From: Pseudohongiella acticola
GTDB taxonomy: Bacteria; Pseudomonadota; Gammaproteobacteria; Pseudomonadales; Pseudohongiellaceae
Direction of reading: 5' to 3'
Assembly (NCBI RefSeq): GCF_001758195.1
Contig: NZ_MASR01000001.1
Location: forward strand, 620,001 to 684,000
DNA: 64,000 bases
The notes beneath the pieces are model-generated. The model did not search any database and was not told the origin of the DNA. It was given only the letters and a program-made list of their open reading frames with translations. A program made the translations under genes and the position numbers. Positions 1-64,000 of the stretch are shown here, one piece after another (the first letter of the stretch is position 1; each line of letters begins with the position of its first letter).

Positions 1-1945
1 AGGCAAAGGGTTCAAAATCAGCCTCGTAGTCATTGCCACTCATGTCCACGCCCGAATCAGGATTGCCCAGACGTGGTTCCAGCATTGGCATTCGCAGCAC
101 GGACAGTGCGCCGATAATCAGTACCAGGCTGACCACTATGTTGGCCCGTCGCCAACCTTCAGATGATCCACTGCCTTTCTGCAGCAACCACAAGGCCAGC
201 GCCATCAGCAGTGCCGCAGAGGCCACCGCCACCATGCCATTAACCCCGACCTGAATGCCCAGTACCCACAACAGCCAGAGCGCTGCCGCATACATCGGGA
301 ACGCCATGAACTCCTTGAATGTCACCATCCACGGACCCGGCTTGGGCATGTGTTTCATCAACGCCGGGCTGAACGACAGAATCAGGAATGGCAGCGCCAT
401 GCCCAGGCCCAGTGCCGCGAATACAACCATCGCCACCAGCCAGGACTGTGATAATGCAAAACCCAGCGCCGCCCCCATAAACGGTGCCGTGCAGGGACTG
501 GCAACGACCGTGGCCAGCACCCCGGTGAAAAAGGACGATTTATAACCCTTGGATGTGGTCAGGCTGCCGCCCACGCCCATCAGACGCGTGCCGAACTCGT
601 AGACACCTGACAGGCTCAGGCCCATGACAAAGAACAGGAACACCAGCATCGCTACAAACCAGGGGGTTTGCAGCTGAAACGCCCAGCCGACGGCCTGGCC
701 ACCGGCCCTCAGTGCCAGCAGCACGGACGCCAGACCCATGAAAGTCAGCATGATGCCTGCGGTGTAAAAAACTCCGTGCATCCTGATCTGCCCTTTGTCG
801 GCGCCACCTTTGGACGTCAGGTTAAGGGCCTTCAGTGACAGCACCGGAAACACGCAAGGCATCAGATTCAGAATCAGGCCGCCCAGCAAGGCAAAGAGAA
901 TAATGGTCAACAGGTTCTGCTCACCACCGGTGGCGATAGCCTGAGGCCCCGAACCTGACTGCTCTGCTGCCACAGCCGCAACAGCAGCCAGACTTTCAAC
1001 ATCAGCGGCAGCGGCGCTGATGTCATAACCGGTAACCTGGCCATCGGCGCTCTGAACCGCCAGCAGTCCCTCGACACGCTCCAGGTCCTGCAGCATTCGG
1101 CGCGGCTGACCATGGGTAATCTGGGCTATGCCCGGGTAGATGGTGACGTCGCGCAAGGGGCCCGGATCCAGCACACGGCGTTGCTCGGGGAAAAACCAGA
1201 CCTCTTCGGCATCGGCAAATGCGTTCTCGTTGGAAGCAAACGAAAAGCTGATTCGGTCTCCGGCTACTGCAAACTGGCCGTCCAGCGCGTGATCCTGCAC
1301 TGGCCAGCTGTCGCGTGCAGCTGTAAACGCGTCCGCCCACTGGGCATTAGGCTCCAAAGTACCCGCCGACACCGGCACAGTCAGATTGACCTCTGCATCC
1401 TCAATCAGACAGATAAGATCACAGACCTGCCACTCAACATGGGCGGTCATGGCAAATTCGCTGCCTTGATAATCTGCAGGCACCTCAACCGGGACCATTA
1501 GCAGCACTTGCCCTTTATAGGAGAATGTCACCAGGTCACTGCCGGGAAATGGCAGCCAGGTAGGCACAGGCCACTGAATGTCGCCTGCCCGCGCACCTTC
1601 GGGCAAGTTCCAGCTACGAATAAAGGTCGCGTCGCCGCTGTCGCCAGGCCATTTTGAGTAGGTATGCCAGCCTTCTGTGGGATCCAGCCGGATTGCCGTC
1701 CACAGGGTTTCACCGGGGACCGCATTCTGTGACTCAGCGATCAGCTCGACATCAATCTCATCACCCTGATAGACACCGTTCACATACTGGGGGGCATCAC
1801 TTTCACTGCGACCACTTTCCTGCGCGCGCACAGCACCGGCGGCCAGCACAGTCGCCACCGCCAGCAACAGTGCCAGCAGCAACGGCAAACCCTGCCCTGC
1901 TTCCGTAACTGAACGATGTCGTAGCCAGTGAACCGTATGCACCAT
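1..1945 (-). CDS. DsbD/ScsB-family protein-disulfide reductase (3' end beyond window)
   Basis: Membrane electron carrier expected to pass reducing power from cytoplasmic thioredoxin to periplasmic thiol proteins such as DsbC. I translated the minus strand from ATG at 1945, which follows a GGAGAG ribosome site. About 648 residues lie in the window with no stop. Residues 20-41 form a signal peptide. Residues ~55-310 form the periplasmic sensor part, with a CysX4Cys pair at 174 and 179 inside VCDLICL. From ~345 there is a polytopic membrane domain carrying the two hallmark cysteines, MPCVFPVL (Cys364) and ASPCTAPF (Cys485). The C-terminal thioredoxin domain expected for the family would lie past base 1. 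The N-terminal half resembles ScsB-type proteins more than E. coli DsbD, so I leave the symbol blank. Family call is firm; exact partner is inference. Confidence 0.9.
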   Translation of the reverse strand, partial: MVHTVHWLRHRSVTEAGQGLPLLLALLLAVATVLAAGAVRAQESGRSESDAPQYVNGVYQGDEIDVELIAESQNAVPGETLWTAIRLDPTEGWHTYSKWPGDSGDATFIRSWNLPEGARAGDIQWPVPTWLPFPGSDLVTFSYKGQVLLMVPVEVPADYQGSEFAMTAHVEWQVCDLICLIEDAEVNLTVPVSAGTLEPNAQWADAFTAARDSWPVQDHALDGQFAVAGDRISFSFASNENAFADAEEVWFFPEQRRVLDPGPLRDVTIYPGIAQITHGQPRRMLQDLERVEGLLAVQSADGQVTGYDISAAAADVESLAAVAAVAAEQSGSGPQAIATGGEQNLLTIILFALLGGLILNLMPCVFPVLSLKALNLTSKGGADKGQIRMHGVFYTAGIMLTFMGLASVLLALRAGGQAVGWAFQLQTPWFVAMLVFLFFVMGLSLSGVYEFGTRLMGVGGSLTTSKGYKSSFFTGVLATVVASPCTAPFMGAALGFALSQSWLVAMVVFAALGLGMALPFLILSFSPALMKHMPKPGPWMVTFKEFMAFPMYAAALWLLWVLGIQVGVNGMVAVASAALLMALALWLLQKGSGSSEGWRRANIVVSLVLIIGALSVLRMPMLEPRLGNPDSGVDMSGNDYEADFEPFA

Positions 1946-2035
1946 GTGAACTCTCCGAACGGGTGATGATTTTTTTAGTGTTTTCAGTTTGTTGTTGCCC
2001 GATTGTAGCGCCTGATGCACGCCGATGGCAGCCCT

Positions 2036-2064
2036 GATTGTGATAAAAAGTAACAAACTGTCAA
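2036..2064 (-). promoter_or_regulatory. Possible sigma-70 promoter for the DsbD-like gene
   Basis: On the minus strand a perfect TTGACA (2059-2064) is followed, 17 bases on, by ACAATC (2036-2041), a poor -10 match. It lies in the 124-base gap between the recJ stop and the DsbD-like start. No terminator is obvious after recJ, so read-through is equally possible. Confidence 0.35.
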
Positions 2065-2069
2065 TAAGG

Positions 2070-3836
2070 TCAAACGATGGGCTGTAAATGCTCGACCAGC
2101 AACTGCAACTGGCGCTGCCCTCTGAATTCATTTACATCCAGTTTGTATACCAGGTGTACACGGGTAATGCCCTGATCCGGCCAGATGCTGGTATCAATAT
2201 TAAACGCGATGGCATCCAGCAGATCGCGACTGTGCAAGGGCAACAACGTCATTTTGAGGTGCTTTTCTCCCACAATACGTTGGCTGACCAGCTCAAACTC
2301 ACCGTCAAACAGCGGCTCCGGGAAGCCCTGCCCCCAGGGACCGGCTTCACGCAACATTTCTGCAGTCTCCAGCCGCATTTGCGGCGCTTCGATGGCGCCA
2401 TCCGTGAGCATACGCTTTTGCAGCGCGTCTGCATCCAGCAGCTGCCGGGCCGCACTCACGAAGGCCGCCTCAAAATCGTCAAGCCTGGATTTGTCCAGAC
2501 TCAATCCAGCGGCCATGGCGTGTCCGCCGAAACGACTGATCAGGCCCGGATGCTGAGCCGCAATCTGGTCCAGCAGGTCACGGATGTGGAGCCCGGGAAC
2601 AGAGCGCGCCGAGCCTTTGACCTCGGTGCAGTCATCGCCACTGCTGTCGGCGTCGGCAAACACAATGACTGGCCGATGGAACTGCTCTTTCACCCGTGAC
2701 GCCAGAATGCCAACCACGCCCTGATGCCATTGCGCATCATACAGGCACAGCGCGGCGGGCATCTCCCGGGTATCATTCAACTGTGCCTGCATCGTATTCA
2801 ACGCGGCCATTGCCTGCTCGCGCATCTCGCCTTCAATACGTTTGCGTTCATCATTGATACGATCCAGCCTGGCTGCCAGTTGTCGCGCCGATTGCGCATC
2901 GTCACTGAGCAGGCAGGCAATACCCAGCGACATGTCTTCAAGGCGCCCGGCGGCATTCAGACGCGGGCCCACAGCGAATCCCAGATCGGCCGCGACCAGG
3001 GTGTGATAAGGTCGTCGCCCCTGATTCAGCAGCGCCAGAATGCCTTCACAGGCTCTGCCCTGTCGTATTCGCCGTAACCCCTCGCTGACCAGGATACGAT
3101 TATTTCGGTCCAGTGGCACCACATCGGCAACCGTGCCCAGCGCGACCAGATCGAGAAGGTCGGCCAGACGTGGCTCGGCAATACCCTGAGAGCCAAACCA
3201 GTCTTTGTCGCGCAGCAGCGCACGCAGCCCCAGCATCAGGTAAAATACCACACCAACACCGGCCAGTGCTTTGCTGGCGAAGGTACATCCGGGCTGGTTG
3301 GGATTCACAATGGCGTCAGCTGCGGGCAGTGTGGCACCGGGTAGATGATGGTCTGTGATCAGTACGGAAATACCGGCCTCCTTGGCCAATGCAACACCTT
3401 CGTGACTGGAAATGCCATTGTCTACGGTGATGATCAGCTGCGGGTCACGGGCGATGGCCAGGGGCACGATCTCAGGGCTGAGGCCATAACCATAGGTAAA
3501 GCGGTCAGGTACGATAAAATCAAGATTGTTGAAACCCATCAGGCGCAATGCCCGCAACACCACAGCACAACTGGTGGCGCCATCGGCATCAAAGTCAGAC
3601 ACCACCAGAATACGCCCCTGTTGTTGCAGGGTTTGCCACAAAAGCTCGGTAGCAGGTTGCAAACCCTTCAGTGTCGAGGGTGGCAGCAGTCCCGCAGGTT
3701 CCAATATCAGGTCGGCAGGGTCAGTGATATTGCGGCTGGCAAAGATACGGGCGAGCAAAGGATGGGCAGCGCCGCCCGGCGCCATCAATGCAGTCAGGGC
3801 AGCATCAGGCGGGGCCGGGCGACGCTGAATCAGCAT
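2070..3836 (-). CDS. recJ: Single-stranded-DNA-specific exonuclease RecJ
   Basis: 5'-3' exonuclease on single-stranded DNA, acting in the RecF recombination pathway, mismatch repair and base-excision repair. At 588 residues it is full length (E. coli 577). The DHH-phosphoesterase metal motifs are visible in order: DFDADG at 81-86, TVDNG at ~137-141, and the DHH triad TDHHLPG at 161-167. The DHHA1 domain follows, with GGHAMAAG in the second half and an OB-like C-terminus. It is the last gene of a minus-strand series dsbC-hom-thrC-recJ, 31 bases after the thrC start. The same order is known from pseudomonads. Confidence 0.97.
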   Translation of the reverse strand: MLIQRRPAPPDAALTALMAPGGAAHPLLARIFASRNITDPADLILEPAGLLPPSTLKGLQPATELLWQTLQQQGRILVVSDFDADGATSCAVVLRALRLMGFNNLDFIVPDRFTYGYGLSPEIVPLAIARDPQLIITVDNGISSHEGVALAKEAGISVLITDHHLPGATLPAADAIVNPNQPGCTFASKALAGVGVVFYLMLGLRALLRDKDWFGSQGIAEPRLADLLDLVALGTVADVVPLDRNNRILVSEGLRRIRQGRACEGILALLNQGRRPYHTLVAADLGFAVGPRLNAAGRLEDMSLGIACLLSDDAQSARQLAARLDRINDERKRIEGEMREQAMAALNTMQAQLNDTREMPAALCLYDAQWHQGVVGILASRVKEQFHRPVIVFADADSSGDDCTEVKGSARSVPGLHIRDLLDQIAAQHPGLISRFGGHAMAAGLSLDKSRLDDFEAAFVSAARQLLDADALQKRMLTDGAIEAPQMRLETAEMLREAGPWGQGFPEPLFDGEFELVSQRIVGEKHLKMTLLPLHSRDLLDAIAFNIDTSIWPDQGITRVHLVYKLDVNEFRGQRQLQLLVEHLQPIV

Positions 3837-3867
3837 GGACGTAAAACGCTGTCAGTAACGATACCGA

Positions 3868-5256
3868 TCACAACCTGGACTGCATGAAATCGGTCACCGC
3901 GGTGATGTCATTGTCCAGCACGTCGTAGCGTTCATCCCGCTCAAGCAGGTCCTGCAGGTGCTCGGGCAAATCCGGGTATTGCAAGCCGGCTTTTTCTACT
4001 GCATCGGCAAATTTCACCGGGTGTGCGGTGGCCAGCGTCACCATCGGCACACTGCTATCCTTGTTGCACACGCGCGCCGCATGAACACCAATCGCTGTAT
4101 GCGGATCAATCAGAAATTCGGTGTCGGCATAAACCTGGCCAATCACCTTGCAGGTGGTATCGTCATCCACGCCCAGACTACTGAACAGCTCGCGGGCACG
4201 CAGCCATTGGTCGGGCTTGAGCTTCTGGGGGGTATGACCCAGACCGGTGACAAACTCGGTCACTGCCTCGGCATCACGGTCAAACAGATCGAACAGATAA
4301 CGCTCAAAATTGCTCGATACCATGATATCCATGCTTGGAGACAGTGTGTGCTCAAGCGAACCCAGTGAATATTCATTGTCGCTGATCAGGCGATGCAGGA
4401 TGTCATTGCGGTTGGTAGCAATGATCAGTTGATTCACCGGCAAGCCCATTGAGCGTGCCAGGTAACCCGCATAGATGTCACCGAAGTTTCCTGTCGGCAC
4501 TGAAAATGATACCGGGCGCAGGGGGCCGCCCAGGTTCAGGGACGCATAGAAATAATAAACGATCTGAGCCATGATTCTGGCCCAGTTAATGGAGTTCACT
4601 GCCACCAGTTGTCGATCCGATGGCAGGAAAGACTGATCACCAAAGGCGGCTTTAACAATGCGTTGGCAGTCATCAAAGTTGCCGCGCACGGCGATGTTGT
4701 GCACATTGTCGCCAGCAATGGTTGTCATCTGACGGCGCTGCACCTCTGACACGCGCTGGTAGGGATGCAGAATAAACAGGTCAATGTTTTCGCAATGCCG
4801 ACAGCCTTCCAGCGCAGCAGAGCCGGTATCACCAGAGGTTGCCCCCAGTACCGCAACTTTTTTGTTGTCCCGGGTTAATACGTAGTCCAGCAGACGGCCC
4901 AGTAACTGCAGGGCAAAATCCTTGAACGCCAGCGTCGGGCCACAGTACAGTTCCAGCACCCATTCATTGGCATCCAGTTGGCGCAAGGGTGCCACGGCTT
5001 TATGGGTGAATGTCTGGTAACTTTCGCTGAGAATGCGTTGCAACACGTCGTCGGGAATTTCACCATCAATAAACGGTTTAATAACCCTGAATGCCAACTG
5101 GTCGTAAGGCAGACCCGCCCAGGACGCAATCTCACTTTCCGAGAACCGGGGCAAGGACTCAGGTACGTAGAGCCCGCCATCGGGTGCCAGCCCAGTCAAC
5201 AATACCTGCTCGAAGTTACAGGCCGGTGCCTTGCCGCGTGTACTGATATATTTCAT
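3868..5256 (-). CDS. thrC: Threonine synthase
   Basis: PLP enzyme converting O-phosphohomoserine to threonine and phosphate, the last step of threonine synthesis in the cytosol. 462 residues, typical of the long gammaproteobacterial type. Opens with MKYISTRG; the PLP lysine is in LAFKDFALQ (Lys112). The glycine-rich phosphate-binding loop GATSGDTGSAA and the SVPTGNFGD segment are both present. It starts 9 bases after the hom stop, so the two are almost certainly one operon, joining the second and last enzymes of the homoserine-threonine branch. Confidence 0.97.
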   Translation of the reverse strand: MKYISTRGKAPACNFEQVLLTGLAPDGGLYVPESLPRFSESEIASWAGLPYDQLAFRVIKPFIDGEIPDDVLQRILSESYQTFTHKAVAPLRQLDANEWVLELYCGPTLAFKDFALQLLGRLLDYVLTRDNKKVAVLGATSGDTGSAALEGCRHCENIDLFILHPYQRVSEVQRRQMTTIAGDNVHNIAVRGNFDDCQRIVKAAFGDQSFLPSDRQLVAVNSINWARIMAQIVYYFYASLNLGGPLRPVSFSVPTGNFGDIYAGYLARSMGLPVNQLIIATNRNDILHRLISDNEYSLGSLEHTLSPSMDIMVSSNFERYLFDLFDRDAEAVTEFVTGLGHTPQKLKPDQWLRARELFSSLGVDDDTTCKVIGQVYADTEFLIDPHTAIGVHAARVCNKDSSVPMVTLATAHPVKFADAVEKAGLQYPDLPEHLQDLLERDERYDVLDNDITAVTDFMQSRL

Positions 5257-5265
5257 CGCCCGACC

Positions 5266-6609
5266 TCAACCATTCTCGCCGTCAAACTGTTCCACGCGGA
5301 TACGCATGATTTGCCCGTCTACTTCTTCCAGCGCTTCAAGTGCGGCGATGGCAACATCCATGGCCGCTTCATTGATGCGACTGGTCAGCAGCACAATGGG
5401 CACGATACCTTTTTCAAGATCACTGCCATGCGGCTCTTTTTGAATGACCGCCTCAATATTGATGCCGTAGTGCGTCAGCACCTGAGATATTTTGGCAAAC
5501 ACGCCGACACGGTCACGGGCGGAAATCCGCAGATAATACTCGGACTCAATTTCCGTGATATCCAGAATTTTGAGGTCGTTACGCAGGGCAGTAAACGCCA
5601 GCGGCGGAATACTGGCCCCCTGGGTTTCATCACGGCCTGCTCGTGCAATGTCGATAATGTCAGCCACCACGGACGATGCTGTGGCTTCGGCACCAGCGCC
5701 GGCCCCGTAGTACAGCGTGCTGCCTGCTGAATCACCTTTGACAACAACAGCGTTCATGACGCCGTTAACATTGGCGATCAAAGCCTGTTCCGAAACCAGG
5801 GTAGGATGAACGCGCAGCTCAATGCCCAGCTCGGTTACCCGCGTAATCCCCAGGTGTTTAATTCGGTAGCCCAGCTCTTCAGCGTAAGCAATATCGCCGG
5901 TCGTGATATGGCTGATACCTTCGGTGAAAACACGCTCGAACTGCAGAGCAATACCAAAGGCATTGGAGGCCAGAATCGCAAGTTTGTGAGCAGCGTCGAT
6001 ACCTTCAACATCAAAGGTGGGATCAGCTTCAGCATAACCCAGTTGCTGTGCTTCCTTGAGCACATCGGGAAAGTCGCGGTTGTTCTCACCCATCTCGGTC
6101 AGAATATAATTGCTGGTGCCATTGATGATGCCGGCCAGCCATTGAATCGAGTTGGCAGCCAGACCTTCGCGCAACGCCTTGATGATGGGTATGCCGCCAG
6201 CCACTGCGCTTTCGTATGACACAACAACACCTTTTTTGCGCGCCGCTTCAAAAATGGTATTGCCATGAACCGCAATCAGAGCTTTGTTGGCAGTGACCAC
6301 ATTTTTGCCATTGGCGATGGCCAATAACACCAATTCCAGTGCCGGCTCATAGCCGCCGATCAATTCCACCAGAATATCGACCTCAGGATCATTGGCTACA
6401 TCAAACACATTGGTGCTGACGCGGATGCCACTTTTCGCCAACTCCGGCGCCGGATGCCGGGTAGCGACATGCACAATGTCCAGGTCCATGCCTACGCGGC
6501 GGGTGATTTCAGTTTTTTTACTGTTTAACAGATGATAGGTGCCGCCACCGACAGTACCCAGACCACAAATACCAATACGTAACGTCTGTTTGTTTCGATC
6601 CTGACTCAC
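5266..6609 (-). CDS. hom: Homoserine dehydrogenase
   Basis: NAD(P)-dependent reduction of aspartate semialdehyde to homoserine, the branch point toward threonine and methionine. 447 residues. N-terminal Rossmann motif GICGLGTVGGG (about 13-23), central catalytic domain with GGIPIIKALREGL and GIINGTSNYIL. The C-terminal ACT domain (about 365-447, ISARDRVGVFAKIS) normally senses threonine. It is a monofunctional enzyme with no aspartokinase fusion. Start chosen at the ATG after GAGGCAC. It lies upstream of and is coupled to thrC; feedback by threonine through the ACT domain is expected from the family. Confidence 0.97.
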   Translation of the reverse strand: MSQDRNKQTLRIGICGLGTVGGGTYHLLNSKKTEITRRVGMDLDIVHVATRHPAPELAKSGIRVSTNVFDVANDPEVDILVELIGGYEPALELVLLAIANGKNVVTANKALIAVHGNTIFEAARKKGVVVSYESAVAGGIPIIKALREGLAANSIQWLAGIINGTSNYILTEMGENNRDFPDVLKEAQQLGYAEADPTFDVEGIDAAHKLAILASNAFGIALQFERVFTEGISHITTGDIAYAEELGYRIKHLGITRVTELGIELRVHPTLVSEQALIANVNGVMNAVVVKGDSAGSTLYYGAGAGAEATASSVVADIIDIARAGRDETQGASIPPLAFTALRNDLKILDITEIESEYYLRISARDRVGVFAKISQVLTHYGINIEAVIQKEPHGSDLEKGIVPIVLLTSRINEAAMDVAIAALEALEEVDGQIMRIRVEQFDGENG

Positions 6610-6682
6610 ATGTGCCTCACACTAGCTGTACTCTGCACATTGGCATGCGCAGTAATTAAATGTTGATTTGAAATGCCGGTAA

Positions 6683-7447
6683 TTATTGTCCCAGTACGGC
6701 TGCGGTCAAGCGCTCCGTATCCATATATCCCGGTATCAGCGTGCCGTCAGGCAACACAATAGCCGGCGTGCCAGTGATGCCAATGCGGTTGCCCAGGCTG
6801 TGGTGATTCAACACCGGATTCTGGCAATCGCGTTCGGGCAGATTCTGACCGTTCTTGGCTTGCGTGATGGCGCGATTCCGATCATCAGAACACCACACTG
6901 AAATCATCTTGGGATAGGCCGTTGACTCAAGGCCGCCGCGCGGATAAGCAAGATAACGCACACGAATGCCATTGGCGTTGATTGCCTCGACATCATGATG
7001 CAGACGACGGCAATAGGTGCAGTCCACGTCAGTAAACACACTGATGGTGGCCATGGTTTCACCCTCGGGTTCAAAAATCACCATTTGATCTTCGGGCACA
7101 CCCGCGAGCAGCTGACGAACCTGATCCTTGCGGGTTTCAGCAGTCAGGTTGACCAGACCTTCAGGGCGGGTCATATACATCTCGCCCGCGATCATGAAAC
7201 GACCGCTTTTGTCACTGAACAGGATCTCGCCGGAACTGAGGATGACCTCGACCACGTCGGCCATCGGCGTTTCTTTCATGCTTTCCACACGCAGTTGGCC
7301 CTGCGACGCGGCGCCCAGGCTGGTGTTGATGGTTTCACGCAGAGTGTCTTGCCAGGGTTCGTTTTGTGCCAGCACCACACCCGTGACGACAATACTCATC
7401 AGCAACGTGAGTTGCACCAGTCTCCAACGGACGATTTTCATGTTCAT
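6683..7447 (-). CDS. dsbC: Thiol:disulfide interchange protein DsbC
   Basis: Periplasmic disulfide isomerase that rearranges wrong disulfides and is kept reduced by a DsbD-type protein (one is encoded at 1-1945). 254 residues with a signal peptide ending near residue 27 (VVLAQ). An N-terminal cystatin-like dimerisation domain is followed by a thioredoxin fold with active site CTYC (143-146) and the cis-proline loop GITGTPAIV. A further Cys pair (VWCSDD and ERDCQN) matches the structural disulfide of DsbC. It precedes hom by 73 bases; in pseudomonads dsbC also sits before hom-thrC. Confidence 0.95.
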   Translation of the reverse strand: MNMKIVRWRLVQLTLLMSIVVTGVVLAQNEPWQDTLRETINTSLGAASQGQLRVESMKETPMADVVEVILSSGEILFSDKSGRFMIAGEMYMTRPEGLVNLTAETRKDQVRQLLAGVPEDQMVIFEPEGETMATISVFTDVDCTYCRRLHHDVEAINANGIRVRYLAYPRGGLESTAYPKMISVWCSDDRNRAITQAKNGQNLPERDCQNPVLNHHSLGNRIGITGTPAIVLPDGTLIPGYMDTERLTAAVLGQ

Positions 7448-7598
7448 AACTGTGTTACTCCGCTATGCGTTAACGATGGCCCTGCCAGCCAGCAAGACTT
7501 TACCATGACCGGCTGTTGACAAGAAACTTCCGGATCGACATTCCGGCACTGGCAAGGCTTAAACACATCCAAATGTTGAAAAATGCGCGTGTGCGGGC

Positions 7599-7633
7599 AA
7601 AAAAAAAGGGGCGCAAATGCTCCCCTTTTTTTT
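7599..7633 (-). terminator. Rho-independent terminator after rplS
   Basis: On the minus strand an A-tract plus GGGG is mirrored by CCCC plus an uninterrupted T-tract of 9, with a 10-base centre that itself can pair GC/GC. It lies 58 bases past the rplS stop and closes the rpsP-rimM-trmD-rplS unit before dsbC. The A/T tracts make it potentially active in both directions, but no plus-strand gene runs into it. Confidence 0.9.
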
Positions 7634-7690
7634 GAACTGCTCTGGTTTCGCCTGCACGGCAGCTCTGGAAAGGCTGCCACACCAACGAGA

Positions 7691-8056
7691 TCAGCTGACT
7701 TTTTTGTCCAGCTTCTCGGCGATACGGGCAGAACGGCCTGAACGTTCACGCAGGTAGTACAGCTTGGCCTGACGTACGTCACCACGACGTTTCAGGGTCA
7801 CGCTGTCGATCAGCGGGCTGTAGGTCTGGAAAGTACGCTCAACGCCGACACCGTGAGAGATTTTACGAACAGTAAATGCAGAGTTCAGACCACGGTTGCG
7901 GACGCCAATAACCACGCCTTCGTATGCCTGCAGACGCTCGCGGTCACCCTCTTTGATCTTTACCTGAACAACAACGGTATCACCCGGTGAAAATGCCGGC
8001 ATCTCCTTACCCATCTGTTCTTTTTCAATCATGTCGATAATTTTGCTGTTGCTCAT
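7691..8056 (-). CDS. rplS: 50S ribosomal protein L19
   Basis: Structural protein of the large ribosomal subunit at the interface with the small subunit. 121 residues, the usual bacterial size. Diagnostic stretches are [27 protein letters not shown] and [10 protein letters not shown]. It is the last gene of the rpsP-rimM-trmD-rplS operon and is followed by a strong terminator. Confidence 0.98.
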
Positions 8057-8115
8057 TGCCGTACTCCCGGTTATTGATACCCCTCAAGCCTGTTGCCTTC
8101 CGCCCTGGGCGGTCT

Positions 8116-8898
8116 TCAGTCAGCTGAGGTACCGTATTCACTAATAAATTCGTTTAACAATGCCTGTTGTTCCTGATTAAGCTGTTGCTCAATCATGTCA
8201 GGCCGCTTAAGCCATGTCCTGCCCAGTCGCTGCTTTAATTGCCAGCGCCTGATCTGTTCGTGGTTGCCACCGACCAGTACCTGAGGTACCGGCATTCCCG
8301 CAAAATCCTGCGGTCGTGTATAACGTGGGCAATCCAGCAAACTAATACTTTCACTTTGCACCCCCGGCTCCTGCGGCAATGGCGCAAATGAGTCCAGCCC
8401 GGCTGAATCCTCATGCCCCAGTGCACCGGGTTGGTAGCGGATAATCGCATCCAGCATTACCATCGCAGGTAACTCGCCGCCACTCAGGACATAGTCCCCA
8501 ACAGACCATTCCTCATCAATCTCGGTCTGCAGTACGCGCTCATCGATACCCTGATAACGCCCGCAAACCAATACCAGGTTGCTTCGTGCTGCCAGCTCAG
8601 TGACCCCGGTCTGATCCAGTCTGCGCCCTTGCGGGGACAGGTAAATCACCGTGGGCCTTGCCGACTGCCAGGCCTTGGCCTGCTCAATCGCCGCACACAA
8701 TGGGCCGGTCTTCATCAGCATGCCGGCGCCGCCACCAAAAGGCTTGTCGTCAACGGTGCGATGCCGGTCAGTGGCAAAGTCACGAGGACTGTGACACGAC
8801 ACCTGCATCAAGCCGTTACGACAGGCCCGACCAGTGACACCATATTGTGTCACCGCCGCAAACATCTCGGGAAACAGCGTAACAATGCCAACCTGCAT
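8116..8898 (-). CDS. trmD: tRNA (guanine-N1)-methyltransferase TrmD
   Basis: SPOUT-class methyltransferase making m1G37 in tRNAs that read CNN/GG-type codons, preventing frameshifts. I start it at 8898 ([13 protein letters not shown], 260 residues) because GGAGA lies 7 bases upstream and family proteins begin exactly here. An in-frame ATG at 8925 would add nine residues without homology. The knotted cofactor site is visible in [20 protein letters not shown] and the segment [15 protein letters not shown]. Second of the three enzymes between S16 and L19. Confidence 0.97.
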
Positions 8899-8953
8899 GT
8901 GCGCGTCTCCGTGCGTTTCCTTCAAATCAGGGTTGCCAACAGGGCAGCCCTTT

Positions 8954-9487
8954 TCATATGAGATAGTCCGGCTCCCAATCGACCAGTATGCGATCGCCTG
9001 CCAGATTTACCTCTACTACAACCTGATCCGGAAGCCATGGGATCAGGCGCTGGTTATCATCAACACTGCTGCTGTCCGGCGCTACCACCATGACATCATT
9101 GGCACCGGTCTCGAACAGGCTTTCCACCCGCCCCAGATTCACGCCGTCGCGATTGACCACCTGCAGACCTATCAACTGATGCCAGTAATAGTCATCAGCC
9201 CCCAGTTCGGGCAGCGCATCAGACGACACACTCAACTCCAGCCCGGTCAGTTCGCGCACAGCTTCGGGTGTATCAAACCCGACAAAGTGGGCGATAAGAC
9301 CTTTACCCTGCGGCTTGCCGGCGTCCATTTCCAGTTCAATTTCGACACCCTCACGGATGGCAAAAAAGTGTTTGTAACCAAAAATGTTATCTCTGGGCTG
9401 GGTAAACGAAACCAGCTTCACCCAGCCTTTAACACCAAAGGGCGATGCCACGCGGCCCAGTCGGATGCCTGACTTCTTCAACGACAT
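8954..9487 (-). CDS. rimM: Ribosome maturation factor RimM
   Basis: Assembly factor binding S19 and needed for maturation of the 30S head. 177 residues. N-terminal RimM beta-barrel begins with [16 protein letters not shown]; the C-terminal PRC-barrel domain has [13 protein letters not shown] and ends LVDWEPDYL. Standard place between rpsP (19 bases upstream) and trmD (55 bases downstream). Confidence 0.97.
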
Positions 9488-9506
9488 CGCCTCTTCAAGC
9501 TAATGC

Positions 9507-9767
9507 TCAGGCCTGGGTGCTGGCAGCCTGAGCGGCTTCGCTGATCAGCTTGGCAACGCGCTCGCTGGGCTGTGCGCCCTGGCCAGACCAGTAACCGATA
9601 CGATCCAGATCGATTCGCAGACGCTCTTCAGCACCACGCGCCAGTGGGTTAAAGAACCCTACTCGCTCGATGAATCGGCCATCACGTGCGTTGCGTGAAT
9701 CGGTAACGGTGATGTGGTAAAAAGGCTTTTTCTTGGCGCCGCCGCGAGCCAGTCGGATTGTGACCAT
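9507..9767 (-). CDS. rpsP: 30S ribosomal protein S16
   Basis: Small-subunit protein with a role in 30S assembly. 86 residues. The typical opening [19 protein letters not shown] and the block [13 protein letters not shown] are present. It is the first gene of the four-gene S16-L19 operon. A TAGAAT hexamer on the minus strand about 75-80 bases upstream of the start could be its -10 element, but no good -35 accompanies it. Confidence 0.98.
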
Positions 9768-9947
9768 AGACTACTTTCCTAATGTTAGCTTCGTACGAAA
9801 ACAGAGTATTCCCGACACAGTGCCGGAAAAAGTGCGGTATTCTAAGCGAATTGACCGCTTGTGGGAAGGAATGTTTACAGGTTTTTTACTGAAACACCGC
9901 TAAATTTACCGATTTTCCTGCCAACCTGAACTTCCATTTTGCCGCTA

Positions 9948-9981
9948 GCCCGCCAGCAGAGCGCAACAAGGCTGGCAGGGC
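9948..9981 (-). terminator. Strong stem-loop after ffh, possible terminator
   Basis: Just beyond the ffh stop the minus strand can fold GCCC-T-GCCAGC against GCTGGC-GGGC, a 10-bp stem with one bulged T and a 13-base loop. No T-tract follows, so it is either a weak or factor-assisted terminator or a 3'-end stabiliser of the ffh message. Confidence 0.4.
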
Positions 9982-9994
9982 GTCATTACAGGCC

Positions 9995-11377
9995 TCAGAA
10001 TCCGGGTGGACCGCCAGCACCGGGAAAGCCACCCGGGCCACGCATACCACCAAGACCGCGCATCATATTGGCCATGCCGCCGCCTTTCATTTTTTTCATC
10101 ATTTTCTGCATTTGTTTGTGCTGCTTCATCAGGCGGTTAAGATCCTGAATCTGGGTACCTGAGCCCTGACAGATACGCCGCTTGCGCGAGCCATTCAACA
10201 TGTCTGGATTGCGCCGTTCACGCGGCGTCATGGAATTGATGATGGCTTCCATACGTCCGAATTGACCGTCGTTGACCTTGGCGGCCGCACCTGGCGGCAA
10301 TGCACCCATGCCAGGCATCTTGTCCATGATACTGGCCATGCCGCCCATGCTCTTCATCTGCTGCAGCTGTTCGCGGAAGTCTTCAAGATCAAAACCTTTG
10401 CCTTTCTGGAACTTGCCAGCCAGTCTGGCGGCCTTGTCTTTATCTACCTTGCGCTCGGCCTCTTCAATCAGGGACAGCATGTCGCCCATGCCCAAAATAC
10501 GGGATGCAATCCGATCAGGGTAGAAGGGCTCCAGGGCATCGGTTTTTTCACCCATACCGATAAACTTGATGGGTTTGCCGGTAATATGGCGAACCGAGAG
10601 CGCAGCACCACCGCGCGCATCACCGTCAGCCTTGGTCAGAACCACACCGGTCAGGGGCAGCGCATCGTTAAAGGCTCGCGCCGTAGCGGCCGCATCCTGA
10701 CCCGTCATGGCATCCACCACAAACAGGGTCTCTATCGGGTTCAGCAAGCGGTGCAGATCACCAATCTCGGTCATCATTTCCGCATCAACAGCCAGACGAC
10801 CGGCAGTATCGACCAGCAGGACGTCGACAAAACTCTTGCGCGCTTCTTTGACAGCCGCCTGCACGATGTCCTGGGGTTTCTGTGACACATCCGAGGCAAA
10901 GAATTTGGCACCGACGTCGCCCGCCAGCGTCTCCAGCTGCTTGATCGCGGCCGGACGATAAACGTCGGCGCTGACTACCATGACAGATTTTTTGCGGGAA
11001 TCCTTCAACCAGCGCGCCAGTTTGGCGACCGTGGTAGTCTTACCCGCGCCCTGCAGACCGGCCATCAAAACCACCGCCGGTGGTTGCGCATTCAGGTTCA
11101 GCTCTTCATTGGCTGACCCCATGACCGCTTCCAGCTCGGCCTGCACAATCTTGATAAATGCCTGGCCGGGACTAAGGCTTTGCGATACTTCCTGGCCTAC
11201 GGCACGCAGCTTGACCCGGTCAATGAAATCCTTGACCACGGGCAACGCAACATCGGCTTCAAGCAAGGCCCGGCGAACCTCACGCAACGCTTCTTCAATA
11301 TTGTTCTCGGTCAGAGTCGCTTTGCCGCTTATTTTGCGGAGCGCCCCGGAGAGCCGTTCGGTTAAGCTGTCAAACAT
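9995..11377 (-). CDS. ffh: Signal recognition particle protein Ffh
   Basis: SRP GTPase that binds signal sequences of nascent inner-membrane proteins together with 4.5S RNA and docks at FtsY. 460 residues. N domain 1-~95; G domain with G1 GLQGAGKTTT (~108), DTAGR and TKADGDARGG. The methionine-rich M domain (~300-440) carries the RNA-binding motif GSRKRRICQGSGT and ends in a Gly/Met/Pro-rich tail. The usual alanine in RRIA is cysteine here, a mild change. It stands alone between its divergent neighbour ypjD and the S16 operon. Confidence 0.98.
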   Translation of the reverse strand: MFDSLTERLSGALRKISGKATLTENNIEEALREVRRALLEADVALPVVKDFIDRVKLRAVGQEVSQSLSPGQAFIKIVQAELEAVMGSANEELNLNAQPPAVVLMAGLQGAGKTTTVAKLARWLKDSRKKSVMVVSADVYRPAAIKQLETLAGDVGAKFFASDVSQKPQDIVQAAVKEARKSFVDVLLVDTAGRLAVDAEMMTEIGDLHRLLNPIETLFVVDAMTGQDAAATARAFNDALPLTGVVLTKADGDARGGAALSVRHITGKPIKFIGMGEKTDALEPFYPDRIASRILGMGDMLSLIEEAERKVDKDKAARLAGKFQKGKGFDLEDFREQLQQMKSMGGMASIMDKMPGMGALPPGAAAKVNDGQFGRMEAIINSMTPRERRNPDMLNGSRKRRICQGSGTQIQDLNRLMKQHKQMQKMMKKMKGGGMANMMRGLGGMRGPGGFPGAGGPPGF

Positions 11378-11592
11378 CTGTAATATGCCTCTGCTTGGTC
11401 ACGGTCTGCTGGCAAGCAAACCGGTTGGCAACTGTAAAACCCGCTATTATCACCCTGATGACACACAGCTACAATAGCCAGCACTCGCACGGTAGCATGC
11501 GCAGCTCCGGAAAAAACACTACAACGCATGCATCAGGTGTGCGACACTTTGCCCGTTAACGCAGACCATTCCAGGAGCCAAGCAGAAAACCC

Positions 11593-12393
11593 ATGTCAAT
11601 CACGACGCTGTCAGGACTTGTTGCCGTCGCGCTGTACCTTATCAGCCTCATGTTCCAGGGACAGGCGATCAAAGCCAGAACAGCGCGCATTAAAACCCGG
11701 GGAATCGTGCTGGCGACCGGGATACTGGCGACCGTCGCTCACGCGCTAAGCGCCTGGACACTGATTTCCCGCGATATTGGTTATCATTTCGGCGTCGTCG
11801 AAATCAGCACCCTGATATTTGTTGTCATCTCCCTGCTGGCCATCATCAGCAGCGCACGGCGCCCTATTGGCAATCTTATACTGGGCGTATTCCCCCTGGC
11901 GGCGCTGATCATCATCCTGTCTCTGACACTGGAGAGTGATTATCCGGCCCAACAGATCGATGCTGGCATCGCAGGTCACATTCTGCTGTCAATAGTCGCC
12001 TATAGCCTGTTTACACTGGCGGCCGTGCAGGCTGCATTTCTGGCTTTTCAGAACTACCAGCTGCGCCACAAACATGTTGCCAGCGTAATCAAACGCTTCC
12101 CTCCGCTTGAGGACATGGAGCGACTGCTGTTCGAACTGATCTGGGTCGCACAGGGCCTGCTCAGCCTGGGTATCATTGCTGGCTTTGTATTCGTTGACGA
12201 TCTCAGTGCACAGGGATTGCCGCATAAAATGTTTTTCTCGGTACTGGCCTGGGTAGTTTTTGCCGTATTGTTATGGGGGCGTCATCAATTGGGCTGGCGT
12301 GGCAATACTGCCATTCGCGGCACGCTGGGTGGCTTCGTTTGCCTGTTGCTGGGTTTTTACGGCTCCAAATTTGTGTTGGAATTCATCCTGTAA
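11593..12393 (+). CDS. ypjD: CcsA/YpjD-family inner-membrane protein
   Basis: Polytopic protein of the cytochrome-c-assembly (CcsA/HemX-like) superfamily; the precise role of YpjD is not established. 266 residues with about eight hydrophobic segments from residue 5 to the end. Family-type stretches include SRDIGYHFGVVEIS, DAGIAGHILLSIVAYSLF and LDDL-like VFVDDL; the last third has FFSVLAWVVFAVLLWGRH. It is divergent from ffh and followed 65 bases later by corB, the same neighbourhood as ypjD-yfjD next to ffh in E. coli, which supports the name. AGGAG lies a rather distant 15 bases before the ATG. Confidence 0.85.
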   Translation: MSITTLSGLVAVALYLISLMFQGQAIKARTARIKTRGIVLATGILATVAHALSAWTLISRDIGYHFGVVEISTLIFVVISLLAIISSARRPIGNLILGVFPLAALIIILSLTLESDYPAQQIDAGIAGHILLSIVAYSLFTLAAVQAAFLAFQNYQLRHKHVASVIKRFPPLEDMERLLFELIWVAQGLLSLGIIAGFVFVDDLSAQGLPHKMFFSVLAWVVFAVLLWGRHQLGWRGNTAIRGTLGGFVCLLLGFYGSKFVLEFIL

Positions 12394-12458
12394 GCACGCG
12401 GCCATGACTGTCATGGCCTTTTCACACCCACTCGTATTTCAAGGAGGTCACCGTCCTG

Positions 12459-13751
12459 ATGGACGCTGAATCGTCGCCCGTCCCTTTTTTAACCGGACTC
12501 CTGGTCTTTCTGGTCATCGCTTCGGCCTATTTCTCCAGCTCTGAAACGAGCATGATGAGCCTGAACCGTTACCGACTTAAGCATCTCGCACGCCAGAAGC
12601 ATGCCGGTGCCCTGCGCGTGAGTAAACTACTGGAAGCGCCAGACAAGTTACTGGGTGTTATCCTGATCGGCAACAACTTCGTCAATCTGCTTTCGGCCTC
12701 AATTGCCACCACCATTGCCATCCAGGTATTCGGCAATCCGGAAACCGTACTGACCACCGTGTTGTTGACGCTGGTCATTCTTATTTTCGCCGAAATAACA
12801 CCCAAGACCATTGCTGCACTTCACCCGGAGCGTATTGCCTATCCCTCCAGCCTGCTGCTGATGGTGTTACTCAAGTTGCTCTATCCGCTGGTATGGATGG
12901 CCAACCGCGTGTCACATGTGTTGATCCGGACACTGGGCATCAAACCGGAAGCATCACCGGATCATCAACTGAGCCCGGAGGAACTGCGAACCGTTGTACA
13001 CGAATCGGCACAGATGATTCCAAAACAGGGTCAGGGAATGCTGCTGAACATCCTCGACCTGGAAAAAGTGACGGTCAACGATATCCTGGTTCCCCGCAGC
13101 GAAATCATCGGCATCGATATTGAGAGTGATGTCTCCGTCATACTGGATACCATCAGCAATAGCCAGCACACGCGCATCCCGATCTACCGAAAAGAGATCG
13201 ACAACATTGTCGGCGTGTTGCACATGCGCAGCCTGGGCCGTTTCCTGCGCAGCACAGATCTTGAGCGCGACGACTTTCTCAATGAAGCCGACGAACCCTA
13301 TTTCATTCCGGAAAGCACACCCCTGCACACCCAGCTGTTCAATTTCCAGTCCAGCCGTAAGCGCCTTGCATTTGTTGTTGATGAGTACGGCGTCATCAAA
13401 GGCATTGTCACACTGGAAGATATCCTGGAAGAAATAGTCGGCGAATTCACCACCGACATGGCTGACAACAGTCGCGACATTCATCCCCAGACTGATGGCA
13501 GTTTCCTGATTGATGGCACCGCTACGCTGCGTGACATTAATCGCACACTGGACTGGGACCTGGATTCGGAGAATGCGAAAACCCTGAATGGCCTGCTGGT
13601 GGAGGCACTGGAATCCATTCCTGAATCAGCCACGGGTATTCAGGTTGGCAATTACTATGTGGAAATCATCCAGGTAAAAGACAATTTGATCAAGACAGTA
13701 CGCATGTGGCGTGCGCAGGAACTTATCGACACTGACGATGCCGACGGTTGA
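12459..13751 (+). CDS. corB: CNNM/CorB-family transporter with CBS pair
   Basis: Inner-membrane CNNM-type protein, implicated in magnesium/cobalt handling. 430 residues. The DUF21 membrane region (about 10-190) contains SSSETSMMSLNRYR and FAEITPKTIAALHPERIAYP. Two CBS domains follow (about 205-335) with ILVPRSEIIGIDIE and VVDEYGVIKGIVTLEDILEEIVGE. A CorC/HlyC-type C-terminal domain spans ~345-425. A near-perfect Shine-Dalgarno, AAGGAGGT, precedes the ATG. The stop codon abuts the stop of the convergent phosphopantetheinyl transferase with no base between. Confidence 0.93.
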   Translation: MDAESSPVPFLTGLLVFLVIASAYFSSSETSMMSLNRYRLKHLARQKHAGALRVSKLLEAPDKLLGVILIGNNFVNLLSASIATTIAIQVFGNPETVLTTVLLTLVILIFAEITPKTIAALHPERIAYPSSLLLMVLLKLLYPLVWMANRVSHVLIRTLGIKPEASPDHQLSPEELRTVVHESAQMIPKQGQGMLLNILDLEKVTVNDILVPRSEIIGIDIESDVSVILDTISNSQHTRIPIYRKEIDNIVGVLHMRSLGRFLRSTDLERDDFLNEADEPYFIPESTPLHTQLFNFQSSRKRLAFVVDEYGVIKGIVTLEDILEEIVGEFTTDMADNSRDIHPQTDGSFLIDGTATLRDINRTLDWDLDSENAKTLNGLLVEALESIPESATGIQVGNYYVEIIQVKDNLIKTVRMWRAQELIDTDDADG

Positions 13752-14591
13752 TCAGGTGCCGCACTGGTAGTCGGGAGTGCAGCTAATAATACTGACCTGG
13801 TCTGGCCATAATAGCTGGCGCACGCACAGCTCAGGCGCGCCCGGATTGTTATCCGCACGCAGCGCAAGTGCAACCCGCAATCCTGCCACAGTGAGCGACC
13901 ACAGGCGCCAGTAATGATGCGGTGGTGCTTCATGAGGCGCCGGGTAGAACACCAATGCGGGTTCAAATCCGAATTCAAAATTCCGTAAGGCACGCGCCAA
14001 CCCCTGACCATTAGCTTTGACACAGGCTTCCTTCAATGTCCACAAGCGCAGAAAGCGATCCTGTTGCTGTGGCGGCGGCAGTGCCTGCAACGCATTAAAC
14101 TCTGAATCGGAGAAAAATCGTCTTGCCAGTGCAGCCGCCTCCAGCGGTCTGTCCAGAGCTTCGATATCCACGCCCACCTGATCGAGCGCAGCAAATGCCA
14201 GTACCAGCATGTCATCCGTGTGCGACAGATTAAACACCGGCGCCGGCAACGGTCCGAGCACACAGGGCCGACCTTCGGCACTTCGCCCCAACTGCCACTG
14301 CCCAGGTTCAACACCTGCCTGATAGACTGACAGCAATCGCCTGAGCACGGCCCGGGTAAGCAGAAACATGGCATGGCCTTTGGGCAGGCGTCGACTTTGC
14401 AGACGTTCCCATTCGGCAGCGCTAAGCCAGTGCCCGGCGATTTTTTCCATGGCGGTCACATCATCCGTGGCCGGCACCAGCCAGACATCAATCTGCGTCA
14501 AAGGCAGCTCAAGCGGTGTCAGTGGCTCTGCCACAGCCATAACCGCGCTCGCTGCAGACGCTGGCCCCGCCCCTGGTCCCAATGTCATCAA
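13752..14591 (-). CDS. 4'-phosphopantetheinyl transferase superfamily protein (Sfp type)
   Basis: Transfers 4'-phosphopantetheine from CoA to a serine of carrier proteins. 279 residues. The bipartite motif is present: GVDIEALDRP (metal-binding Asp and Glu) and LRLWTLKEACVKANGQGL, with the conserved Trp, Lys and Glu. The segment FNLSHTDDM precedes it. The first ~25 residues are Ala/Pro rich and may not be translated. Its start overlaps the stop of the 7TM-PAS gene in ATGA (14588-14591), showing translational coupling. No polyketide, peptide synthetase or carrier gene is nearby, so the substrate is open. Confidence 0.9.
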   Translation of the reverse strand: MMTLGPGAGPASAASAVMAVAEPLTPLELPLTQIDVWLVPATDDVTAMEKIAGHWLSAAEWERLQSRRLPKGHAMFLLTRAVLRRLLSVYQAGVEPGQWQLGRSAEGRPCVLGPLPAPVFNLSHTDDMLVLAFAALDQVGVDIEALDRPLEAAALARRFFSDSEFNALQALPPPQQQDRFLRLWTLKEACVKANGQGLARALRNFEFGFEPALVFYPAPHEAPPHHYWRLWSLTVAGLRVALALRADNNPGAPELCVRQLLWPDQVSIISCTPDYQCGT

Positions 14592-15685
14592 ATATCATCC
14601 CGATCACTGTCAGCGTCACCGGCCAGACGGCTGATCTCGTCCAGCGCTCTCTGCACCTGCGTCACATCATTAAACAGGATCAGGTAACCCATGCGTTTAT
14701 GGCTATTGCCAAGAATTGGCATGATGCTGACATCGTAGTGACGGTTACCGCTTAACGTGGTCATACGACCCTGCCAGCCACTGTCGACCACTGATGCATC
14801 GACACCCGTAAAATATTTCTGCAAGACGTCTACGACGGGCTGCCCCCCTACCCGTGACAGACTTTCCCCGGTCATATCAACAAAGGCGGGGTTTACGTCG
14901 GAGATCTGATGCTGCTCATTTGCCACCACCACGGCAATATTGATGTGATCAAACACCCGGTCCCGGGCGACGGGTGTTAGCGACAGGAAATGATACTGGT
15001 GCGTGGCAATAGTTACCAGGATCGCGCTGATGACAAAAAACAGGGAAGTCGGATCAAAACCGCCAGCCAATTCGATACCCGCCACGTACATCATATTGGG
15101 AACCACCGGTATCAATGCGGCAACAGCAATCAGCAAGGATTGAATGCGATAAACCTGTGGCTGTTTCATGCTGGTATTGAGCAGCAACAGTGAGCCACCC
15201 AGTGTAAACAGGTGGGCGCTGAACAGATGCAGCCAGAAGCCAATTCCATATTCCAGATCCAGCAGGACAAAACCATTGCGTTCGACCAGCACAGCGCTGG
15301 TGTACAGCAACTGGTGCTGATCCAGAGTCATGACCAGGGTGATCGAGCTGGCTGGGACGACCATAAATACCAGCAACAGACGCCCGCACAGCCATCGATC
15401 AAAACCGGCAAAACTGATGGCAAAGAAGAACCAGGTGGTTGTTGCGCTGATCACACCCACATACACCAGGCGCTGAAAGCCAAGCTGCCAGGCCTGCGTG
15501 GTGCCAACATTGGCGATCAGTTCGCCAAACGTCCAGATGACGAAGCTGGCCATCACCGCCACCCAGAGCTTGCCACTGCGAGTGTGCGCCTGGTTCAGGC
15601 TGAAGGTGCCCAGCGCACACGCCATCAGGCCCGCGACCAGATAAAGATAGTTAATAGGGGGAAACTGGAAATCCATAAATCGCAT
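14588..15685 (-). CDS. 7TM receptor-like protein with C-terminal PAS domain, no output domain
   Basis: Membrane protein of 365 residues. Seven hydrophobic segments fill residues ~10-235, in the arrangement of the N-terminal 7TM region found on some histidine kinases. A PAS domain follows (~245-350): DHINIAVVVANEQHQISDVN, then GYLILFNDVTQVQ. The chain ends soon after in an acidic tail. There is no H-box, ATPase, GGDEF, EAL or methyl-accepting module, so it must signal through another protein or act as a sensor subunit. It begins 26 bases after pspF ends and overlaps the phosphopantetheinyl transferase by 4 bases. Function is not recognised; coupling to PspF or the Psp response is inference from position. 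Confidence 0.8.
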   Translation of the reverse strand: MRFMDFQFPPINYLYLVAGLMACALGTFSLNQAHTRSGKLWVAVMASFVIWTFGELIANVGTTQAWQLGFQRLVYVGVISATTTWFFFAISFAGFDRWLCGRLLLVFMVVPASSITLVMTLDQHQLLYTSAVLVERNGFVLLDLEYGIGFWLHLFSAHLFTLGGSLLLLNTSMKQPQVYRIQSLLIAVAALIPVVPNMMYVAGIELAGGFDPTSLFFVISAILVTIATHQYHFLSLTPVARDRVFDHINIAVVVANEQHQISDVNPAFVDMTGESLSRVGGQPVVDVLQKYFTGVDASVVDSGWQGRMTTLSGNRHYDVSIMPILGNSHKRMGYLILFNDVTQVQRALDEISRLAGDADSDRDDI

Positions 15686-15711
15686 GCTCTCCGGCGTGTC
15701 GACAGCGCCGA

Positions 15712-16770
15712 TCAGGACAATAAATCGTATTTGCGCAAATAACCCCGCAACTGGTGATAACTCAGATTCAGGTGCGTTGCTGTTTTGCGCTGGTTAAACT
15801 GACAATGCTCCAGCGCCTTGCGCAGCAGATCAGTTTCGTAATCCTGAATATGCTGACGAAAATCCAGTGACTCGCCATCCCAGTCAACGACAGCTTTGTC
15901 CTCACCTGACACTCGTTCGGCCGGCACAGAGTCTTCGCTTGTCGACACCGCAGTGGTCTCAACAGTCTCGCGAACCGGTGACACAGAAGGACGGTAAGGC
16001 GACTCAAAAGGGTTGAACACCAGCCGGGATACGGTTTTGTTGGGATGCTGGTAAACCGCTCTCTCGATGACATTCTTGAGCTCCCGGATATTGCCCGGCC
16101 AGCTGTAGCTGAGTAACTGACGTTGGACGGCATCAGAGAAACCGGCAAAAAAATCCTCATCCATCTCTTTAACCATACTGATGGCAAAATGTTCGGCCAG
16201 TACCAATATGTCGTCTTTGCGGGCGCGCAGCGGTGGCAGCGTCACCACGTCAAACGCCAGTCTGTCGATCAGATCCTCGCGAAACTTTCCGGCGCGGCCA
16301 AGCGCTGGCAGGTCCTCATTGGTCGCCGCTACCAGGCGCACGTCAACTTTCAGGGTCTGATTGCCCCCCAACCGCTCGAACTCACCATATTCAATCACCC
16401 GCAGTATTTTCTCCTGCACGGGCATGGCCGTATTGGCCAGCTCATCCAGGAACAGCGTGCCGCCATCAGCACGCTCGAACAGACCCTTGCGTTGCCCTGT
16501 GGCGCCGGTGAATGCGCCCGCTTCGTGTCCAAACAACTGCGCTTCCAGCAAAGCATCACTGAGCGCGGCACAGTTTATTTTCAGGAAATTGTTCTGCCAC
16601 CGCGATGACAGATAATGCAGTCGCGATGCGATAAGCTCTTTACCGGTACCCCGTTCACCCACAATCAGAACGGGTTTGTTAAGAGGCGCCACCTGAGAGA
16701 CGTGTTCCTGCATCTCGAGAAAACTGGCGGACTCTCCTATCATACGGGGCAGTGACACTTCCGATGGCAT
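15712..16770 (-). CDS. pspF: Psp operon transcriptional activator PspF
   Basis: Sigma-54 enhancer-binding ATPase without a receiver domain, held inactive by PspA. I start it at 16770 (MPSEVSLPRMIGES, 352 residues). E. coli PspF begins at the equivalent point; the longer frame from 16839 adds 23 unrelated residues. Walker A is GERGTGKELIASRLHYLSSR. The sigma-54-contacting GAFTGA loop is intact (EAGAFTGATGQRKG), with Walker B GGTLFLDELA and the R-finger region REDLIDRLAFDVVTLPPLR. A C-terminal Fis-type HTH reads ATHLNLSYHQLRGYLRKY. It is divergent from pspA and followed by the 7TM-PAS gene. Confidence 0.95.
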   Translation of the reverse strand: MPSEVSLPRMIGESASFLEMQEHVSQVAPLNKPVLIVGERGTGKELIASRLHYLSSRWQNNFLKINCAALSDALLEAQLFGHEAGAFTGATGQRKGLFERADGGTLFLDELANTAMPVQEKILRVIEYGEFERLGGNQTLKVDVRLVAATNEDLPALGRAGKFREDLIDRLAFDVVTLPPLRARKDDILVLAEHFAISMVKEMDEDFFAGFSDAVQRQLLSYSWPGNIRELKNVIERAVYQHPNKTVSRLVFNPFESPYRPSVSPVRETVETTAVSTSEDSVPAERVSGEDKAVVDWDGESLDFRQHIQDYETDLLRKALEHCQFNQRKTATHLNLSYHQLRGYLRKYDLLS

Positions 16771-16913
16771 ATATTTTCTCAGCAAAGACCTTAAACCAAT
16801 ATGTCGCGAAAAATACCACTTATTAACCCAAACAGCCATGCGCCAAAAGTCATAAAAACCGGACAGCTAATTTATATGCTTTCTATTCAAAGCTTTATCG
16901 CGAATTTCAAGTA

Positions 16914-16930
16914 TTGGCACAGTTCCTGCT
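16914..16930 (+). promoter_or_regulatory. Sigma-54 (-24/-12) promoter of pspA
   Basis: TTGGCAC at 16914-16920, five bases, then CTGCT at 16926-16930. The -24 GG and -12 GC have the correct spacing for RpoN (consensus TTGGCAC-N5-TTGCA, one mismatch in the -12 half). A start site near 16941 would give a ~40-base leader before the pspA ATG at 16980. The roughly 140 bases between this and the pspF start are AT-rich and are where PspF enhancer sites should lie; I could not define them. Confidence 0.85.
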
Positions 16931-16979
16931 CCTTCTGCTTGGACCCGATCCACTAACGCCAATTTTTGAGGTAATAAAC

Positions 16980-17636
16980 ATGGGTATCTTCTCACGATTA
17001 AGCGACATCATTAACTCCAATATCAGCGCCATTCTGGACAAGGCCGAAGATCCGGAAAAAATGATTCGTATGATGATTCAGGAAATGGAGGAGACACTGG
17101 TTGAAGTTCGCAGCAGCACCGCCAAGGTGATCGCTGAGAAAAAAACCGTTAATCGCCGCATTGAACAGCTGGGCCGCCAGGCTGCAGACTGGGAAGAAAA
17201 AGCAGAGCTGGCGTTGAAGAAAGAGCGCGAAGATCTGGCGCGGGCTGCGTTGATTGAGAAATCCAGTGTCCTGACCACAATTCAGATGCTGGAAGATGAA
17301 TTGGCCAAGCTGGATGAGACAGTTGACAAGCTCAGCCATGAAATCGAGCAACTGCAAGCCAAGCTGACCGATGCCCGCGCACGCCAGAAAACACTGCTGA
17401 TGCGCACAACGGCCGCCCAATCTCGTGTTGACGTCAATCAGAAGCTGCATAACTACAGTATTGACAATGCGATGAACAAATTTGAATATTACGAGCGCAA
17501 AATTGATCAGATGGAAGGACAGGTAGACAGTCTGAATATCAAGCAGCGCGGCCTCCAGGATGAGTTCGAGGAACTGGCCAATCAGGAAAAGATCGACCAG
17601 GAACTGGAAAGCATCAAAGCTAAACTCAATAAGTAA
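16980..17636 (+). CDS. pspA: Phage shock protein A
   Basis: ESCRT-III-related peripheral membrane protein that stabilises damaged inner membrane and represses PspF. Starts at 16980 (MGIFSRLSDIINSNI) with GAGG 8 bases upstream, giving 218 residues (E. coli 222). The amphipathic N-terminal helix is followed by EDPEKMIRMMIQEMEETLVE and then long coiled coil to the end. The family segment DRRI-like KTVNRRIEQLG and the C-terminal EFEELANQEKIDQELESIK are present. First gene of pspABC. Confidence 0.97.
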   Translation: MGIFSRLSDIINSNISAILDKAEDPEKMIRMMIQEMEETLVEVRSSTAKVIAEKKTVNRRIEQLGRQAADWEEKAELALKKEREDLARAALIEKSSVLTTIQMLEDELAKLDETVDKLSHEIEQLQAKLTDARARQKTLLMRTTAAQSRVDVNQKLHNYSIDNAMNKFEYYERKIDQMEGQVDSLNIKQRGLQDEFEELANQEKIDQELESIKAKLNK

Positions 17637-17652
17637 CCAAAGGACAAGGCCC

Positions 17653-17889
17653 ATGGAATTCTTTGAATTTGTCATCGCGCTGGTCGCCGTAGGCGGCACA
17701 TTCGTGACGATCTGGGTTGCCTTGCTGTACCGCCGCAAGGAGAAAAAACTGCCCGCGGCGGAACAGGCCTATAACCTGGGCCAGCTCAGCGCTCTGGCCA
17801 ACAGTATGAGCCAGCGAATTGATACACTAGAGTCAATTCTGGACGCCGAAGTGCCTGGCTGGAGGGAACATCATGAGCAACAACACTGA
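17653..17889 (+). CDS. pspB: Phage shock protein B
   Basis: Small inner-membrane protein that works with PspC to relieve PspA inhibition of PspF. 78 residues from the ATG at 17653. One N-terminal membrane segment (about 4-24, FVIALVAVGGTFVTIWVALL), then a basic patch YRRKEKK and a soluble helix with LANSMSQRIDTLESILD. It lies 16 bases after pspA and overlaps pspC by 17 bases. Confidence 0.93.
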   Translation: MEFFEFVIALVAVGGTFVTIWVALLYRRKEKKLPAAEQAYNLGQLSALANSMSQRIDTLESILDAEVPGWREHHEQQH

Positions 17890-18661
17890 AGGCGATACAG
17901 CCTATCGCAGCACCCGGGCACCACTGACACTGGACCGGGAAAACCGGAAGGTGCTGGGTGTCTGTGGCGGCTTTGCCCGTTATCTTGAAGTACCGTCAGC
18001 ACTGGTCAGGGTTATCTACTGTGTCGCCTGCCTGGCGTCACCGTTCCTGATTATTGCCTACTTCGTCATGTATTGGCTGCTCGACGACGAAGAGCGGCCG
18101 GCACGCATCAAAGCCGCCATGGGCGGTAAAGCCAGAATGTCGGGATTCTCGGAGAAAAGCCGTAAACAGGCGTCAGCCGAGGCTGACCTGGATGCTGCGG
18201 AGACCGGCTTTGACGAAGGCGAAACCGAACCGCAGACGCCTCGCTTCGATCTGAAAAGGCCTCTGCATCGCAGTCGCAGCAACGCACGCATCGCGGGTGT
18301 CTGCGCAGGTGTCGCCAACTACCTGGGCATCAGCACCTTTCTGGTCAGACTGGTGACGTTCCTGTCGCTGTTTATACTGGGTGGCGTGACGTTGTGGGGC
18401 TATGTAATTTTCTGGATCGTGCTTGACAAGGAACCCAAAGGCCGTAAAGTAACGGGAAGACGCAGCTACAGTAAGCGTCGGCAGAGCAGACAGAACGGCC
18501 AGAATGACAGACCCATTGACGACGAAGAAGAACTCGATAATGGTCTGGATATTGAAACATGCGGTAATGCTCTTCGCGCCGCAGAAAAAAAATTGCAGGA
18601 CGTGGAAGCGTTCATGACATCCAAGCAGTTCAGGTTACATTGTGAAATCAACAGGATTTAA
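17873..18661 (+). CDS. pspC: PspC-family membrane protein with two PspC domains
   Basis: Inner-membrane sensor component of the Psp system. At 262 residues it is about twice the E. coli length (119). The PspC domain occurs twice: ~20-75 (KVLGVCGGFARYLEV and a membrane helix ending MYWLLDDEE) and ~128-188 (ARIAGVCAGVANYLGI, helix ending FWIVLDKEP). An acidic linker of ~50 residues separates them. A basic then acidic stretch and a short C-terminal helix with LRAAEKKLQDVEAFMTSKQF follow. The 17-base overlap with pspB implies coupled translation. Single-domain PspC is the norm in enterobacteria; the duplication looks internal. Confidence 0.9.
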   Translation: MSNNTEGDTAYRSTRAPLTLDRENRKVLGVCGGFARYLEVPSALVRVIYCVACLASPFLIIAYFVMYWLLDDEERPARIKAAMGGKARMSGFSEKSRKQASAEADLDAAETGFDEGETEPQTPRFDLKRPLHRSRSNARIAGVCAGVANYLGISTFLVRLVTFLSLFILGGVTLWGYVIFWIVLDKEPKGRKVTGRRSYSKRRQSRQNGQNDRPIDDEEELDNGLDIETCGNALRAAEKKLQDVEAFMTSKQFRLHCEINRI

Positions 18662-18667
18662 CCGCTT

Positions 18668-19024
18668 ATGGGCGATTTACCTGACTTCGATACCCTGCTT
18701 GCCATGCATCGGGATAACCCCGAAGCACTGGAGAAACTGCGCCGCCGACTAACCCGTAATATCCTGCAATCCGCCCCCGATAGCGCTCGGCAGCGACTGG
18801 AGGGGCTGCAGTTCCGCATCGACATGGAATTACGGCGGGCCAGCAACCCCACGGCCCGCTGTTTACGTTTATCCGATATGATGCATGACTCCTTTGCCCG
18901 CCTGAACCACTGTCTGCATCACCCTCTGGACGAAGTTAATGCGCGACAGGGCCGCCCCAAGGCTGATATCCTGAATATGGATTCACGCCGCCGACAGCGT
19001 GTAAAATCGTCAAAACCGCACTAA
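18668..19024 (+). CDS. DUF3135-family protein
   Basis: Small soluble protein of 118 residues, helical and rich in Arg and Leu. The typical family core LEGLQFRIDMELRRASNPTA and LRLSDMMHDSFARL is visible; function is unknown. It begins 6 bases after pspC, so it should be the fourth gene of the psp message. No signal peptide or membrane helix. A role with the Psp proteins is only suggested by position. Confidence 0.75.
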   Translation: MGDLPDFDTLLAMHRDNPEALEKLRRRLTRNILQSAPDSARQRLEGLQFRIDMELRRASNPTARCLRLSDMMHDSFARLNHCLHHPLDEVNARQGRPKADILNMDSRRRQRVKSSKPH

Positions 19025-19134
19025 GGCATCGACCTGCATCAACTGCAATTCAGCGAGTGTTTGCAGATACTGCAGCTATCACTGCCTCTGGAAATACAAA
19101 TAGCCAGGCGGCAACCTTCAACTACAGAGACTGC

Positions 19135-19716
19135 ATGAAATTTTGCCACTATTGTGCCGGCCAGGTAACTCACCATATACCTCCCGGTGACGACAAATTG
19201 CGTTATTGCTGTCTGAGCTGCGACGTCGTTTTCTACCAGAACCCCAACAACATTGTTGGCACCCTGCCCATTAGCGGCGACAAAGTCCTGCTTTGCCGTC
19301 GCGCCATTGAGCCACGCAAGGGTCTGTGGACACTGCCAGCGGGCTTTATGGAGAATGGTGAAACCACGCTGGAAGGCGCGATTCGGGAAACTCGCGAGGA
19401 AGCCGGTGCCGAACTCAACCTGACCGAAGACAGCCTGTACACACTGTTCAACCTGCCCAATATCAACCAGGTCTACCTGTTCTTCAAAGGCGAATTGGCC
19501 AGTAGCGAGTTCAGCGCGGGCATTGAAAGTCTGGAAGTAGAACTGTTTTCTGAAGAAGATGTACCGTGGGACGACATTGCATTCGCCGTCGTAAAGTCTA
19601 CCCTGCAACAGTATTTTGAAGATCGCAGAAAACAGCACTACCCGGTACGCATGTACGATGTACGCTATTCACCTGACAGAAAAGCGGAAATCACGCTGAT
19701 CAGCGAAAGCCACTGA
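19135..19716 (+). CDS. Nudix hydrolase with N-terminal zinc ribbon
   Basis: Hydrolase of nucleoside-diphosphate-linked compounds. Start at 19135 (MKFCHYCAG, 193 residues), since the upstream in-frame extension from 19057 has no family look. Two CxxC pairs (CHYC, ~3-6, and CLSC, ~26-29) form a zinc ribbon. The complete Nudix box runs from GFMENGETTLEGAIRE to the TREEAGAEL part, with all catalytic Glu residues. This ribbon-plus-Nudix layout recalls NADH pyrophosphatases and ADP-sugar hydrolases, but the substrate cannot be told. It lies 110 bases after DUF3135 and may share the psp transcript. Confidence 0.9.
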   Translation: MKFCHYCAGQVTHHIPPGDDKLRYCCLSCDVVFYQNPNNIVGTLPISGDKVLLCRRAIEPRKGLWTLPAGFMENGETTLEGAIRETREEAGAELNLTEDSLYTLFNLPNINQVYLFFKGELASSEFSAGIESLEVELFSEEDVPWDDIAFAVVKSTLQQYFEDRRKQHYPVRMYDVRYSPDRKAEITLISESH

Positions 19717-20110
19717 GCCGCCCGGTCTGAATGCGTGCCCGATGCCTGATTGCTCGTTTGTTACCGGCTGGATGATGATTGGATGGCGATTGGCAGATGG
19801 CCACGGCATCCATGCCGGGCCAATGCGTCCTGCTCCGTCCCTGGCATCATGCATCAAATGCACAAATGCTGTCCTTGCCTGCTTGTCCCTGATTCTGCCT
19901 GACACTCGCGCTGTATCTTATCAACGGCTTTGCTGCCGCTGTCTTTTCCTTGATAGCAATGCGTATGATCCGAGCCACGCGATTACTGGAAACCGATACT
20001 AATGCAAATGTTTTTTCCAAACGACACAACTTGTGTCCGAGACGAGAGCTTATCGATAAACCCTCACATTTGAGCGCTGAATGCTTTCAGTATTTTACTC
20101 ACATTCTTAT
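19717..20110. other. 394-base convergent intergenic region with one strong hairpin
   Basis: Between the convergent Nudix and YqfO-like genes. I find no convincing gene. The notable element is a palindrome at 19798-19822, TGGCC(A)CGGCAT mirrored by ATGCCGGGCCA: 11 base pairs with a single bulge and a 2-base centre. No T-run follows it on either strand. It may act as a terminator aid or be an isolated repeat unit. The rest is unremarkable. Confidence 0.5.
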
Positions 20111-20422
20111 TCAAAAATCTGAGAGCAAGATCACATCGTAGGCAGGTTCTTCGAAAGGATGCGCAAGTTTGAGTGCGGCGACCGCAGAACGGATATGTGC
20201 CTCATCGCACACCAGCTCCACTTTGAATTCTGTTACCCGGGTCAGTGTCTCGTGTTGGCCAACAAAGGGAGAGGCGCCGGCCAGGGGACGAAACTGCCCC
20301 TGGCCGGCTGTTTGCCAGCAACATCGGTCGTAATCGCCAATGCGGCCAGCACCCGCTTCAAAGATGGCGTCTTTGACCGCTTCCAGGTGATCTTCGGGGA
20401 CAAAAAAACAGAGCTTATACAA
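20111..20422 (-). CDS. YqfO/Nif3-insert-like (CutA-fold) protein
   Basis: 103-residue protein matching the small standalone relatives of the insert domain in Nif3/YqfO proteins, a CutA1-like ferredoxin fold often trimeric. Recognisable: YKLCFFVPEDHLEAVKDAIF, GAGRIGDYDRCCW and AHPFEEPAYDVI. The exact function is unknown. The start is TTG at 20420-20422: a perfect AGGAGG sits 6 bases upstream and the family begins with this Met-Tyr-Lys-Leu sequence. It follows the purL start side by side, 69 bases after the purL stop on the same strand. Confidence 0.85.
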   Translation of the reverse strand: MYKLCFFVPEDHLEAVKDAIFEAGAGRIGDYDRCCWQTAGQGQFRPLAGASPFVGQHETLTRVTEFKVELVCDEAHIRSAVAALKLAHPFEEPAYDVILLSDF

Positions 20423-20491
20423 TTGCTGCCTCCTGATGATCCTGTGGACTGTCTGATTTGCTCTTCTGCGCTGCGCTTCTGCACTGTCCGT

Positions 20492-23400
20492 CTACTTGAG
20501 CCACGCCCTCGCGTTACGGAACATTCGCAATGTTGGTGCGTCCTCTTTCCAGTCATCAGGGTGCCAGGAATTCTGCACCGTGCGGAATACCCGCTCCGGG
20601 TGCGGCATCATGATGGTGACGCGTCCATCCTTGCTGCACACGCCGGCAATACCGGCAGGAGAGCCATTGGGGTTCTCCGGATAGTGCTCAGTCACGGCGC
20701 CGCCATTATCCGCATATTGCAAGGCGATACCCGCAGAGGCCTTCAGCTGCAGCTGATCACTGCTGCCAACAAAGCGGGCCCGCCCTTCCCCATGTGCAAC
20801 TGCCACCGGGAACAGTGACCCCTTCATACCCTGCAGGAAGGCTGACGGGGACTCAGGCACTGTCAGCAAGCTGACCCGGGCTTCAAACTGTTCCGAGCGA
20901 TTGCGCTCAAAGCGGGGCCAGTGATCAGCACCCGGGATCAGGTCATGCAACAGAGACATCATCTGGCAACCGTTGCACACGCCAAGCGACAGCGTATTCT
21001 GGCGTTCAAAGAATGCAGCGAATTGCTGTCGCAACGGCTCGTTAAACAAAACTGATTTGGCCCAGCCGCCGCCGGCGCCGAGAACGTCGCCGTAAGAGAA
21101 TCCACCGCATGCGGCCAGAACATTGAACGTTGCCAGATCCACAGAACCGGCCAGGATATCACTCATATGTACGTCAACGGCACGGAAGCCGGCCCGGTCA
21201 AATGCCGCTGCCATTTCCACATGACCATTGACACCCTGCTCACGCAGCACCGCTACCGAGGGGCGCACGCCCGTGTTGATGAATGGCGCAGCAATGTCCT
21301 GATTGATGTCATAACTCAGCCGCGCCTGCAGACCCGGGTCGGCTTTGTCCTGTAATCGCTCGAATTCCTGCTCTGCTGTTTCCGGGTTGTCGCGCAGCAT
21401 CTGGAGTTCATAACTGGTCAGTGCCCATAATTGCTGACAGGCAGCACGATCACGTTCCTGCAACAGTCGACCGTTGTTAAAGACCCGAATCTGCTCACCA
21501 TCAGTGGGCTGACCAATCACACTGGTACAATCGGACAAACCATGTTCCTCAATGAGGCTCAATACCAGATTCAACTGAGTGCGGGGAATCTGCAGCACTG
21601 CACCTGGTTCTTCGTTGTACAGAACGTCTACGGCATTGGTTTCCGGGTGTAACAGTTCTGCCAGATCAATATCCAGCCCGCAGTGACCGGCAAAGGCCAT
21701 TTCCGCCAGCGTCACCATGACGCCACCATCTGAACGGTCATGGTAAGCCAGCAGCAGGTCACGTGCATTCAGTTGCTGAACCAGATTAAAGAAGTTTTTC
21801 AGATCCTGGGCGTTGTCGAGGTCAGCAGGTACATCACCCAATTCACGATAGACCTGAGCCAGGGCGGACCCGCCCATGCGATTGCGACCGTGCCCCAGAT
21901 CAATCAGCAGCAGGTCAGTTTCACCTTTGTTGATGCGCAGTTGCGGTGTCACCGTGCGCCGGATATCAAGCACCGGCGCGAATGCCGAAATGACCAGCGA
22001 CAAGGGTGACGTATTGCTTTTCTGTTCGCCTTTGCCCTGCCACACGGTACGCATCGACATGGAGTCCTTGCCGACTGGAATACAGATACCAAGTGCCGGG
22101 CACAGTTCCATCCCTACGGCCCGAACCGTTTCATACAAGCGGGCGTCTTCACCAGGATGACCAGCGGCAACCATCCAGTTGGCAGACAGTTTGATGTCAC
22201 TGATATCATTGATGCGGGCACAGGCGATATTGGTAATGGCTTCAGCGACGGCCATACGACCGGATGCCGGTGCATCAAGCAATGCTACCGGGGTGCGCTC
22301 ACCCATCGCCATGGCTTCGCCGCAGTCACTGTCAAATGCGCTCGCAGTAACGGCGGCATCGGCTACCGGTACCTGCCAGGGCCCGACCATCTGGTCGCGA
22401 CTGACCAGACCGGTTACGGTGCGATCACCAATGGTAATCAGGAAGCTTTTACTGGCCACCGCAGGCAGACTGAGGACGCGCTCAAGTGCCTCATCCAGTT
22501 CTATTTGCGCGGTATCCAGCGCCACTGCTTCGATGTCTGCGCTGCTGGCATCTCGATGCATTCGCGGCGGCTTGCCAAACAAGACCGACATCGGCAGATC
22601 AATCGGCAGGTTGTTAAAGTGCGAGTCCTGTAACCGGATCACATCTTCGTCTGTGGCTTCGCCGACCACGGCATGCGGACAGCGTTCACGCAGACAGATA
22701 GCCTCAAACTCTGCAAGCCGTTCCGGCATCACAGCAAGCACATAACGTTCCTGGGCTTCGTTACACCAGATTTCCAGGGGTGACATGCCAGACTCGGCAT
22801 TGGGAATATTGCGCAGCTGGAACACACCTCCGCTTTCGCCGTCCTTAACCAGTTCTGGCAGCGCATTGGACAAACCACCGGCGCCGACATCATGAATAAA
22901 GGCAATCGGGTTGTCGTCGCCCATCTGCCAGCACTGATCGATGACTTCCTGGCACCGACGTTGCATTTCCGGGTTTTCCCGTTGCACCGATGCGAAGTCA
23001 AGTTCAGCAGCACTGGCACCGGCGGCCATGGAAGAAGCCGCGCCGCCACCCAGTCCGATCAACATTGCCGGGCCACCCAGCACAATCAGCTGAGCGCCAG
23101 GTTCAAAGGCATGTTTCTGTACGTGTTGTTCACGAATATTGCCCAAGCCACCGGCAATCATGATGGGTTTGTGGTAACCGCGCACTTCAGGGCCATTGAC
23201 CGAAGGCACTGATTCTTCATAGGTGCGGAAGTAACCACAAAGATTGGGGCGTCCAAACTCATTATTGAAAGCAGCGGCACCGATGGGGCCTTCCAGCATG
23301 ATGTCCAGCGCGGAGACGATATGCGCGGGACGACCAAAGTCTTCTTCCCAGGGTTGCGGCAATGCCGGAATACGCAAGTTGGAAACACTGAAGCCACACA

Positions 23401-24406
23401 GGCCCGCCTTGGGTTTGGCACCGGTACCGGTGGCGCCCTCATCACGGATCTCGCCACCATTACCCGTGGCTGCACCCGGGAACGGTGCAATAGCCGTTGG
23501 ATGGTTATGTGTCTCCACCTTCATCAGGATATGGATAGGTTCCTGGGTGTAGGTGTATTCATGACTGTGCGGTTGCGGAAAGAAACGCCCACCGTTGCTG
23601 CCAGACATGACCGCTGCGTTGTCTTTATAGGCAGACAGCACCTTGTCCGGAGATTTTTTGTGTGTATTACGGATCATCGCAAACAGCGACAGTTCCTGGT
23701 CAACGCCGTCCAGTGTCCAGCTGGCGTTAAAAATCTTGTGACGGCAGTGTTCGGAGTTTGCCTGTGCGAACATCATCAGCTCGATATCGGTCGGGTTGCG
23801 ACCCAGACGTGAGAATGAATCCACCAGGTAGTCAATCTCATCGTCGGCCAGTGCCAGACCCATCGCCTGATTGGCGCTGGCCAGCGCTGCTCTGCCCGAA
23901 TCCAGCACATCAACGGTTGCCAGCTCGCCCGGGGCGGCGTGGCTAAACAGACAGCTTGCCTCGTCTATGTCAGCCAGAACTGATTGCGTCATCTTGTCGT
24001 GCAGGAAACCGTCCAGCGTCAGTAATTCATCGTCAGACAGGGGCTGAGTCAAGGTAATATCCCAGATCACGCCGCGCTCAAGGCGAACCACGGCATCCAG
24101 TCCACAGTTGTGGACGATATCAGTGGCTTTGCTTGACCAGGGCGATATGGTGCCTGGCCGCGGCACAACCAGCCGAGTGACGCCTTCACTGTTCTCCCCG
24201 GCGCCCTCATCGCGAGGCTCCTGACCGTAGGCCAGCAGCTGCTGCAGAGCACTGGTTTCGTCGGCACTGAGGTCACGTGTGCATTCAGCGAAATGGACAA
24301 AGTACGAGTTCAGGCCACGCACAGCGGGCAGTTCCTGCTGCACGTTGCGCAGTAACTTACGGAGTCGGAAATCGGAATGAGCGGTGCTGCCAGTGAGAAC
24401 AAGCAT
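20492..24406 (-). CDS. purL: Phosphoribosylformylglycinamidine synthase (single-chain)
   Basis: Fourth step of purine synthesis: FGAR + glutamine + ATP to FGAM. 1304 residues, the large fused type. N-terminal PurS-like part, linker, and two AIR-synthase-like halves: [19 protein letters not shown], then [16 protein letters not shown], and later GKDSMSMRT and [19 protein letters not shown]. The C-terminal glutaminase has nucleophile Cys in [11 protein letters not shown] and the His/Glu end MPHPERVFR. Stands as a single gene with a 95-base upstream gap to tadA; a TATCAT hexamer in that gap could be its -10. Confidence 0.98.
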
Positions 24407-24501
24407 TATGTCTGATAGCCTTAAAGTCAGTCGAGCCGGAAGAAGAAACCTGCAGAATTCGGGGCAGTATGATACGCCATTTGCCAGTAAAAATCAGGCA
24501 A

Positions 24502-25056
24502 TTATTGCGACTGGGAGCCTGCGTCAGTTGCTGACGCTTTGTCCGCGCGGCGATCGCGGCGTTGACGGAAAAACTGTTTCATCAGTACGGCCGCCTCTTC
24601 CGCCAGAATACCACTGCTGACCACCAGTTCATGGTTGTAAACCCCATTCTCCAGCAATCGCTGACCGCTACTGACAGCGCCGTAACGCGGCTCGGCGGCG
24701 CCGAACACCAGCCTGGCAATACGCGCATGAATAATCGCGCCCAGACACATGGTGCAGGGCTCAATGGTGACATACAGGGTACAGCCTGGCAGGCGGTAAT
24801 TCTCCAGCGTCTGTCCGGCATCGCGCAGGGCGCAGATCTCGGCATGAGCGGAGGGATCATGGCGGCCAACCGGCTGATTATAGCCCTGGCCCACGACCTG
24901 GCCATTTTTGACGATGACCGCGCCGACCGGCACCTCATCATGACTGCCAGCCCGGGCTGCCAGACTCAGGGCTTCGCGCATAAAGGCGATATCATCGTCC
25001 AGCGAAGAGACAGCCGACACGTTAGTGTCGGCACCGGCGGTGTCAATATCGATCAC
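24502..25056 (-). CDS. tadA: tRNA-specific adenosine deaminase
   Basis: Deaminates A34 to inosine in tRNA-Arg(ACG). I start it at the GTG at 25056 (184 residues) because AGGAGG lies 6 bases upstream; the open frame runs further to 25185 but without similarity. The zinc site is complete: HAE in PSAHAEICALR (His ligand and catalytic Glu) and PCTMC in IEPCTMCLGAI. The substrate loop ARIARLVFGAAEPRYGA is typical. The Ser/Gln-rich C-terminal tail is variable in the family. Confidence 0.95.
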   Translation of the reverse strand: MIDIDTAGADTNVSAVSSLDDDIAFMREALSLAARAGSHDEVPVGAVIVKNGQVVGQGYNQPVGRHDPSAHAEICALRDAGQTLENYRLPGCTLYVTIEPCTMCLGAIIHARIARLVFGAAEPRYGAVSSGQRLLENGVYNHELVVSSGILAEEAAVLMKQFFRQRRDRRADKASATDAGSQSQ

Positions 25057-25202
25057 TGCTGTCCTCCTGCCGCTGCCCTGATGGAGGCTCCATTCTACCG
25101 GCAGCATTGGCAAGGGCGCCAGTATCTTGTGTCGATGACATGAGAGAGAGGTGATGGCCACCTGAATACAGAATGGCCACCACATTTAAGCAAAGTGGGA
25201 GC

Positions 25203-25766
25203 TTAGAAGTAGAATCTCATCCCGATCTGCAGGGTCGTGATATTGTCTTCGATCGAGTCATCGGTGGCAAAGACATCATCTGTCGCTAACTGGAAGTTGA
25301 TCGCGGTAGATATGGCCATATACGGACGGACAAACCATTTAACACCGGTTTCGATATCAAACACGGCGCCATCGCCGTCGTCGAGATCGGATTCAGCATC
25401 AAAATCGCCGTCATCGAAACTGACCGAGCCCAGGCCAATTGCTGCGCCGACATACGGTACCCAGCGACTGTCACGATTAAAGTTGTATTCGGTGAATACA
25501 CCGACATCAAGGCGATCTACACCACCAAAATCCGCTGCACCCAACTGAGCACCGACTTCCCAACCGTCCTGCAGGAAGTAGCCATAGGATCCATCCAGGT
25601 CATAGTCGAGTTTGTCAAAATCAGGGAATTCCAACCGGCCCGATATGCTGACCTCTTTCGTCCCCTGATCCAGCATGGGAGTCCAGTTTGTGTCTTGAGC
25701 CAGTGTATAACCGCTGCCCGTCATGAGCACAGCAGACATAAGTATTGCACTTTTTTTGAGTTTCAT
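25203..25766 (-). CDS. Outer-membrane beta-barrel protein
   Basis: Exported protein of 187 residues from the ATG at 25766, which follows GGAGAG. Signal peptide 1-~23 (ending GYTLA), then alternating beta-strand sequence ending in the outer-membrane signature phenylalanine (IGMRFYF). The size fits an eight-stranded barrel of the OmpW/OmpA-like kind, and an acidic loop (DDGDFDAESDLDDGDG) would face outward. Specific function not recognised. It lies just beyond the guaA terminator, so it needs its own promoter. Confidence 0.8.
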   Translation of the reverse strand: MKLKKSAILMSAVLMTGSGYTLAQDTNWTPMLDQGTKEVSISGRLEFPDFDKLDYDLDGSYGYFLQDGWEVGAQLGAADFGGVDRLDVGVFTEYNFNRDSRWVPYVGAAIGLGSVSFDDGDFDAESDLDDGDGAVFDIETGVKWFVRPYMAISTAINFQLATDDVFATDDSIEDNITTLQIGMRFYF

Positions 25767-25796
25767 ACGTCTCTCCAATGAGTTAATGCTTCCTTT

Positions 25797-25823
25797 AAAA
25801 GACCCGAAGACCTCGGGTCTTTT
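25797..25823 (-). terminator. Terminator after guaA
   Basis: Perfect 11-bp hairpin AAAAGACCCGA / TCGGGTCTTTT with a 5-base loop, 54 bases past the guaA stop on the minus strand. The symmetric A and T runs would let it work both ways. Confidence 0.88.
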
Positions 25824-25876
25824 CACTTGACCTGCTGACGGCCAAAAAAGTTACAACTCATTGAAGTTTTTTTAGA

Positions 25877-27454
25877 CTATTCCCACTCAATCGTTGCCGG
25901 TGGCTTCGACGAAATATCGTAAGTTACCCGCGACACATCGGTAATTTCATTGATGATGCGGTTACTGACGGTTTCCAGCAATTCATACGGCAAGTGAGCC
26001 CAGCGCGCAGTCATGAAATCGATGGTTTCCACCGCGCGTATGCTGATCACCCATGAGTAGCGTCGCCCATCACCCACAACGCCAACAGATTTCACTGGCA
26101 GGAATACAGCAAAGGCCTGACTGGTTTTATGGTAGTAGTCAGCTTTGTGCAGTTCCTCAATGAAAATGGCGTCTGCGCGGCGCAGAACGTCACAATATTC
26201 CTTTTTCACTTCACCCAGAATGCGCACACCCAGCCCCGGTCCGGGGAATGGATGGCGATACACCATATCGTAAGGCAGGCCCAGTTCCAGGCCAATACGG
26301 CGCACCTCGTCCTTGAACAGTTCGCGCAGCGGTTCGACCAGTTTCAGCGCCATGTTTTCGGGCAGCCCACCAACATTGTGGTGTGACTTGATAACATGAG
26401 CCTTGCCCGTGCGGGACCCGGCAGACTCAATGACATCCGGATAAATAGTGCCCTGCGCCAGCCAGCGCACGTTCTCTATCTTCGAAGCCTCCTGGTCGAA
26501 CACTTCTATAAAAGTATTGCCAATGGCTTTGCGTTTCAGCTCAGGATCACTGACCCCGGCAAGGCGGTCAAGGAACATGTCCTCAGCATCAACACGGATA
26601 ACTTTGACGCCCATGTTTTCAGCAAACGTGGCCATCACCTGATCGCCTTCGTTCAGGCGCAGCAAGCCGTTATCAACAAACACACAGGTCAACTGATCTC
26701 CGATAGCTTTGTGCAGCAGCGCTGCCACTACCGAGGAATCAACACCCCCGGAAAGACCGAGCAGAACGTGATCGCTGCCGACCTGCTCACGCACAACCCG
26801 AATCGCATCATCAATGATATTGGCTGACGTCCACAGCGCATCACAGCCACATATTTTACGCACAAAACGTTCCAGTATGCGCTGACCTTGCAGGGTATGA
26901 GTCACTTCCGGATGGAACTGGACACCATAGAACCGGCGAGATTCATCCGCCATGGCGGCAATGGGGGCACTGCCGGTCTCGGCACTGACCACAAAGCCTG
27001 GCGGCAATTTGATGACCTTGTCACCATGGCTCATCCATACGTCCAGTTGCGGCACGCCGCCTTCCGCCATGCGATCTTCAATGCCGTCAAACAGGGCACC
27101 CGGCGCAGGCAGATTTACTTCAGCATAACCAAACTCGGATTTGTCAGATGCTTCAACCTTGCCTCCGAGTCGTTCGGCCATGGTCTGCATACCATAACAG
27201 ATACCCAGCAATGGCACGTTCTGGGTAAACAGGTAATCAGCAGCCTGCGGTGAATCGGCCAGCGTAGCTGTTTCCGGGCCGCCGCTGAGGATAATGCCCT
27301 GCGCTGCAAACGCTTCCACTTCCGCCTGGGTGCACTGGTAATCCCAGATCTCACAATACACGCCAAGTTCACGAACCCGGCGAGCAATCAGTTGTGTGTA
27401 TTGTGATCCAAAATCCAGAATCAGTATTTTCTGGCTGTGAATATTTTGACTCAT
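25877..27454 (-). CDS. guaA: GMP synthase (glutamine-hydrolysing)
   Basis: Converts XMP to GMP using ATP and glutamine. 525 residues. Class-I glutaminase domain 1-~200: [18 protein letters not shown], nucleophile Cys in LLGICYGMQ, His/Glu in [10 protein letters not shown]. The PP-loop ATP pyrophosphatase is [15 protein letters not shown] (~230-245), and a C-terminal dimerisation domain ends [15 protein letters not shown]. Second gene of guaBA, 63 bases after guaB, and closed by a strong terminator. Confidence 0.98.
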
Positions 27455-27517
27455 GCGTAGCTTGCCTTGTTCATGACGTTATTGATAACCAACCTCCAGA
27501 TACAACCAGATTGATCA

Positions 27518-28987
27518 TCAACTCATACGATAATTGGGAGCTTCCTTGGTGATGCTGACGTCATGCACGTGGCTTTCCTGCATACCGGATGCGGTGATTT
27601 TGACAAACTCAGGTTTAGTGCGCATTTCGTCCACCGTGGCACAACCGGTATAACCCATGCTTGAACGCAGACCACCCATCAACTGATGCACGATGCTGGA
27701 CATGGTGCCTTTATAAGGCACCCGGCCCTCTATGCCTTCGGGTACCAGTTTTTCCACACCGGATGCTGCATCCTGGAAGTAGCGATCACTGGAACCCTGA
27801 CTCTGGGACATGGCGCCCAGAGAGCCCATGCCGCGATAGGCCTTGTAGCTGCGGCCCTGAAAAAGCTCTACTTCGCCCGGCGCTTCTTCGGTGCCCGCCA
27901 GCAGGCTGCCGATCATGACGACGTGTGCGCCAGCAGCAACAACCTTGGCAATGTCACCCGAGAAGCGGATACCGCCATCTGATATGACGCAGACCTTGGT
28001 GTCTTTCAGTGCATCAACAACATTGGACACGGCCGTGATCTGCGGCACCCCGACACCGGTTACGATGCGGGTGGTGCAGATGGAGCCCGGGCCTATACCC
28101 ACTTTCACTGCATCCGCGCCTGCCTCGGCCAGGTCGCGTGCTGCCTGGGCTGTGGCAATGTTGCCGCCAATAACACCGAGCTCGGGGTACAGGCCTTTGA
28201 TGCGCCGCACCATGCTCAATACACCCTCTGAGTGGCCATGCGCCGTGTCTACCACAATCACATCCACACCCGCTTCAGCCAAAGCATTGACTCGGTCTTC
28301 AGTGTCCGCGCTGGTGCCAACAGCAGCCGCAACGCGCAATCGCCCCTGCTGATCCTTGGAGGCATTGGGGAAGTCTTCCGACTTGCGGATATCTTTCAGG
28401 GTAATCAGGCCGCGCAGTTCGAATTCATCATTAACCACCAGGATTTTTTCAATCCGGTGCTGATGCAACAATTCCTTGATCTGGTCATGACTGGCATCTT
28501 CTTTAACCGTCACCAGACTCTGTTTCGGTGTCATGATGGTTTCGACCTTGGCGTTGAGATTGCTCTCAAAACGCACGTCCCGGCTGGTCACGATGCCAAC
28601 CAGCTGACGGCCAATCACGACGGGCATACCGGAAATATCGTTCTCGCGCATCAGCGCAACCAGATCACTGATCCGCGCCTCGGGAGAAATGGTTATCGGG
28701 TCTTTGACCACGCCACTTTCATACTTTTTGACCTGTCGCACTTCGCGTGCCTGTTGCTCGATGGTCATGTTTTTATGTATGACACCAATACCCCCCTCTT
28801 GCGCCATGGCAATAGCAAGACGCGCTTCAGTCACGGTATCCATGGCAGAAGACATCAGGGGAATATTCAGGGCTATACTCGCAGTCAAACGCGTTTTCAG
28901 GCTGACAGCTTTGGGGAGTACAGAAGAGTGGGCGGGCAGAAGCAGAACATCGTCGAATGTCAGCGCTTCTTCAGCAATGCGTAACAT
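27518..28987 (-). CDS. guaB: IMP dehydrogenase
   Basis: NAD-dependent oxidation of IMP to XMP, the committed step to GMP. 489 residues. TIM barrel interrupted by a CBS pair (~95-205). The catalytic loop [17 protein letters not shown] holds the active-site Cys, and the flap-region sequence GMGSLGAM is present. First gene of the guaBA operon, with its own promoter on the minus strand. Confidence 0.98.
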
Positions 28988-29014
28988 AAGTTTTCACCTA
29001 TCCACAAAAAGCGG

Positions 29015-29043
29015 ATTATACAGATGTGGCGGCTCAAGGTAAA
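29015..29043 (-). promoter_or_regulatory. Sigma-70 promoter of guaBA
   Basis: Minus-strand TATAAT (29015-29020) preceded, at 17-base spacing, by TTTACC (29038-29043, 4 of 6 matches). The leader to the guaB start is about 20 bases. It shares the ~100-base gap with the divergent xseA. Confidence 0.65.
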
Positions 29044-29086
29044 CCGGCGTCTATGATCGCTTCACAGGCTGGGTTAAGATGCATGC

Positions 29087-30337
29087 ATGAACCCTGACAA
29101 TCCTGCTCTACACGCATTTGATGCCCGTGACGCCGACAACAGCAACCGCGTACTCAGCGTCAGCAGCCTCAATCGGCTGGCCCGCGGTCTGCTCGAAGAC
29201 TGTTTTCCGTCGGTCACCGTTGAAGGCGAAATTTCCAATCTGGCTGTACCCGGATCCGGGCACTGGTATCTGACACTAAAAGACGACGGCGCCCAGATCC
29301 GTTGCGCCATGTTCAGGAACCGCAATGCCTCGGTGCGCTTTCGACCTGCAAACGGTATGCAGGTGGTGGTCCGTGGCAAGCTCAGCCTCTACGAGGGTCG
29401 CGGGGATTATCAATTGATTCTGGACACGCTGCAGGATGCCGGCGCCGGCGCCCTGCAGCGCGCATTCGATGAACTGAAACAGAAACTGACCCGGGAAGGC
29501 CTGTTCGACAGCGACAACAAACAACCGCTGCCAGCGCATTGCCGACATATAGCCGTCATCACCTCACCTACCGGTGCGGTCATCAAGGACATCATCAGTG
29601 TATTCCGCCGCCGTTACCCTGCCATGCAGGTGACAGTGATACCGGTACCGGTGCAGGGACGGGACTCGGCGCTTGCCATCGTCCAGGCTTTGCGCACCGC
29701 GCAGCAACGACAACAGGACCTCGGTATAGACGTCGTGTTGCTGGCCCGCGGGGGCGGTTCGCTTGAAGATATGCAGGCGTTCAATGACGAGTCGGTAGCG
29801 CGCGCCATTCATGCCTGCCCCCTGCCCGTTGTCAGTGCCGTGGGTCATGAGACCGATATTAGCATCGCCGATTTTGTTGCCGACCTGCGCGCGCCGACAC
29901 CGTCGGCCGCGGCCGAGCTTCTCAGCCCTGATCAACAACAGCTGCACATGACAGTTCAGACCCAACAGGACAAACTGCTGCGCCTGATGCAGGCCCTGTT
30001 TAATCAACGCCATCAGCAACTGGACTGGTTACAAAAACGCCTGCAGCATCCGGGCCGTCGACTGCAGGAGCAGTCACATCTGTTGGCTCAATTGGACAGT
30101 CGACTACAACGAGCCACGTTGCGCTTTTTACAGCAACGCCGCAGCAGTCTGCAGATGCTGGTCCGCAATCTGGAGAATATCAGCCCCCTGCAAACCCTGC
30201 AGCGCGGCTACAGCATTACCCGCACCCCGGAAGGAAAACTCATCAACTCATCATCACAGCTTAGCGCCGGTGATGATATTATCAGCACCCTGGCTAATGG
30301 CCAGATAGTCAGCACCGTTAAGGAGATCAAGGCATGA
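29087..30337 (+). CDS. xseA: Exodeoxyribonuclease VII large subunit
   Basis: Catalytic subunit of the bidirectional single-strand exonuclease ExoVII. 416 residues, some 40 shorter than E. coli XseA, the loss being in the coiled-coil part. OB fold at ~35-125 ([22 protein letters not shown]). The catalytic core ~135-300 has [27 protein letters not shown] and [20 protein letters not shown]. Coiled coil and C-terminal domain with LQRGYSITR follow. Divergent from guaB as in many proteobacteria; xseB is not in the window. Overlaps the next gene in ATGA. Confidence 0.96.
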
Positions 30338-31041
30338 ACAAGCGCGAGCAACAACGTCTGATTCGCGAACAAAAACAACAACAGGCCGAAAAACAGGCAA
30401 AGCTGCGCAAAACCATGGGCCGACTTGCGATGGTTATCGTGATACCACTGGTGATCATCAGTGTCATCTACGGCCTGATGGGCCAAGGGGAAGTCTATCC
30501 GCCCGACCAGATAAGTGACCTCGATCATGTCAAAGGCAATGGCGACGAGGTAACGCTGGTGGTGTATGCGGATTTCCAATGCCCAGCCTGTGCCACTGAA
30601 CATCGTGTCATGAGTCAGGCCTGGCCGCGAATCGCACCCAATGTGCAGCTGGTATTCCGCCATTACCCGCTTACCAGTACCCACCGTTTTGCCTGGACAG
30701 CGGCATTGTACGCCGAAGCCGCAGGACGCCAGGGCAAATTCTGGGAAATGCATGACCAGCTTTTCCTGAACCAGACTTATTGGGCGTCCCTGAACGAAGT
30801 GGAAGAAGAGTTTGACGGCTACCTTGAACAACTGGACCTGGATGTGGCCCAGGCCCATACCGATATGCGTGACGAAACCCTGCTGCAGAAGGTACGCAAT
30901 GATCAGCGCGGCGGCACCAGTGCCGGCGTCCGCTCAACGCCTGCGCTATTTGTTAATGGTCGCCTGACGCCTGTCCCGCAGAATCCAGTTGACATGATCG
31001 CTCTGGTCAATCGCGCACGCGAAGACGACGCCGACAACTAG
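30334..31041 (+). CDS. Membrane-anchored DsbA-family thiol oxidoreductase
   Basis: 235 residues. A basic, Gln-rich N-terminus (1-29) is followed by one membrane helix (~31-50), so the thioredoxin-fold domain faces the periplasm. Active site CPAC (Cys83, Cys86) in [13 protein letters not shown]; cis-Pro loop [12 protein letters not shown] near the end. This is the DsbA/thioredoxin_4 type (as in BdbD-like or Com1-like proteins), likely an oxidase or reductase of secreted proteins. Start codon overlaps the xseA stop by 4 bases, so they are coupled. Its stop overlaps that of the convergent chemoreceptor within CTAG. Confidence 0.88.
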
Positions 31042-32771
31042 GCTGGCGTGGAAATACCCAGGCGTGTTGCTGGCAACCCCATAAACAGGCCCCCCCAATA
31101 CTGACCGTTAATATGCACGGGTACCGACAGGTTGAACATGACCTCGCCGGTATCCCGCAGGTAACTCTGCAAACGGAACCGGCCCATGTAAGGTATATCC
31201 CGGCTCTGGAAGAACCGCATATGACGACTTTTAGCCAGATCAACAGCCGGGTCCCCCGTGGGTTCCTGCGATAACTCACTGCGATGCACGGCAACATAGC
31301 CTTTGCTATCGAGTGGCAGGCAGTAAAGCGCCCCGTCTTCCTCTTTTGCCCACGCATCAATCAGATGCTGACAGCCCTGCTGAAACGCACGTGCATAGCT
31401 GACATCAAATTTGACCGGATTGGTGCCGGCAATGGTCTGATGGTTTCGGTCGAACATGTCCACACCGGATGACTGCAGTTTAGCCATCGCCGGCTCAAGT
31501 TGATCGCGGCGCTGCTCCACAATCTCCAGCACCTGTTCCAGCGGGCCGCGGCCGATCCGGAACTCACATAGCTTGTGCAACGCTTTGTCGGTGGATTCCA
31601 GCAGCTCATGGGTCTGTTCGTTGTTCTTGTCCATATCAACCCGGATACGGCTACCCAGCTCCCGGATTTCATGGCTACGACTGCGAATATCCTGATTATT
31701 CACAGACAGCTGTTCGGCGGCCGCACTGACCTGCAACAGATCCGAATGCGTCGATTCGAACCCATTGACCATCTGCTTGAATTCGCCAGCCGATTTGTCT
31801 ATTGATTCCCGGGCCTGACCGGTTTCCCTGATCATCTGTTCCGTACCGCTGGACGTCTTTGACACCACACCAATCATTTCTTCCAGCAAATTGCCGATTT
31901 CATCCGCCGAACCCCGCACCTTGACGGCCAGGTCTCTGACTTCATCAGCCACCACGGCAAAGCCACGTCCCTGCTCACCGGCGCGAGCCGCTTCAATGGC
32001 GGCATTAAGTGCAAGCATATTGGTTTGTGCAGCAAAACCCTGCACAGTAGACAGGATGCCGCGGATATTCTCTGACGTTGTCTCCAGCTGCCCCACCGTG
32101 CCGTGAAACTGCTGCATCATGCCGCCCACATTGGCGATCTGACCATTGGCGTGCAACAGCTCCTCTACGGCCCCACGGGCGGTCGACAGATTACTGGAAT
32201 TGACGTCAGCAATATTATTGGTCCAGCGCGACAGTTCGTCGATGGCGGTAGCCGTTTCCTCGCTTGAGCGATAGATGATTTCGGAAAAGTCTTCCTGCTT
32301 TCCTGCGTCCCGACTGGCTTCTTCAGCGATTTTCCGCCCCATGGCAGACGTCAGACTGACGTGAATGGTGTGATGGCGCAGATCGTCAAGTGCTGCGCGC
32401 AGCCGTTCCATAAACTGATTAAACAGGCGCGCAGTCTCACGCTCGGCCTGGTCGCCCACTTCCGGCATGATCGATGAGAGATCGCCCTGAGCATCATTGG
32501 CATCTCGCAATACGCGCACCAGAGCAGTGACACCGGCGACGACAGACGTCTGCCGCCACAACAGGAACAGAGCAATACCAGCGACCGCAGTGATTACAGC
32601 AGTCCAGCGCAGAGCACCCGTACTCGTAATGAATAACAACACTGCCAGCACCAGCAATAACACAAGAATGGCGGGCACCATTACGGGTGCCAGTCGATGA
32701 ATCAGGGGGGAGTCCGGGGTGACGGATGAATTCGAGGCAATGGAAGTTGGCTGGCTCTGCATTCTCTGCAT
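31038..32771 (-). CDS. Methyl-accepting chemotaxis protein with C-terminal sensor region
   Basis: Start set at 32771 because GGGAGG lies 11 bases upstream of that ATG; the frame is open to 32825. 577 residues. Two membrane helices at ~27-75 are separated by a very short loop, so there is almost no periplasmic part. A HAMP-like and coiled region follows, then the MCP signalling hairpin with [19 protein letters not shown] and [11 protein letters not shown] (~240-280). After the signalling region a Cache/PAS-like domain (~440-577: [35 protein letters not shown]) forms the C-terminus. The sensor must therefore sit in the cytosol behind the signalling tip. Ligand unknown; no other chemotaxis genes nearby. 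Confidence 0.88.
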
Positions 32772-32876
32772 TATTATTTGATCCTCCCGGTGACCGTTCG
32801 CAGAACTGCCGATACGGCTAATCAATATCCCAAAGCGCCTTAAGACGTCTTATTGGATATTTTAACGGCAGCAACG

Positions 32877-32918
32877 AAAAAGCCTTTAGCGGCAGGAAAA
32901 AAAGCCTTTAGCAGCAGG
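32877..32918. repeat. Two tandem 20-base direct repeats
   Basis: AAAAAGCCTTTAGCGGCAGG at 32877-32896 and AAAAAGCCTTTAGCAGCAGG at 32899-32918, one mismatch, period 22. They lie between the rodA stop and the chemoreceptor start. Read on the minus strand, each unit ends GGCTTTTT, and the GCAGG/CCTGC pairing next to them could make this the rodA terminator region. Confidence 0.7.
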
Positions 32919-32940
32919 AATTGCCCCTGCCAATACCCGC

Positions 32941-34086
32941 TCAGTGCGGCAACAACCGGCGATGCGTATGAATTGACATCAGAATACCAAAGCCGGTCAA
33001 CAATGTGATAGCTGAGGTACCGCCATAACTGACCAACGGCAAAGGCACGCCGACCACCGGCAGGATGCCCGACACCATGCCCATATTGACCACGACGTAA
33101 ATACAGAAGGTGAGCGACAGACTGACACCCAGAAGACGACTGAATGTCTCTTTGGCCTGCCAGCTAATGAACAACCCGCGACCGACAATAAAAATATAAA
33201 GCGACAGCAGCACAACAATGCCCAGCAAACCAAACTCTTCGCCAATGACCGCCAGGATAAAATCCGTCGAGGATTCCGGCAGGAAGTCCAGACGCGATTG
33301 TGTGCCATTGAGCCAGCCCTTGCCCATCAGCCCGCCCGACCCCATGGCAATGGTGGACTGAATGATGTTCCAGCCAGCACCCAGTGGGTCCGCTTCAGGG
33401 TTGAACAGGGTATCTACCCGACGACGCTGATAGGGTTCCAGCACAAACATGTACATCAGTGGAATGGCGATAACAGTCAATAAACCCGCGGCAGACAGAA
33501 TTCGCCACGACAACCCGGCAAAGAACAGTACGATCAGGCCAGACATACCAACCAGGATGGAGGTACCCAGGTCCGGCTGGTTGGCAATCAGAAAACTGGG
33601 AACACCAACGATGATAAGACTGATGACGATGTCATGCCAACGCGGGGGCAGCACCACCTTGCTGAAATACCAGGCGACCATCACCGGCAAAGACAGTTTC
33701 ATCAACTCAGATGGCTGAAAAACCCCGAGCCCTGGTATTGCCAGCCAGCGTTGTGCGCCATTGACAACGGTGCCAAAAAACAGCACCAGCACCAGCAAGA
33801 CCGTGACTACAGCAAACGCAGGCAGTGCCCAATAGCGAAATGTTCGCGGTGGAATCTGAGCAATGATCAACATGGCCGTAAAACCAATACCCAGGCGAAT
33901 CACCTGCCGTATGACCGAGTCCATGTCTTCGCCACTGGCACTGTACAACACAAACAATCCCAGACAGCAAACCATGAGCGCCCCGACCAGCAAAGGCACA
34001 TCAATATGCAAACGCCAGGCGAGAGTGCGCTCTTGCGTGCCCAGTGCGAAACGGGGATTGATCGCTCGTCGCGTCAGTTCAGACAT
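32941..34086 (-). CDS. rodA: Rod-shape SEDS glycosyltransferase RodA
   Basis: Peptidoglycan polymerase of the elongasome, an inner-membrane SEDS protein. Start at 34086 (MSELTRRAINPRF, 381 residues) rather than 34182, since the 32 extra residues are unrelated. About ten membrane helices; family motifs include FVLYSASGEDMDSVIRQ, QPDLGTSILV, ESSTDFILAVIGEEFGLLG and GVPLPLVSYGGTSAIT. I call RodA rather than FtsW from length and VSYGG context. It stands alone: the usual partner mrdA (PBP2) is not adjacent, and the gene upstream is the divergent doxX. Confidence 0.92.
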   Translation of the reverse strand: MSELTRRAINPRFALGTQERTLAWRLHIDVPLLVGALMVCCLGLFVLYSASGEDMDSVIRQVIRLGIGFTAMLIIAQIPPRTFRYWALPAFAVVTVLLVLVLFFGTVVNGAQRWLAIPGLGVFQPSELMKLSLPVMVAWYFSKVVLPPRWHDIVISLIIVGVPSFLIANQPDLGTSILVGMSGLIVLFFAGLSWRILSAAGLLTVIAIPLMYMFVLEPYQRRRVDTLFNPEADPLGAGWNIIQSTIAMGSGGLMGKGWLNGTQSRLDFLPESSTDFILAVIGEEFGLLGIVVLLSLYIFIVGRGLFISWQAKETFSRLLGVSLSLTFCIYVVVNMGMVSGILPVVGVPLPLVSYGGTSAITLLTGFGILMSIHTHRRLLPH

Positions 34087-34200
34087 AGTCGGATAATTCG
34101 GTGCGTGTGATAAAGCCGAAGGGTAGCGCAAGCATTGTTTTAAGTCTATGCTCAGACACCATTGCCCTAATACCCCAAACAACTACCGCCAGGAGATTTC

Positions 34201-34641
34201 ATGTCAATAATCAGTACGGTCAACCGATGTGTGGACAGCGTTGGTAACAATACTCAGACGCTGTCATGGACGCTTCTGCGTGTTCTGGGTAGCGCCATGT
34301 TCATGACCCATGGCTGGCCCAAGATGTTCGGCACCCAGGCACAACCATTTCTGGGCGGTATGGGATTCTTCGGCATTGATGTCGGCGTGAATATGTTATG
34401 GGTTGCGGGCGCCATCGAGTTATTCGGCGGGGCCTTGCTGTTGCTTGGCCTGTTTACCCGATATGCAGCCCTGTTCGCGGCGGTCCTGATGGTCATGGCT
34501 TATCTGACGGCTCACCCGGCCTGGTTTCCGACCCTCAACAACGGTGAGTTGGCAACCCTGTACTTCCTGGTCTATTTCGCCATTTTTGCCATCGGACCCG
34601 GCAAGATCAGCCTTGACTACCTGATTCGCGGCCGTAGCTGA
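34201..34641 (+). CDS. DoxX-family membrane protein
   Basis: 146-residue protein with four membrane helices. Typical DoxX sequence: LLRVLGSAMFMTHGWPKMFG near the N-terminus and AGAIELFGGALLLLGLFTR in the middle, ending FAIGPGKISLDYLI. Members are small quinone- or redox-linked membrane proteins of mostly unknown role. Single gene, divergent from rodA and convergent with der. Confidence 0.9.
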   Translation: MSIISTVNRCVDSVGNNTQTLSWTLLRVLGSAMFMTHGWPKMFGTQAQPFLGGMGFFGIDVGVNMLWVAGAIELFGGALLLLGLFTRYAALFAAVLMVMAYLTAHPAWFPTLNNGELATLYFLVYFAIFAIGPGKISLDYLIRGRS

Positions 34642-34691
34642 CAATGGCTCGACAGCCAGTCAGCTATAATTGCGTCGCGCGGAAGTGACGC

Positions 34692-36095
34692 TCAGTCGTC
34701 GCGCGATCGGGCGATCTTCCGGTTCTTGGTGATACGCCGTTTTTGAGCAACCAGCCGCCCTGACATCCCCTGCTCGTGTTTAACATAGGGGTTGTCATCG
34801 CTGCGCAACTCGATCTTGACCGGCGTACCTTCAAGTTTCAGCACCTTCCTGAAGGTTTTTTCCAGATAGCGCTTGTAGGAATCAGGTAATTTGTCAGTCT
34901 GTTTGCCATGAATCACGATAATCGGTGGATTCTGACCGCCGGCATGGGCGTAGCGCAGTTTAATGCGTCGGCCATTGATCATCGGTGGCGAATGATCCAG
35001 CACTGCATCCTGCAGGGTCTTGGTCAACATATTGGTACCCAGATCACGTTTCGCTGAGTCGTAAGCAATATGGACGGATTTGTACAGGTCACCCACACCG
35101 GTGCCATGCATGGCCGAAATAAAGTGGATGGCGGCAAAATCGACGAAGGCGAAACGCCGTCGTATGTCGCTCTTGATCCGTTCCTTCTGCTCAGTGTCCA
35201 TGCCGTCCCATTTGTTCAGGGCAATAACCAGTGCACGACCGGCGTCAACAACATACCCAAGCAAATGCAGGTCCTGCTCGACAATACCCGTACGGGCATC
35301 CACCACCAGAATAACAACGTTGGCATCCTGAATCGCAGTCAATGATTTCACCACCGAGAATTTTTCCACCGTCTCCGTGGTTTTTCCACGCCGGCGAATA
35401 CCGGCAGTGTCGATCAGGGTATAACGATTGCCATGACGTTCAAAAGGGATATAGACGCTGTCCCGGGTAGTGCCGCCTTCGTCGAAGACAACCACGCGAT
35501 CTTCACCCAACATGCGATTGACCAGGGTCGACTTACCGACATTTGGGCGACCCGCAATGGCAATGCGAATGCCTTCGGCAGCGCGTTCATCTTCTGGCAC
35601 CGGCTCAGGAAATCCGATCAGCACAGAATCAAGCAGTTTCTTGACGCCACGGCCCTGGGACGCAGTGATGGGAAACACCTGTTCCAGCCCCAGACCATAG
35701 AAGTCACCCATGGCGACTTCTTCGTCGATGCCATCAACCTTGTTGACCACCAGATGTGCCGGCTTGCCCAGTTTGCGCAAATGTTCAACAATCTGGGTAT
35801 CGCCCGGATTCAGACCCGCTCTGCCGTCTACCAGCAACAAAACCACATCGGCTTCTTCAATGGCCAGCAATGACTGGGATGCCATTTCAAAATCGATGCC
35901 TTTTTCGCCACCTTCCAGACCGCCGGTATCAATAACGATGTAAGGCTTGTCACCGCCTTTGCCTTCACCATACTGCCGGTCACGGGTGAGCCCGGAGAAA
36001 TCCGCGACAATTGCGTCACGACTACGGGTCAGTCGGTTAAACAGGGTGGATTTACCCACATTCGGTCGCCCTACGAGGGCCAGTACGGGTTTCAT
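34692..36095 (-). CDS. der: Ribosome-associated GTPase Der (EngA)
   Basis: Essential 50S assembly GTPase with two G domains in tandem. 467 residues. First G domain: [12 protein letters not shown] (~8) and NKVDG; second: [12 protein letters not shown] (~183), [16 protein letters not shown]-terminal KH-like domain with [19 protein letters not shown]. Last gene of the long minus-strand run hisS-yfgM-bamB-der, 56 bases after bamB. Confidence 0.98.
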
Positions 36096-36151
36096 AGAAA
36101 TTCCAGAAAATTCACGCGGCGACCACGCCGCGCAGTGTCAATCAGATGTGA

Positions 36152-37300
36152 TCAGGGCAGACTGTATGCTGACAATCTGCCGCTGTTGCCATAGACATAG
36201 ATGCTGCGACCTTCAGCCACAACGGGGGCGCGCACGCCATCGCGATCAACACGCGTGCGAGCAACAAAACTGCCGTCGATCTGTGACAGAACGTGTAGAT
36301 AACCTTCAAAATCGGCGACTGCAACAAAATTGTTGAACGTTGCCGGCGCCGTTGCTCGTCGCAATCGTAGCGAATCGTTTTGCCAGACTGTGCGCTCTGT
36401 ATTGTTTTGTACGGCATGCACCTGACTGAAGCTGTCAACCCAGTATATGTTGCCCAGGCCCAATGCCAGCCCCTGATAGGTCGACCCTGGCATACCCCAG
36501 ACGATGCGGCCACTCTGTACGTCCAGCCCCATCAGGTTGCCCTGATAGCTGCCCATGTAAACAACATTGCCAACAACCACGGGGTCGCCATCAATATCGA
36601 TAATGCGTTCGATGTCATAACGACCCTGCGGCACCGCGATGCGCTCTTCCCACATCAGAAAACCATTGTTGGCATCGACACCGGCAACCATGCCGTTGCT
36701 GAATCCGGCAATAACAACGTTGCCAACAATAACAGGCTGGCTGTTACCACGCAGGGAAAGAGCCGGCACCGTGGTTTCATACACCCAGCGCTGTCGGCCA
36801 TCAGAGGGCTCCAGTGCAATCAGACGACCGTCAACGGTCTGTACCGCCACAAGACGCCCATCACTGGCAGGTGCTGCCAGCACTTCACTACTGACCGACG
36901 CTTCCCATAAAAAATCGCCAGTGCTTTGCTCAAGGGCAAACACCCTGGCATCCCGAGTCCCCAGCAACACCATGTTGCCACCTGCGCCAACGCCACCAGT
37001 GATGATTTCGCCGGTGCGTTCGCGCCACAACACGTCCCCGGACGCTTTGTCTATGGCATAAACCTCGCCATCTTCCGAGGCGGCAAATAGCGTGTCACCA
37101 ACAATGACCGGCTTCAGCCTGTTGTAACGACTCCCCTGACCATCACCAACGTTGACACTCCAGTCACGGTTAAGTGAAAACTCTTCGTCAAAATCGACCA
37201 GCTCCGCCGGTTGCTCGGACTCGTCGCTGGAGAAAATACTGCAGGCGCCCAATGTACCGGCGACCACAAGAGATACAAAAGTTTTCACAACATAATTCAT
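36152..37300 (-). CDS. bamB: Outer-membrane assembly lipoprotein BamB
   Basis: Eight-bladed beta-propeller lipoprotein of the BAM complex that inserts outer-membrane proteins. About 382 residues; I prefer the ATG at 37300 over the GTG at 37306, which would be only 3 bases from its GAG. Lipobox LGAC gives the acylated Cys at ~20. PQQ-like repeats occur throughout (VYAIDKASGDVLW, VFALEQSTGDFLW, GLDVQSGRIVW). Position between yfgM (26 bases) and der is canonical. Confidence 0.96.
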   Translation of the reverse strand: MNYVVKTFVSLVVAGTLGACSIFSSDESEQPAELVDFDEEFSLNRDWSVNVGDGQGSRYNRLKPVIVGDTLFAASEDGEVYAIDKASGDVLWRERTGEIITGGVGAGGNMVLLGTRDARVFALEQSTGDFLWEASVSSEVLAAPASDGRLVAVQTVDGRLIALEPSDGRQRWVYETTVPALSLRGNSQPVIVGNVVIAGFSNGMVAGVDANNGFLMWEERIAVPQGRYDIERIIDIDGDPVVVGNVVYMGSYQGNLMGLDVQSGRIVWGMPGSTYQGLALGLGNIYWVDSFSQVHAVQNNTERTVWQNDSLRLRRATAPATFNNFVAVADFEGYLHVLSQIDGSFVARTRVDRDGVRAPVVAEGRSIYVYGNSGRLSAYSLP

Positions 37301-37326
37301 ATTCACATGCTCGGCGACTTGCGCGG

Positions 37327-37995
37327 TCAGAGGCTGTCTTGCAGCTCAGTGAGTTTCATTTGCAGAATCGGATTACCTGTGGCCGCGGCCAGTGCGTCTT
37401 CGTAAGCGGCCAGCGCCTGATCCCGCTGCCCTTGTGCCAGGTAGATATCACCGCGCAATTCGTCGAACTCAGCATTCAGCGCCGACGGTTCAACGCCACT
37501 GACAACCGTCAGCGCGCGGTCAGCCTCGCCCTGGGCCAACAAAACGCGACCCAGTCGCAACTGTGCCAGCTTGATCAGTGTCGGATCAGTGCTGCCAAAC
37601 AGCCCGCTGCGGGTGTTATCCAGCAACCACTGCAGCTGCTCTTCAGCCATGGCCAGATCGTCTGCTTCAACAGCGAGACGGGCACCAAACAGCGCGCCGT
37701 AAAGCGCATACACACTGTCAGTATGCTCGGTTTTTAATGTCGCCACCAGCGCCTGTGCCGGCTCCCGGTTTTCCTCGGCGACCGTTTCACCAGGCTGGGT
37801 CACCATTAGTTGCGACAACTGATCATACACCGCAGACGCAGCTGCCGCAGAACGAGTTTGACCGCCCTGCCATGCCTGCCAGCCAAAGTAGACAATGGCA
37901 ACGGCGGCTATACCCAGGGCAATTGACCGGCCGCTTTCGCGCCACCAGCGTTTTAGCGACTCTAAACTTTCTTCTTCTTCCGTACTTAAAGCCAC
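37327..37995 (-). CDS. yfgM: YfgM-family SecYEG ancillary protein
   Basis: Single-pass inner-membrane protein with a periplasmic TPR domain that links the translocon to periplasmic chaperones. Start is GTG at 37995 (VALSTEEEESLESLKRWW, 222 residues) because AGGAG stands 6 bases upstream; the frame is open to 38094. Cytosolic N-terminus 1-~22, membrane helix ~23-42 (SIALGIAAVAIVYFGW). TPR-like helices follow, with LRLGRVLLAQGEADRAL and RGDIYLAQGQRDQALAAYEDAL. Between hisS and bamB as in E. coli. Confidence 0.93.
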   Translation of the reverse strand: MALSTEEEESLESLKRWWRESGRSIALGIAAVAIVYFGWQAWQGGQTRSAAAASAVYDQLSQLMVTQPGETVAEENREPAQALVATLKTEHTDSVYALYGALFGARLAVEADDLAMAEEQLQWLLDNTRSGLFGSTDPTLIKLAQLRLGRVLLAQGEADRALTVVSGVEPSALNAEFDELRGDIYLAQGQRDQALAAYEDALAAATGNPILQMKLTELQDSL

Positions 37996-38112
37996 AAACA
38001 GCTCCTGTCTCAAATTACCTATCGTTGTGGGTCCTGCGCCAGCGCAGAACTTGCCATCATGTCTGATTAACAGCAGGCAGGCATCGTGTCGCACTGCCTT
38101 ATCCGTGTCAAG

Positions 38113-39399
38113 TCAGGGCGTTGCCAGCGCCCTTTTAAGGGCCTCGGCGAGGCCCGCCACTGTGATTGTCTCACTGTGGCCCGTGTCATCAAGTTGACGC
38201 AGGCGGACTGTTTGATCACCTGTTTCCGGCAGCGGATCAACAATCACTGCCAGCCGTGCACCACTATTATATGCTTTCTTGAGCTGGCTGTTGAATTTAC
38301 CGCCACCGCAATGGCTCATAATTCGCAAACCCGGCAGGCGGGTCCGCAAATGCTCGGCCAGCGTCAACACCTGTTGCGGCGCTACGCCGTCAGAGGCCAG
38401 CACAGTCACATCCAGTACCTGGTTTACCGAATCAGGCAGTTTTCCGGACGCTTCCAGCAACAGCACCAGCCGCTCCATGCCAAAGGCCAGGCCGACGGCC
38501 GGCGTGCCGCGCCCGCCCAATTGTGCTACCAGTGAATCATAGCGTCCACCAGCACACACCGTGCCCTGGGCACCGAGTTCATCAGTGATCCACTCAAAAA
38601 CCATATTGTTGTAGTAGTCCAGCCCCCTGACCAGGCGCGGATTCTCCACAAACGCCACATCATTGTCGCGCAATAGCTGCTTCAGTGTTGCATAGTGCGC
38701 GGCAGTCTCAGGGCTGACAAAATCAGACAGTGAAGGTGCATTAACCAACAGCGCCTGTGTTGCCGCTGCCTTGCTGTCCAGCACCCGAAGCGGATTACTC
38801 AGCAAACGGCGCCGACTGTCTTCGTCCAGGTCCGCTTCATGTTGCTGCAGAAACTGCGTCAACGCAGCACCAAAGGCCTTGCGATCGGCGGCAGTGCCAA
38901 TATTGTTGATTTCCAGACGCACGCTACTGCTCAGACCCAGTGCGCGCCACAGCGCCGCCGAAATCAGGATGATTTCAGCATCAATATCGGGCCCGGCCAT
39001 GCCGAAGCTTTCGATACCCACCTGATGAAACTGGCGGTACCGGCCTTTCTGAGGCCTCTCATGACGAAACATGGGGCCGCGATACCACAAGCGCTGCTGC
39101 TGGTTGTACAGCAGACCATGCTGCTCGGCCGCTCTTACGCAACCGGCGGTTCCTTCCGGTCGCAGGCAAAGCTCGTCGCCGTTGCGATCAGCAAAGCTGT
39201 ACATTTCCTTTTCTACAATATCAGTGACTTCACCAATAGAACGTTTGAACAGTTGTGACTGTTCCAGTACGGGGAAACGAATTTCACGATAACCGTAAGA
39301 TTGCACCAGCTGCTGCGTCACCTGTTCGATATATTGCCAGGTGGGAGTTTCCGTCGGGAGAATATCGTTCATCCCGCGGATTGCCTGAATTTTGCTCAT
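38113..39399 (-). CDS. hisS: Histidyl-tRNA synthetase
   Basis: Class II synthetase charging tRNA-His. 428 residues. Motif 1 region near [18 protein letters not shown]; motif 2 [20 protein letters not shown]. The histidine-A loop is [16 protein letters not shown], and motif 3 is [15 protein letters not shown]-terminal anticodon domain from ~330. 35 bases after ispG in the same orientation. Confidence 0.98.
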
Positions 39400-39434
39400 G
39401 TCCGTATTTTACTCATACCTTGTTCTTGAAAGCG

Positions 39435-40562
39435 TTATCCGCGTGCGATGATGCCGCCCGGAGCCTGTTCAGCTTCTGCCTTCTGTTTCTCTGCCACCCG
39501 GGCACGCACCATGGCTTCCAGCTCATCTACCAGGCGGGCGTTATCAATTTTGTGATGCGGCTTGCCATGCACATAAGCCAGGTTGTGCGGACTGGCCCCG
39601 GTCAGACCAATCTCGGCAACTTTGGCTTCACCCGGGCCATTAACAATGCAACCTATGACGGCAACATCGACCGGCGTTATAACGTCTTCCAGGCGCGACT
39701 CAAGTTCATTGACGACAGAAATGACATCAAAGTTCTGCCGTGAGCAGCTGGGACAGGCGACCAGGTTGACGCCTTTGCTGCGCAGCCCGAGGCTCTTGAG
39801 AATGTCGAAACCAACACGGATTTCCTCAACCGGGTCGGCTGCCAGCGAAATACGGATGGTATCGCCGATGCCGTCCATCAACAGCGCGCCCAGCCCCACC
39901 GCTGACTTGACAGTGCCGGAACGCAAGCCGCCGGCCTCGGTAATACCCAGGTGCAATGGCTGATCAATCTGCCCGGCGAGCTGGCGATAGGCTTTCAGCG
40001 TCATAAAAATCTCGGACGCTTTCAGGCTGATTTTGAAATCCTGAAAATCCAGCCTGTCCAGAATATCTATCTGCGTCAACGCAGATTCAACCATAGCCTC
40101 GGCGCAGGGCTCCGGATACTTGCGCAGCAGTACTTTGCCCAGAGACCCGGCGTTGACGCCGATACGCAGCGGAATACCTTTGTCGCGCGCGGCATCAATG
40201 ACCGCGCGAATACGTTTTTCACTGCCAATGTTACCGGGGTTGATGCGCAAACAGTCGACGCCGTACTCGGCCACTTTGAGGGCGATTTTATAATCAAAAT
40301 GGATATCAGCAACCAGTGGCAGACTGACACGTTTGCGAATCGCGCGAAACGCTTCTGCCGCTTCCATGGATGGCACCGACACTCTGACAATATCAGCACC
40401 GACATCGGCCAGGCGCTGTATCTGCGCCACTGTTGCTTCTACATCACGAGTTTCGGTATTGGTCATGCTCTGCACAGAAATCGGCGCACCTCCGCCCACA
40501 GGCACATTGCCGACCATGATGCGGCGCGACTGGCGACGGGTAATGGGAGATGATGTCAACAT
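39435..40562 (-). CDS. ispG: 4-hydroxy-3-methylbut-2-enyl-diphosphate synthase
   Basis: [4Fe-4S] enzyme of the MEP isoprenoid pathway, turning MEcPP into HMBPP. 375 residues. N-terminal TIM barrel with [17 protein letters not shown] and HFDYKIAL. C-terminal cluster domain with the three cysteine ligands in [11 protein letters not shown] and [10 protein letters not shown]. It needs an iron-sulfur cluster supply, which matters given the reduced isc locus close by. Between rodZ and hisS, as usual. Confidence 0.97.
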
Positions 40563-40589
40563 AGTGAACTCACAACATGGGTGTCTGGT

Positions 40590-41504
40590 TTACAAACCGA
40601 TATTCAAGCGTACCGAATTGTCTGCCTTGATATTACTGCTAAAATCAGTTTGTCGACCATTAAAACTTAAAATTACACCGGGCGCGTTATCAAGCACAAT
40701 GGAAAACGGTGCGGTTCCCTGAACGGTCAATTGTTCACCGGCCAGATACTGTTCAAGATGGCTTTCATCGCCGCCACGGTGCTCGATCTCTACGCCGCTA
40801 TCCTGTGTAAACCGCAACTGTACACGGTCGTCGCCAGGCCAGCTCAGTGCCGTCTGGCCTTCCGGGATTTCAACCTCAGCCTCGGCTGCGATACCAGCTG
40901 CGCCTGCATCACCGTCCAGCGCAAGAGCGGACTCGTTGTCACCTGAAGGCGCCGTGTCGAACACCGGCAGGGCATCAATACTGCCACCTTCAATATTTCC
41001 GGTTGCGGTAACACGGTCGCGCTCAACGTCTGCCATCGCGGTATCGGCTTCATTACCGGAGCTCAACCACCACAGCACGATGGCCACAACCACAAACGCA
41101 ATGCCGGAGAAAATTATCCATGGCCGGTTCTTGTCCATGCGTCGACGGGCATGGCGTTTGATGGCTTCTTCCTTGCGAGCCAGTTTGTGTGTCGTGAAAT
41201 CGCGATATATTTCCAGCATCTGATCGGGATCAAGGCCCAGTAATCTGGCATAGGAACGAATATACCCTTTAACAAACACATCGCCCGGCAACTTGTCATA
41301 ACTGTCAGACTCCAGCGCTTTGACATAGTGCATGGTGAGATTTAATTCATCGGCTACATGTTGCAGCGACAATTCCAGCGTTTCCCGCTGCGCCAACAAC
41401 AGACTGCCGGGTCTTGTACGCACATTCTCAGCGCTGACGTCGGCACTGGCTGCGGACTGCTCGGGGACGCCGTCGGCATCGGCACTGTTGTTGTCATCAG
41501 TCAT
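40590..41504 (-). CDS. rodZ: Cytoskeleton protein RodZ
   Basis: Bitopic inner-membrane protein tethering MreB to the elongasome. 304 residues. Cytosolic HTH of the Xre type at ~35-105 (LSLQHVADELNLTMHYVKALE, GYIRSYARLLGLDPDQML). Membrane helix ~131-149 (WIIFSGIAFVVVAIVLWWL). Acidic linker and C-terminal DUF4115 beta domain from ~215 with LQLRFTQDSG-like VQLRFTQDSGVEIEH and PGVILSFNGRQTDF. Starts 8 bases after the rlmN stop; the pilW/pilF gene that often separates them is missing. Confidence 0.95.
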   Translation of the reverse strand: MTDDNNSADADGVPEQSAASADVSAENVRTRPGSLLLAQRETLELSLQHVADELNLTMHYVKALESDSYDKLPGDVFVKGYIRSYARLLGLDPDQMLEIYRDFTTHKLARKEEAIKRHARRRMDKNRPWIIFSGIAFVVVAIVLWWLSSGNEADTAMADVERDRVTATGNIEGGSIDALPVFDTAPSGDNESALALDGDAGAAGIAAEAEVEIPEGQTALSWPGDDRVQLRFTQDSGVEIEHRGGDESHLEQYLAGEQLTVQGTAPFSIVLDNAPGVILSFNGRQTDFSSNIKADNSVRLNIGL

Positions 41505-41512
41505 GGCTTTCC

Positions 41513-42670
41513 CTAGGATCCGGTTTGCCGGGCAATGATATCACTGCTTTCGACCGCCGCCCGGCGATAACGTTCACTGCGTCGGGTCTGATCGGCGACT
41601 TCACCGACCAGTTGTCCACACGCAGCGCCAATATCATCACCACGGGTGGTACGAACAGTGACCGTGTAACCCGCATCCAGCAATATCTGCCGGAAATTGG
41701 ACACCGAGGAATTGCTCGGACGACGATAGTCGGACTGGGCAAACGGATTAAACGGGATCAGGTTGATCTTGCATGGAAAGTTCTGCAGCAAGGCAGCGAG
41801 TTCGCGCGCATGCTGCCGATGGTCATTGACGCCAGCAATCAGGGTATATTCAATGATCGGCACGCGTTTGTCAGGCAGACTGGCCATGTAATCAGACACG
41901 CTTTTCAGCAGCATCTGAATCGGGTACTTGCGATTGACCGGCACGATCTGATTGCGCAACTCATCATTGGGCGCGTGCAAAGAAATGGCCAGCGACGCAT
42001 CCGTATGGTCTTTGAGACGGTTGATGGCCGGCACTACGCCGGCAGTGCTGATGGTTACCCGCCGTTTGGACAGACCGTAAGCGTTGTCTTCCATCATCAG
42101 GCTGAGGCCGTCCATGACATTGTCAAAATTAAGCAGGGGTTCGCCCATGCCCATCATGACAATATTGCTGACCATCCGGTTCATTTTACCTTCGCCTCGC
42201 TTGGTCGTTGCGAAGCCACCCAGACGATGATTGGCCCACCACAGTTGCCCGATGATTTCTGCGGTGGTCAGGTTACTGTTGAACCCCTGTTTGCCGGTAG
42301 CGCAGAAACTGCAGTCCAGCGTGCAACCGGCCTGGGAGGAAATACACAACGTGCCGCGAGTCGCCTCCGGAATAAAAACAGTTTCCACCCGGCTACCGCT
42401 GGCGACCTGAACAATCCACTTATAACAGCCATCGCTGGCCAGATGCTCATCCACAATAGTCGGCAATCTGATCTCGGCATTTGCCTGCAATTTCTCACGC
42501 AGACTTTTGCTGACATCCGTCATTTCGGCAAAATCGGTGACGCCGCGTTGATGTATCCATTTCATTACCTGGACAGCCCGAAACGGTTTTTCATCCATTG
42601 ACTGGAAATATGCCTGCAACTTGGGCAGGCTCATTCCCAGCAAATTGATTTTTTCGACCGATTCGTTCAT
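41513..42670 (-). CDS. rlmN: Dual-specificity RNA methyltransferase RlmN
   Basis: Radical SAM enzyme adding the C2 methyl group to A2503 of 23S rRNA and A37 of some tRNAs. 385 residues. Cluster motif [11 protein letters not shown] (CxxxCxxC). The segment [13 protein letters not shown] is present, as is the catalytic methyl-carrying cysteine in DIGAACGQL near the C-terminus. Start follows the ndk gene by 56 bases. The context ndk-rlmN-rodZ-ispG is classical. Confidence 0.97.
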
Positions 42671-42726
42671 GACGTCACTCCTGAATTGCCCGAATCAGAC
42701 TGATCCGGGCCATGCCTGCGCGTTAC

Positions 42727-43155
42727 TCAGCTACGCGGGCAGATTTCTTCAGCCTTAAAGAAGTAGGCTATTTCGCGGGCGGCTGACTGCTCAGAGTCTG
42801 AACCATGTACTGCATTGGCATCGATGGACACAGCAAAATCGGCGCGAATGGTGCCTGCGGCGGCTTCGGCCGGGTTGGTAGCACCCATCAGCTCGCGGTT
42901 TTTGGCGACCGCGCCTTCACCTTCGAGCACCTGCACCATAACAGGGCCAGAGGTCATGAACGCGATCAGGTCTTTGAAGAAGCCACGCTCTTTGTGCTCG
43001 GCGTAGAAGCCGCCAGCGGACTCATCAGTCAACTGAACCATTTTGGCCGCAACAATGCTCAGACCAGCTTTTTCAAAGCGGGAGTAGATCTCACCGATCA
43101 CGTTTTTGCCGACAGCATCGGGTTTGATAATTGATAATGTACGTTCTTTAGCCAT
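42727..43155 (-). CDS. ndk: Nucleoside diphosphate kinase
   Basis: Transfers the gamma phosphate from ATP to other NDPs. Start at 43155 ([15 protein letters not shown], 142 residues), with GGAG upstream; the longer frame to 43197 has no support. The phosphorylated histidine is in [12 protein letters not shown], and the nucleotide-binding [13 protein letters not shown] is intact. It lies directly after iscS (149 bases), where E. coli-like relatives have the rest of the isc operon in between. Own promoter visible. Confidence 0.98.
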
Positions 43156-43195
43156 TGTTTCGCTCCACAGCCTGTTACTGGTATAAAAGGCGCGC

Positions 43196-43201
43196 ATTAT
43201 A
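43196..43201 (-). promoter_or_regulatory. Probable -10 element for ndk
   Basis: TATAAT on the minus strand, followed by the GC-rich stretch GCGCGCC typical of growth-rate-regulated promoters, 40 bases upstream of the ndk ATG. No good -35 hexamer at 16-18 bases. Confidence 0.5.
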
Positions 43202-43304
43202 CTGGCTTATGGGCAGGTATTTCTACAGCAGTGCACCGTAACCATGCGCAATACCTCGCCAGTTACCGTAAATAAGCTCCGATATCGGGCACGTTTGGGG
43301 CTTT

Positions 43305-44471
43305 TTATGCGTGCGCGCGCGCCGGCTGGCGTAATTGCGCCAGTGTACGGACCAGGCAGTCCAGTGCCGTATCAATGTCCTGAGGTGTGCTGAAACGACC
43401 AAACGACACTCTTAATGCGCTTTGCGCCATGTCCTCTTCCACGCCCATCGCCTTAAGCACATAGGACGGCTCCAGTGTTGCCGACATGCAGGCAGAGCCA
43501 GAGGATACGGCAATCTGGCGAAGCGCCAGCAGCAGGGATTCGCCATCAACGCCGGCAAACCCCAGATTGACGATGCCAGGCACACCATTATCGGCCTGGC
43601 CATGAAGCTGCCAGCCCGGCACGCCGTCCAGTCCTGTCAGCAACTGTTGACGCAGATCACGCAGTCGCAGCAACTCATCCGGCATCTGGGCCCTGGCCAG
43701 GCGAAATGCCTGTCCCATGCCCACCAATTGATGCGTAGGCAATGTGCCTGACCGCATACCACGTTCGTGACCTCCGCCGTGGATCTGCGCAGCCAGCTCA
43801 ACGCGGGGGTCGCGGCGCACAAACAGAGCGCCGACACCTTTCGGGCCATAGACTTTGTGGGCAGACAGAGACATCAGGTCAACCGGTAACTGCATCAGAT
43901 CAATGGGCACCTTACCCGCACCCTGCGCAGCATCGACATGGAACAACACATTATGCGCACGTGTTATCGCACCAATAGCGGCCAGGTCGTTGATACTGCC
44001 AGTTTCGTTATTGACGTGCATCAGGCTGACCAGGATGGTATCGCCCCGGATCGCTTCCTCAACGCGAGCCGGGTCGATGGACCCGTCAGCCTCAGGTTTG
44101 AGATAGGTGACCTCAAACCCTTTCTGCTCGAGGTAGTGACAGCTGTCGAGCACGGCTTTGTGTTCTACGCGAGAACTGATGATGTGGCGACCCTTATTCG
44201 CATGAAACCCGGCAACGCCTTTGATGGCAAGGTTGTCAGCTTCAGTGGCACCGGAAGTCCAGACAATTTCACGCGGGTCACAGTTGATCAGTTCCGCCAC
44301 ATCACGGCGGGCGTTTTCAACCAGCTCTTCCGCCTGCCAGCCATACAGATGTGAGCGCGACGCTGGATTACCGAACTGTCCCTCCAGGGTCAGACAGCGC
44401 GCCATCGCCTCAGCCACCAGCGGGTCGACCGGTGTGGTCGCGGCGTAATCAAGATAAACCGGCAACTGCAT
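43305..44471 (-). CDS. iscS: Cysteine desulfurase IscS, lacking the C-terminal tail
   Basis: PLP enzyme taking sulfur from cysteine for iron-sulfur clusters and tRNA thiolation. Start at 44471 ([17 protein letters not shown], 388 residues), one base after the iscR stop. PLP lysine in [16 protein letters not shown]; sulfur-carrying cysteine in [18 protein letters not shown]. coli IscS is 404 residues and ends with a tail (SPLWEMYK...) that contributes to docking IscU. Here the chain stops right after the helix ending [14 protein letters not shown]. No iscU, iscA, hscB, hscA, fdx or iscX follows; the next gene is ndk. Confidence 0.95.
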
Positions 44472-44472
44472 A

Positions 44473-44934
44473 CTACCCCCCGCGAATAACCAGCTCGCGC
44501 CGCTCATCCTGGCTGAGCGCCACAGACTTTACCTCATGGCGCTGCATCAGGTCGGCGAGCGAAATGCTGCGCAAAAAATCATTGATCTGGGCACTCAGAT
44601 CCTCCCACAGATGGTGGGTCAGGCAGATCTCGCCCTGCTGACAATTACCCTGCCCCTGACATTTGGTGGCATCCACCGATTCATCAACCGCATCAATAAT
44701 ATCGACAATGGCGATGGCCATGGTGTCTCGGCCCAGCCGGTACCCGCCGCCCGGTCCCCGCACACTGTGCACCAGCCCGTGGCGGCGCAGGCGCGCAAAC
44801 AGCTGCTCCAGATAGGACAATGATATGTCCTGTCGCAGAGAAATATCGGACAGCGTCACCGGTTCCGGATCGCCGTGAATGGCCAGATCCAGCATGGCGG
44901 TGACCGCGTAGCGACCTTTTGTTGTCAAACGCAT
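44473..44934 (-). CDS. iscR: Iron-sulfur cluster regulator IscR
   Basis: Rrf2-family repressor sensing cluster status. 153 residues. N-terminal winged helix with [18 protein letters not shown] and [20 protein letters not shown]. The three cluster ligands are spaced CX5CX5C in [20 protein letters not shown]. First gene of the two-gene iscR-iscS unit; a matching IscR site lies over its promoter, so autoregulation is likely. Confidence 0.96.
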
Positions 44935-44968
44935 GGTTTATCTGCCGGTGTAAGGGTAATTAGCGATG

Positions 44969-45001
44969 ATTATGGAATACCACAGTATTTTTATCAACTA
45001 T
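44969..45001 (-). promoter_or_regulatory. iscR promoter with overlapping IscR type 1 site
   Basis: Minus strand: TTGATA (44992-44997), 17 bases, CATAAT (44969-44974). Overlapping it, 44977-45001 reads ATAGTTGATAAAA then ATACTGTGGTAT, which agrees with the type 1 IscR motif as I remember it (ATASYYGACTRwwwYAGTCRRSTAT) at 20 of 25 positions, including both outer ATA/TAT ends. Placement over the -35 and spacer fits repression by cluster-loaded IscR. Confidence 0.75.
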
Positions 45002-45032
45002 TAGCCCGGCCCGTCATGTTAGACTGCGGCCC

Positions 45033-45878
45033 ATGATAGACCTTCATTCTCACACATGGTTCTCTGACGGACAGCTTAGCCCGCAGGCCCTGATCTCGCG
45101 CGCCGCCACGCTCGGCATCAGCCAGCTCGCCATCACCGATCATGACAGTGTTGCCGCGCACCGGAGCCTTGCTGCCGCGAATATTCCAGCCGGCATGCAA
45201 GTGATTACCGGTGTCGAGATATCAACGCTTTGGGATAATCGCGAAATTCATATCGTTGGGCTTTTTGTCGATACTGAAGACGCCCTGCTGAACGCCCTGC
45301 TCAAGCAACAACAGGAAAAGCGCCGCCTGCGCGCCCTGGACATTGGCCTCAAGCTGCAGAAATCAGGAATCACAGGGCTGGAGAGCTACCTGGCAGAGTT
45401 GCCATGTGAGGCGATCAGCCGCAATCACATCGCTGATTTTCTGATTGCGCGTGGCCATGCGAGCAGTAAGCAGCAGGCGTTCAGCAAACACCTGGGTAAA
45501 CGCGGACGTTTTCATAGCAATGCAGACTGGTGCTCGATCGCTGAGGCGGTAGCGAGTATCAAAGCCGCCAACGGCCTCTCTGTGGTCGCCCACCCGGACC
45601 GATATAAACTCAACAAAATAAAGTTACGTCGATTGCTGGCAGAATTTACCGAGGCTGGCGGTGATGCGCTGGAGGTCAGTTACTCCAACCTTAACCCGGA
45701 CACGTTGAAGAACCTGGCTGATTTATGCTGCGAACTGGATATGTGGGCATCGGTGGGCTCGGACTTCCACACGCCCGATACTACCTGGATGGATCTGGGC
45801 AGGGTTCGAAAACTGCCTGCCCATTGCGAATCGAGGGCGATCTGGTTGCACCCGCAGTGGCCAGCAACGCACCGCTGA
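45033..45878 (+). CDS. rnm: PHP-domain 5'-3' exoribonuclease, RNase AM type
   Basis: Member of the TrpH/YciV family, which in E. coli trims 5' ends of rRNA and degrades short RNAs and 3'-5' bisphosphonucleotides. 281 residues. PHP metal ligands: IDLHSHTWFSDG (HxH, ~4-6), AITDHDS (~34-40), Glu in ITGVEIS (~66). Late ligands are in VAHPDRYKL and GSDFHTPDT. Divergent from iscR and ending exactly against the stop of the convergent zinc-ribbon gene. Confidence 0.92.
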   Translation: MIDLHSHTWFSDGQLSPQALISRAATLGISQLAITDHDSVAAHRSLAAANIPAGMQVITGVEISTLWDNREIHIVGLFVDTEDALLNALLKQQQEKRRLRALDIGLKLQKSGITGLESYLAELPCEAISRNHIADFLIARGHASSKQQAFSKHLGKRGRFHSNADWCSIAEAVASIKAANGLSVVAHPDRYKLNKIKLRRLLAEFTEAGGDALEVSYSNLNPDTLKNLADLCCELDMWASVGSDFHTPDTTWMDLGRVRKLPAHCESRAIWLHPQWPATHR

Positions 45879-46265
45879 TTAACGGCGCTTCATGGCCGCA
45901 ACCAGACCTTTGAATATATCCATCAGGGTCTCGTGCTTGTAGTCGGTAAACTCACCGGCGTCCATGAACATGCCATGCTCGGGACAGGCCTCGTATTCCA
46001 GGTGAGGTTGATGTGAATCATTTACTTTCAGCATTGCCTTGCTGCAACGTGGACACTGAATATCACGAACCCGATTGTAGGTTTTGCCAATACGGGGATC
46101 ACCGCTGTCCAGAAAATCAGACATCCACGACGATTTCAGTTGTTCTGCCTCGCCATTGTCAAACCAGAGCCCATGGCAACTGCTGCATTGATCAATCTCG
46201 ACAGTGCCGTGCAGCGTTTCGACTGACCGCTCTACCATCTTGGAATTACATTTGGGGCAATCCAT
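45879..46265 (-). CDS. TFIIB-type zinc-ribbon protein
   Basis: 128 residues from the ATG at 46265, preceded by AGGAGA. Two zinc-ribbon modules: CPKCNSKM with CSSCHGLWFD (~3-31), and CPRCSKAM with CPEHGMFMDAGEF (~70-103). The WFDNGE and MDAGEF segments after each second pair are hallmarks of the zf-TFIIB family. Cytosolic; function unknown. Convergent with rnm with zero spacing. Confidence 0.88.
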   Translation of the reverse strand: MDCPKCNSKMVERSVETLHGTVEIDQCSSCHGLWFDNGEAEQLKSSWMSDFLDSGDPRIGKTYNRVRDIQCPRCSKAMLKVNDSHQPHLEYEACPEHGMFMDAGEFTDYKHETLMDIFKGLVAAMKRR

Positions 46266-46406
46266 CTTAATCTCCTTACGGCGCTGCTGCATCGGTGCGG
46301 TGCGGTCGCACTCGGTGCCTTAGCCAGCCTTTTGTTATTCTGACCCTTGCCTGCGCCCAACATTCTATAAGATTAATTCACGCCGTAACAGGCCTGACTG
46401 ACAAAT

Positions 46407-47471
46407 TCAGAAATCGTAGCTGACCGCACGGTTACCCATGTCCGCAGGGTCCAGGTCACCCCGTTGACAGGCCAGCAGGTCTGATTTGTTAAACACATGG
46501 ATTCTGTCGGGACGCCGACCCTCGCCACTCTGACTGCCCAGGCCTGTCATTATCAAAGTTAGATGCTCACCATCGGGCAATGTCCGTAGCCCCGACGCGT
46601 AGTCGCACAACGCCACAAACATTGTCGATTCCAACTCGATTATGTCCTGCTGCCACTGCAACTGTCGCTCTGCCTGCACCGCCTCACTACGCTGCTGCAG
46701 GTCCTGCGCTTGCTCGGCCACCTGTGCACGAAGCTCGGCAACCTGGCCATCCAGTTCTTCCCGTGCCCGCTGCCAGGCTTGCTGGACTTCCTCGCTGGGC
46801 ACCGCGTCGGTCTGCATCAGACGATCCCGTATATCTTCGCGCAGCGCTTCGGTGTCGTTAAGCCGTTGCGCCAATTCCGAGCGCAACTCCTGAAGTTGCT
46901 GACTCAGTCTCGCCCTGCTGGCAGGGTCCATTTCTTCCAAATTGCTCAGGTTGTGCGCCGATGCCGCTGCGGAGGCCAATGCCTGTTCAATGGCGGGCAG
47001 GTCAAACAGCGTCGACAGTTCCTGCATCTGTTCGCTGTAGAACGCGGCAATTTCGTCGCTCCGCAGGGACATCACCATGCTTTCGCGCATCGCTTCAAAA
47101 TCAGGCCGCGATACAACGCCACTGCTCATCAGGCTACCGAGTTGCGACGACAGATCCCCCAAAGCCCGATTCAGTGAACCCAGATTGGTCGAACTACGAA
47201 ATCCCTGCAATGGCGTAATGATCTCAAGCACGATTCCCTGGCCAGCCAGGTAGTGCCCCTGCACATCGCCGGCTCGGGGAGTGAACACACCGCGGCGGTC
47301 GTTGAAGCCCAGGCTTTCATTCATGACACTGCTGAATACATCGATACTTCGCCGTATTTCCCGCAACTGTTCCGGCTCTGGAGGCTGCGCTGACACGGTC
47401 AGAGCAGACAGGGAGAGCCCCAGCGCCAGGGCCAACGTGACTGACTTTTTGATTCCCGGGATGTTATTCAT
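46407..47471 (-). CDS. Exported coiled-coil protein of unknown function (sigma-operon gene 3)
   Basis: 354 residues. Signal peptide 1-~28 (cleavage after SALTVSA). Residues ~35-95 hold a compact segment with GFNDRRGVFTPRAGDVQGHY and LAGQGIVLEIITPL. Residues ~100-275 are mostly helical and Gln/Glu/Arg rich with heptad-like leucines, thus probable coiled coil. The C-terminal ~70 residues (FVALCDYASGLRTLPDGEHL, DRIHVFNKSDLLACQRG) look globular. I do not recognise a named family. It lies 49 bases after the anti-sigma gene, so it likely belongs to the same message and acts in the periplasm on the signal sensed there. Confidence 0.75.
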   Translation of the reverse strand: MNNIPGIKKSVTLALALGLSLSALTVSAQPPEPEQLREIRRSIDVFSSVMNESLGFNDRRGVFTPRAGDVQGHYLAGQGIVLEIITPLQGFRSSTNLGSLNRALGDLSSQLGSLMSSGVVSRPDFEAMRESMVMSLRSDEIAAFYSEQMQELSTLFDLPAIEQALASAAASAHNLSNLEEMDPASRARLSQQLQELRSELAQRLNDTEALREDIRDRLMQTDAVPSEEVQQAWQRAREELDGQVAELRAQVAEQAQDLQQRSEAVQAERQLQWQQDIIELESTMFVALCDYASGLRTLPDGEHLTLIMTGLGSQSGEGRRPDRIHVFNKSDLLACQRGDLDPADMGNRAVSYDF

Positions 47472-47520
47472 GGTCTAGCCTCAATAAGCAAAAGCGTTTA
47501 TGGAGTGGATTGCACCCACG

Positions 47521-48189
47521 TCAGGGCTGGTCGCCCCGGTACTGCACGTAACTGGCCAATTGCTGAACAGAACTGACGGTCTGATAATCTCGGTCCAGCA
47601 GTTGCTGAAATCCCGCCTCCATGCGCTGAATATCCAGTTCGCGCTGCTGTTCAAACCAGGTTGCCATCTGCTCCAGACTGTCCGTTGTGCTGTCACCGAA
47701 CTCTTGCAGGGCAGCAGCCAGCATCTGCTGATTCTGTTGCTGCTGTATGCTGGCCTGCTCTGCCAGATACACATCCAGTTGTTGCAACTGCGTCTCTGCG
47801 GCGGAACTGCCAAAACTGACCTGCCAGCCCTGGTCCGAGACATCCAGCCGGGTTTGCGTCAATACCGCTACCGACAACACCAGAGACGCCGCCAGCGGCA
47901 GCCAGCGTCCCGCATTTGCCCAGGACATAGCGGGTCGACGTTTAGGCAATGTCGAGCGGGGCTGATGGCTTGCCGGGCCGTGATCTCGCGTCCAGTCAGG
48001 GGCTGGCCATTCCGGCGCTGTTTCCGGCTGCCACGACCTCAGCAATTCCTGCGCAGGTGCCAGCAGAGCTATTTCGGCACGGCAGAATTCGCACGCCTGT
48101 ACATGCGCCTGCACCTGCTCACGCGCCTGCGGTGACAATTCACGATCAAAATGGTCAGCAACTATTTCCGGGGTTCGGTGACAACTCAT
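47521..48189 (-). CDS. Anti-sigma factor with zinc-finger domain
   Basis: 222 residues. Cytosolic anti-sigma domain with the HX3CX2C zinc motif HVQACEFC (~29-36). One membrane helix ~104-121 (WLPLAASLVLSVAVL). A periplasmic part of ~100 residues is dominated by Gln-rich coiled coil (QQQQNQQMLAAAL, LEQMATWFEQQREL). Starts at ATG 48189 with GGAGGG 5 bases upstream, 35 bases inside the sigma gene, so the two are translationally coupled. The periplasmic helix probably senses or binds the product of the next gene; that is inference. Confidence 0.88.
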   Translation of the reverse strand: MSCHRTPEIVADHFDRELSPQAREQVQAHVQACEFCRAEIALLAPAQELLRSWQPETAPEWPAPDWTRDHGPASHQPRSTLPKRRPAMSWANAGRWLPLAASLVLSVAVLTQTRLDVSDQGWQVSFGSSAAETQLQQLDVYLAEQASIQQQQNQQMLAAALQEFGDSTTDSLEQMATWFEQQRELDIQRMEAGFQQLLDRDYQTVSSVQQLASYVQYRGDQP

Positions 48190-48742
48190 GGTGTCCCTCC
48201 ATCAACGCCCTGAGCTTCTTCAGAGCAGTATAAAAACGCGTTTTCGCGGTATTGGCAGAGATGTCCTGCATCATCGCGATTTCATCAAATGTCATGGACT
48301 GGAACACTTTCAATTCCAGCATCAGTCGTTGTTCCGGGCTCAATTGCTGCAACAGTTTAAGCACGGCCGCATTACCCTCATCAGCCAACACCTGTGCCTG
48401 AGGGCCGGCATCACTGTCTTCAATATCCAGCCAGGTATCGGAATCGTCCGGCAGTGCCTGCTCCCTGACTGGGCTGGCGCGCCTGCGCCGGGCAAGATCA
48501 ACGGCTTTATTATGGGCTATCCGGAATAACCAGCTGACAAATTGCGACTCCCCACGAAACCGTCCCAGATTGCGATACACACCCAGAAAAACATCCTGCA
48601 TCAAATCCTGCGCATCAGCACGATTGCCGGTCAGGCGCAGGCAATAGTTGTAGACTCGTCCCTGGTGACGGCGCACAAGTGCCTCCCAGGCTTGCAGGGA
48701 TCCGTTCAGGGCGCTCGCTATCAAATCGTTGTCTTGTTCCAT
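48155..48742 (-). CDS. ECF-type RNA polymerase sigma factor
   Basis: 195 residues from the ATG at 48742; a TTG 48 bases earlier (48790) is an alternative, and neither has a clear ribosome site. Region 2 has ALVRRHQGRVYNYCLRL, DLMQDVFLGVYRNL and FVSWLFRIAHNKAVD. Region 4 has LSPEQRLMLELKVFQSMTF and DISANTAKTRFYTALKKLR. First gene of a three-gene unit with the anti-sigma factor and an exported protein. No clear ECF promoter (GAAC/TC type) was found in the 170-base gap upstream. Confidence 0.93.
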   Translation of the reverse strand: MEQDNDLIASALNGSLQAWEALVRRHQGRVYNYCLRLTGNRADAQDLMQDVFLGVYRNLGRFRGESQFVSWLFRIAHNKAVDLARRRRASPVREQALPDDSDTWLDIEDSDAGPQAQVLADEGNAAVLKLLQQLSPEQRLMLELKVFQSMTFDEIAMMQDISANTAKTRFYTALKKLRALMEGHHELSPNPGNSC

Positions 48743-48960
48743 GGTGTTGTTGTCTTTGTCGAAGCAACCGGCAAAAAAGTTTGATGGCAAAGTTTGCCCG
48801 TGATCACACAGAAAGGGAATTGGCAGGCCGCCACCGGGCTGTGACAGGACGGGGACACAGGAAACAGCGGAGATTGAAGTCAGGAATCAGGAAGGACCGG
48901 ATCACGCTGAAAGCGCACAGCCTGTGACGGGCCGAGCGCTTCCAGAACGAGAACACGGTA

Positions 48961-50646
48961 TCAGGCTGCGTTGCGCTGCCTGGACTCTTCAATCAGTTGG
49001 CTGGCAGCCCGGAGCAAGGCGTTCAGTGACGAGCTGACAATGTCCCGACTGATGGCAACGCCGGTATGTCGCTGCAGGCCATTCTTCAATTGAATATAAG
49101 TTACAGCTTCGGCATCTGCCCCCTGACCCAGCGCATGCTCGCCATATTCCATGATTTCGAAGTCGATATCAGTGGCTTCCTTGATGGCCTCGACAAAAGC
49201 GTCCATGACCCCATCACCTTCTCCACTGATATCCAGTGTCTGTTCAAAACAGGTCAGACTGGCCTTGAAGGTTTCACGTTCCCCGGACTTGGAGAAATTA
49301 AAGCTGTCCAGTGTCACCGACTGCTGATCATGCAGATATGTTGCCTTGAAAAGGGTCCAGATCTTGTCAGCTGCAATTTCCTGACCGGTTGTTTCGGCTT
49401 CTTTCTGAATCACGCGGCTAAAATCTATCTGTAACCAGCGCGGCAGATTGAAACCAAACTTGCTTTGCAGCACATAGGCGACACCACCTTTACCAGACTG
49501 ACTGTTGACCCGTATCACATCCTGATAGGTTCGGCCCAGATCACGCGGATCGATCGGCAGATAAGCGATTTCCCAGGTACTGCCTTCCTGATACAGGTCC
49601 AGACATTTCTTGATGGCATCCTGATGACTGCCAGAGAACGCCGTGAATACCAGATCACCCGAATATGGTTGACGCGGATGCACATCAATCTGCGTGCAGG
49701 CTTTGACCACTGTCACAATCTTGTCCATATCGCTAAAGTCCAGCGTCGGATCGATGCCCTGGCTGTACATGTTCATGGCCATGACCACAATGTCCATATT
49801 GCCGGTACGCTCGCCATTACCCAGCATCGTGCCTTCAACACGGTCGGCACCGGCCATGACCGCCAGCTCTGCCGCCGCGACGGCGCAGCCACGGTCATTG
49901 TGTGTATGCAGACTGACCACCACTGCATCACGACGATCGACGTTGCGGCAAAAATACTCGACCTGGTCAGCAAACACATTGGGCGTTGCCATTTCCACCG
50001 TTGCCGGCAGATTGATGATGATTTTTTTCTCCGCCGTGGGCTGCCAGACATCAATCACCGCGTTGCACACATCAACAGCGAAATCGACCTCGGTACCGGT
50101 AAAACTTTCCGGTGAATACTGGAAATGCCAGTCCGTTTCCGGCGCTTTCTCGGCGTGCTCCTTGACTACGCGCGCGCCAGCCACGGCAATATCAATAATG
50201 CCCTGCTTATCTGTTTTAAAAACCTTTTCCCGTTGCACAACCGACGTCGAATTATAGACGTGCACGATGGCGCTTCTGGCGCCTTTCAGAGATTCATAGG
50301 TGCGCGCAATCAATTCCGGACGCGCCTGGGTCAGCACCTGAATGGTGACGTCGTCAGGAATTCTGTCTTCTTCAATCAGGTAACGCACAAAATCAAAATC
50401 GGGTTGTGATGCGGCCGGAAAACCGACTTCGATTTCCTTGAATCCGACTTCAAGCAGCAGGTCGAACATCTGTTTTTTCTGGTTGACAGACATGGGCTCA
50501 ATCAGAGCCTGGTTACCATCACGCAGATCCACACTGCACCATCGCGGCGCAACCTCTATCACCTGATCCGGCCAGGTGCGATCTTTTAATGCTACCGGCG
50601 TATACGGCAAATACTTCTGATGGTTAAAACGGTTGTGTTCGGTCAT
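48961..50646 (-). CDS. leuA: 2-isopropylmalate synthase
   Basis: First enzyme of leucine synthesis, condensing acetyl-CoA with 2-ketoisovalerate. 561 residues, the longer LeuA form found in pseudomonads. Catalytic TIM barrel: WCSVDLRDGNQALIEPM, VSLHTHNDRGCAVAAAELA (metal-binding HxH) and GNGERTGNMDIV. C-terminal regulatory (LeuA allosteric) domain from ~430, with SGEGDGVMDAFVEAI and HTGVAISRDIVSSSLNALL. AGAGGG precedes the ATG. It is a single gene divergent from an Lrp-type regulator. Confidence 0.97.
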   Translation of the reverse strand: MTEHNRFNHQKYLPYTPVALKDRTWPDQVIEVAPRWCSVDLRDGNQALIEPMSVNQKKQMFDLLLEVGFKEIEVGFPAASQPDFDFVRYLIEEDRIPDDVTIQVLTQARPELIARTYESLKGARSAIVHVYNSTSVVQREKVFKTDKQGIIDIAVAGARVVKEHAEKAPETDWHFQYSPESFTGTEVDFAVDVCNAVIDVWQPTAEKKIIINLPATVEMATPNVFADQVEYFCRNVDRRDAVVVSLHTHNDRGCAVAAAELAVMAGADRVEGTMLGNGERTGNMDIVVMAMNMYSQGIDPTLDFSDMDKIVTVVKACTQIDVHPRQPYSGDLVFTAFSGSHQDAIKKCLDLYQEGSTWEIAYLPIDPRDLGRTYQDVIRVNSQSGKGGVAYVLQSKFGFNLPRWLQIDFSRVIQKEAETTGQEIAADKIWTLFKATYLHDQQSVTLDSFNFSKSGERETFKASLTCFEQTLDISGEGDGVMDAFVEAIKEATDIDFEIMEYGEHALGQGADAEAVTYIQLKNGLQRHTGVAISRDIVSSSLNALLRAASQLIEESRQRNAA

Positions 50647-51097
50647 GCTGTCACCCTCTACGTTCCTTACGGGTTATTAACCCTTTGTCTCCAGATCTAT
50701 CACTCCGGCACAACGTGAGCTTTCCGGATTCCCCGTCGATTTTGCCGTCAGGGTGGCAGCTTCGGTCAGCTCCGCTGGGTAAGCGGTTGCCTGAAGACTG
50801 GCCAGTTGGTGGTAACCGTGTCCAGATTGCTCATGTATGCCTGGTGTTGCGATGACTTTCAGCCGTTGACAATCATTGGCAATCGTTGGCAGTCATTGCC
50901 CCTGGCCTTCTGACTGACTCACATCCTATGTCTGGTGAGTCTGCCGGGGCCTTCAGGTTGATGCATAGAATAGAAAAATTGCCGTAGTGATTCCACTCAT
51001 AAATTGCGAATAATTCGGGATATATTAGCGTTTTTAACTATTATTTGTGCTATAAATGATTTTTATAACCAATATTTAAGCCGGTATAGAGATAGCT
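50647..51097. promoter_or_regulatory. 451-base leuA/lrp divergent regulatory region
   Basis: No gene seen; short frames on the leuA strand carry no leucine-rich leader peptide. Structures seen: (a) four imperfect decamers at 50861-50900 with CCGTTGAC, TCATTGGC, TCGTTGGC, TCATTGCC endings. (b) A hairpin at 50899-50949, inner stem GACTCAC/GTGAGTC (perfect) and outer stem CCCC(T)GGC/GCCGGGG. (c) A dyad GGGTTA-T-TAACCC at 50671-50683 close to the leuA start. (d) An AT-rich 100 bases before the regulator gene, with TGCTATAAAT as its likely extended -10 element. Together they suggest a shared control region. Confidence 0.6.
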
Positions 51098-51577
51098 ATG
51101 GAACTGGACAAACTTGATCGCCGCATACTGCGCGAATTACAGCTTGATGGCAGCATTACCAACGCCGACCTGGCAGAGCGCGTAGGGCTGTCCGCAACCC
51201 CTTGCGCCAGGCGCGTCAAACGCATGCAGGATGAAGGATTAATCGAAAGCCAGGTCATTGTGCTCAACCCCTCACACCTGGGCCTCAAGCTCAGCGCACT
51301 GGTGCAAGTCAGTATGGACCGGCACACCCCTGACCGTTTTGAACGCTTTGAAGCAGAAATTCGCAAACACCCTGAAGTAACCGAATGCCTGTTAATTACC
51401 GGTCAATCAGCAGACTACCAGCTCAAGGTTATTGTGCCCGACATGGATGATTATCAGGAATTTTTGCTGAACACGCTGACCCGGATAGAAGGTGTCGCCG
51501 ACGTTCACTCCAGCTTCATCCTGCGCAAAGTTCTGGACACGACAGCATTGCCCCTGCATCACCTGGACGGAATTTAA
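51098..51577 (+). CDS. Lrp/AsnC-family transcriptional regulator
   Basis: 159 residues, Lrp size. N-terminal winged HTH: LDKLDRRILRELQLDGSITN, then VGLSATPCARRVKRMQDEGLI. C-terminal RAM/ligand domain with VQVSMDRHTPDRFERFE and VTECLLITGQSADYQLKV. It is divergent from leuA, so leucine or branched-chain control of leuA is the natural inference. The last codons and the stop lie inside the left arm of a palindromic element (51568-51629). Confidence 0.93.
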   Translation: MELDKLDRRILRELQLDGSITNADLAERVGLSATPCARRVKRMQDEGLIESQVIVLNPSHLGLKLSALVQVSMDRHTPDRFERFEAEIRKHPEVTECLLITGQSADYQLKVIVPDMDDYQEFLLNTLTRIEGVADVHSSFILRKVLDTTALPLHHLDGI

Positions 51578-51629
51578 GGGGACGGAGGGATTTGCATGGC
51601 AAATCCAGGCTCCGGCCCCTTAAATTCCG
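51568..51629. repeat. Long palindromic (REP-like) element / bidirectional terminator
   Basis: Arms of 14 perfectly paired bases (CGGAATTTAAGGGG against CCCCTTAAATTCCG), then one mismatch, 5 more pairs (CGGAG), a 3-base bulge and 8 more pairs (GGATTTGC), around a 3-base loop. The TTAAGGGG-C-CGGAG type sequence is like palindromic repeats associated elsewhere with REP-type transposases; that link is from memory. It sits between the convergent Lrp-type and LytTR genes and includes the Lrp stop codon. Confidence 0.8.
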
Positions 51630-51640
51630 CCGCTAAAAAC

Positions 51641-52462
51641 TCAAAAAAAGTGTTTAACCTTGTCTTTGTATGAGCGGCTCATTTTTAGTGACGTGCCGCA
51701 GCTCAAGGTCAGGTGAAATTCACCGTTGATATGCGATGACACTTTTTCGACCCGGTCCAGATTAACGATGGTGGACCGGTGCACGCGCTGGAACAGGGTC
51801 GCGTCAAGCTGCGATTCCAGCTCTTTCATGGTGGTGCGCATAATATGGGTATCGCCTTTTACATGCACACACATGTAGTCACCCGCAGCATCAATCCAGT
51901 CGATATCACGAATGGATACAAAGGTGGTCGACGCTCCGTCCTTGATTGCCAGTTTTTCGCAGGTCTCGATCGGATTTTCACCATTGCGCAATAACTCGGC
52001 CACGGCCTGCTCGGACTTTCCGGTCAGGCTGATCACGATATCCAGCAACAGTTTTTTGTCACTCTGTCCACGATCACTGTGCAGACGTTGCCGGGCTTTC
52101 CCGACAGCGGCCTGCAGACGCTCGATCTCGATTGGTTTCAGCAGGTAGTCAACGGCATGAATTTCAAATGCGTTCACTGCGTACTCATCGTAAGCGGTGA
52201 CAAAAATGATCATCGGCATGTTGTCCTGCTGCAGCCGTTCCACCACCTCAAACCCGGTCATTCCCGGCATCTGGATATCCAGAAATACCAGATCGGGTGT
52301 CAGCTCGGCGATTGCCTGCAATGCCTCACGGCCGTTCTGACAATCACGCAGTACTTCAATATTTTCCAGTTCCTGCAAGCGCAGCGTCAATCCCTGCCGG
52401 GCCAGCGCTTCATCGTCAACAACAATTGCTCGAAGTGTCTGCTTTGCGTCATTTTGTTTCAT
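51641..52462 (-). CDS. LytTR-family response regulator
   Basis: 273 residues. Receiver domain 12-~130: VVDDEALARQG, phospho-acceptor Asp62 in LVFLDIQMPGMTG, Thr in IFVTAYDEYA, Lys in YLLKPIE. A linker of ~40 residues precedes the LytTR DNA-binding domain (~170-273: IDWIDAAGDYMCVHVKGDTH, FQRVHRSTIVNLDRVE). Its start overlaps the kinase gene by 14 bases. Together they form a LytS/LytR- or AlgZ/AlgR-like pair; the target is unknown. Confidence 0.93.
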   Translation of the reverse strand: MKQNDAKQTLRAIVVDDEALARQGLTLRLQELENIEVLRDCQNGREALQAIAELTPDLVFLDIQMPGMTGFEVVERLQQDNMPMIIFVTAYDEYAVNAFEIHAVDYLLKPIEIERLQAAVGKARQRLHSDRGQSDKKLLLDIVISLTGKSEQAVAELLRNGENPIETCEKLAIKDGASTTFVSIRDIDWIDAAGDYMCVHVKGDTHIMRTTMKELESQLDATLFQRVHRSTIVNLDRVEKVSSHINGEFHLTLSCGTSLKMSRSYKDKVKHFF

Positions 52463-53519
52463 AAGGAATCATTACCATGACCTGGAAGCCCTTCGGCTTC
52501 CGCTCTGAAAGTACCAGTTTATGGGCATCGCCATAAATTTCCTGCAATCGGTCCCGGATATTCTTCAGCCCAACACCAATCGAGGTCGGATGACTGACAG
52601 ACCCGGGACCGTCATCCGCCACTGTAATGCAAAGCTGATTCCTGTCGCATCGATACGCACTGATCCAGATTGTACCGCCCTCTTCACTGCGCGCGATGGC
52701 GTGCTTTATCGAGTTCTCCACCAGCGGCTGCAGAATCATGCTTGGCACCAATGCTTTTTCTGTTTCCGGTGCCAGGTCAACTTTGATGACAAGACGTTCT
52801 TCGAATCTGACTTTTTCGATATCCAGATACAGATTGAGCGAACCAAGCTCATGGTCCAGATCGACAGTGTCGAGTGGATCATGCTCCAGTGAATAACGCA
52901 GGAATTTGCTCAACCGGGTGACCATAGCGTTGGCCTGATCGGTCGACTGCACCAGAATCAGCGTGGATATTGCGTTAAGAGTATTAAATAGAAAGTGAGG
53001 ATTCAACTGATAGCGCAACATGCGTAGCTGCGCCTCATGCGCCAGCGCCTCTGAACGCAGGCTTTTTTCTTTCTCGTGCTGAAACAGCTGGTAATACTTG
53101 ATACAAAAGTAGAGTACGCTCCATATCAGCAGTATCGACATGGAAATGGGCACCATACTGGTAAAACTGACCCAGCCGTAACCGGTCAAATCAACGCTGG
53201 CGCCAAACTCGGAATCAGTGATCAACACTTTCAGCGGCCGCCAGGTCTGGGACGCTACCCAGCACCCCAAAACAACTGCAACGATGCGCAGAAACACCAT
53301 CTGCTCCCAGACCGCACGATACAGGTAACGCAGACCAGTGGTCAGTATCATGCCGATGGCGGCATCTACCAGGAACACACCGATACGCTCGAGCATGTAC
53401 TCGGCGGGCACGAAGGTCAGGTCGCGCAAAACCAGCATCACCACCCAGGTGCCCCAGCCCAACAGCTGAAACAGCCAGAATTGCACTTCCCTGCGCAGCA
53501 TGGGAGCACGAACGCTCAT
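52449..53519 (-). CDS. LytS/YehU-type sensor histidine kinase
   Basis: 356 residues. About four membrane helices in the first ~150 residues with no sizeable periplasmic domain. The His_kinase domain has the phospho-acceptor His in LRYQLNPHFLFNTLNAIS. An ATPase lobe at the end has ILQPLVENSIKHAI and VADDGPGS, then GVGLKNIRDRL. The stop lies 14 bases inside the downstream response regulator, so the two are coupled. Confidence 0.93.
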   Translation of the reverse strand: MSVRAPMLRREVQFWLFQLLGWGTWVVMLVLRDLTFVPAEYMLERIGVFLVDAAIGMILTTGLRYLYRAVWEQMVFLRIVAVVLGCWVASQTWRPLKVLITDSEFGASVDLTGYGWVSFTSMVPISMSILLIWSVLYFCIKYYQLFQHEKEKSLRSEALAHEAQLRMLRYQLNPHFLFNTLNAISTLILVQSTDQANAMVTRLSKFLRYSLEHDPLDTVDLDHELGSLNLYLDIEKVRFEERLVIKVDLAPETEKALVPSMILQPLVENSIKHAIARSEEGGTIWISAYRCDRNQLCITVADDGPGSVSHPTSIGVGLKNIRDRLQEIYGDAHKLVLSERKPKGFQVMVMIPYETK

Positions 53520-53597
53520 GGCATCACGCCGACATCAGGAACATAAACGCGATGCAGGCAGTTGGCCATGCCACCTGCCCGCATCGCGAATACTGCC

Positions 53598-54578
53598 TTA
53601 TGGCAACAGGTGCGCAACACCGTCACGCTCTTCGCCAAGTTCTTTCTCGGTTTTGCTCATCAGGTCACGACTGAAATCGTTGACGTCGAGGCCCTGTACG
53701 ATGGTGTACTGACCGTTTTCGCAGGTGACCGGAAATGAGTAAATCAGGCCCTCGGCAATGCCGTAGCTGCCGTCGCTGTGAATACCCATGCTGACGATTT
53801 TACCGTTGGTGCCCAGGGCCCAGTCACGCATGTGCTCAATCGCCGCGTTGGCTGCTGATGCTGCGCTGGACAGGCCACGTGCCTTGATGATGGCCGCGCC
53901 GCGCTGCTGAACATTGGGGATGAACGTGCTTGTGAGCCAGTCCTGCTCCACCAGGTCTGTGGCTTTTTTGCCAGCGACAGTGGTGTGATGCACGTCCGGG
54001 TATTGTGTTGCGGAGTGGTTACCCCAAATGATCATGCCTTCAACATCGGTGCTGTGCGTGCCGGTTTTTTCCGCCAGCTGTGCAATGGCGCGGTTATGGT
54101 CAAGTCGGGTCATGGCGGTAAACTGGCCCGGCTTCAGGTCCGGCGCATTGCGGTACGCAATCAGTGCATTGGTGTTTGCCGGATTACCGACAACCAGCAC
54201 TTTGACGTCACGACTGGCGTGATCGTTAATGGCTTTGCCCTGTACCGAGAAAATCGCAGCATTGGCCGCCAACAGATCCTTACGCTCCATGCCCGGGCCA
54301 CGCGGACGCGCACCCACCAGCAGGCAATAGTCAGCATCTTTAAACGCAACATTGGGATCGTCGCTCTGGACGACGCCTTGCACCAGCGGGAATGCGCAGT
54401 CTTCCAGCTCCATTGCCACACCCTTGAGGGCTTCCAGCGCCGGGGTGATTTCCAGCAATTGCAGAATCACCGGCTGGTCTTTACCCAGCATTTCACCAGA
54501 TGCGATTCTGAACAATAATGAGTAACTGATTTGCCCTGCTGCCCCAGTGACAGCGACGCGAACGGGTGCTTTAGCCAT
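53598..54578 (-). CDS. mdh: Malate dehydrogenase
   Basis: NAD-dependent malate/oxaloacetate interconversion in the TCA cycle. 326 residues, the cytosolic-like group common outside enterobacteria. Rossmann motif [17 protein letters not shown] (~8-24), [13 protein letters not shown] substrate loop, [12 protein letters not shown], catalytic His in [14 protein letters not shown]. Single gene between the kinase and queA. Confidence 0.97.
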
Positions 54579-54644
54579 GATAAAACCCTTATTAAGTCTG
54601 AATGATAGTTAATGCGTGAAGATTTTAGGGGCCAGAGTATACCA

Positions 54645-55703
54645 CTACCGGATAAACATGGCATCGCCGTAACTGAAGAAGCGATAACGCTGTTCAATGG
54701 CCTGCTCATAGGCAGCCATGACCTGCTCGCGGCCGGCAAAAGCACTGATCAGCATCATCAGTGTTGAACGTGGCAAGTGGAAATTGGTGATCATGGCATC
54801 CACGACCTGAAACTGATATCCCGGATAAATAAAAATGTCGGTTTCACCTTCATAGGGCTGCAGCCCGGCAGCAGGGCCCGGTGAGCCCGCCTTCAATGCA
54901 GCCGACTCCAGGCTGCGTACCGAGGTAGTGCCAACGGCAATGACCCGCCCGCCGCGTTCGCGGCAGGCGTTAATCCGGGCGCAGACATCCGGCGTCACAC
55001 TGATCCATTCACTGTGCATCTTGTGTTCCTGCACATTGTCCACGCGTACCGGCTGAAAAGTGCCTGAGCCGACATGCAGTGTCACAAAAGCCATTTCTAC
55101 CGATTGGCTGCGCAGCGCACCGAGCAACGCCTCATCAAAGTGAAGACCCGCCGTGGGGGCTGCCACGGCCCCCGGATTCCTGGCATAGACTGTCTGGTAA
55201 CGGCTCTGATCCAGAACCTCGTCATCACGTTTAATGTAGGTTGGCAACGGCACATGCCCGACCCTGTCCAGCTCATCAATCAGCAGGCCCTGGCAAAAAA
55301 AACGCAAATGATAAAACCTGTCCTGACGGCCAATGACTTCAGCTTCCAGGCTATATTGGCCGCACGGAGACGTCAATATCAGCCGCACTCCGGGCTGCCG
55401 GGCGTTGCTGGCCCTGACATGGGCAATGGCTTCATTGTCCGGTAGCAGCCGCTCTATCAACACTTCGACTGCCCCGCCGGTATCCGCCCGCTTGCCCAAT
55501 AATCTGGCCGACAGCACCCGGGTATCATTGAATACCAGCAAATCCTGCGCATCAATCATTGACACGATGTCGCTGAAACGTCGGTGCTCTACGGCACCAC
55601 TTTCCCTGCCCAGGCATAACAGGCGACTGCCGCTGCGCTGCTCCAGTGGGTAATGTGCGATCAATTGATCGGGTAGGTGATAGTCGAAATCAGAAAGTTT
55701 CAT
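54645..55703 (-). CDS. queA: S-adenosylmethionine:tRNA ribosyltransferase-isomerase
   Basis: Makes epoxyqueuosine in tRNA by transferring the ribosyl part of SAM to preQ1. Start at 55703 ([19 protein letters not shown], 352 residues); the frame extends 13 codons upstream without support. Family blocks: [50 protein letters not shown] and [13 protein letters not shown]. The usual partner tgt is not next to it. Confidence 0.97.
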
Positions 55704-55781
55704 AAGGCGGCGAATTTTGCCCGAAAGCCCGCCCTTTGCCAAGCACGAACACCCTGAAACACGGCAATGCAGCCCCTGTAA

Positions 55782-57791
55782 TCACTCCAGGGACCGCTGG
55801 AAAAAGCTTAGTAGAGACTCATAGAAGGCAATCCGGTTTTCCTGATCATAGAATCCATGACCCTCACCGCGATGATAAATCCATGCTGGATCCTGCCCGG
55901 CTTCCTGCAACGCCTGCCGCATGGCTTCCGCTTGGGACAGCGGCGCCCTGCGATCTTCGCCACCATGCGCCAGCAGTACCGGAACCTTTATCTTATCAGC
56001 CATATTGACTGGGGATTGCCGGTGCAGTTCCTCAACATCAGTACCCACCGCCAGCGCCAGATAGCTTTCACCGCCGGGCAGGAACGGAATATCGGAGCTG
56101 GACAGCTCATTCAGATCATAAACACCCGCATAGCCGGCAGCACAATGGTAATCATCCGGATACCTTGCCACCGAGGCTAGCGCAGCAAAGGCACCATAAC
56201 TGGCCCCATAGACACAGACCCGATCCGGGTCGGCATGACCAGCCTGCACCGCCCAGCGCGTTGCCAGCTGCAGGTCATCCACCATGCCGCTGCCCCACTG
56301 GCCGTATCCTCGCTGCAGGTGTTCGTAGCCAAACCCGCCCGAACCGCGGAAATTCACCTGTAATACGGCAAAACCGTGTTTTGCCAGATACTGTGCTTCC
56401 CGATTGAAGCCGTACAGGTCCCTGATACCCATGGGCCCACCATGCGGTATCACAATCATCGGCAACGCTGTGTCCGCGTCCGCCGATTTTGTCAGGTATC
56501 CACTGAGGACAAAATCGTCAGGGCTGCGAATGGCAAAGGGCGTCACCGTTGCCATGGCGTCAACCGGCAGGTCTGTATTGAGCCCTCCCAGAAAAATCAT
56601 CTGCCGGGCTTCGTTTTCAAGCAAATAGAACTCACCCACCCGCTGTGGGCCGGACACAGCAACCACTGATCGCCTGCCATCCCGACTCATGTTTGTCACC
56701 CGCACGCGTTCGCCAGGAAACGACGCATCGAGCCCGCGCTGCAAGACCACTTCCGGATGTTCGGAAAAATAGCGGGTCTCAAAAACGTGACCATTAAATT
56801 TTGCCCCCAGCAGCTCGTCCCGGCCGCTGGACAACACCAGATCAGCACGGCTCAAATCAAAATCCGGGTCAGCAAAAACAGAGGCGATGCTGCCGTCTTC
56901 AACTACATAACGGAACAGACCCAGCGTGCCGTGCGAACTGCGCTGGATGAAATAAAAATCATCATTATCCCTGGAGAAGCCAACAAACTCGAACCCACCT
57001 TCCAGCGCAGGGCGGATAAATCGATTGCTGATATCCTGCCAGTCTTCATCGGCATGGCGGAAGCGAACCTGCAGCATCATGTCGTCATCAATGGCATACG
57101 CCAGCCGCACGTCACCATCGTAATCAGAGCGCAGTTGCCCCCAGGGTAGCGGGCTATGAACCTCGCTCCTCAGATTGCGCATCATTGACGTCCGGTTGCC
57201 TGGCGGTCGGTTATCTATGTCCAGCAGGAAGGATGACGGCCTGCTGCGGGAAATCGACCCTCGATCGACTTCGTATCGGGAAACACGAATGTGGCGGGGA
57301 TCATCGGGCAGCAGGTTCTCTATCATAAACGCGGCGAAGTCACCCACGCCTGGGCCTACCATCTGAAATTTACGGGTGTTGTCGATATTCAGGCCGAATA
57401 TTTCACCGGTCAGCATCGGTTGTTCCAACCCACCCATAAAGCGCTGAGTGGCGATAACAATGCGCTCGTCCGTAGCCCAGTGAAATTCTGCTACCCCGGT
57501 ACGCGAACGTGTGGCAAAACTGGCCTCTATCTCACCACTTTCGATATTGACGATACGTAGAACGGCATTTTCATCACTCGGATACAGCATTGCCAGATGC
57601 GTGCCGTCTGGTGACAAACGAATCGCCTCAATGGAGCTCTTACGAAAAAAGGTCTCTGCACCAATGTTCTGGAAAGAAGGGTCTTGAGCAGGAGAGGACT
57701 GATCAGACGGGTCCTGTGCAGATACGAGCGGCGCAGAAACCATCAACCAGCCTGAAAAAAGTAATGTTAAGTACCCGGGTACGCGCCTCAT
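55782..57791 (-). CDS. Exported S9-family peptidase (prolyl oligopeptidase type)
   Basis: 669 residues. Signal peptide 1-~25 (LVSAQD). A beta-propeller-like N-terminal half (~40-400) is followed by an alpha/beta-hydrolase domain. Nucleophile Ser531 is in YGASYGAFAAL; Asp613 is in AHGGEDRRAP; His645 is in HRGEGHGFYDQ. The oxyanion region is IVIPHGGPMGIRD. Expected to cut peptides in the periplasm; exact specificity (dipeptidyl or acylaminoacyl) is unclear. First of a run of exported hydrolases. Confidence 0.92.
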   Translation of the reverse strand: MRRVPGYLTLLFSGWLMVSAPLVSAQDPSDQSSPAQDPSFQNIGAETFFRKSSIEAIRLSPDGTHLAMLYPSDENAVLRIVNIESGEIEASFATRSRTGVAEFHWATDERIVIATQRFMGGLEQPMLTGEIFGLNIDNTRKFQMVGPGVGDFAAFMIENLLPDDPRHIRVSRYEVDRGSISRSRPSSFLLDIDNRPPGNRTSMMRNLRSEVHSPLPWGQLRSDYDGDVRLAYAIDDDMMLQVRFRHADEDWQDISNRFIRPALEGGFEFVGFSRDNDDFYFIQRSSHGTLGLFRYVVEDGSIASVFADPDFDLSRADLVLSSGRDELLGAKFNGHVFETRYFSEHPEVVLQRGLDASFPGERVRVTNMSRDGRRSVVAVSGPQRVGEFYLLENEARQMIFLGGLNTDLPVDAMATVTPFAIRSPDDFVLSGYLTKSADADTALPMIVIPHGGPMGIRDLYGFNREAQYLAKHGFAVLQVNFRGSGGFGYEHLQRGYGQWGSGMVDDLQLATRWAVQAGHADPDRVCVYGASYGAFAALASVARYPDDYHCAAGYAGVYDLNELSSSDIPFLPGGESYLALAVGTDVEELHRQSPVNMADKIKVPVLLAHGGEDRRAPLSQAEAMRQALQEAGQDPAWIYHRGEGHGFYDQENRIAFYESLLSFFQRSLE

Positions 57792-57947
57792 GCTCAGCTC
57801 CTTTTCTTATTGTTACGAAACGGAGAGAGCTTATGAAATGAATGTTCCTCAACGCAACCAGATCTGAAGACCCGCCCGTGTCGGCTGCAGAAAATGAGAG
57901 TTACTTCACAATTTTGACATTACCCCTGCACACGGACTAAAAACAGT

Positions 57948-59258
57948 CTACGGCCCTGACAGGAAGTCCAGCGCTAATGCCGTCATTGCCTGCACGCCAA
58001 CCGGCAATGCACTTTCATCGGCATAGAAAAAAGGCGAATGATTGGGATAGACCATCTCGGGGTCATCGGCCGCAATACCCAGGAAGAAAAACATGCCCGG
58101 CACTTCGTTGGCATAATACGAAAAATCCTCGGCACCGGTGATCAGGGGAGATTCGGTCAGTCTGTCGCCGACCACGCGCTGCAGTGTTGGTTGCATGGCG
58201 CGAGTCAGATCCGGGTCATTCGCAGTCACCGGATAACCAAGGTTGATTTCTACCTCGGCGGTAGCGCCAGCACTGGCGGCGATCTGCTCAGCGGTGCGGG
58301 TAACCCGCTGATGAATCTGTGTGCGGGTATCGGCATCAAACGTGCGCAAGGTGCCAATCATTTCCACGGAATCAGGAATGATGTTGCTGCGCAGACCGCC
58401 ATTGATCGCGCCTACCGTAACAATGGAGGGCGTAGTGGTGGCATTGAGCTGACGACTGGGAATGGTCTGTAGCCCCATGACAATCTGGGACGCAACCACA
58501 ATCGGATCAATGCCCGCCCAGGGTGCGGCACCGTGGGTCTGCTGTCCCTGAACAGTGATTGAGAAAGAGTCACTTGATGCCATGGTGCCGCCTTCACGCA
58601 CAGCGATCACGCCTGCAGGGATTGGCCAGACATGCAGGCCAAAAACCGCATCCGGCCGCATTGCATCAAAGATGCCTTCGGCCAGCATCAGTTCTGCACC
58701 GCCCTCTTCACCTTCCGGCGCGCCTTCCTCCGCTGGCTGGAAAATGAACATGACGGTACCCGGCAACTCTGCCTGCATGCCTGCCAGTACGCTGGCCGCA
58801 CCCATCAGAATGGCCATGTGATTGTCGTGGCCGCAGGCGTGCATGACACCAACTTCCTGACCGTTGTATTGGGTTGTCACCTGGGACGCAAATGGCAGGT
58901 CAACTCGCTCCTCTACCGGCAAAGCATCCATATCCGCCCGCAGTGCCACCACCGGACCCGGTTGCCCACCGCGCAAAACTCCCACCACACCCGTGTGAGC
59001 AATGCCGGTTTCGACTTCCATGCCCAGGGATTCAAGATGTTCGGCAATAATGCCTGCCGTGCGAAACTCCCGATTTCCCAGCTCGGGATGTTGATGAAAG
59101 TCACGACGCCACGCTACAACGTCAGGCATCACATCATCCACCCTTGCCTGCACATTGTCTGGCAATGCCGGCTGGGATGGGTTCTGAGCATGCACCGGCG
59201 CCATTACAATATTGGTCACCAGCACGGTGGCAGCACTGAGCAGAAGCATCTTTTTCAT
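57948..59258 (-). CDS. Exported M20-family amidohydrolase (hippurate/IAA-amino-acid type)
   Basis: 436 residues with signal peptide 1-~24 (MAPVHAQ). M20D metal ligands are visible: MHACGHDNHMAIL (~137-149), EEGAPEGEEGGAE, a His in VFGLHVWPIP and the C-terminal GAEDFSYYANEVPG. WRRDFHQHPELGNREF near the N-terminus is typical. It should hydrolyse N-acyl amino acids or amides. Export is less common in this group. Confidence 0.92.
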   Translation of the reverse strand: MKKMLLLSAATVLVTNIVMAPVHAQNPSQPALPDNVQARVDDVMPDVVAWRRDFHQHPELGNREFRTAGIIAEHLESLGMEVETGIAHTGVVGVLRGGQPGPVVALRADMDALPVEERVDLPFASQVTTQYNGQEVGVMHACGHDNHMAILMGAASVLAGMQAELPGTVMFIFQPAEEGAPEGEEGGAELMLAEGIFDAMRPDAVFGLHVWPIPAGVIAVREGGTMASSDSFSITVQGQQTHGAAPWAGIDPIVVASQIVMGLQTIPSRQLNATTTPSIVTVGAINGGLRSNIIPDSVEMIGTLRTFDADTRTQIHQRVTRTAEQIAASAGATAEVEINLGYPVTANDPDLTRAMQPTLQRVVGDRLTESPLITGAEDFSYYANEVPGMFFFLGIAADDPEMVYPNHSPFFYADESALPVGVQAMTALALDFLSGP

Positions 59259-59373
59259 GATCGGAGTTCCTGTTCTGATAGCGGCGGCTAAGCGTCAAAC
59301 CACCTTTGATTTCGAGAATAGCCTATGGCTGATTGTTAAATCCAGCAAACAGAAGGATTATCCGATCTCCCCG

Positions 59374-59401
59374 TTGCCAGCCGTCGCAATGTTGTTATAA
59401 T
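59374..59401 (+). promoter_or_regulatory. Promoter of tRNA-Leu
   Basis: TTGCCA (59374-59379), 16 bases, TATAAT (59396-59401), then a GC-rich discriminator GGCGCCC. The expected start is near 59408, about 22 bases before the mature tRNA. Confidence 0.8.
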
Positions 59402-59429
59402 GGCGCCCTTCTGCGATAGCACACTTCCT

Positions 59430-59516
59430 GCCGGAGTGGTGAAATTGGTAGACACGCCGGATTCAAAATCCGGTGCTAGTGATAGCGTGCCGGTTCAAGT
59501 CCGGCCTCCGGTACCA
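59430..59516 (+). tRNA. tRNA-Leu(CAA)
   Basis: 87 bases including an encoded CCA. Acceptor GCCGGAG pairs with CTCCGGT (first pair G-U). Anticodon stem CCGGA/TCCGG encloses loop TTCAAAA with anticodon CAA (reads UUG). Long class-II variable arm, and T-arm CCGG-TTCAAGT-CCGG. Follows its own promoter. Confidence 0.97.
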
Positions 59517-59557
59517 TATTCCCGAGGTTTCAAAAACTGCGACCTCCGGTACCATAT
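59505..59557 (+). repeat. Direct repeat of the tRNA-Leu 3' end
   Basis: CCTCCGGTACCATAT occurs at 59505-59519, the tRNA 3' end with CCA, and again at 59543-59557. Each is followed at different distance by a CCCGAG(G/T)TTT sequence. A copied tRNA 3' end is what an integrase attachment site or an excised tandem tRNA leaves behind; nothing but 23 bases lies between the copies. Confidence 0.75.
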
Positions 59558-59573
59558 CCCCTACTCCCGAGTT

Positions 59574-60524
59574 TTATAGCCCGGCCAGTCTTGCCCGTTC
59601 GGCCGCGACCCGCGCCTCAAATTCCGATCGCCGCTGCGCGATGAATTCACGCCAGGGTTGTTGACGCAATAGAGGATGCGGCCGCACCTGAACGCGCATC
59701 TGATGCTCTATGCCTTCAAAGGGTTGCTGAGGATGTCCCGTCAGGTAGATATCTGGCCGAAGCTCAGCAAGATTATCAAAGCCCATCAGTGACTGCTCCA
59801 CCAACTCGGGAAAATGCGGATTGTTAACCAGTTGCACTCCCTCATTGGGGCCGTTGCAGCCAAATATCGCCACGTTAATACTGTCACCCGCGTCCATTGT
59901 ATCCAGACTCCAGGTTGTGCAGCCCTGGGTATGACCCGGCGCCCAGGTCGGTGTCAGCGTCACATCACCGAGCGTCACCGCCTCGCCATCCTGCAATCGG
60001 CGATCCACTGACACCGGCTCCCAGCCTTCGAACGCCAGTGGCGATAAATCGTGCCCCGCCTCCAACGCGTCAGCGTCGCCTTCCAGCGCCATCACTTGAG
60101 CGCCGGTCATGCGCTGGACAATGGCATGCCCCTGCACATGATCAAAGTGCGCGTGACTCGACAACAGCACACGGATGTCACGCATATCAAAACCCAGCGC
60201 CTCGACGCTGTTTCTAATCCCGGGAGCCATGCCTGCAACGCCGGTGTCTATCAGGAAATGTCCCTCAGACGACGCAATCAGATACGAAGCAATATTCCGA
60301 GTGCCAACAAAATAAATATTGCCCAGCACCCGAAAGGGGTCTACCGGTTCGGACAGATGTGTGTGAAAGGGTAAACCTGCTGCTACCCGCTCCTCCATGG
60401 ACATCATATCCAGCCGCCCTGGCACGCCCTGGTTCTCTGTTCCGTCGGCCGACGCCTGCGCCAGTGCCTGTACAGAAATCGTCATGCTGGCAAACATGGC
60501 CAGTGCTGTTGTCATTTTCCTCAC
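59574..60524 (-). CDS. Subclass B3-like metallo-beta-lactamase-fold hydrolase
   Basis: 316 residues with signal peptide 1-~22 (VQALAQA). Zinc ligands in the B3 arrangement are complete: SSHAHFDHVQG (HxHxDH), APGHTQGCTTW (third His) and LTGHPQQ (last His). The C-terminal helix WREFIAQRRSEFEARVAAERARL also suits the group. B3 family members include true beta-lactamases and enzymes with other lactone or amide substrates, so resistance cannot be claimed. Last gene of a probable five-gene minus-strand group, 65 bases after the esterase. Confidence 0.88.
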   Translation of the reverse strand: MRKMTTALAMFASMTISVQALAQASADGTENQGVPGRLDMMSMEERVAAGLPFHTHLSEPVDPFRVLGNIYFVGTRNIASYLIASSEGHFLIDTGVAGMAPGIRNSVEALGFDMRDIRVLLSSHAHFDHVQGHAIVQRMTGAQVMALEGDADALEAGHDLSPLAFEGWEPVSVDRRLQDGEAVTLGDVTLTPTWAPGHTQGCTTWSLDTMDAGDSINVAIFGCNGPNEGVQLVNNPHFPELVEQSLMGFDNLAELRPDIYLTGHPQQPFEGIEHQMRVQVRPHPLLRQQPWREFIAQRRSEFEARVAAERARLAGL

Positions 60525-60589
60525 GTTTACCTCCGGTTTTATGTCAGGGCGTGTCGTTGCGTTGGAATGAAGTCCGTTTCAGGTCCGAC

Positions 60590-61489
60590 TCAGTTTTGGG
60601 AAACAGCCATACTGCCATTATCCAGCATTTTCGGCCGGGCCAGCAGCCATGCCACCACTTTTTCCGGGAACACCGCAGATATCTGGGGGATGTGCGCACC
60701 ATCGGCAATTGTCCACAATTCCGCCGAACCGCCAGCCTGGCAATCATCACTGTAACGGGTGACCGTTGTTTCCAGACCCTCCAGGCTGACATCCAGGTCC
60801 AGCATGGCGGTAACCGTGCCTTCAGCCGAGCAACCATTGTAGGCGGCCCAACGGCTCACCGATTCTTCGGCGCTTGGGTAAGCATTGCCCTGAATATCTC
60901 CACCGTTATAGGCGATGGTGCCATCGGCAGTGCCGTGAATCTGAAGAATATGCACAGGATGCTCGGGTGCCGATTGCGCCACGGTAGCTTCCGCGCCAGC
61001 CAGGCTTGCTATACCGGCGATGACGTCTGAGTGCTCATGCGCTGTTTTGTAAGACATAAAGCCGCCATTGGAATGACCAATCAGGTACACGCGTCGCTCA
61101 TCTACCTGGTACTGCTCTTTTACCGTGTTGATGATATCCAGCACATAGGCTGAATCATCCAGATCGTTGGCATAGAAGTTACAGCAGGCATCCGAAGCAT
61201 TCCAGAAGCGTGCATTGCGACCCTGAGTCTCCTGGGTTCCGTCCGGCGTCGCGAGAATGAAACCAAATCGATTCACCAGCTCACCGATACGCATGTAGCC
61301 GTTCTGTTGAACGCCACTGGAACCATAACCGTGCAGAAGTACGATCAGCGGCGTCGGCGCGTTGGCCTGGTAGGAGTCAGGCACAATGACCTGAACATCA
61401 CCGCGCCCGGCGTCAATTTGTGTCGTTTGCTGTGCCAGTGCAAAGGGCGAGCACAACAACAGTGAGAATAGAATTAGCATCGAACGCAT
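60590..61489 (-). CDS. Exported polyhydroxybutyrate-depolymerase/feruloyl-esterase-like protein
   Basis: 299 residues; signal peptide 1-~19 (SPFALAQQ). Alpha/beta hydrolase of the LpqC/CE1 kind: PLIVLLHGYGSSG oxyanion region, nucleophile Ser in LIGHSNGGFMSYK, ILQIHGTADGTIAYNGGD with the likely acid, and a late His in IADGAHIPQIS. DACCNFYANDLDD carries a Cys pair common in the group. It is probably an esterase acting on short polyesters or aryl esters. Confidence 0.88.
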   Translation of the reverse strand: MRSMLILFSLLLCSPFALAQQTTQIDAGRGDVQVIVPDSYQANAPTPLIVLLHGYGSSGVQQNGYMRIGELVNRFGFILATPDGTQETQGRNARFWNASDACCNFYANDLDDSAYVLDIINTVKEQYQVDERRVYLIGHSNGGFMSYKTAHEHSDVIAGIASLAGAEATVAQSAPEHPVHILQIHGTADGTIAYNGGDIQGNAYPSAEESVSRWAAYNGCSAEGTVTAMLDLDVSLEGLETTVTRYSDDCQAGGSAELWTIADGAHIPQISAVFPEKVVAWLLARPKMLDNGSMAVSQN

Positions 61490-61527
61490 AACATTTCCTC
61501 TTGAGTAGTAAAAAATAACGTGAAATT

Positions 61528-62811
61528 CTATTGGTAAACCTGACCCTGTTTCATCACAAAATCAACGCTCTGAAGGACAGTGATGTCATCCAGAGGGTTA
61601 CCCTCGACGGCGATCAGGTCGGCACTTTTGCCGGCGGTGATGGTCCCGATGTCATTGTCCAATCCCAATACGCCTGCGGCCACCGACGTCGCGCTGAGAA
61701 GGGCTTCGTCCTCAGGCATACCGGCTTCGACCATGTATTCGAATTCTCGCGCATTCAGGGCATGTGGAAACACACTGGCATCGGTACCAAAAGCGATCCT
61801 GACACCATAGCGATAGGCACGAGCGAAGGTATCCTGTATCAACGGGCCAATTTCCCGTGCCTTGGGCACGATCAGGGGATGATAATAACCGTCAACGTCT
61901 GCCTGCTCGGCAACAAATTTGCCAGCGGTGATGGTCGGAATATACCAGGTGCCATGTTCGACCATGGCCGCCATCACTTCCTCATCCATGTAGGTACCGT
62001 GTTCAATTGTATGAACACCCGCGCGTACCGCCCGCAGCATGCCCTCTTTACCATGTGCATGCGCAGCCACGTGCATGCCGTAGTCACGAGCAGTCTGCAC
62101 GACAGCTTCAAGTTCATCCATCATAAACTGCGGATTCTGGCCAGATGCGGCAATACTGAGTACGCCACCAGTCGCCGTAATCTTGATGTGGTCGGCGCCG
62201 TTCTTGTATTGCTGACGAACCGCCTCACGAGCCTCTGTCGGGCTATTGATGACACCTTGCGCCGGTCCCGGTGTGCCTGCCAGATCATCCCGCCAGCCAT
62301 TGGTCGGATCAGCATGTCCGCCCGTCGTTGCAAGACTCTTGCCGACGGTAAGGATTCGCGGCCCTTCCGCGCGCCCCTGATTGATGGCGTCGCGCAGAGC
62401 AATATTGACCCCGGTGCCGCCGAGTTCGCGAATGGTGGTAAAGCCCGCCAGAAGCGTACGCCTGGCGTACATGGCAGAATCGAATGCAATGTCTTCGGGG
62501 TTCTTGGTAAAACGATCACTGGTACGATTCGGGCTGGTTTCACCTTCGATATGAACGTGCAGGTCTATCAGACCCGGCAGTACCGTTTTGTTTGACAGAT
62601 CCAGTAGCTCATCATTCTCGCCCGGTTGCAGAAAACCATTGCTGACTGATTCAATCAGGCCCTCGTTGACCACAATGGTCATGTTGCTCTGTGTTGCACT
62701 GCCGGTGCCATCCCACAATGACCCGGCGTGTATATACGTGCTTTGCGCTACCGCCATCTGCAGCGGCGTGATAACGAGCAGCGCGCATACTGATTGTTTT
62801 AGTATATTCAT
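61528..62811 (-). CDS. Exported metal-dependent amidohydrolase (imidazolonepropionase-like)
   Basis: 427 residues; signal peptide 1-~22 (QMAVAQS). Amidohydrolase barrel: first ligands in LIDLHVHIEGE (HxH), then KITATGGVLSIA (probable lysine bridge region), HVAAHAHGKEG, HTIEHGTYMDEE and the Asp in FGTDASVFPHAL. C-terminal composite beta domain GTITAGKSADLIAVEGNPL. This subgroup includes Xaa-Pro dipeptidases and carboxypeptidase-like enzymes; substrate not determined. 38 bases before the esterase. Confidence 0.92.
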   Translation of the reverse strand: MNILKQSVCALLVITPLQMAVAQSTYIHAGSLWDGTGSATQSNMTIVVNEGLIESVSNGFLQPGENDELLDLSNKTVLPGLIDLHVHIEGETSPNRTSDRFTKNPEDIAFDSAMYARRTLLAGFTTIRELGGTGVNIALRDAINQGRAEGPRILTVGKSLATTGGHADPTNGWRDDLAGTPGPAQGVINSPTEAREAVRQQYKNGADHIKITATGGVLSIAASGQNPQFMMDELEAVVQTARDYGMHVAAHAHGKEGMLRAVRAGVHTIEHGTYMDEEVMAAMVEHGTWYIPTITAGKFVAEQADVDGYYHPLIVPKAREIGPLIQDTFARAYRYGVRIAFGTDASVFPHALNAREFEYMVEAGMPEDEALLSATSVAAGVLGLDNDIGTITAGKSADLIAVEGNPLDDITVLQSVDFVMKQGQVYQ

Positions 62812-62867
62812 GTTTCCCCTTCATTTTTATTATATAGACTGCAATGTCAGTTTCTCAGTGTATTCCT

Positions 62868-63302
62868 TCAACGCAATGCAGCGCCATAGCCCTGAAGAAA
62901 TTCAGGGGGCATGCGCTTGGGTCTGCCAGAGGACAGTGCGATGCAGACAAAGGTACTTTCCGCGCGCAATAACGTTGTCTGATCCGACAGCCTTCGTATC
63001 TGAAAATGGCGAACCAGGCGCAGTTTCTGATCCGATTTTACAATCCAGGTCGCAATCTGCAGTTCATCGCCCAGATAGGCCGCCGCGAGATAGTCGATCT
63101 CGTGACGCAACACCACCATGGCGCGATCCAGTTGTCGGTACGAAACCAGATCGAGCCCCAACGCCGTTGAATGCTGCCAGGCACACCGCTCAAGCCAGCG
63201 AACATAAACGGCATTGTTGGTATGGCCAAGTTCGTCAATATCGGCTGTTTCTACCACAACACTCAGAGTATGAGGGTCGGGTCTATCCCATTCCACAGAC
63301 AC
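62868..63302 (-). CDS. Acyl-CoA thioesterase, 4-hydroxybenzoyl-CoA type
   Basis: 144-residue hot-dog-fold protein. The catalytic-site stretch is present: DIDELGHTNNAVYVRWLERCAW, with the Asp and His/Asn of the YbgC/4HBT type. LRHEIDYLAAAYLGDEL follows. Cytosolic, no signal peptide, in contrast to its exported neighbours. It may belong to the same transcript by spacing (56 bases to the next gene). Confidence 0.88.
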   Translation of the reverse strand: MSVEWDRPDPHTLSVVVETADIDELGHTNNAVYVRWLERCAWQHSTALGLDLVSYRQLDRAMVVLRHEIDYLAAAYLGDELQIATWIVKSDQKLRLVRHFQIRRLSDQTTLLRAESTFVCIALSSGRPKRMPPEFLQGYGAALR

Positions 63303-63363
63303 TCGCTCCGTGACGTTCGGTTAACACTTCAAACGACCAATGCTTCAGTTCAGTGTTTGTCAA

Positions 63364-64000
63364 TTATTGTTCCAGAGGCTGATTCGAGTAGCGTTCAAAA
63401 TAGCGTTCGTACAGTTGCTGCTGGGTCCCGACAAGGTCGATCAGACGCCCCTGAATGAATGCTTCCTGTACCTGGCTGCTGCGCATATCCAGCGCATCGC
63501 CCGTGGAGACAAAGAAGGTCGCATTCTTGCCTACTTCAAGCGTACCCACCTGGGCGTCAATGCCCAGAATTTCAGCGTTGTGTTTGGTGATCATGGACAA
63601 TGCCGTCTCCCTGTCCATACCATAACCTGCCGCAGTGCCGGCAAAGAATGGCAGATTACGCTGCGAATCCAGCGCTGTCTCCCCCCCGCCAATGCCTACC
63701 AGGATACCTGCTGAGTGCAGCTGAAGTGGCACTTTGAAAGGTTCATCAACATCATACCAGTCGCGACCAGGCAACGAATGCACCGACTCGTAGACCACCG
63801 CCACGGACTCACTCAGCAACAGATCTTTGACTTTCATGGCATCCCGGCCGCCGACCAGCACGATCTCCTCAACACCATAGCTACTGGCGAACTGAATGCT
63901 GCTGACGATGGTGCGGGCATCATTGGCATGCACAAACAGTTTAGCGTCACCGGTAAACAGGGCTGCCATTGCCTGCAGGTTGAGGTTGAACGGCTCACCG
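63364..64000 (-). CDS. Metal-dependent amidohydrolase, C-terminal part (5' end beyond window)
   Basis: About 211 residues of an open frame that continues past the window edge; the methionine at 63969 is internal. The C-terminal part of an imidazolonepropionase-like amidohydrolase: VHANDARTIVSSIQFAS, EIVLVGGRDAMKV, then the late barrel QRNLPFFAGTAAGYG and the composite-domain closing stretch LGIDAQVGTLEVGKNATFFV. Where the second-subgroup metal Asp is usually found (GTDA) the sequence reads GIGGGETAL, so activity is uncertain. Upstream neighbour of the thioesterase by 61 bases. Confidence 0.82.
   Translation of the reverse strand, partial: GEPFNLNLQAMAALFTGDAKLFVHANDARTIVSSIQFASSYGVEEIVLVGGRDAMKVKDLLLSESVAVVYESVHSLPGRDWYDVDEPFKVPLQLHSAGILVGIGGGETALDSQRNLPFFAGTAAGYGMDRETALSMITKHNAEILGIDAQVGTLEVGKNATFFVSTGDALDMRSSQVQEAFIQGRLIDLVGTQQQLYERYFERYSNQPLEQ

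Follow-up and report, generated by a model that had tools for sequence, protein, structure and literature searches.

A cysteine desulfurase without its IscU-binding tail, left between iscR and ndk in Pseudohongiella acticola, and the matching loss of tail and scaffold across Gammaproteobacteria

What does the cysteine desulfurase IscS serve when the genes that elsewhere follow it in the isc operon are gone? The question is raised by a 64,000-nt stretch of the genome of Pseudohongiella acticola (contig NZ_MASR01000001.1, positions 620,001–684,000; hereafter, the window), in which iscR, iscS, ndk, and rlmN follow one another on the minus strand (Table 1). A preliminary description of the sequence had noted that iscS is directly followed by ndk with the outer genes in order, and this arrangement was confirmed. 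The full order iscRSUA-hscBA-fdx-iscX-ndk-rlmN is present in other Gammaproteobacteria (e.g., loci L002, L003, and L025). In the window, a single base lies between the iscR stop codon and the iscS ATG, and a second possible iscS start at 44507 is also open. Within the space between iscS and ndk, no remnant of the IscS tail was readable in three forward frames, and no match to an ISC gene was convincing (best E-values, 0.1–1); a frameshifted tail or an iscU remnant was rejected as an explanation, because neither was seen. A PHP-domain protein gene (window 45033–45878) is transcribed divergently from iscR.

Table 1. Features of the iscR-iscS-ndk-rlmN locus (coordinates are those of the window)
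Feature	Position	Strand	Description
Type-1-like IscR site (predicted)	44977–45001	minus	Ahead of iscR; matches the consensus assumed here at 20 of 25 positions
iscR	44473–44934	minus	153 aa; [2Fe-2S] Rrf2-family regulator
iscS	43305–44471	minus	388 aa from MQLPVYLDY; cysteine desulfurase without the IscU-binding C-terminal segment
iscS-ndk gap	43156–43304	minus	149 bases; elsewhere the site of iscU-iscA-hscB-hscA-fdx-iscX
ndk	42727–43155	minus	Nucleoside-diphosphate kinase; outer flank in kept order
rlmN	41513–42670	minus	Outer flank in kept order
rodZ-like, ispG (GcpE), and hisS-like genes	beyond rlmN	minus	The hisS-like gene is presumably hisS

The encoded IscS matched residues 1–382 of the 404-residue E. 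coli IscS and lacked its conserved last 22 or so residues, the missing part corresponding to a stretch of 22 residues of the E. coli protein; the earlier claim that the protein stops before the IscU-binding tail was therefore correct. It scored 585.5 against the IscS profile NF010611 (cut-off, 548) and 576.7 against TIGR02006 (cut-off, 643.2). All the equivalents of the residues that we took to form the active site (H104, N155, D180, Q183, K206, C328, and R354, including the PLP lysine and the catalytic cysteine) were present, as were the TusA contacts W45, E49, E52, R55, R220, and R237. Because the segment is absent, this IscS is predicted to be unable to bind IscU through it.

No match to IscU (PF01592) was found in the whole genome, which spans 3.61 Mb and is listed as 100% complete (contamination, 0.12), so an assembly gap is an unlikely cause. 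A failure of the search is also unlikely, because the same search found IscU over the cut-off in 63 of 115 genomes of the order and in 12 of 14 control genomes. CyaY gave no match in this genome, the best isc-type ferredoxin match scored 60.4 against a cut-off of 132.1, and the best match to the HscA model, at 625 bits, lay below the cut-off of 708.55 and looks like DnaK, with dnaJ- and grpE-like frames beside it. Thus, no iscU-iscA-hscBA set was seen elsewhere in the genome. The preliminary description had allowed for SUF as another scaffold, and a suf operon, in the order sufB, sufC, sufD, sufS, sufA, sufT, and sufE, was found at approximately 598.7–605.0 kb of contig 1; the window begins approximately 15 kb further on, and the distance to iscS is 58 kb. 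SufB, SufC, SufD, and SufS each exceeded one curated NCBIfam cut-off, and SufE exceeded the Pfam cut-off and fell below the NCBIfam cut-offs. The genome also encodes TusA (two matches), TusE (DsrC family), and ThiI.

The neighboring regulator scored 214.5 bits against the IscR profile TIGR02010 (cut-off, 207.55) and 216 against NF008110 (cut-off, 275). Its cluster ligand motif, which starts at residue 92 and comprises Cys92, Cys98, Cys104, and His107 in what we take to be the E. coli numbering, was complete, and the motif was also present in 100 of the 101 readable IscR proteins of the order. We scanned for IscR sites with a type-1 consensus that we assumed rather than derived; as a positive control, the E. 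coli iscR gene scored 24 and 22 of 25. Against 300 shuffles (mean, 15.2; best, 20), the predicted site upstream of iscR in the window only equals the top score, which an unrelated position of the window, 62638, also reaches; what marks the iscR site is its conservation rather than its score, since all 15 genus members examined carry such a site at 20–22 of 25. A predicted site upstream of sufB in the same genome scored 23 of 25, and 8 of 16 sufB upstream regions held a match of 19 or more. Over 2.9 Mb of loci, all matches of 22 or more lay upstream of iscR or sufB, these loci having been chosen around genes of this type and thus forming a modest background. The proposition that IscR still controls iscS is therefore supported as a prediction, and the predicted site before sufB supports a control that would reach beyond iscS.

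If IscU and the IscS tail belong together, their presence should agree among related genomes, as the preliminary description had suggested in pairing the loss of genes with the loss of the matching contact. In the 115 genomes of the order (P. acticola included), IscU was over the cut-off in 63 and SUF was found in 52; by profile counts, both occurred in four genomes (G053, G074, G081, and G099) and neither in another four (G006, G020, G051, and G054, with completeness of 72, 90, 81, and 90%, respectively). The IscS C-terminus could be read in 112 genomes, G051, G054, and G060 having no IscS at the threshold used. The end of the G039 protein runs into an assembly gap and was not counted, and G099, with a tailless IscS, was left out of the tail counts: its “IscU” is a 77-bit match beside suf genes and is better called SufU. 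On this basis, an intact tail was present in 61 of 61 genomes with true IscU and in 0 of 49 without it, two of the latter (G024 and G087) having decayed tails. The other ISC components were distributed similarly: HscA was over the cut-off in 56 of 63 IscU-positive genomes vs 0 of 52 IscU-negative genomes, the isc-type ferredoxin in 60 of 63 vs 0 of 52, and CyaY in 28 of 63 vs 2 of 52, the last two genomes being G051 and G054, fragmented members of a genus (g8) in which IscU was present in every other member seen. G053 holds both forms: one IscS is tailed and accompanied by iscU and iscA, and the other, encoded between iscR and ndk, is tailless. In the IscS tree, the tailed protein of its isc operon (contig C15, L210), which exists alongside the tailless iscRS locus and SUF, is nearest to that of G090, from another family; this genome probably regained ISC by transfer.

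The same agreement was observed across the class. Among 140 genomes, 97 had an IscS-like match at an E-value of 1e−90 or better, and IscU was counted as present in 62 of these, 61 with a PF01592 match of at least 134 bits. The remaining one, G143, was counted because a single frame beside iscS has two partial matches (85 and 88 bits), the only match of at least 134 bits in this genome looking like NifU; a NifU-like match in G234 was not counted as IscU. All 62 IscS matches in the IscU-positive genomes reached residues 402–404, and an intact tail was present in 0 of the 35 IscU-negative genomes, among which G175 and G201 reach 399 or more by coordinates and were judged by eye to have decayed tail residues, and some of whose proteins share only 41–50% identity with E. 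coli IscS and are possibly desulfurases of another kind. The case that would speak against the pairing, IscU in a genome with a short-tailed IscS and no other, occurred in none of the 61 genomes of the order and none of the 62 of the class; the idea that gene loss and contact loss agree is thus strongly borne out. Adjacency is not the cause: in nine class genomes (G119, G161, G166, G182, G197, G199, G200, G205, and G238), iscU and iscS are on different contigs or separated by at least 59 kb, and IscS still has its whole tail, so the tail follows the presence of IscU. Broken assembly is possible where the contigs differ; in G119, G182, and G238, iscS and iscU are on one contig. In addition, the tail (SPLW.M...) is a cheap genomic marker: in these samples, a genome with only tailless IscS never had a true IscU. 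In G143 (C129:9921–11327), the match to the IscU encoded next to iscS is split into two parts approximately 0.9 kb apart within one open frame of 484 codons, possibly reflecting an in-frame insertion such as an intein.

Loci with part of the operon left were also found. G149 and G175 have iscS, a degenerate IscU-like gene, iscA, ndk, and rlmN; G118 has iscS, an IscU-like gene, ndk, and rlmN; G189, G125, G251, G213, and G168 have iscS, iscA, ndk, and rlmN, and G234 has the same genes plus a trace of IscU (29 bits) next to iscS; and G201, like the window, has iscS, ndk, and rlmN. This survey used an IscU search at an E-value of 1e−3, which a very degenerate IscU could escape. We infer that these loci may be ordered as stages from a full isc operon to a stripped one. 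A degenerate IscU-like gene directly follows a tailless iscS at L222–L231, L064, L069, L070, and L080; in the ten class genomes, its open frame is 122–168 codons long. Each of the 14 proteins aligned has lost at least one of the three ligand cysteines, the first in every case, and LPPVK is kept only in L069. Such a gene may have been retained as a pseudo-scaffold with a different function. A whole suf operon separates iscS from ndk in Alteromonas, Cellvibrio, Gilvimarinus, and Aestuariicella; at L017, L057, L061, L063, and L074, complete sufBCDSATE occupies the space before ndk-rlmN, as if SUF had been exchanged for ISC in situ. In G024 (L176:5703–6626), a phage-integrase-family gene lies between the iscS with the decayed tail and ndk, where isc genes would be; no match to iscR was found in the 4.4 kb before this iscS, and ThiI is fragmented in this genome, perhaps through assembly errors.

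The tail is one of several docking surfaces of IscS. The contacts of IscU on E. coli IscS are Glu309–Ala316, Glu347, the end of helix 11, and Arg379–Lys391, and IscS without residues 376–404 does not bind IscU, according to PMC2854127, which is also the source of the TusA contacts used here. The R220E/R223E/R225E mutation abolishes ferredoxin binding and R112E/R116E weakens it (PMC3750173), and R220, R223, and R225 are also described as belonging to the CyaY/IscX site (PMC11302665). We compared 60 tailed with 51 tailless IscS proteins of the order, more than half of the 51 being from one family. Of the eight active-site residues checked, S203 varied in both groups and the other seven did not differ between them, apart from one letter that could not be read. 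Among 183 columns conserved in the tailed proteins, the most relaxed in the tailless ones were R225, K221, R112, R116, R223, E117, E227, E285, F89, Q113, E347, and M315. The TusA contacts were largely kept, with W45, E52 (D in E. coli), and R55 at 100%, R220 and R237 at 98%, and E49 at 69% vs 93% in the tailed proteins; R220, the residue of the basic patch that TusA also uses, is the one that stayed. In permutations among conserved columns, which ignore relatedness, relaxation was concentrated in the arginine patch (P ~0.002), in the ThiI-linked set (P = 0.005), and in the IscU site (P = 0.04, a weak test by itself), and the TusA set relaxed less than average, not significantly (P = 0.2). In a wider set of 51 IscS proteins, a few rows of which overlap with the order set, at least one of R112, R116, K221, R223, and R225 was changed in 29 of 29 tailless vs 0 of 22 tailed proteins, and W45, R55, and R237 were unchanged in all 29 tailless proteins and R220 in 28.

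These patterns have bounds. Among the 35 tailless proteins of the class, 27 from deeper families were read (among L222–L256); W45 was kept in 5 and replaced in 22, and R220 and R237 were often gone, so service to TusA is not general. Tailed class proteins also vary at the patch, R116 being kept in four of eight read. ThiI is encoded in P. acticola and in many of its relatives, and yet the ThiI-linked residues drift; among tailless IscS proteins, their state shows no convincing relation to ThiI (F89, P = 0.02; R340, P = 1), and the presence of ThiI as a cause of the drift at F89, R116, and R340 is unsupported. TusA is missing from two ISC genomes (G094 and G111), the tailed IscS of which keep W45, a residue at 100% in the tailed set, and TusE is missing from some tailless genomes (e.g., G073 and G113), in which W45 is also kept.

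With good confidence, we propose that the IscS of P. acticola gives sulfur to TusA (and ThiI) rather than to cluster assembly, and that SUF, probably under IscR, builds the clusters. An ancestor with both machines, or one gaining SUF, would have come to depend on SUF, and iscU-iscA-hscBA-fdx-iscX would then have been lost from between iscS and ndk. IscS may have been retained because it also feeds ThiI and TusA, and through the latter TusE, thiolated tRNA, and perhaps the molybdenum cofactor. The docking sites of IscU, ferredoxin, CyaY, and IscX would have come under relaxed selection once these partners were lost: the C-terminal segment would have been cut, and the basic patch (112/116/221/223/225) and the IscU contacts (309–316 and 347) would have drifted, with the active-site and most TusA-contact residues held. 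IscR, still next door, probably senses the cluster demand served by SUF via the sites before iscR and sufB. The preliminary description had offered two roles for this IscS. Of these, tRNA thiolation fits best, because the TusA contact residues are conserved and TusA, TusE, and ThiI are encoded, and a role in SUF is less probable, given that the suf operon encodes a SufS and a SufE of its own.

The latter role nevertheless survives best among the alternatives, in the form that IscS was recruited as a second sulfur donor to SUF (to SufE or SufBCD), the pruned surface making room. The iscR-iscS pair directly heads the suf operon in G075, G076, G087, and G091 and in Alteromonas, Cellvibrio, Gilvimarinus, and Aestuariicella, and is thus likely to be co-expressed with it; however, these loci carry sufS, and those of the four named genera, as well as P. 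acticola itself, also have sufE. Likewise, a few columns are more uniform in tailless IscS (S356 in 51 of 51 and L at 314 in 45 of 51), but these columns are dispersed along the protein, and a single family supplies more than half of the 51 proteins compared. We therefore regard such recruitment as improbable.

A loss of the tail in place can be weighed against the proposal that the tailless IscS belongs to a foreign lineage and took the place of the native gene, tail and IscU status traveling together by descent or transfer with no functional link. A tree of DnaK-DnaJ-GrpE from 58 of the 115 genomes required 14 changes of ISC/SUF state on the best tree. In the family of P. acticola, it joined the SUF genera g1, g5, and g7 in one clade (support, 98), with the ISC genera g4 and g6 next to it. 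The IscS tree of the order instead grouped the tailless proteins (SH-aLRT, 97), with G024 apart, in conflict with the chaperone tree, as a foreign lineage would have it. However, when the tailed and tailless IscS of the family were held together (with eight long-branch genomes and the IscU-contact columns 305–320 and 344–350 left out), the constraint was not rejected and gave a higher score (log-likelihood, +20.4; p-AU, 0.72), a result pointing to long-branch attraction, and G024 sits among tailed IscS yet has a decayed tail. The wider set comprised 43 hand-picked proteins from the 80 named loci, seven from the order, and that of E. coli; its tailless members include those of Pantoea/Erwinia, Idiomarina/Aliidiomarina, Alteromonas, Halopseudomonas, Cellvibrio, and the genus of P. 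acticola, and those of Pantoea and Erwinia share a supported group (97) with their counterparts in E. coli, Gilliamella, and Bisgaardia. What was seen of the named loci is the neighborhood rather than the whole genome, and the SUF-only status of Halopseudomonas is taken from PMC11559095. In this set, a single tailless clade was rejected (p-AU, 0.0005) and at least four changes of tail state were forced; tail loss was thus convergent, and replacement by a foreign lineage is largely refuted and has a slim probability. The notion that the IscS C-terminus is merely variable and matches IscU loss by phylogenetic coincidence draws on the two to three ISC/SUF changes forced by well-supported branches of the chaperone tree, which leave just two usable pairs in an independent-pairs test within the order, but it is already contradicted by a tail that is near-invariant with IscU, even where iscU is not adjacent, and by the repeated changes in the wider set, and is highly improbable.

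More broadly, we lean toward a view of IscS as a modular hub whose docking faces would be pruned one by one, repeatedly, as partners vanish, with all stages represented in Gammaproteobacteria, the leftover IscS being a dedicated sulfur donor for thio-tRNA and IscR being re-used for SUF. The sharing of sulfur by one desulfurase among competing acceptors has been studied with E. coli IscS mutants. Evolution has, in effect, run a separation-of-function experiment several times, in which the TusA face is kept by sequence and the IscU and ferredoxin/CyaY/IscX faces are gone, and tailless IscS proteins are ready tools for testing which residues serve which partner. The replacement of W45 in deeper families predicts that the Tus relay is lost or changed there, and the IscR sites suggest how a regulator may keep its job once the machine it served is replaced.

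Cluster machineries were reportedly surveyed in 2022 by Garcia and colleagues. That SUF replaces ISC is known and common, and Halopseudomonas is described as SUF-only in PMC11559095, which cites a survey of over 9,000 genomes; the parts of that paper seen cover the distribution of the machineries and do not mention a leftover IscS or its tail. As in P. acticola, SUF is the sole cluster builder in Halopseudomonas, and its IscS is tailless and precedes ndk-rlmN (L010 and L024). In a search of open-licence papers, we found no report of IscS tail loss tracking IscU loss or of partner-wise pruning of IscS. Compared with E. coli IscS (PDB 1p3w and 3lvj–3lvm), the protein encoded in the window has 59% identity over 382 residues and the same catalytic residues, and in both species iscR lies upstream of iscS with type-1-like IscR sites; unlike in E. 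coli, iscU-iscA-hscBA-fdx-iscX is missing behind iscS, the protein ends at residue 388, and the ferredoxin/CyaY/IscX patch has drifted. The engineered deletion of residues 376–404 (PMC2854127) likewise lacks the IscU contact helix, whereas the loss of the type seen in the window is natural, repeated, and shorter, and is accompanied by decay of the ferredoxin/CyaY/IscX site. The iscR-iscS-sufBCDSATE-ndk-rlmN loci of Alteromonas, Cellvibrio, Gilvimarinus, and Aestuariicella share a tailless IscS between iscR and ndk-rlmN and the loss of the ISC genes, but there suf fills the gap, whereas in P. acticola it lies elsewhere on the contig. To the known replacement of ISC by SUF, the present comparison adds, as far as can be read from the sequences, a repeated, partner-by-partner decay of the IscS surface, a TusA face kept in the order of P. 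acticola, and predicted IscR sites on both iscR and suf.
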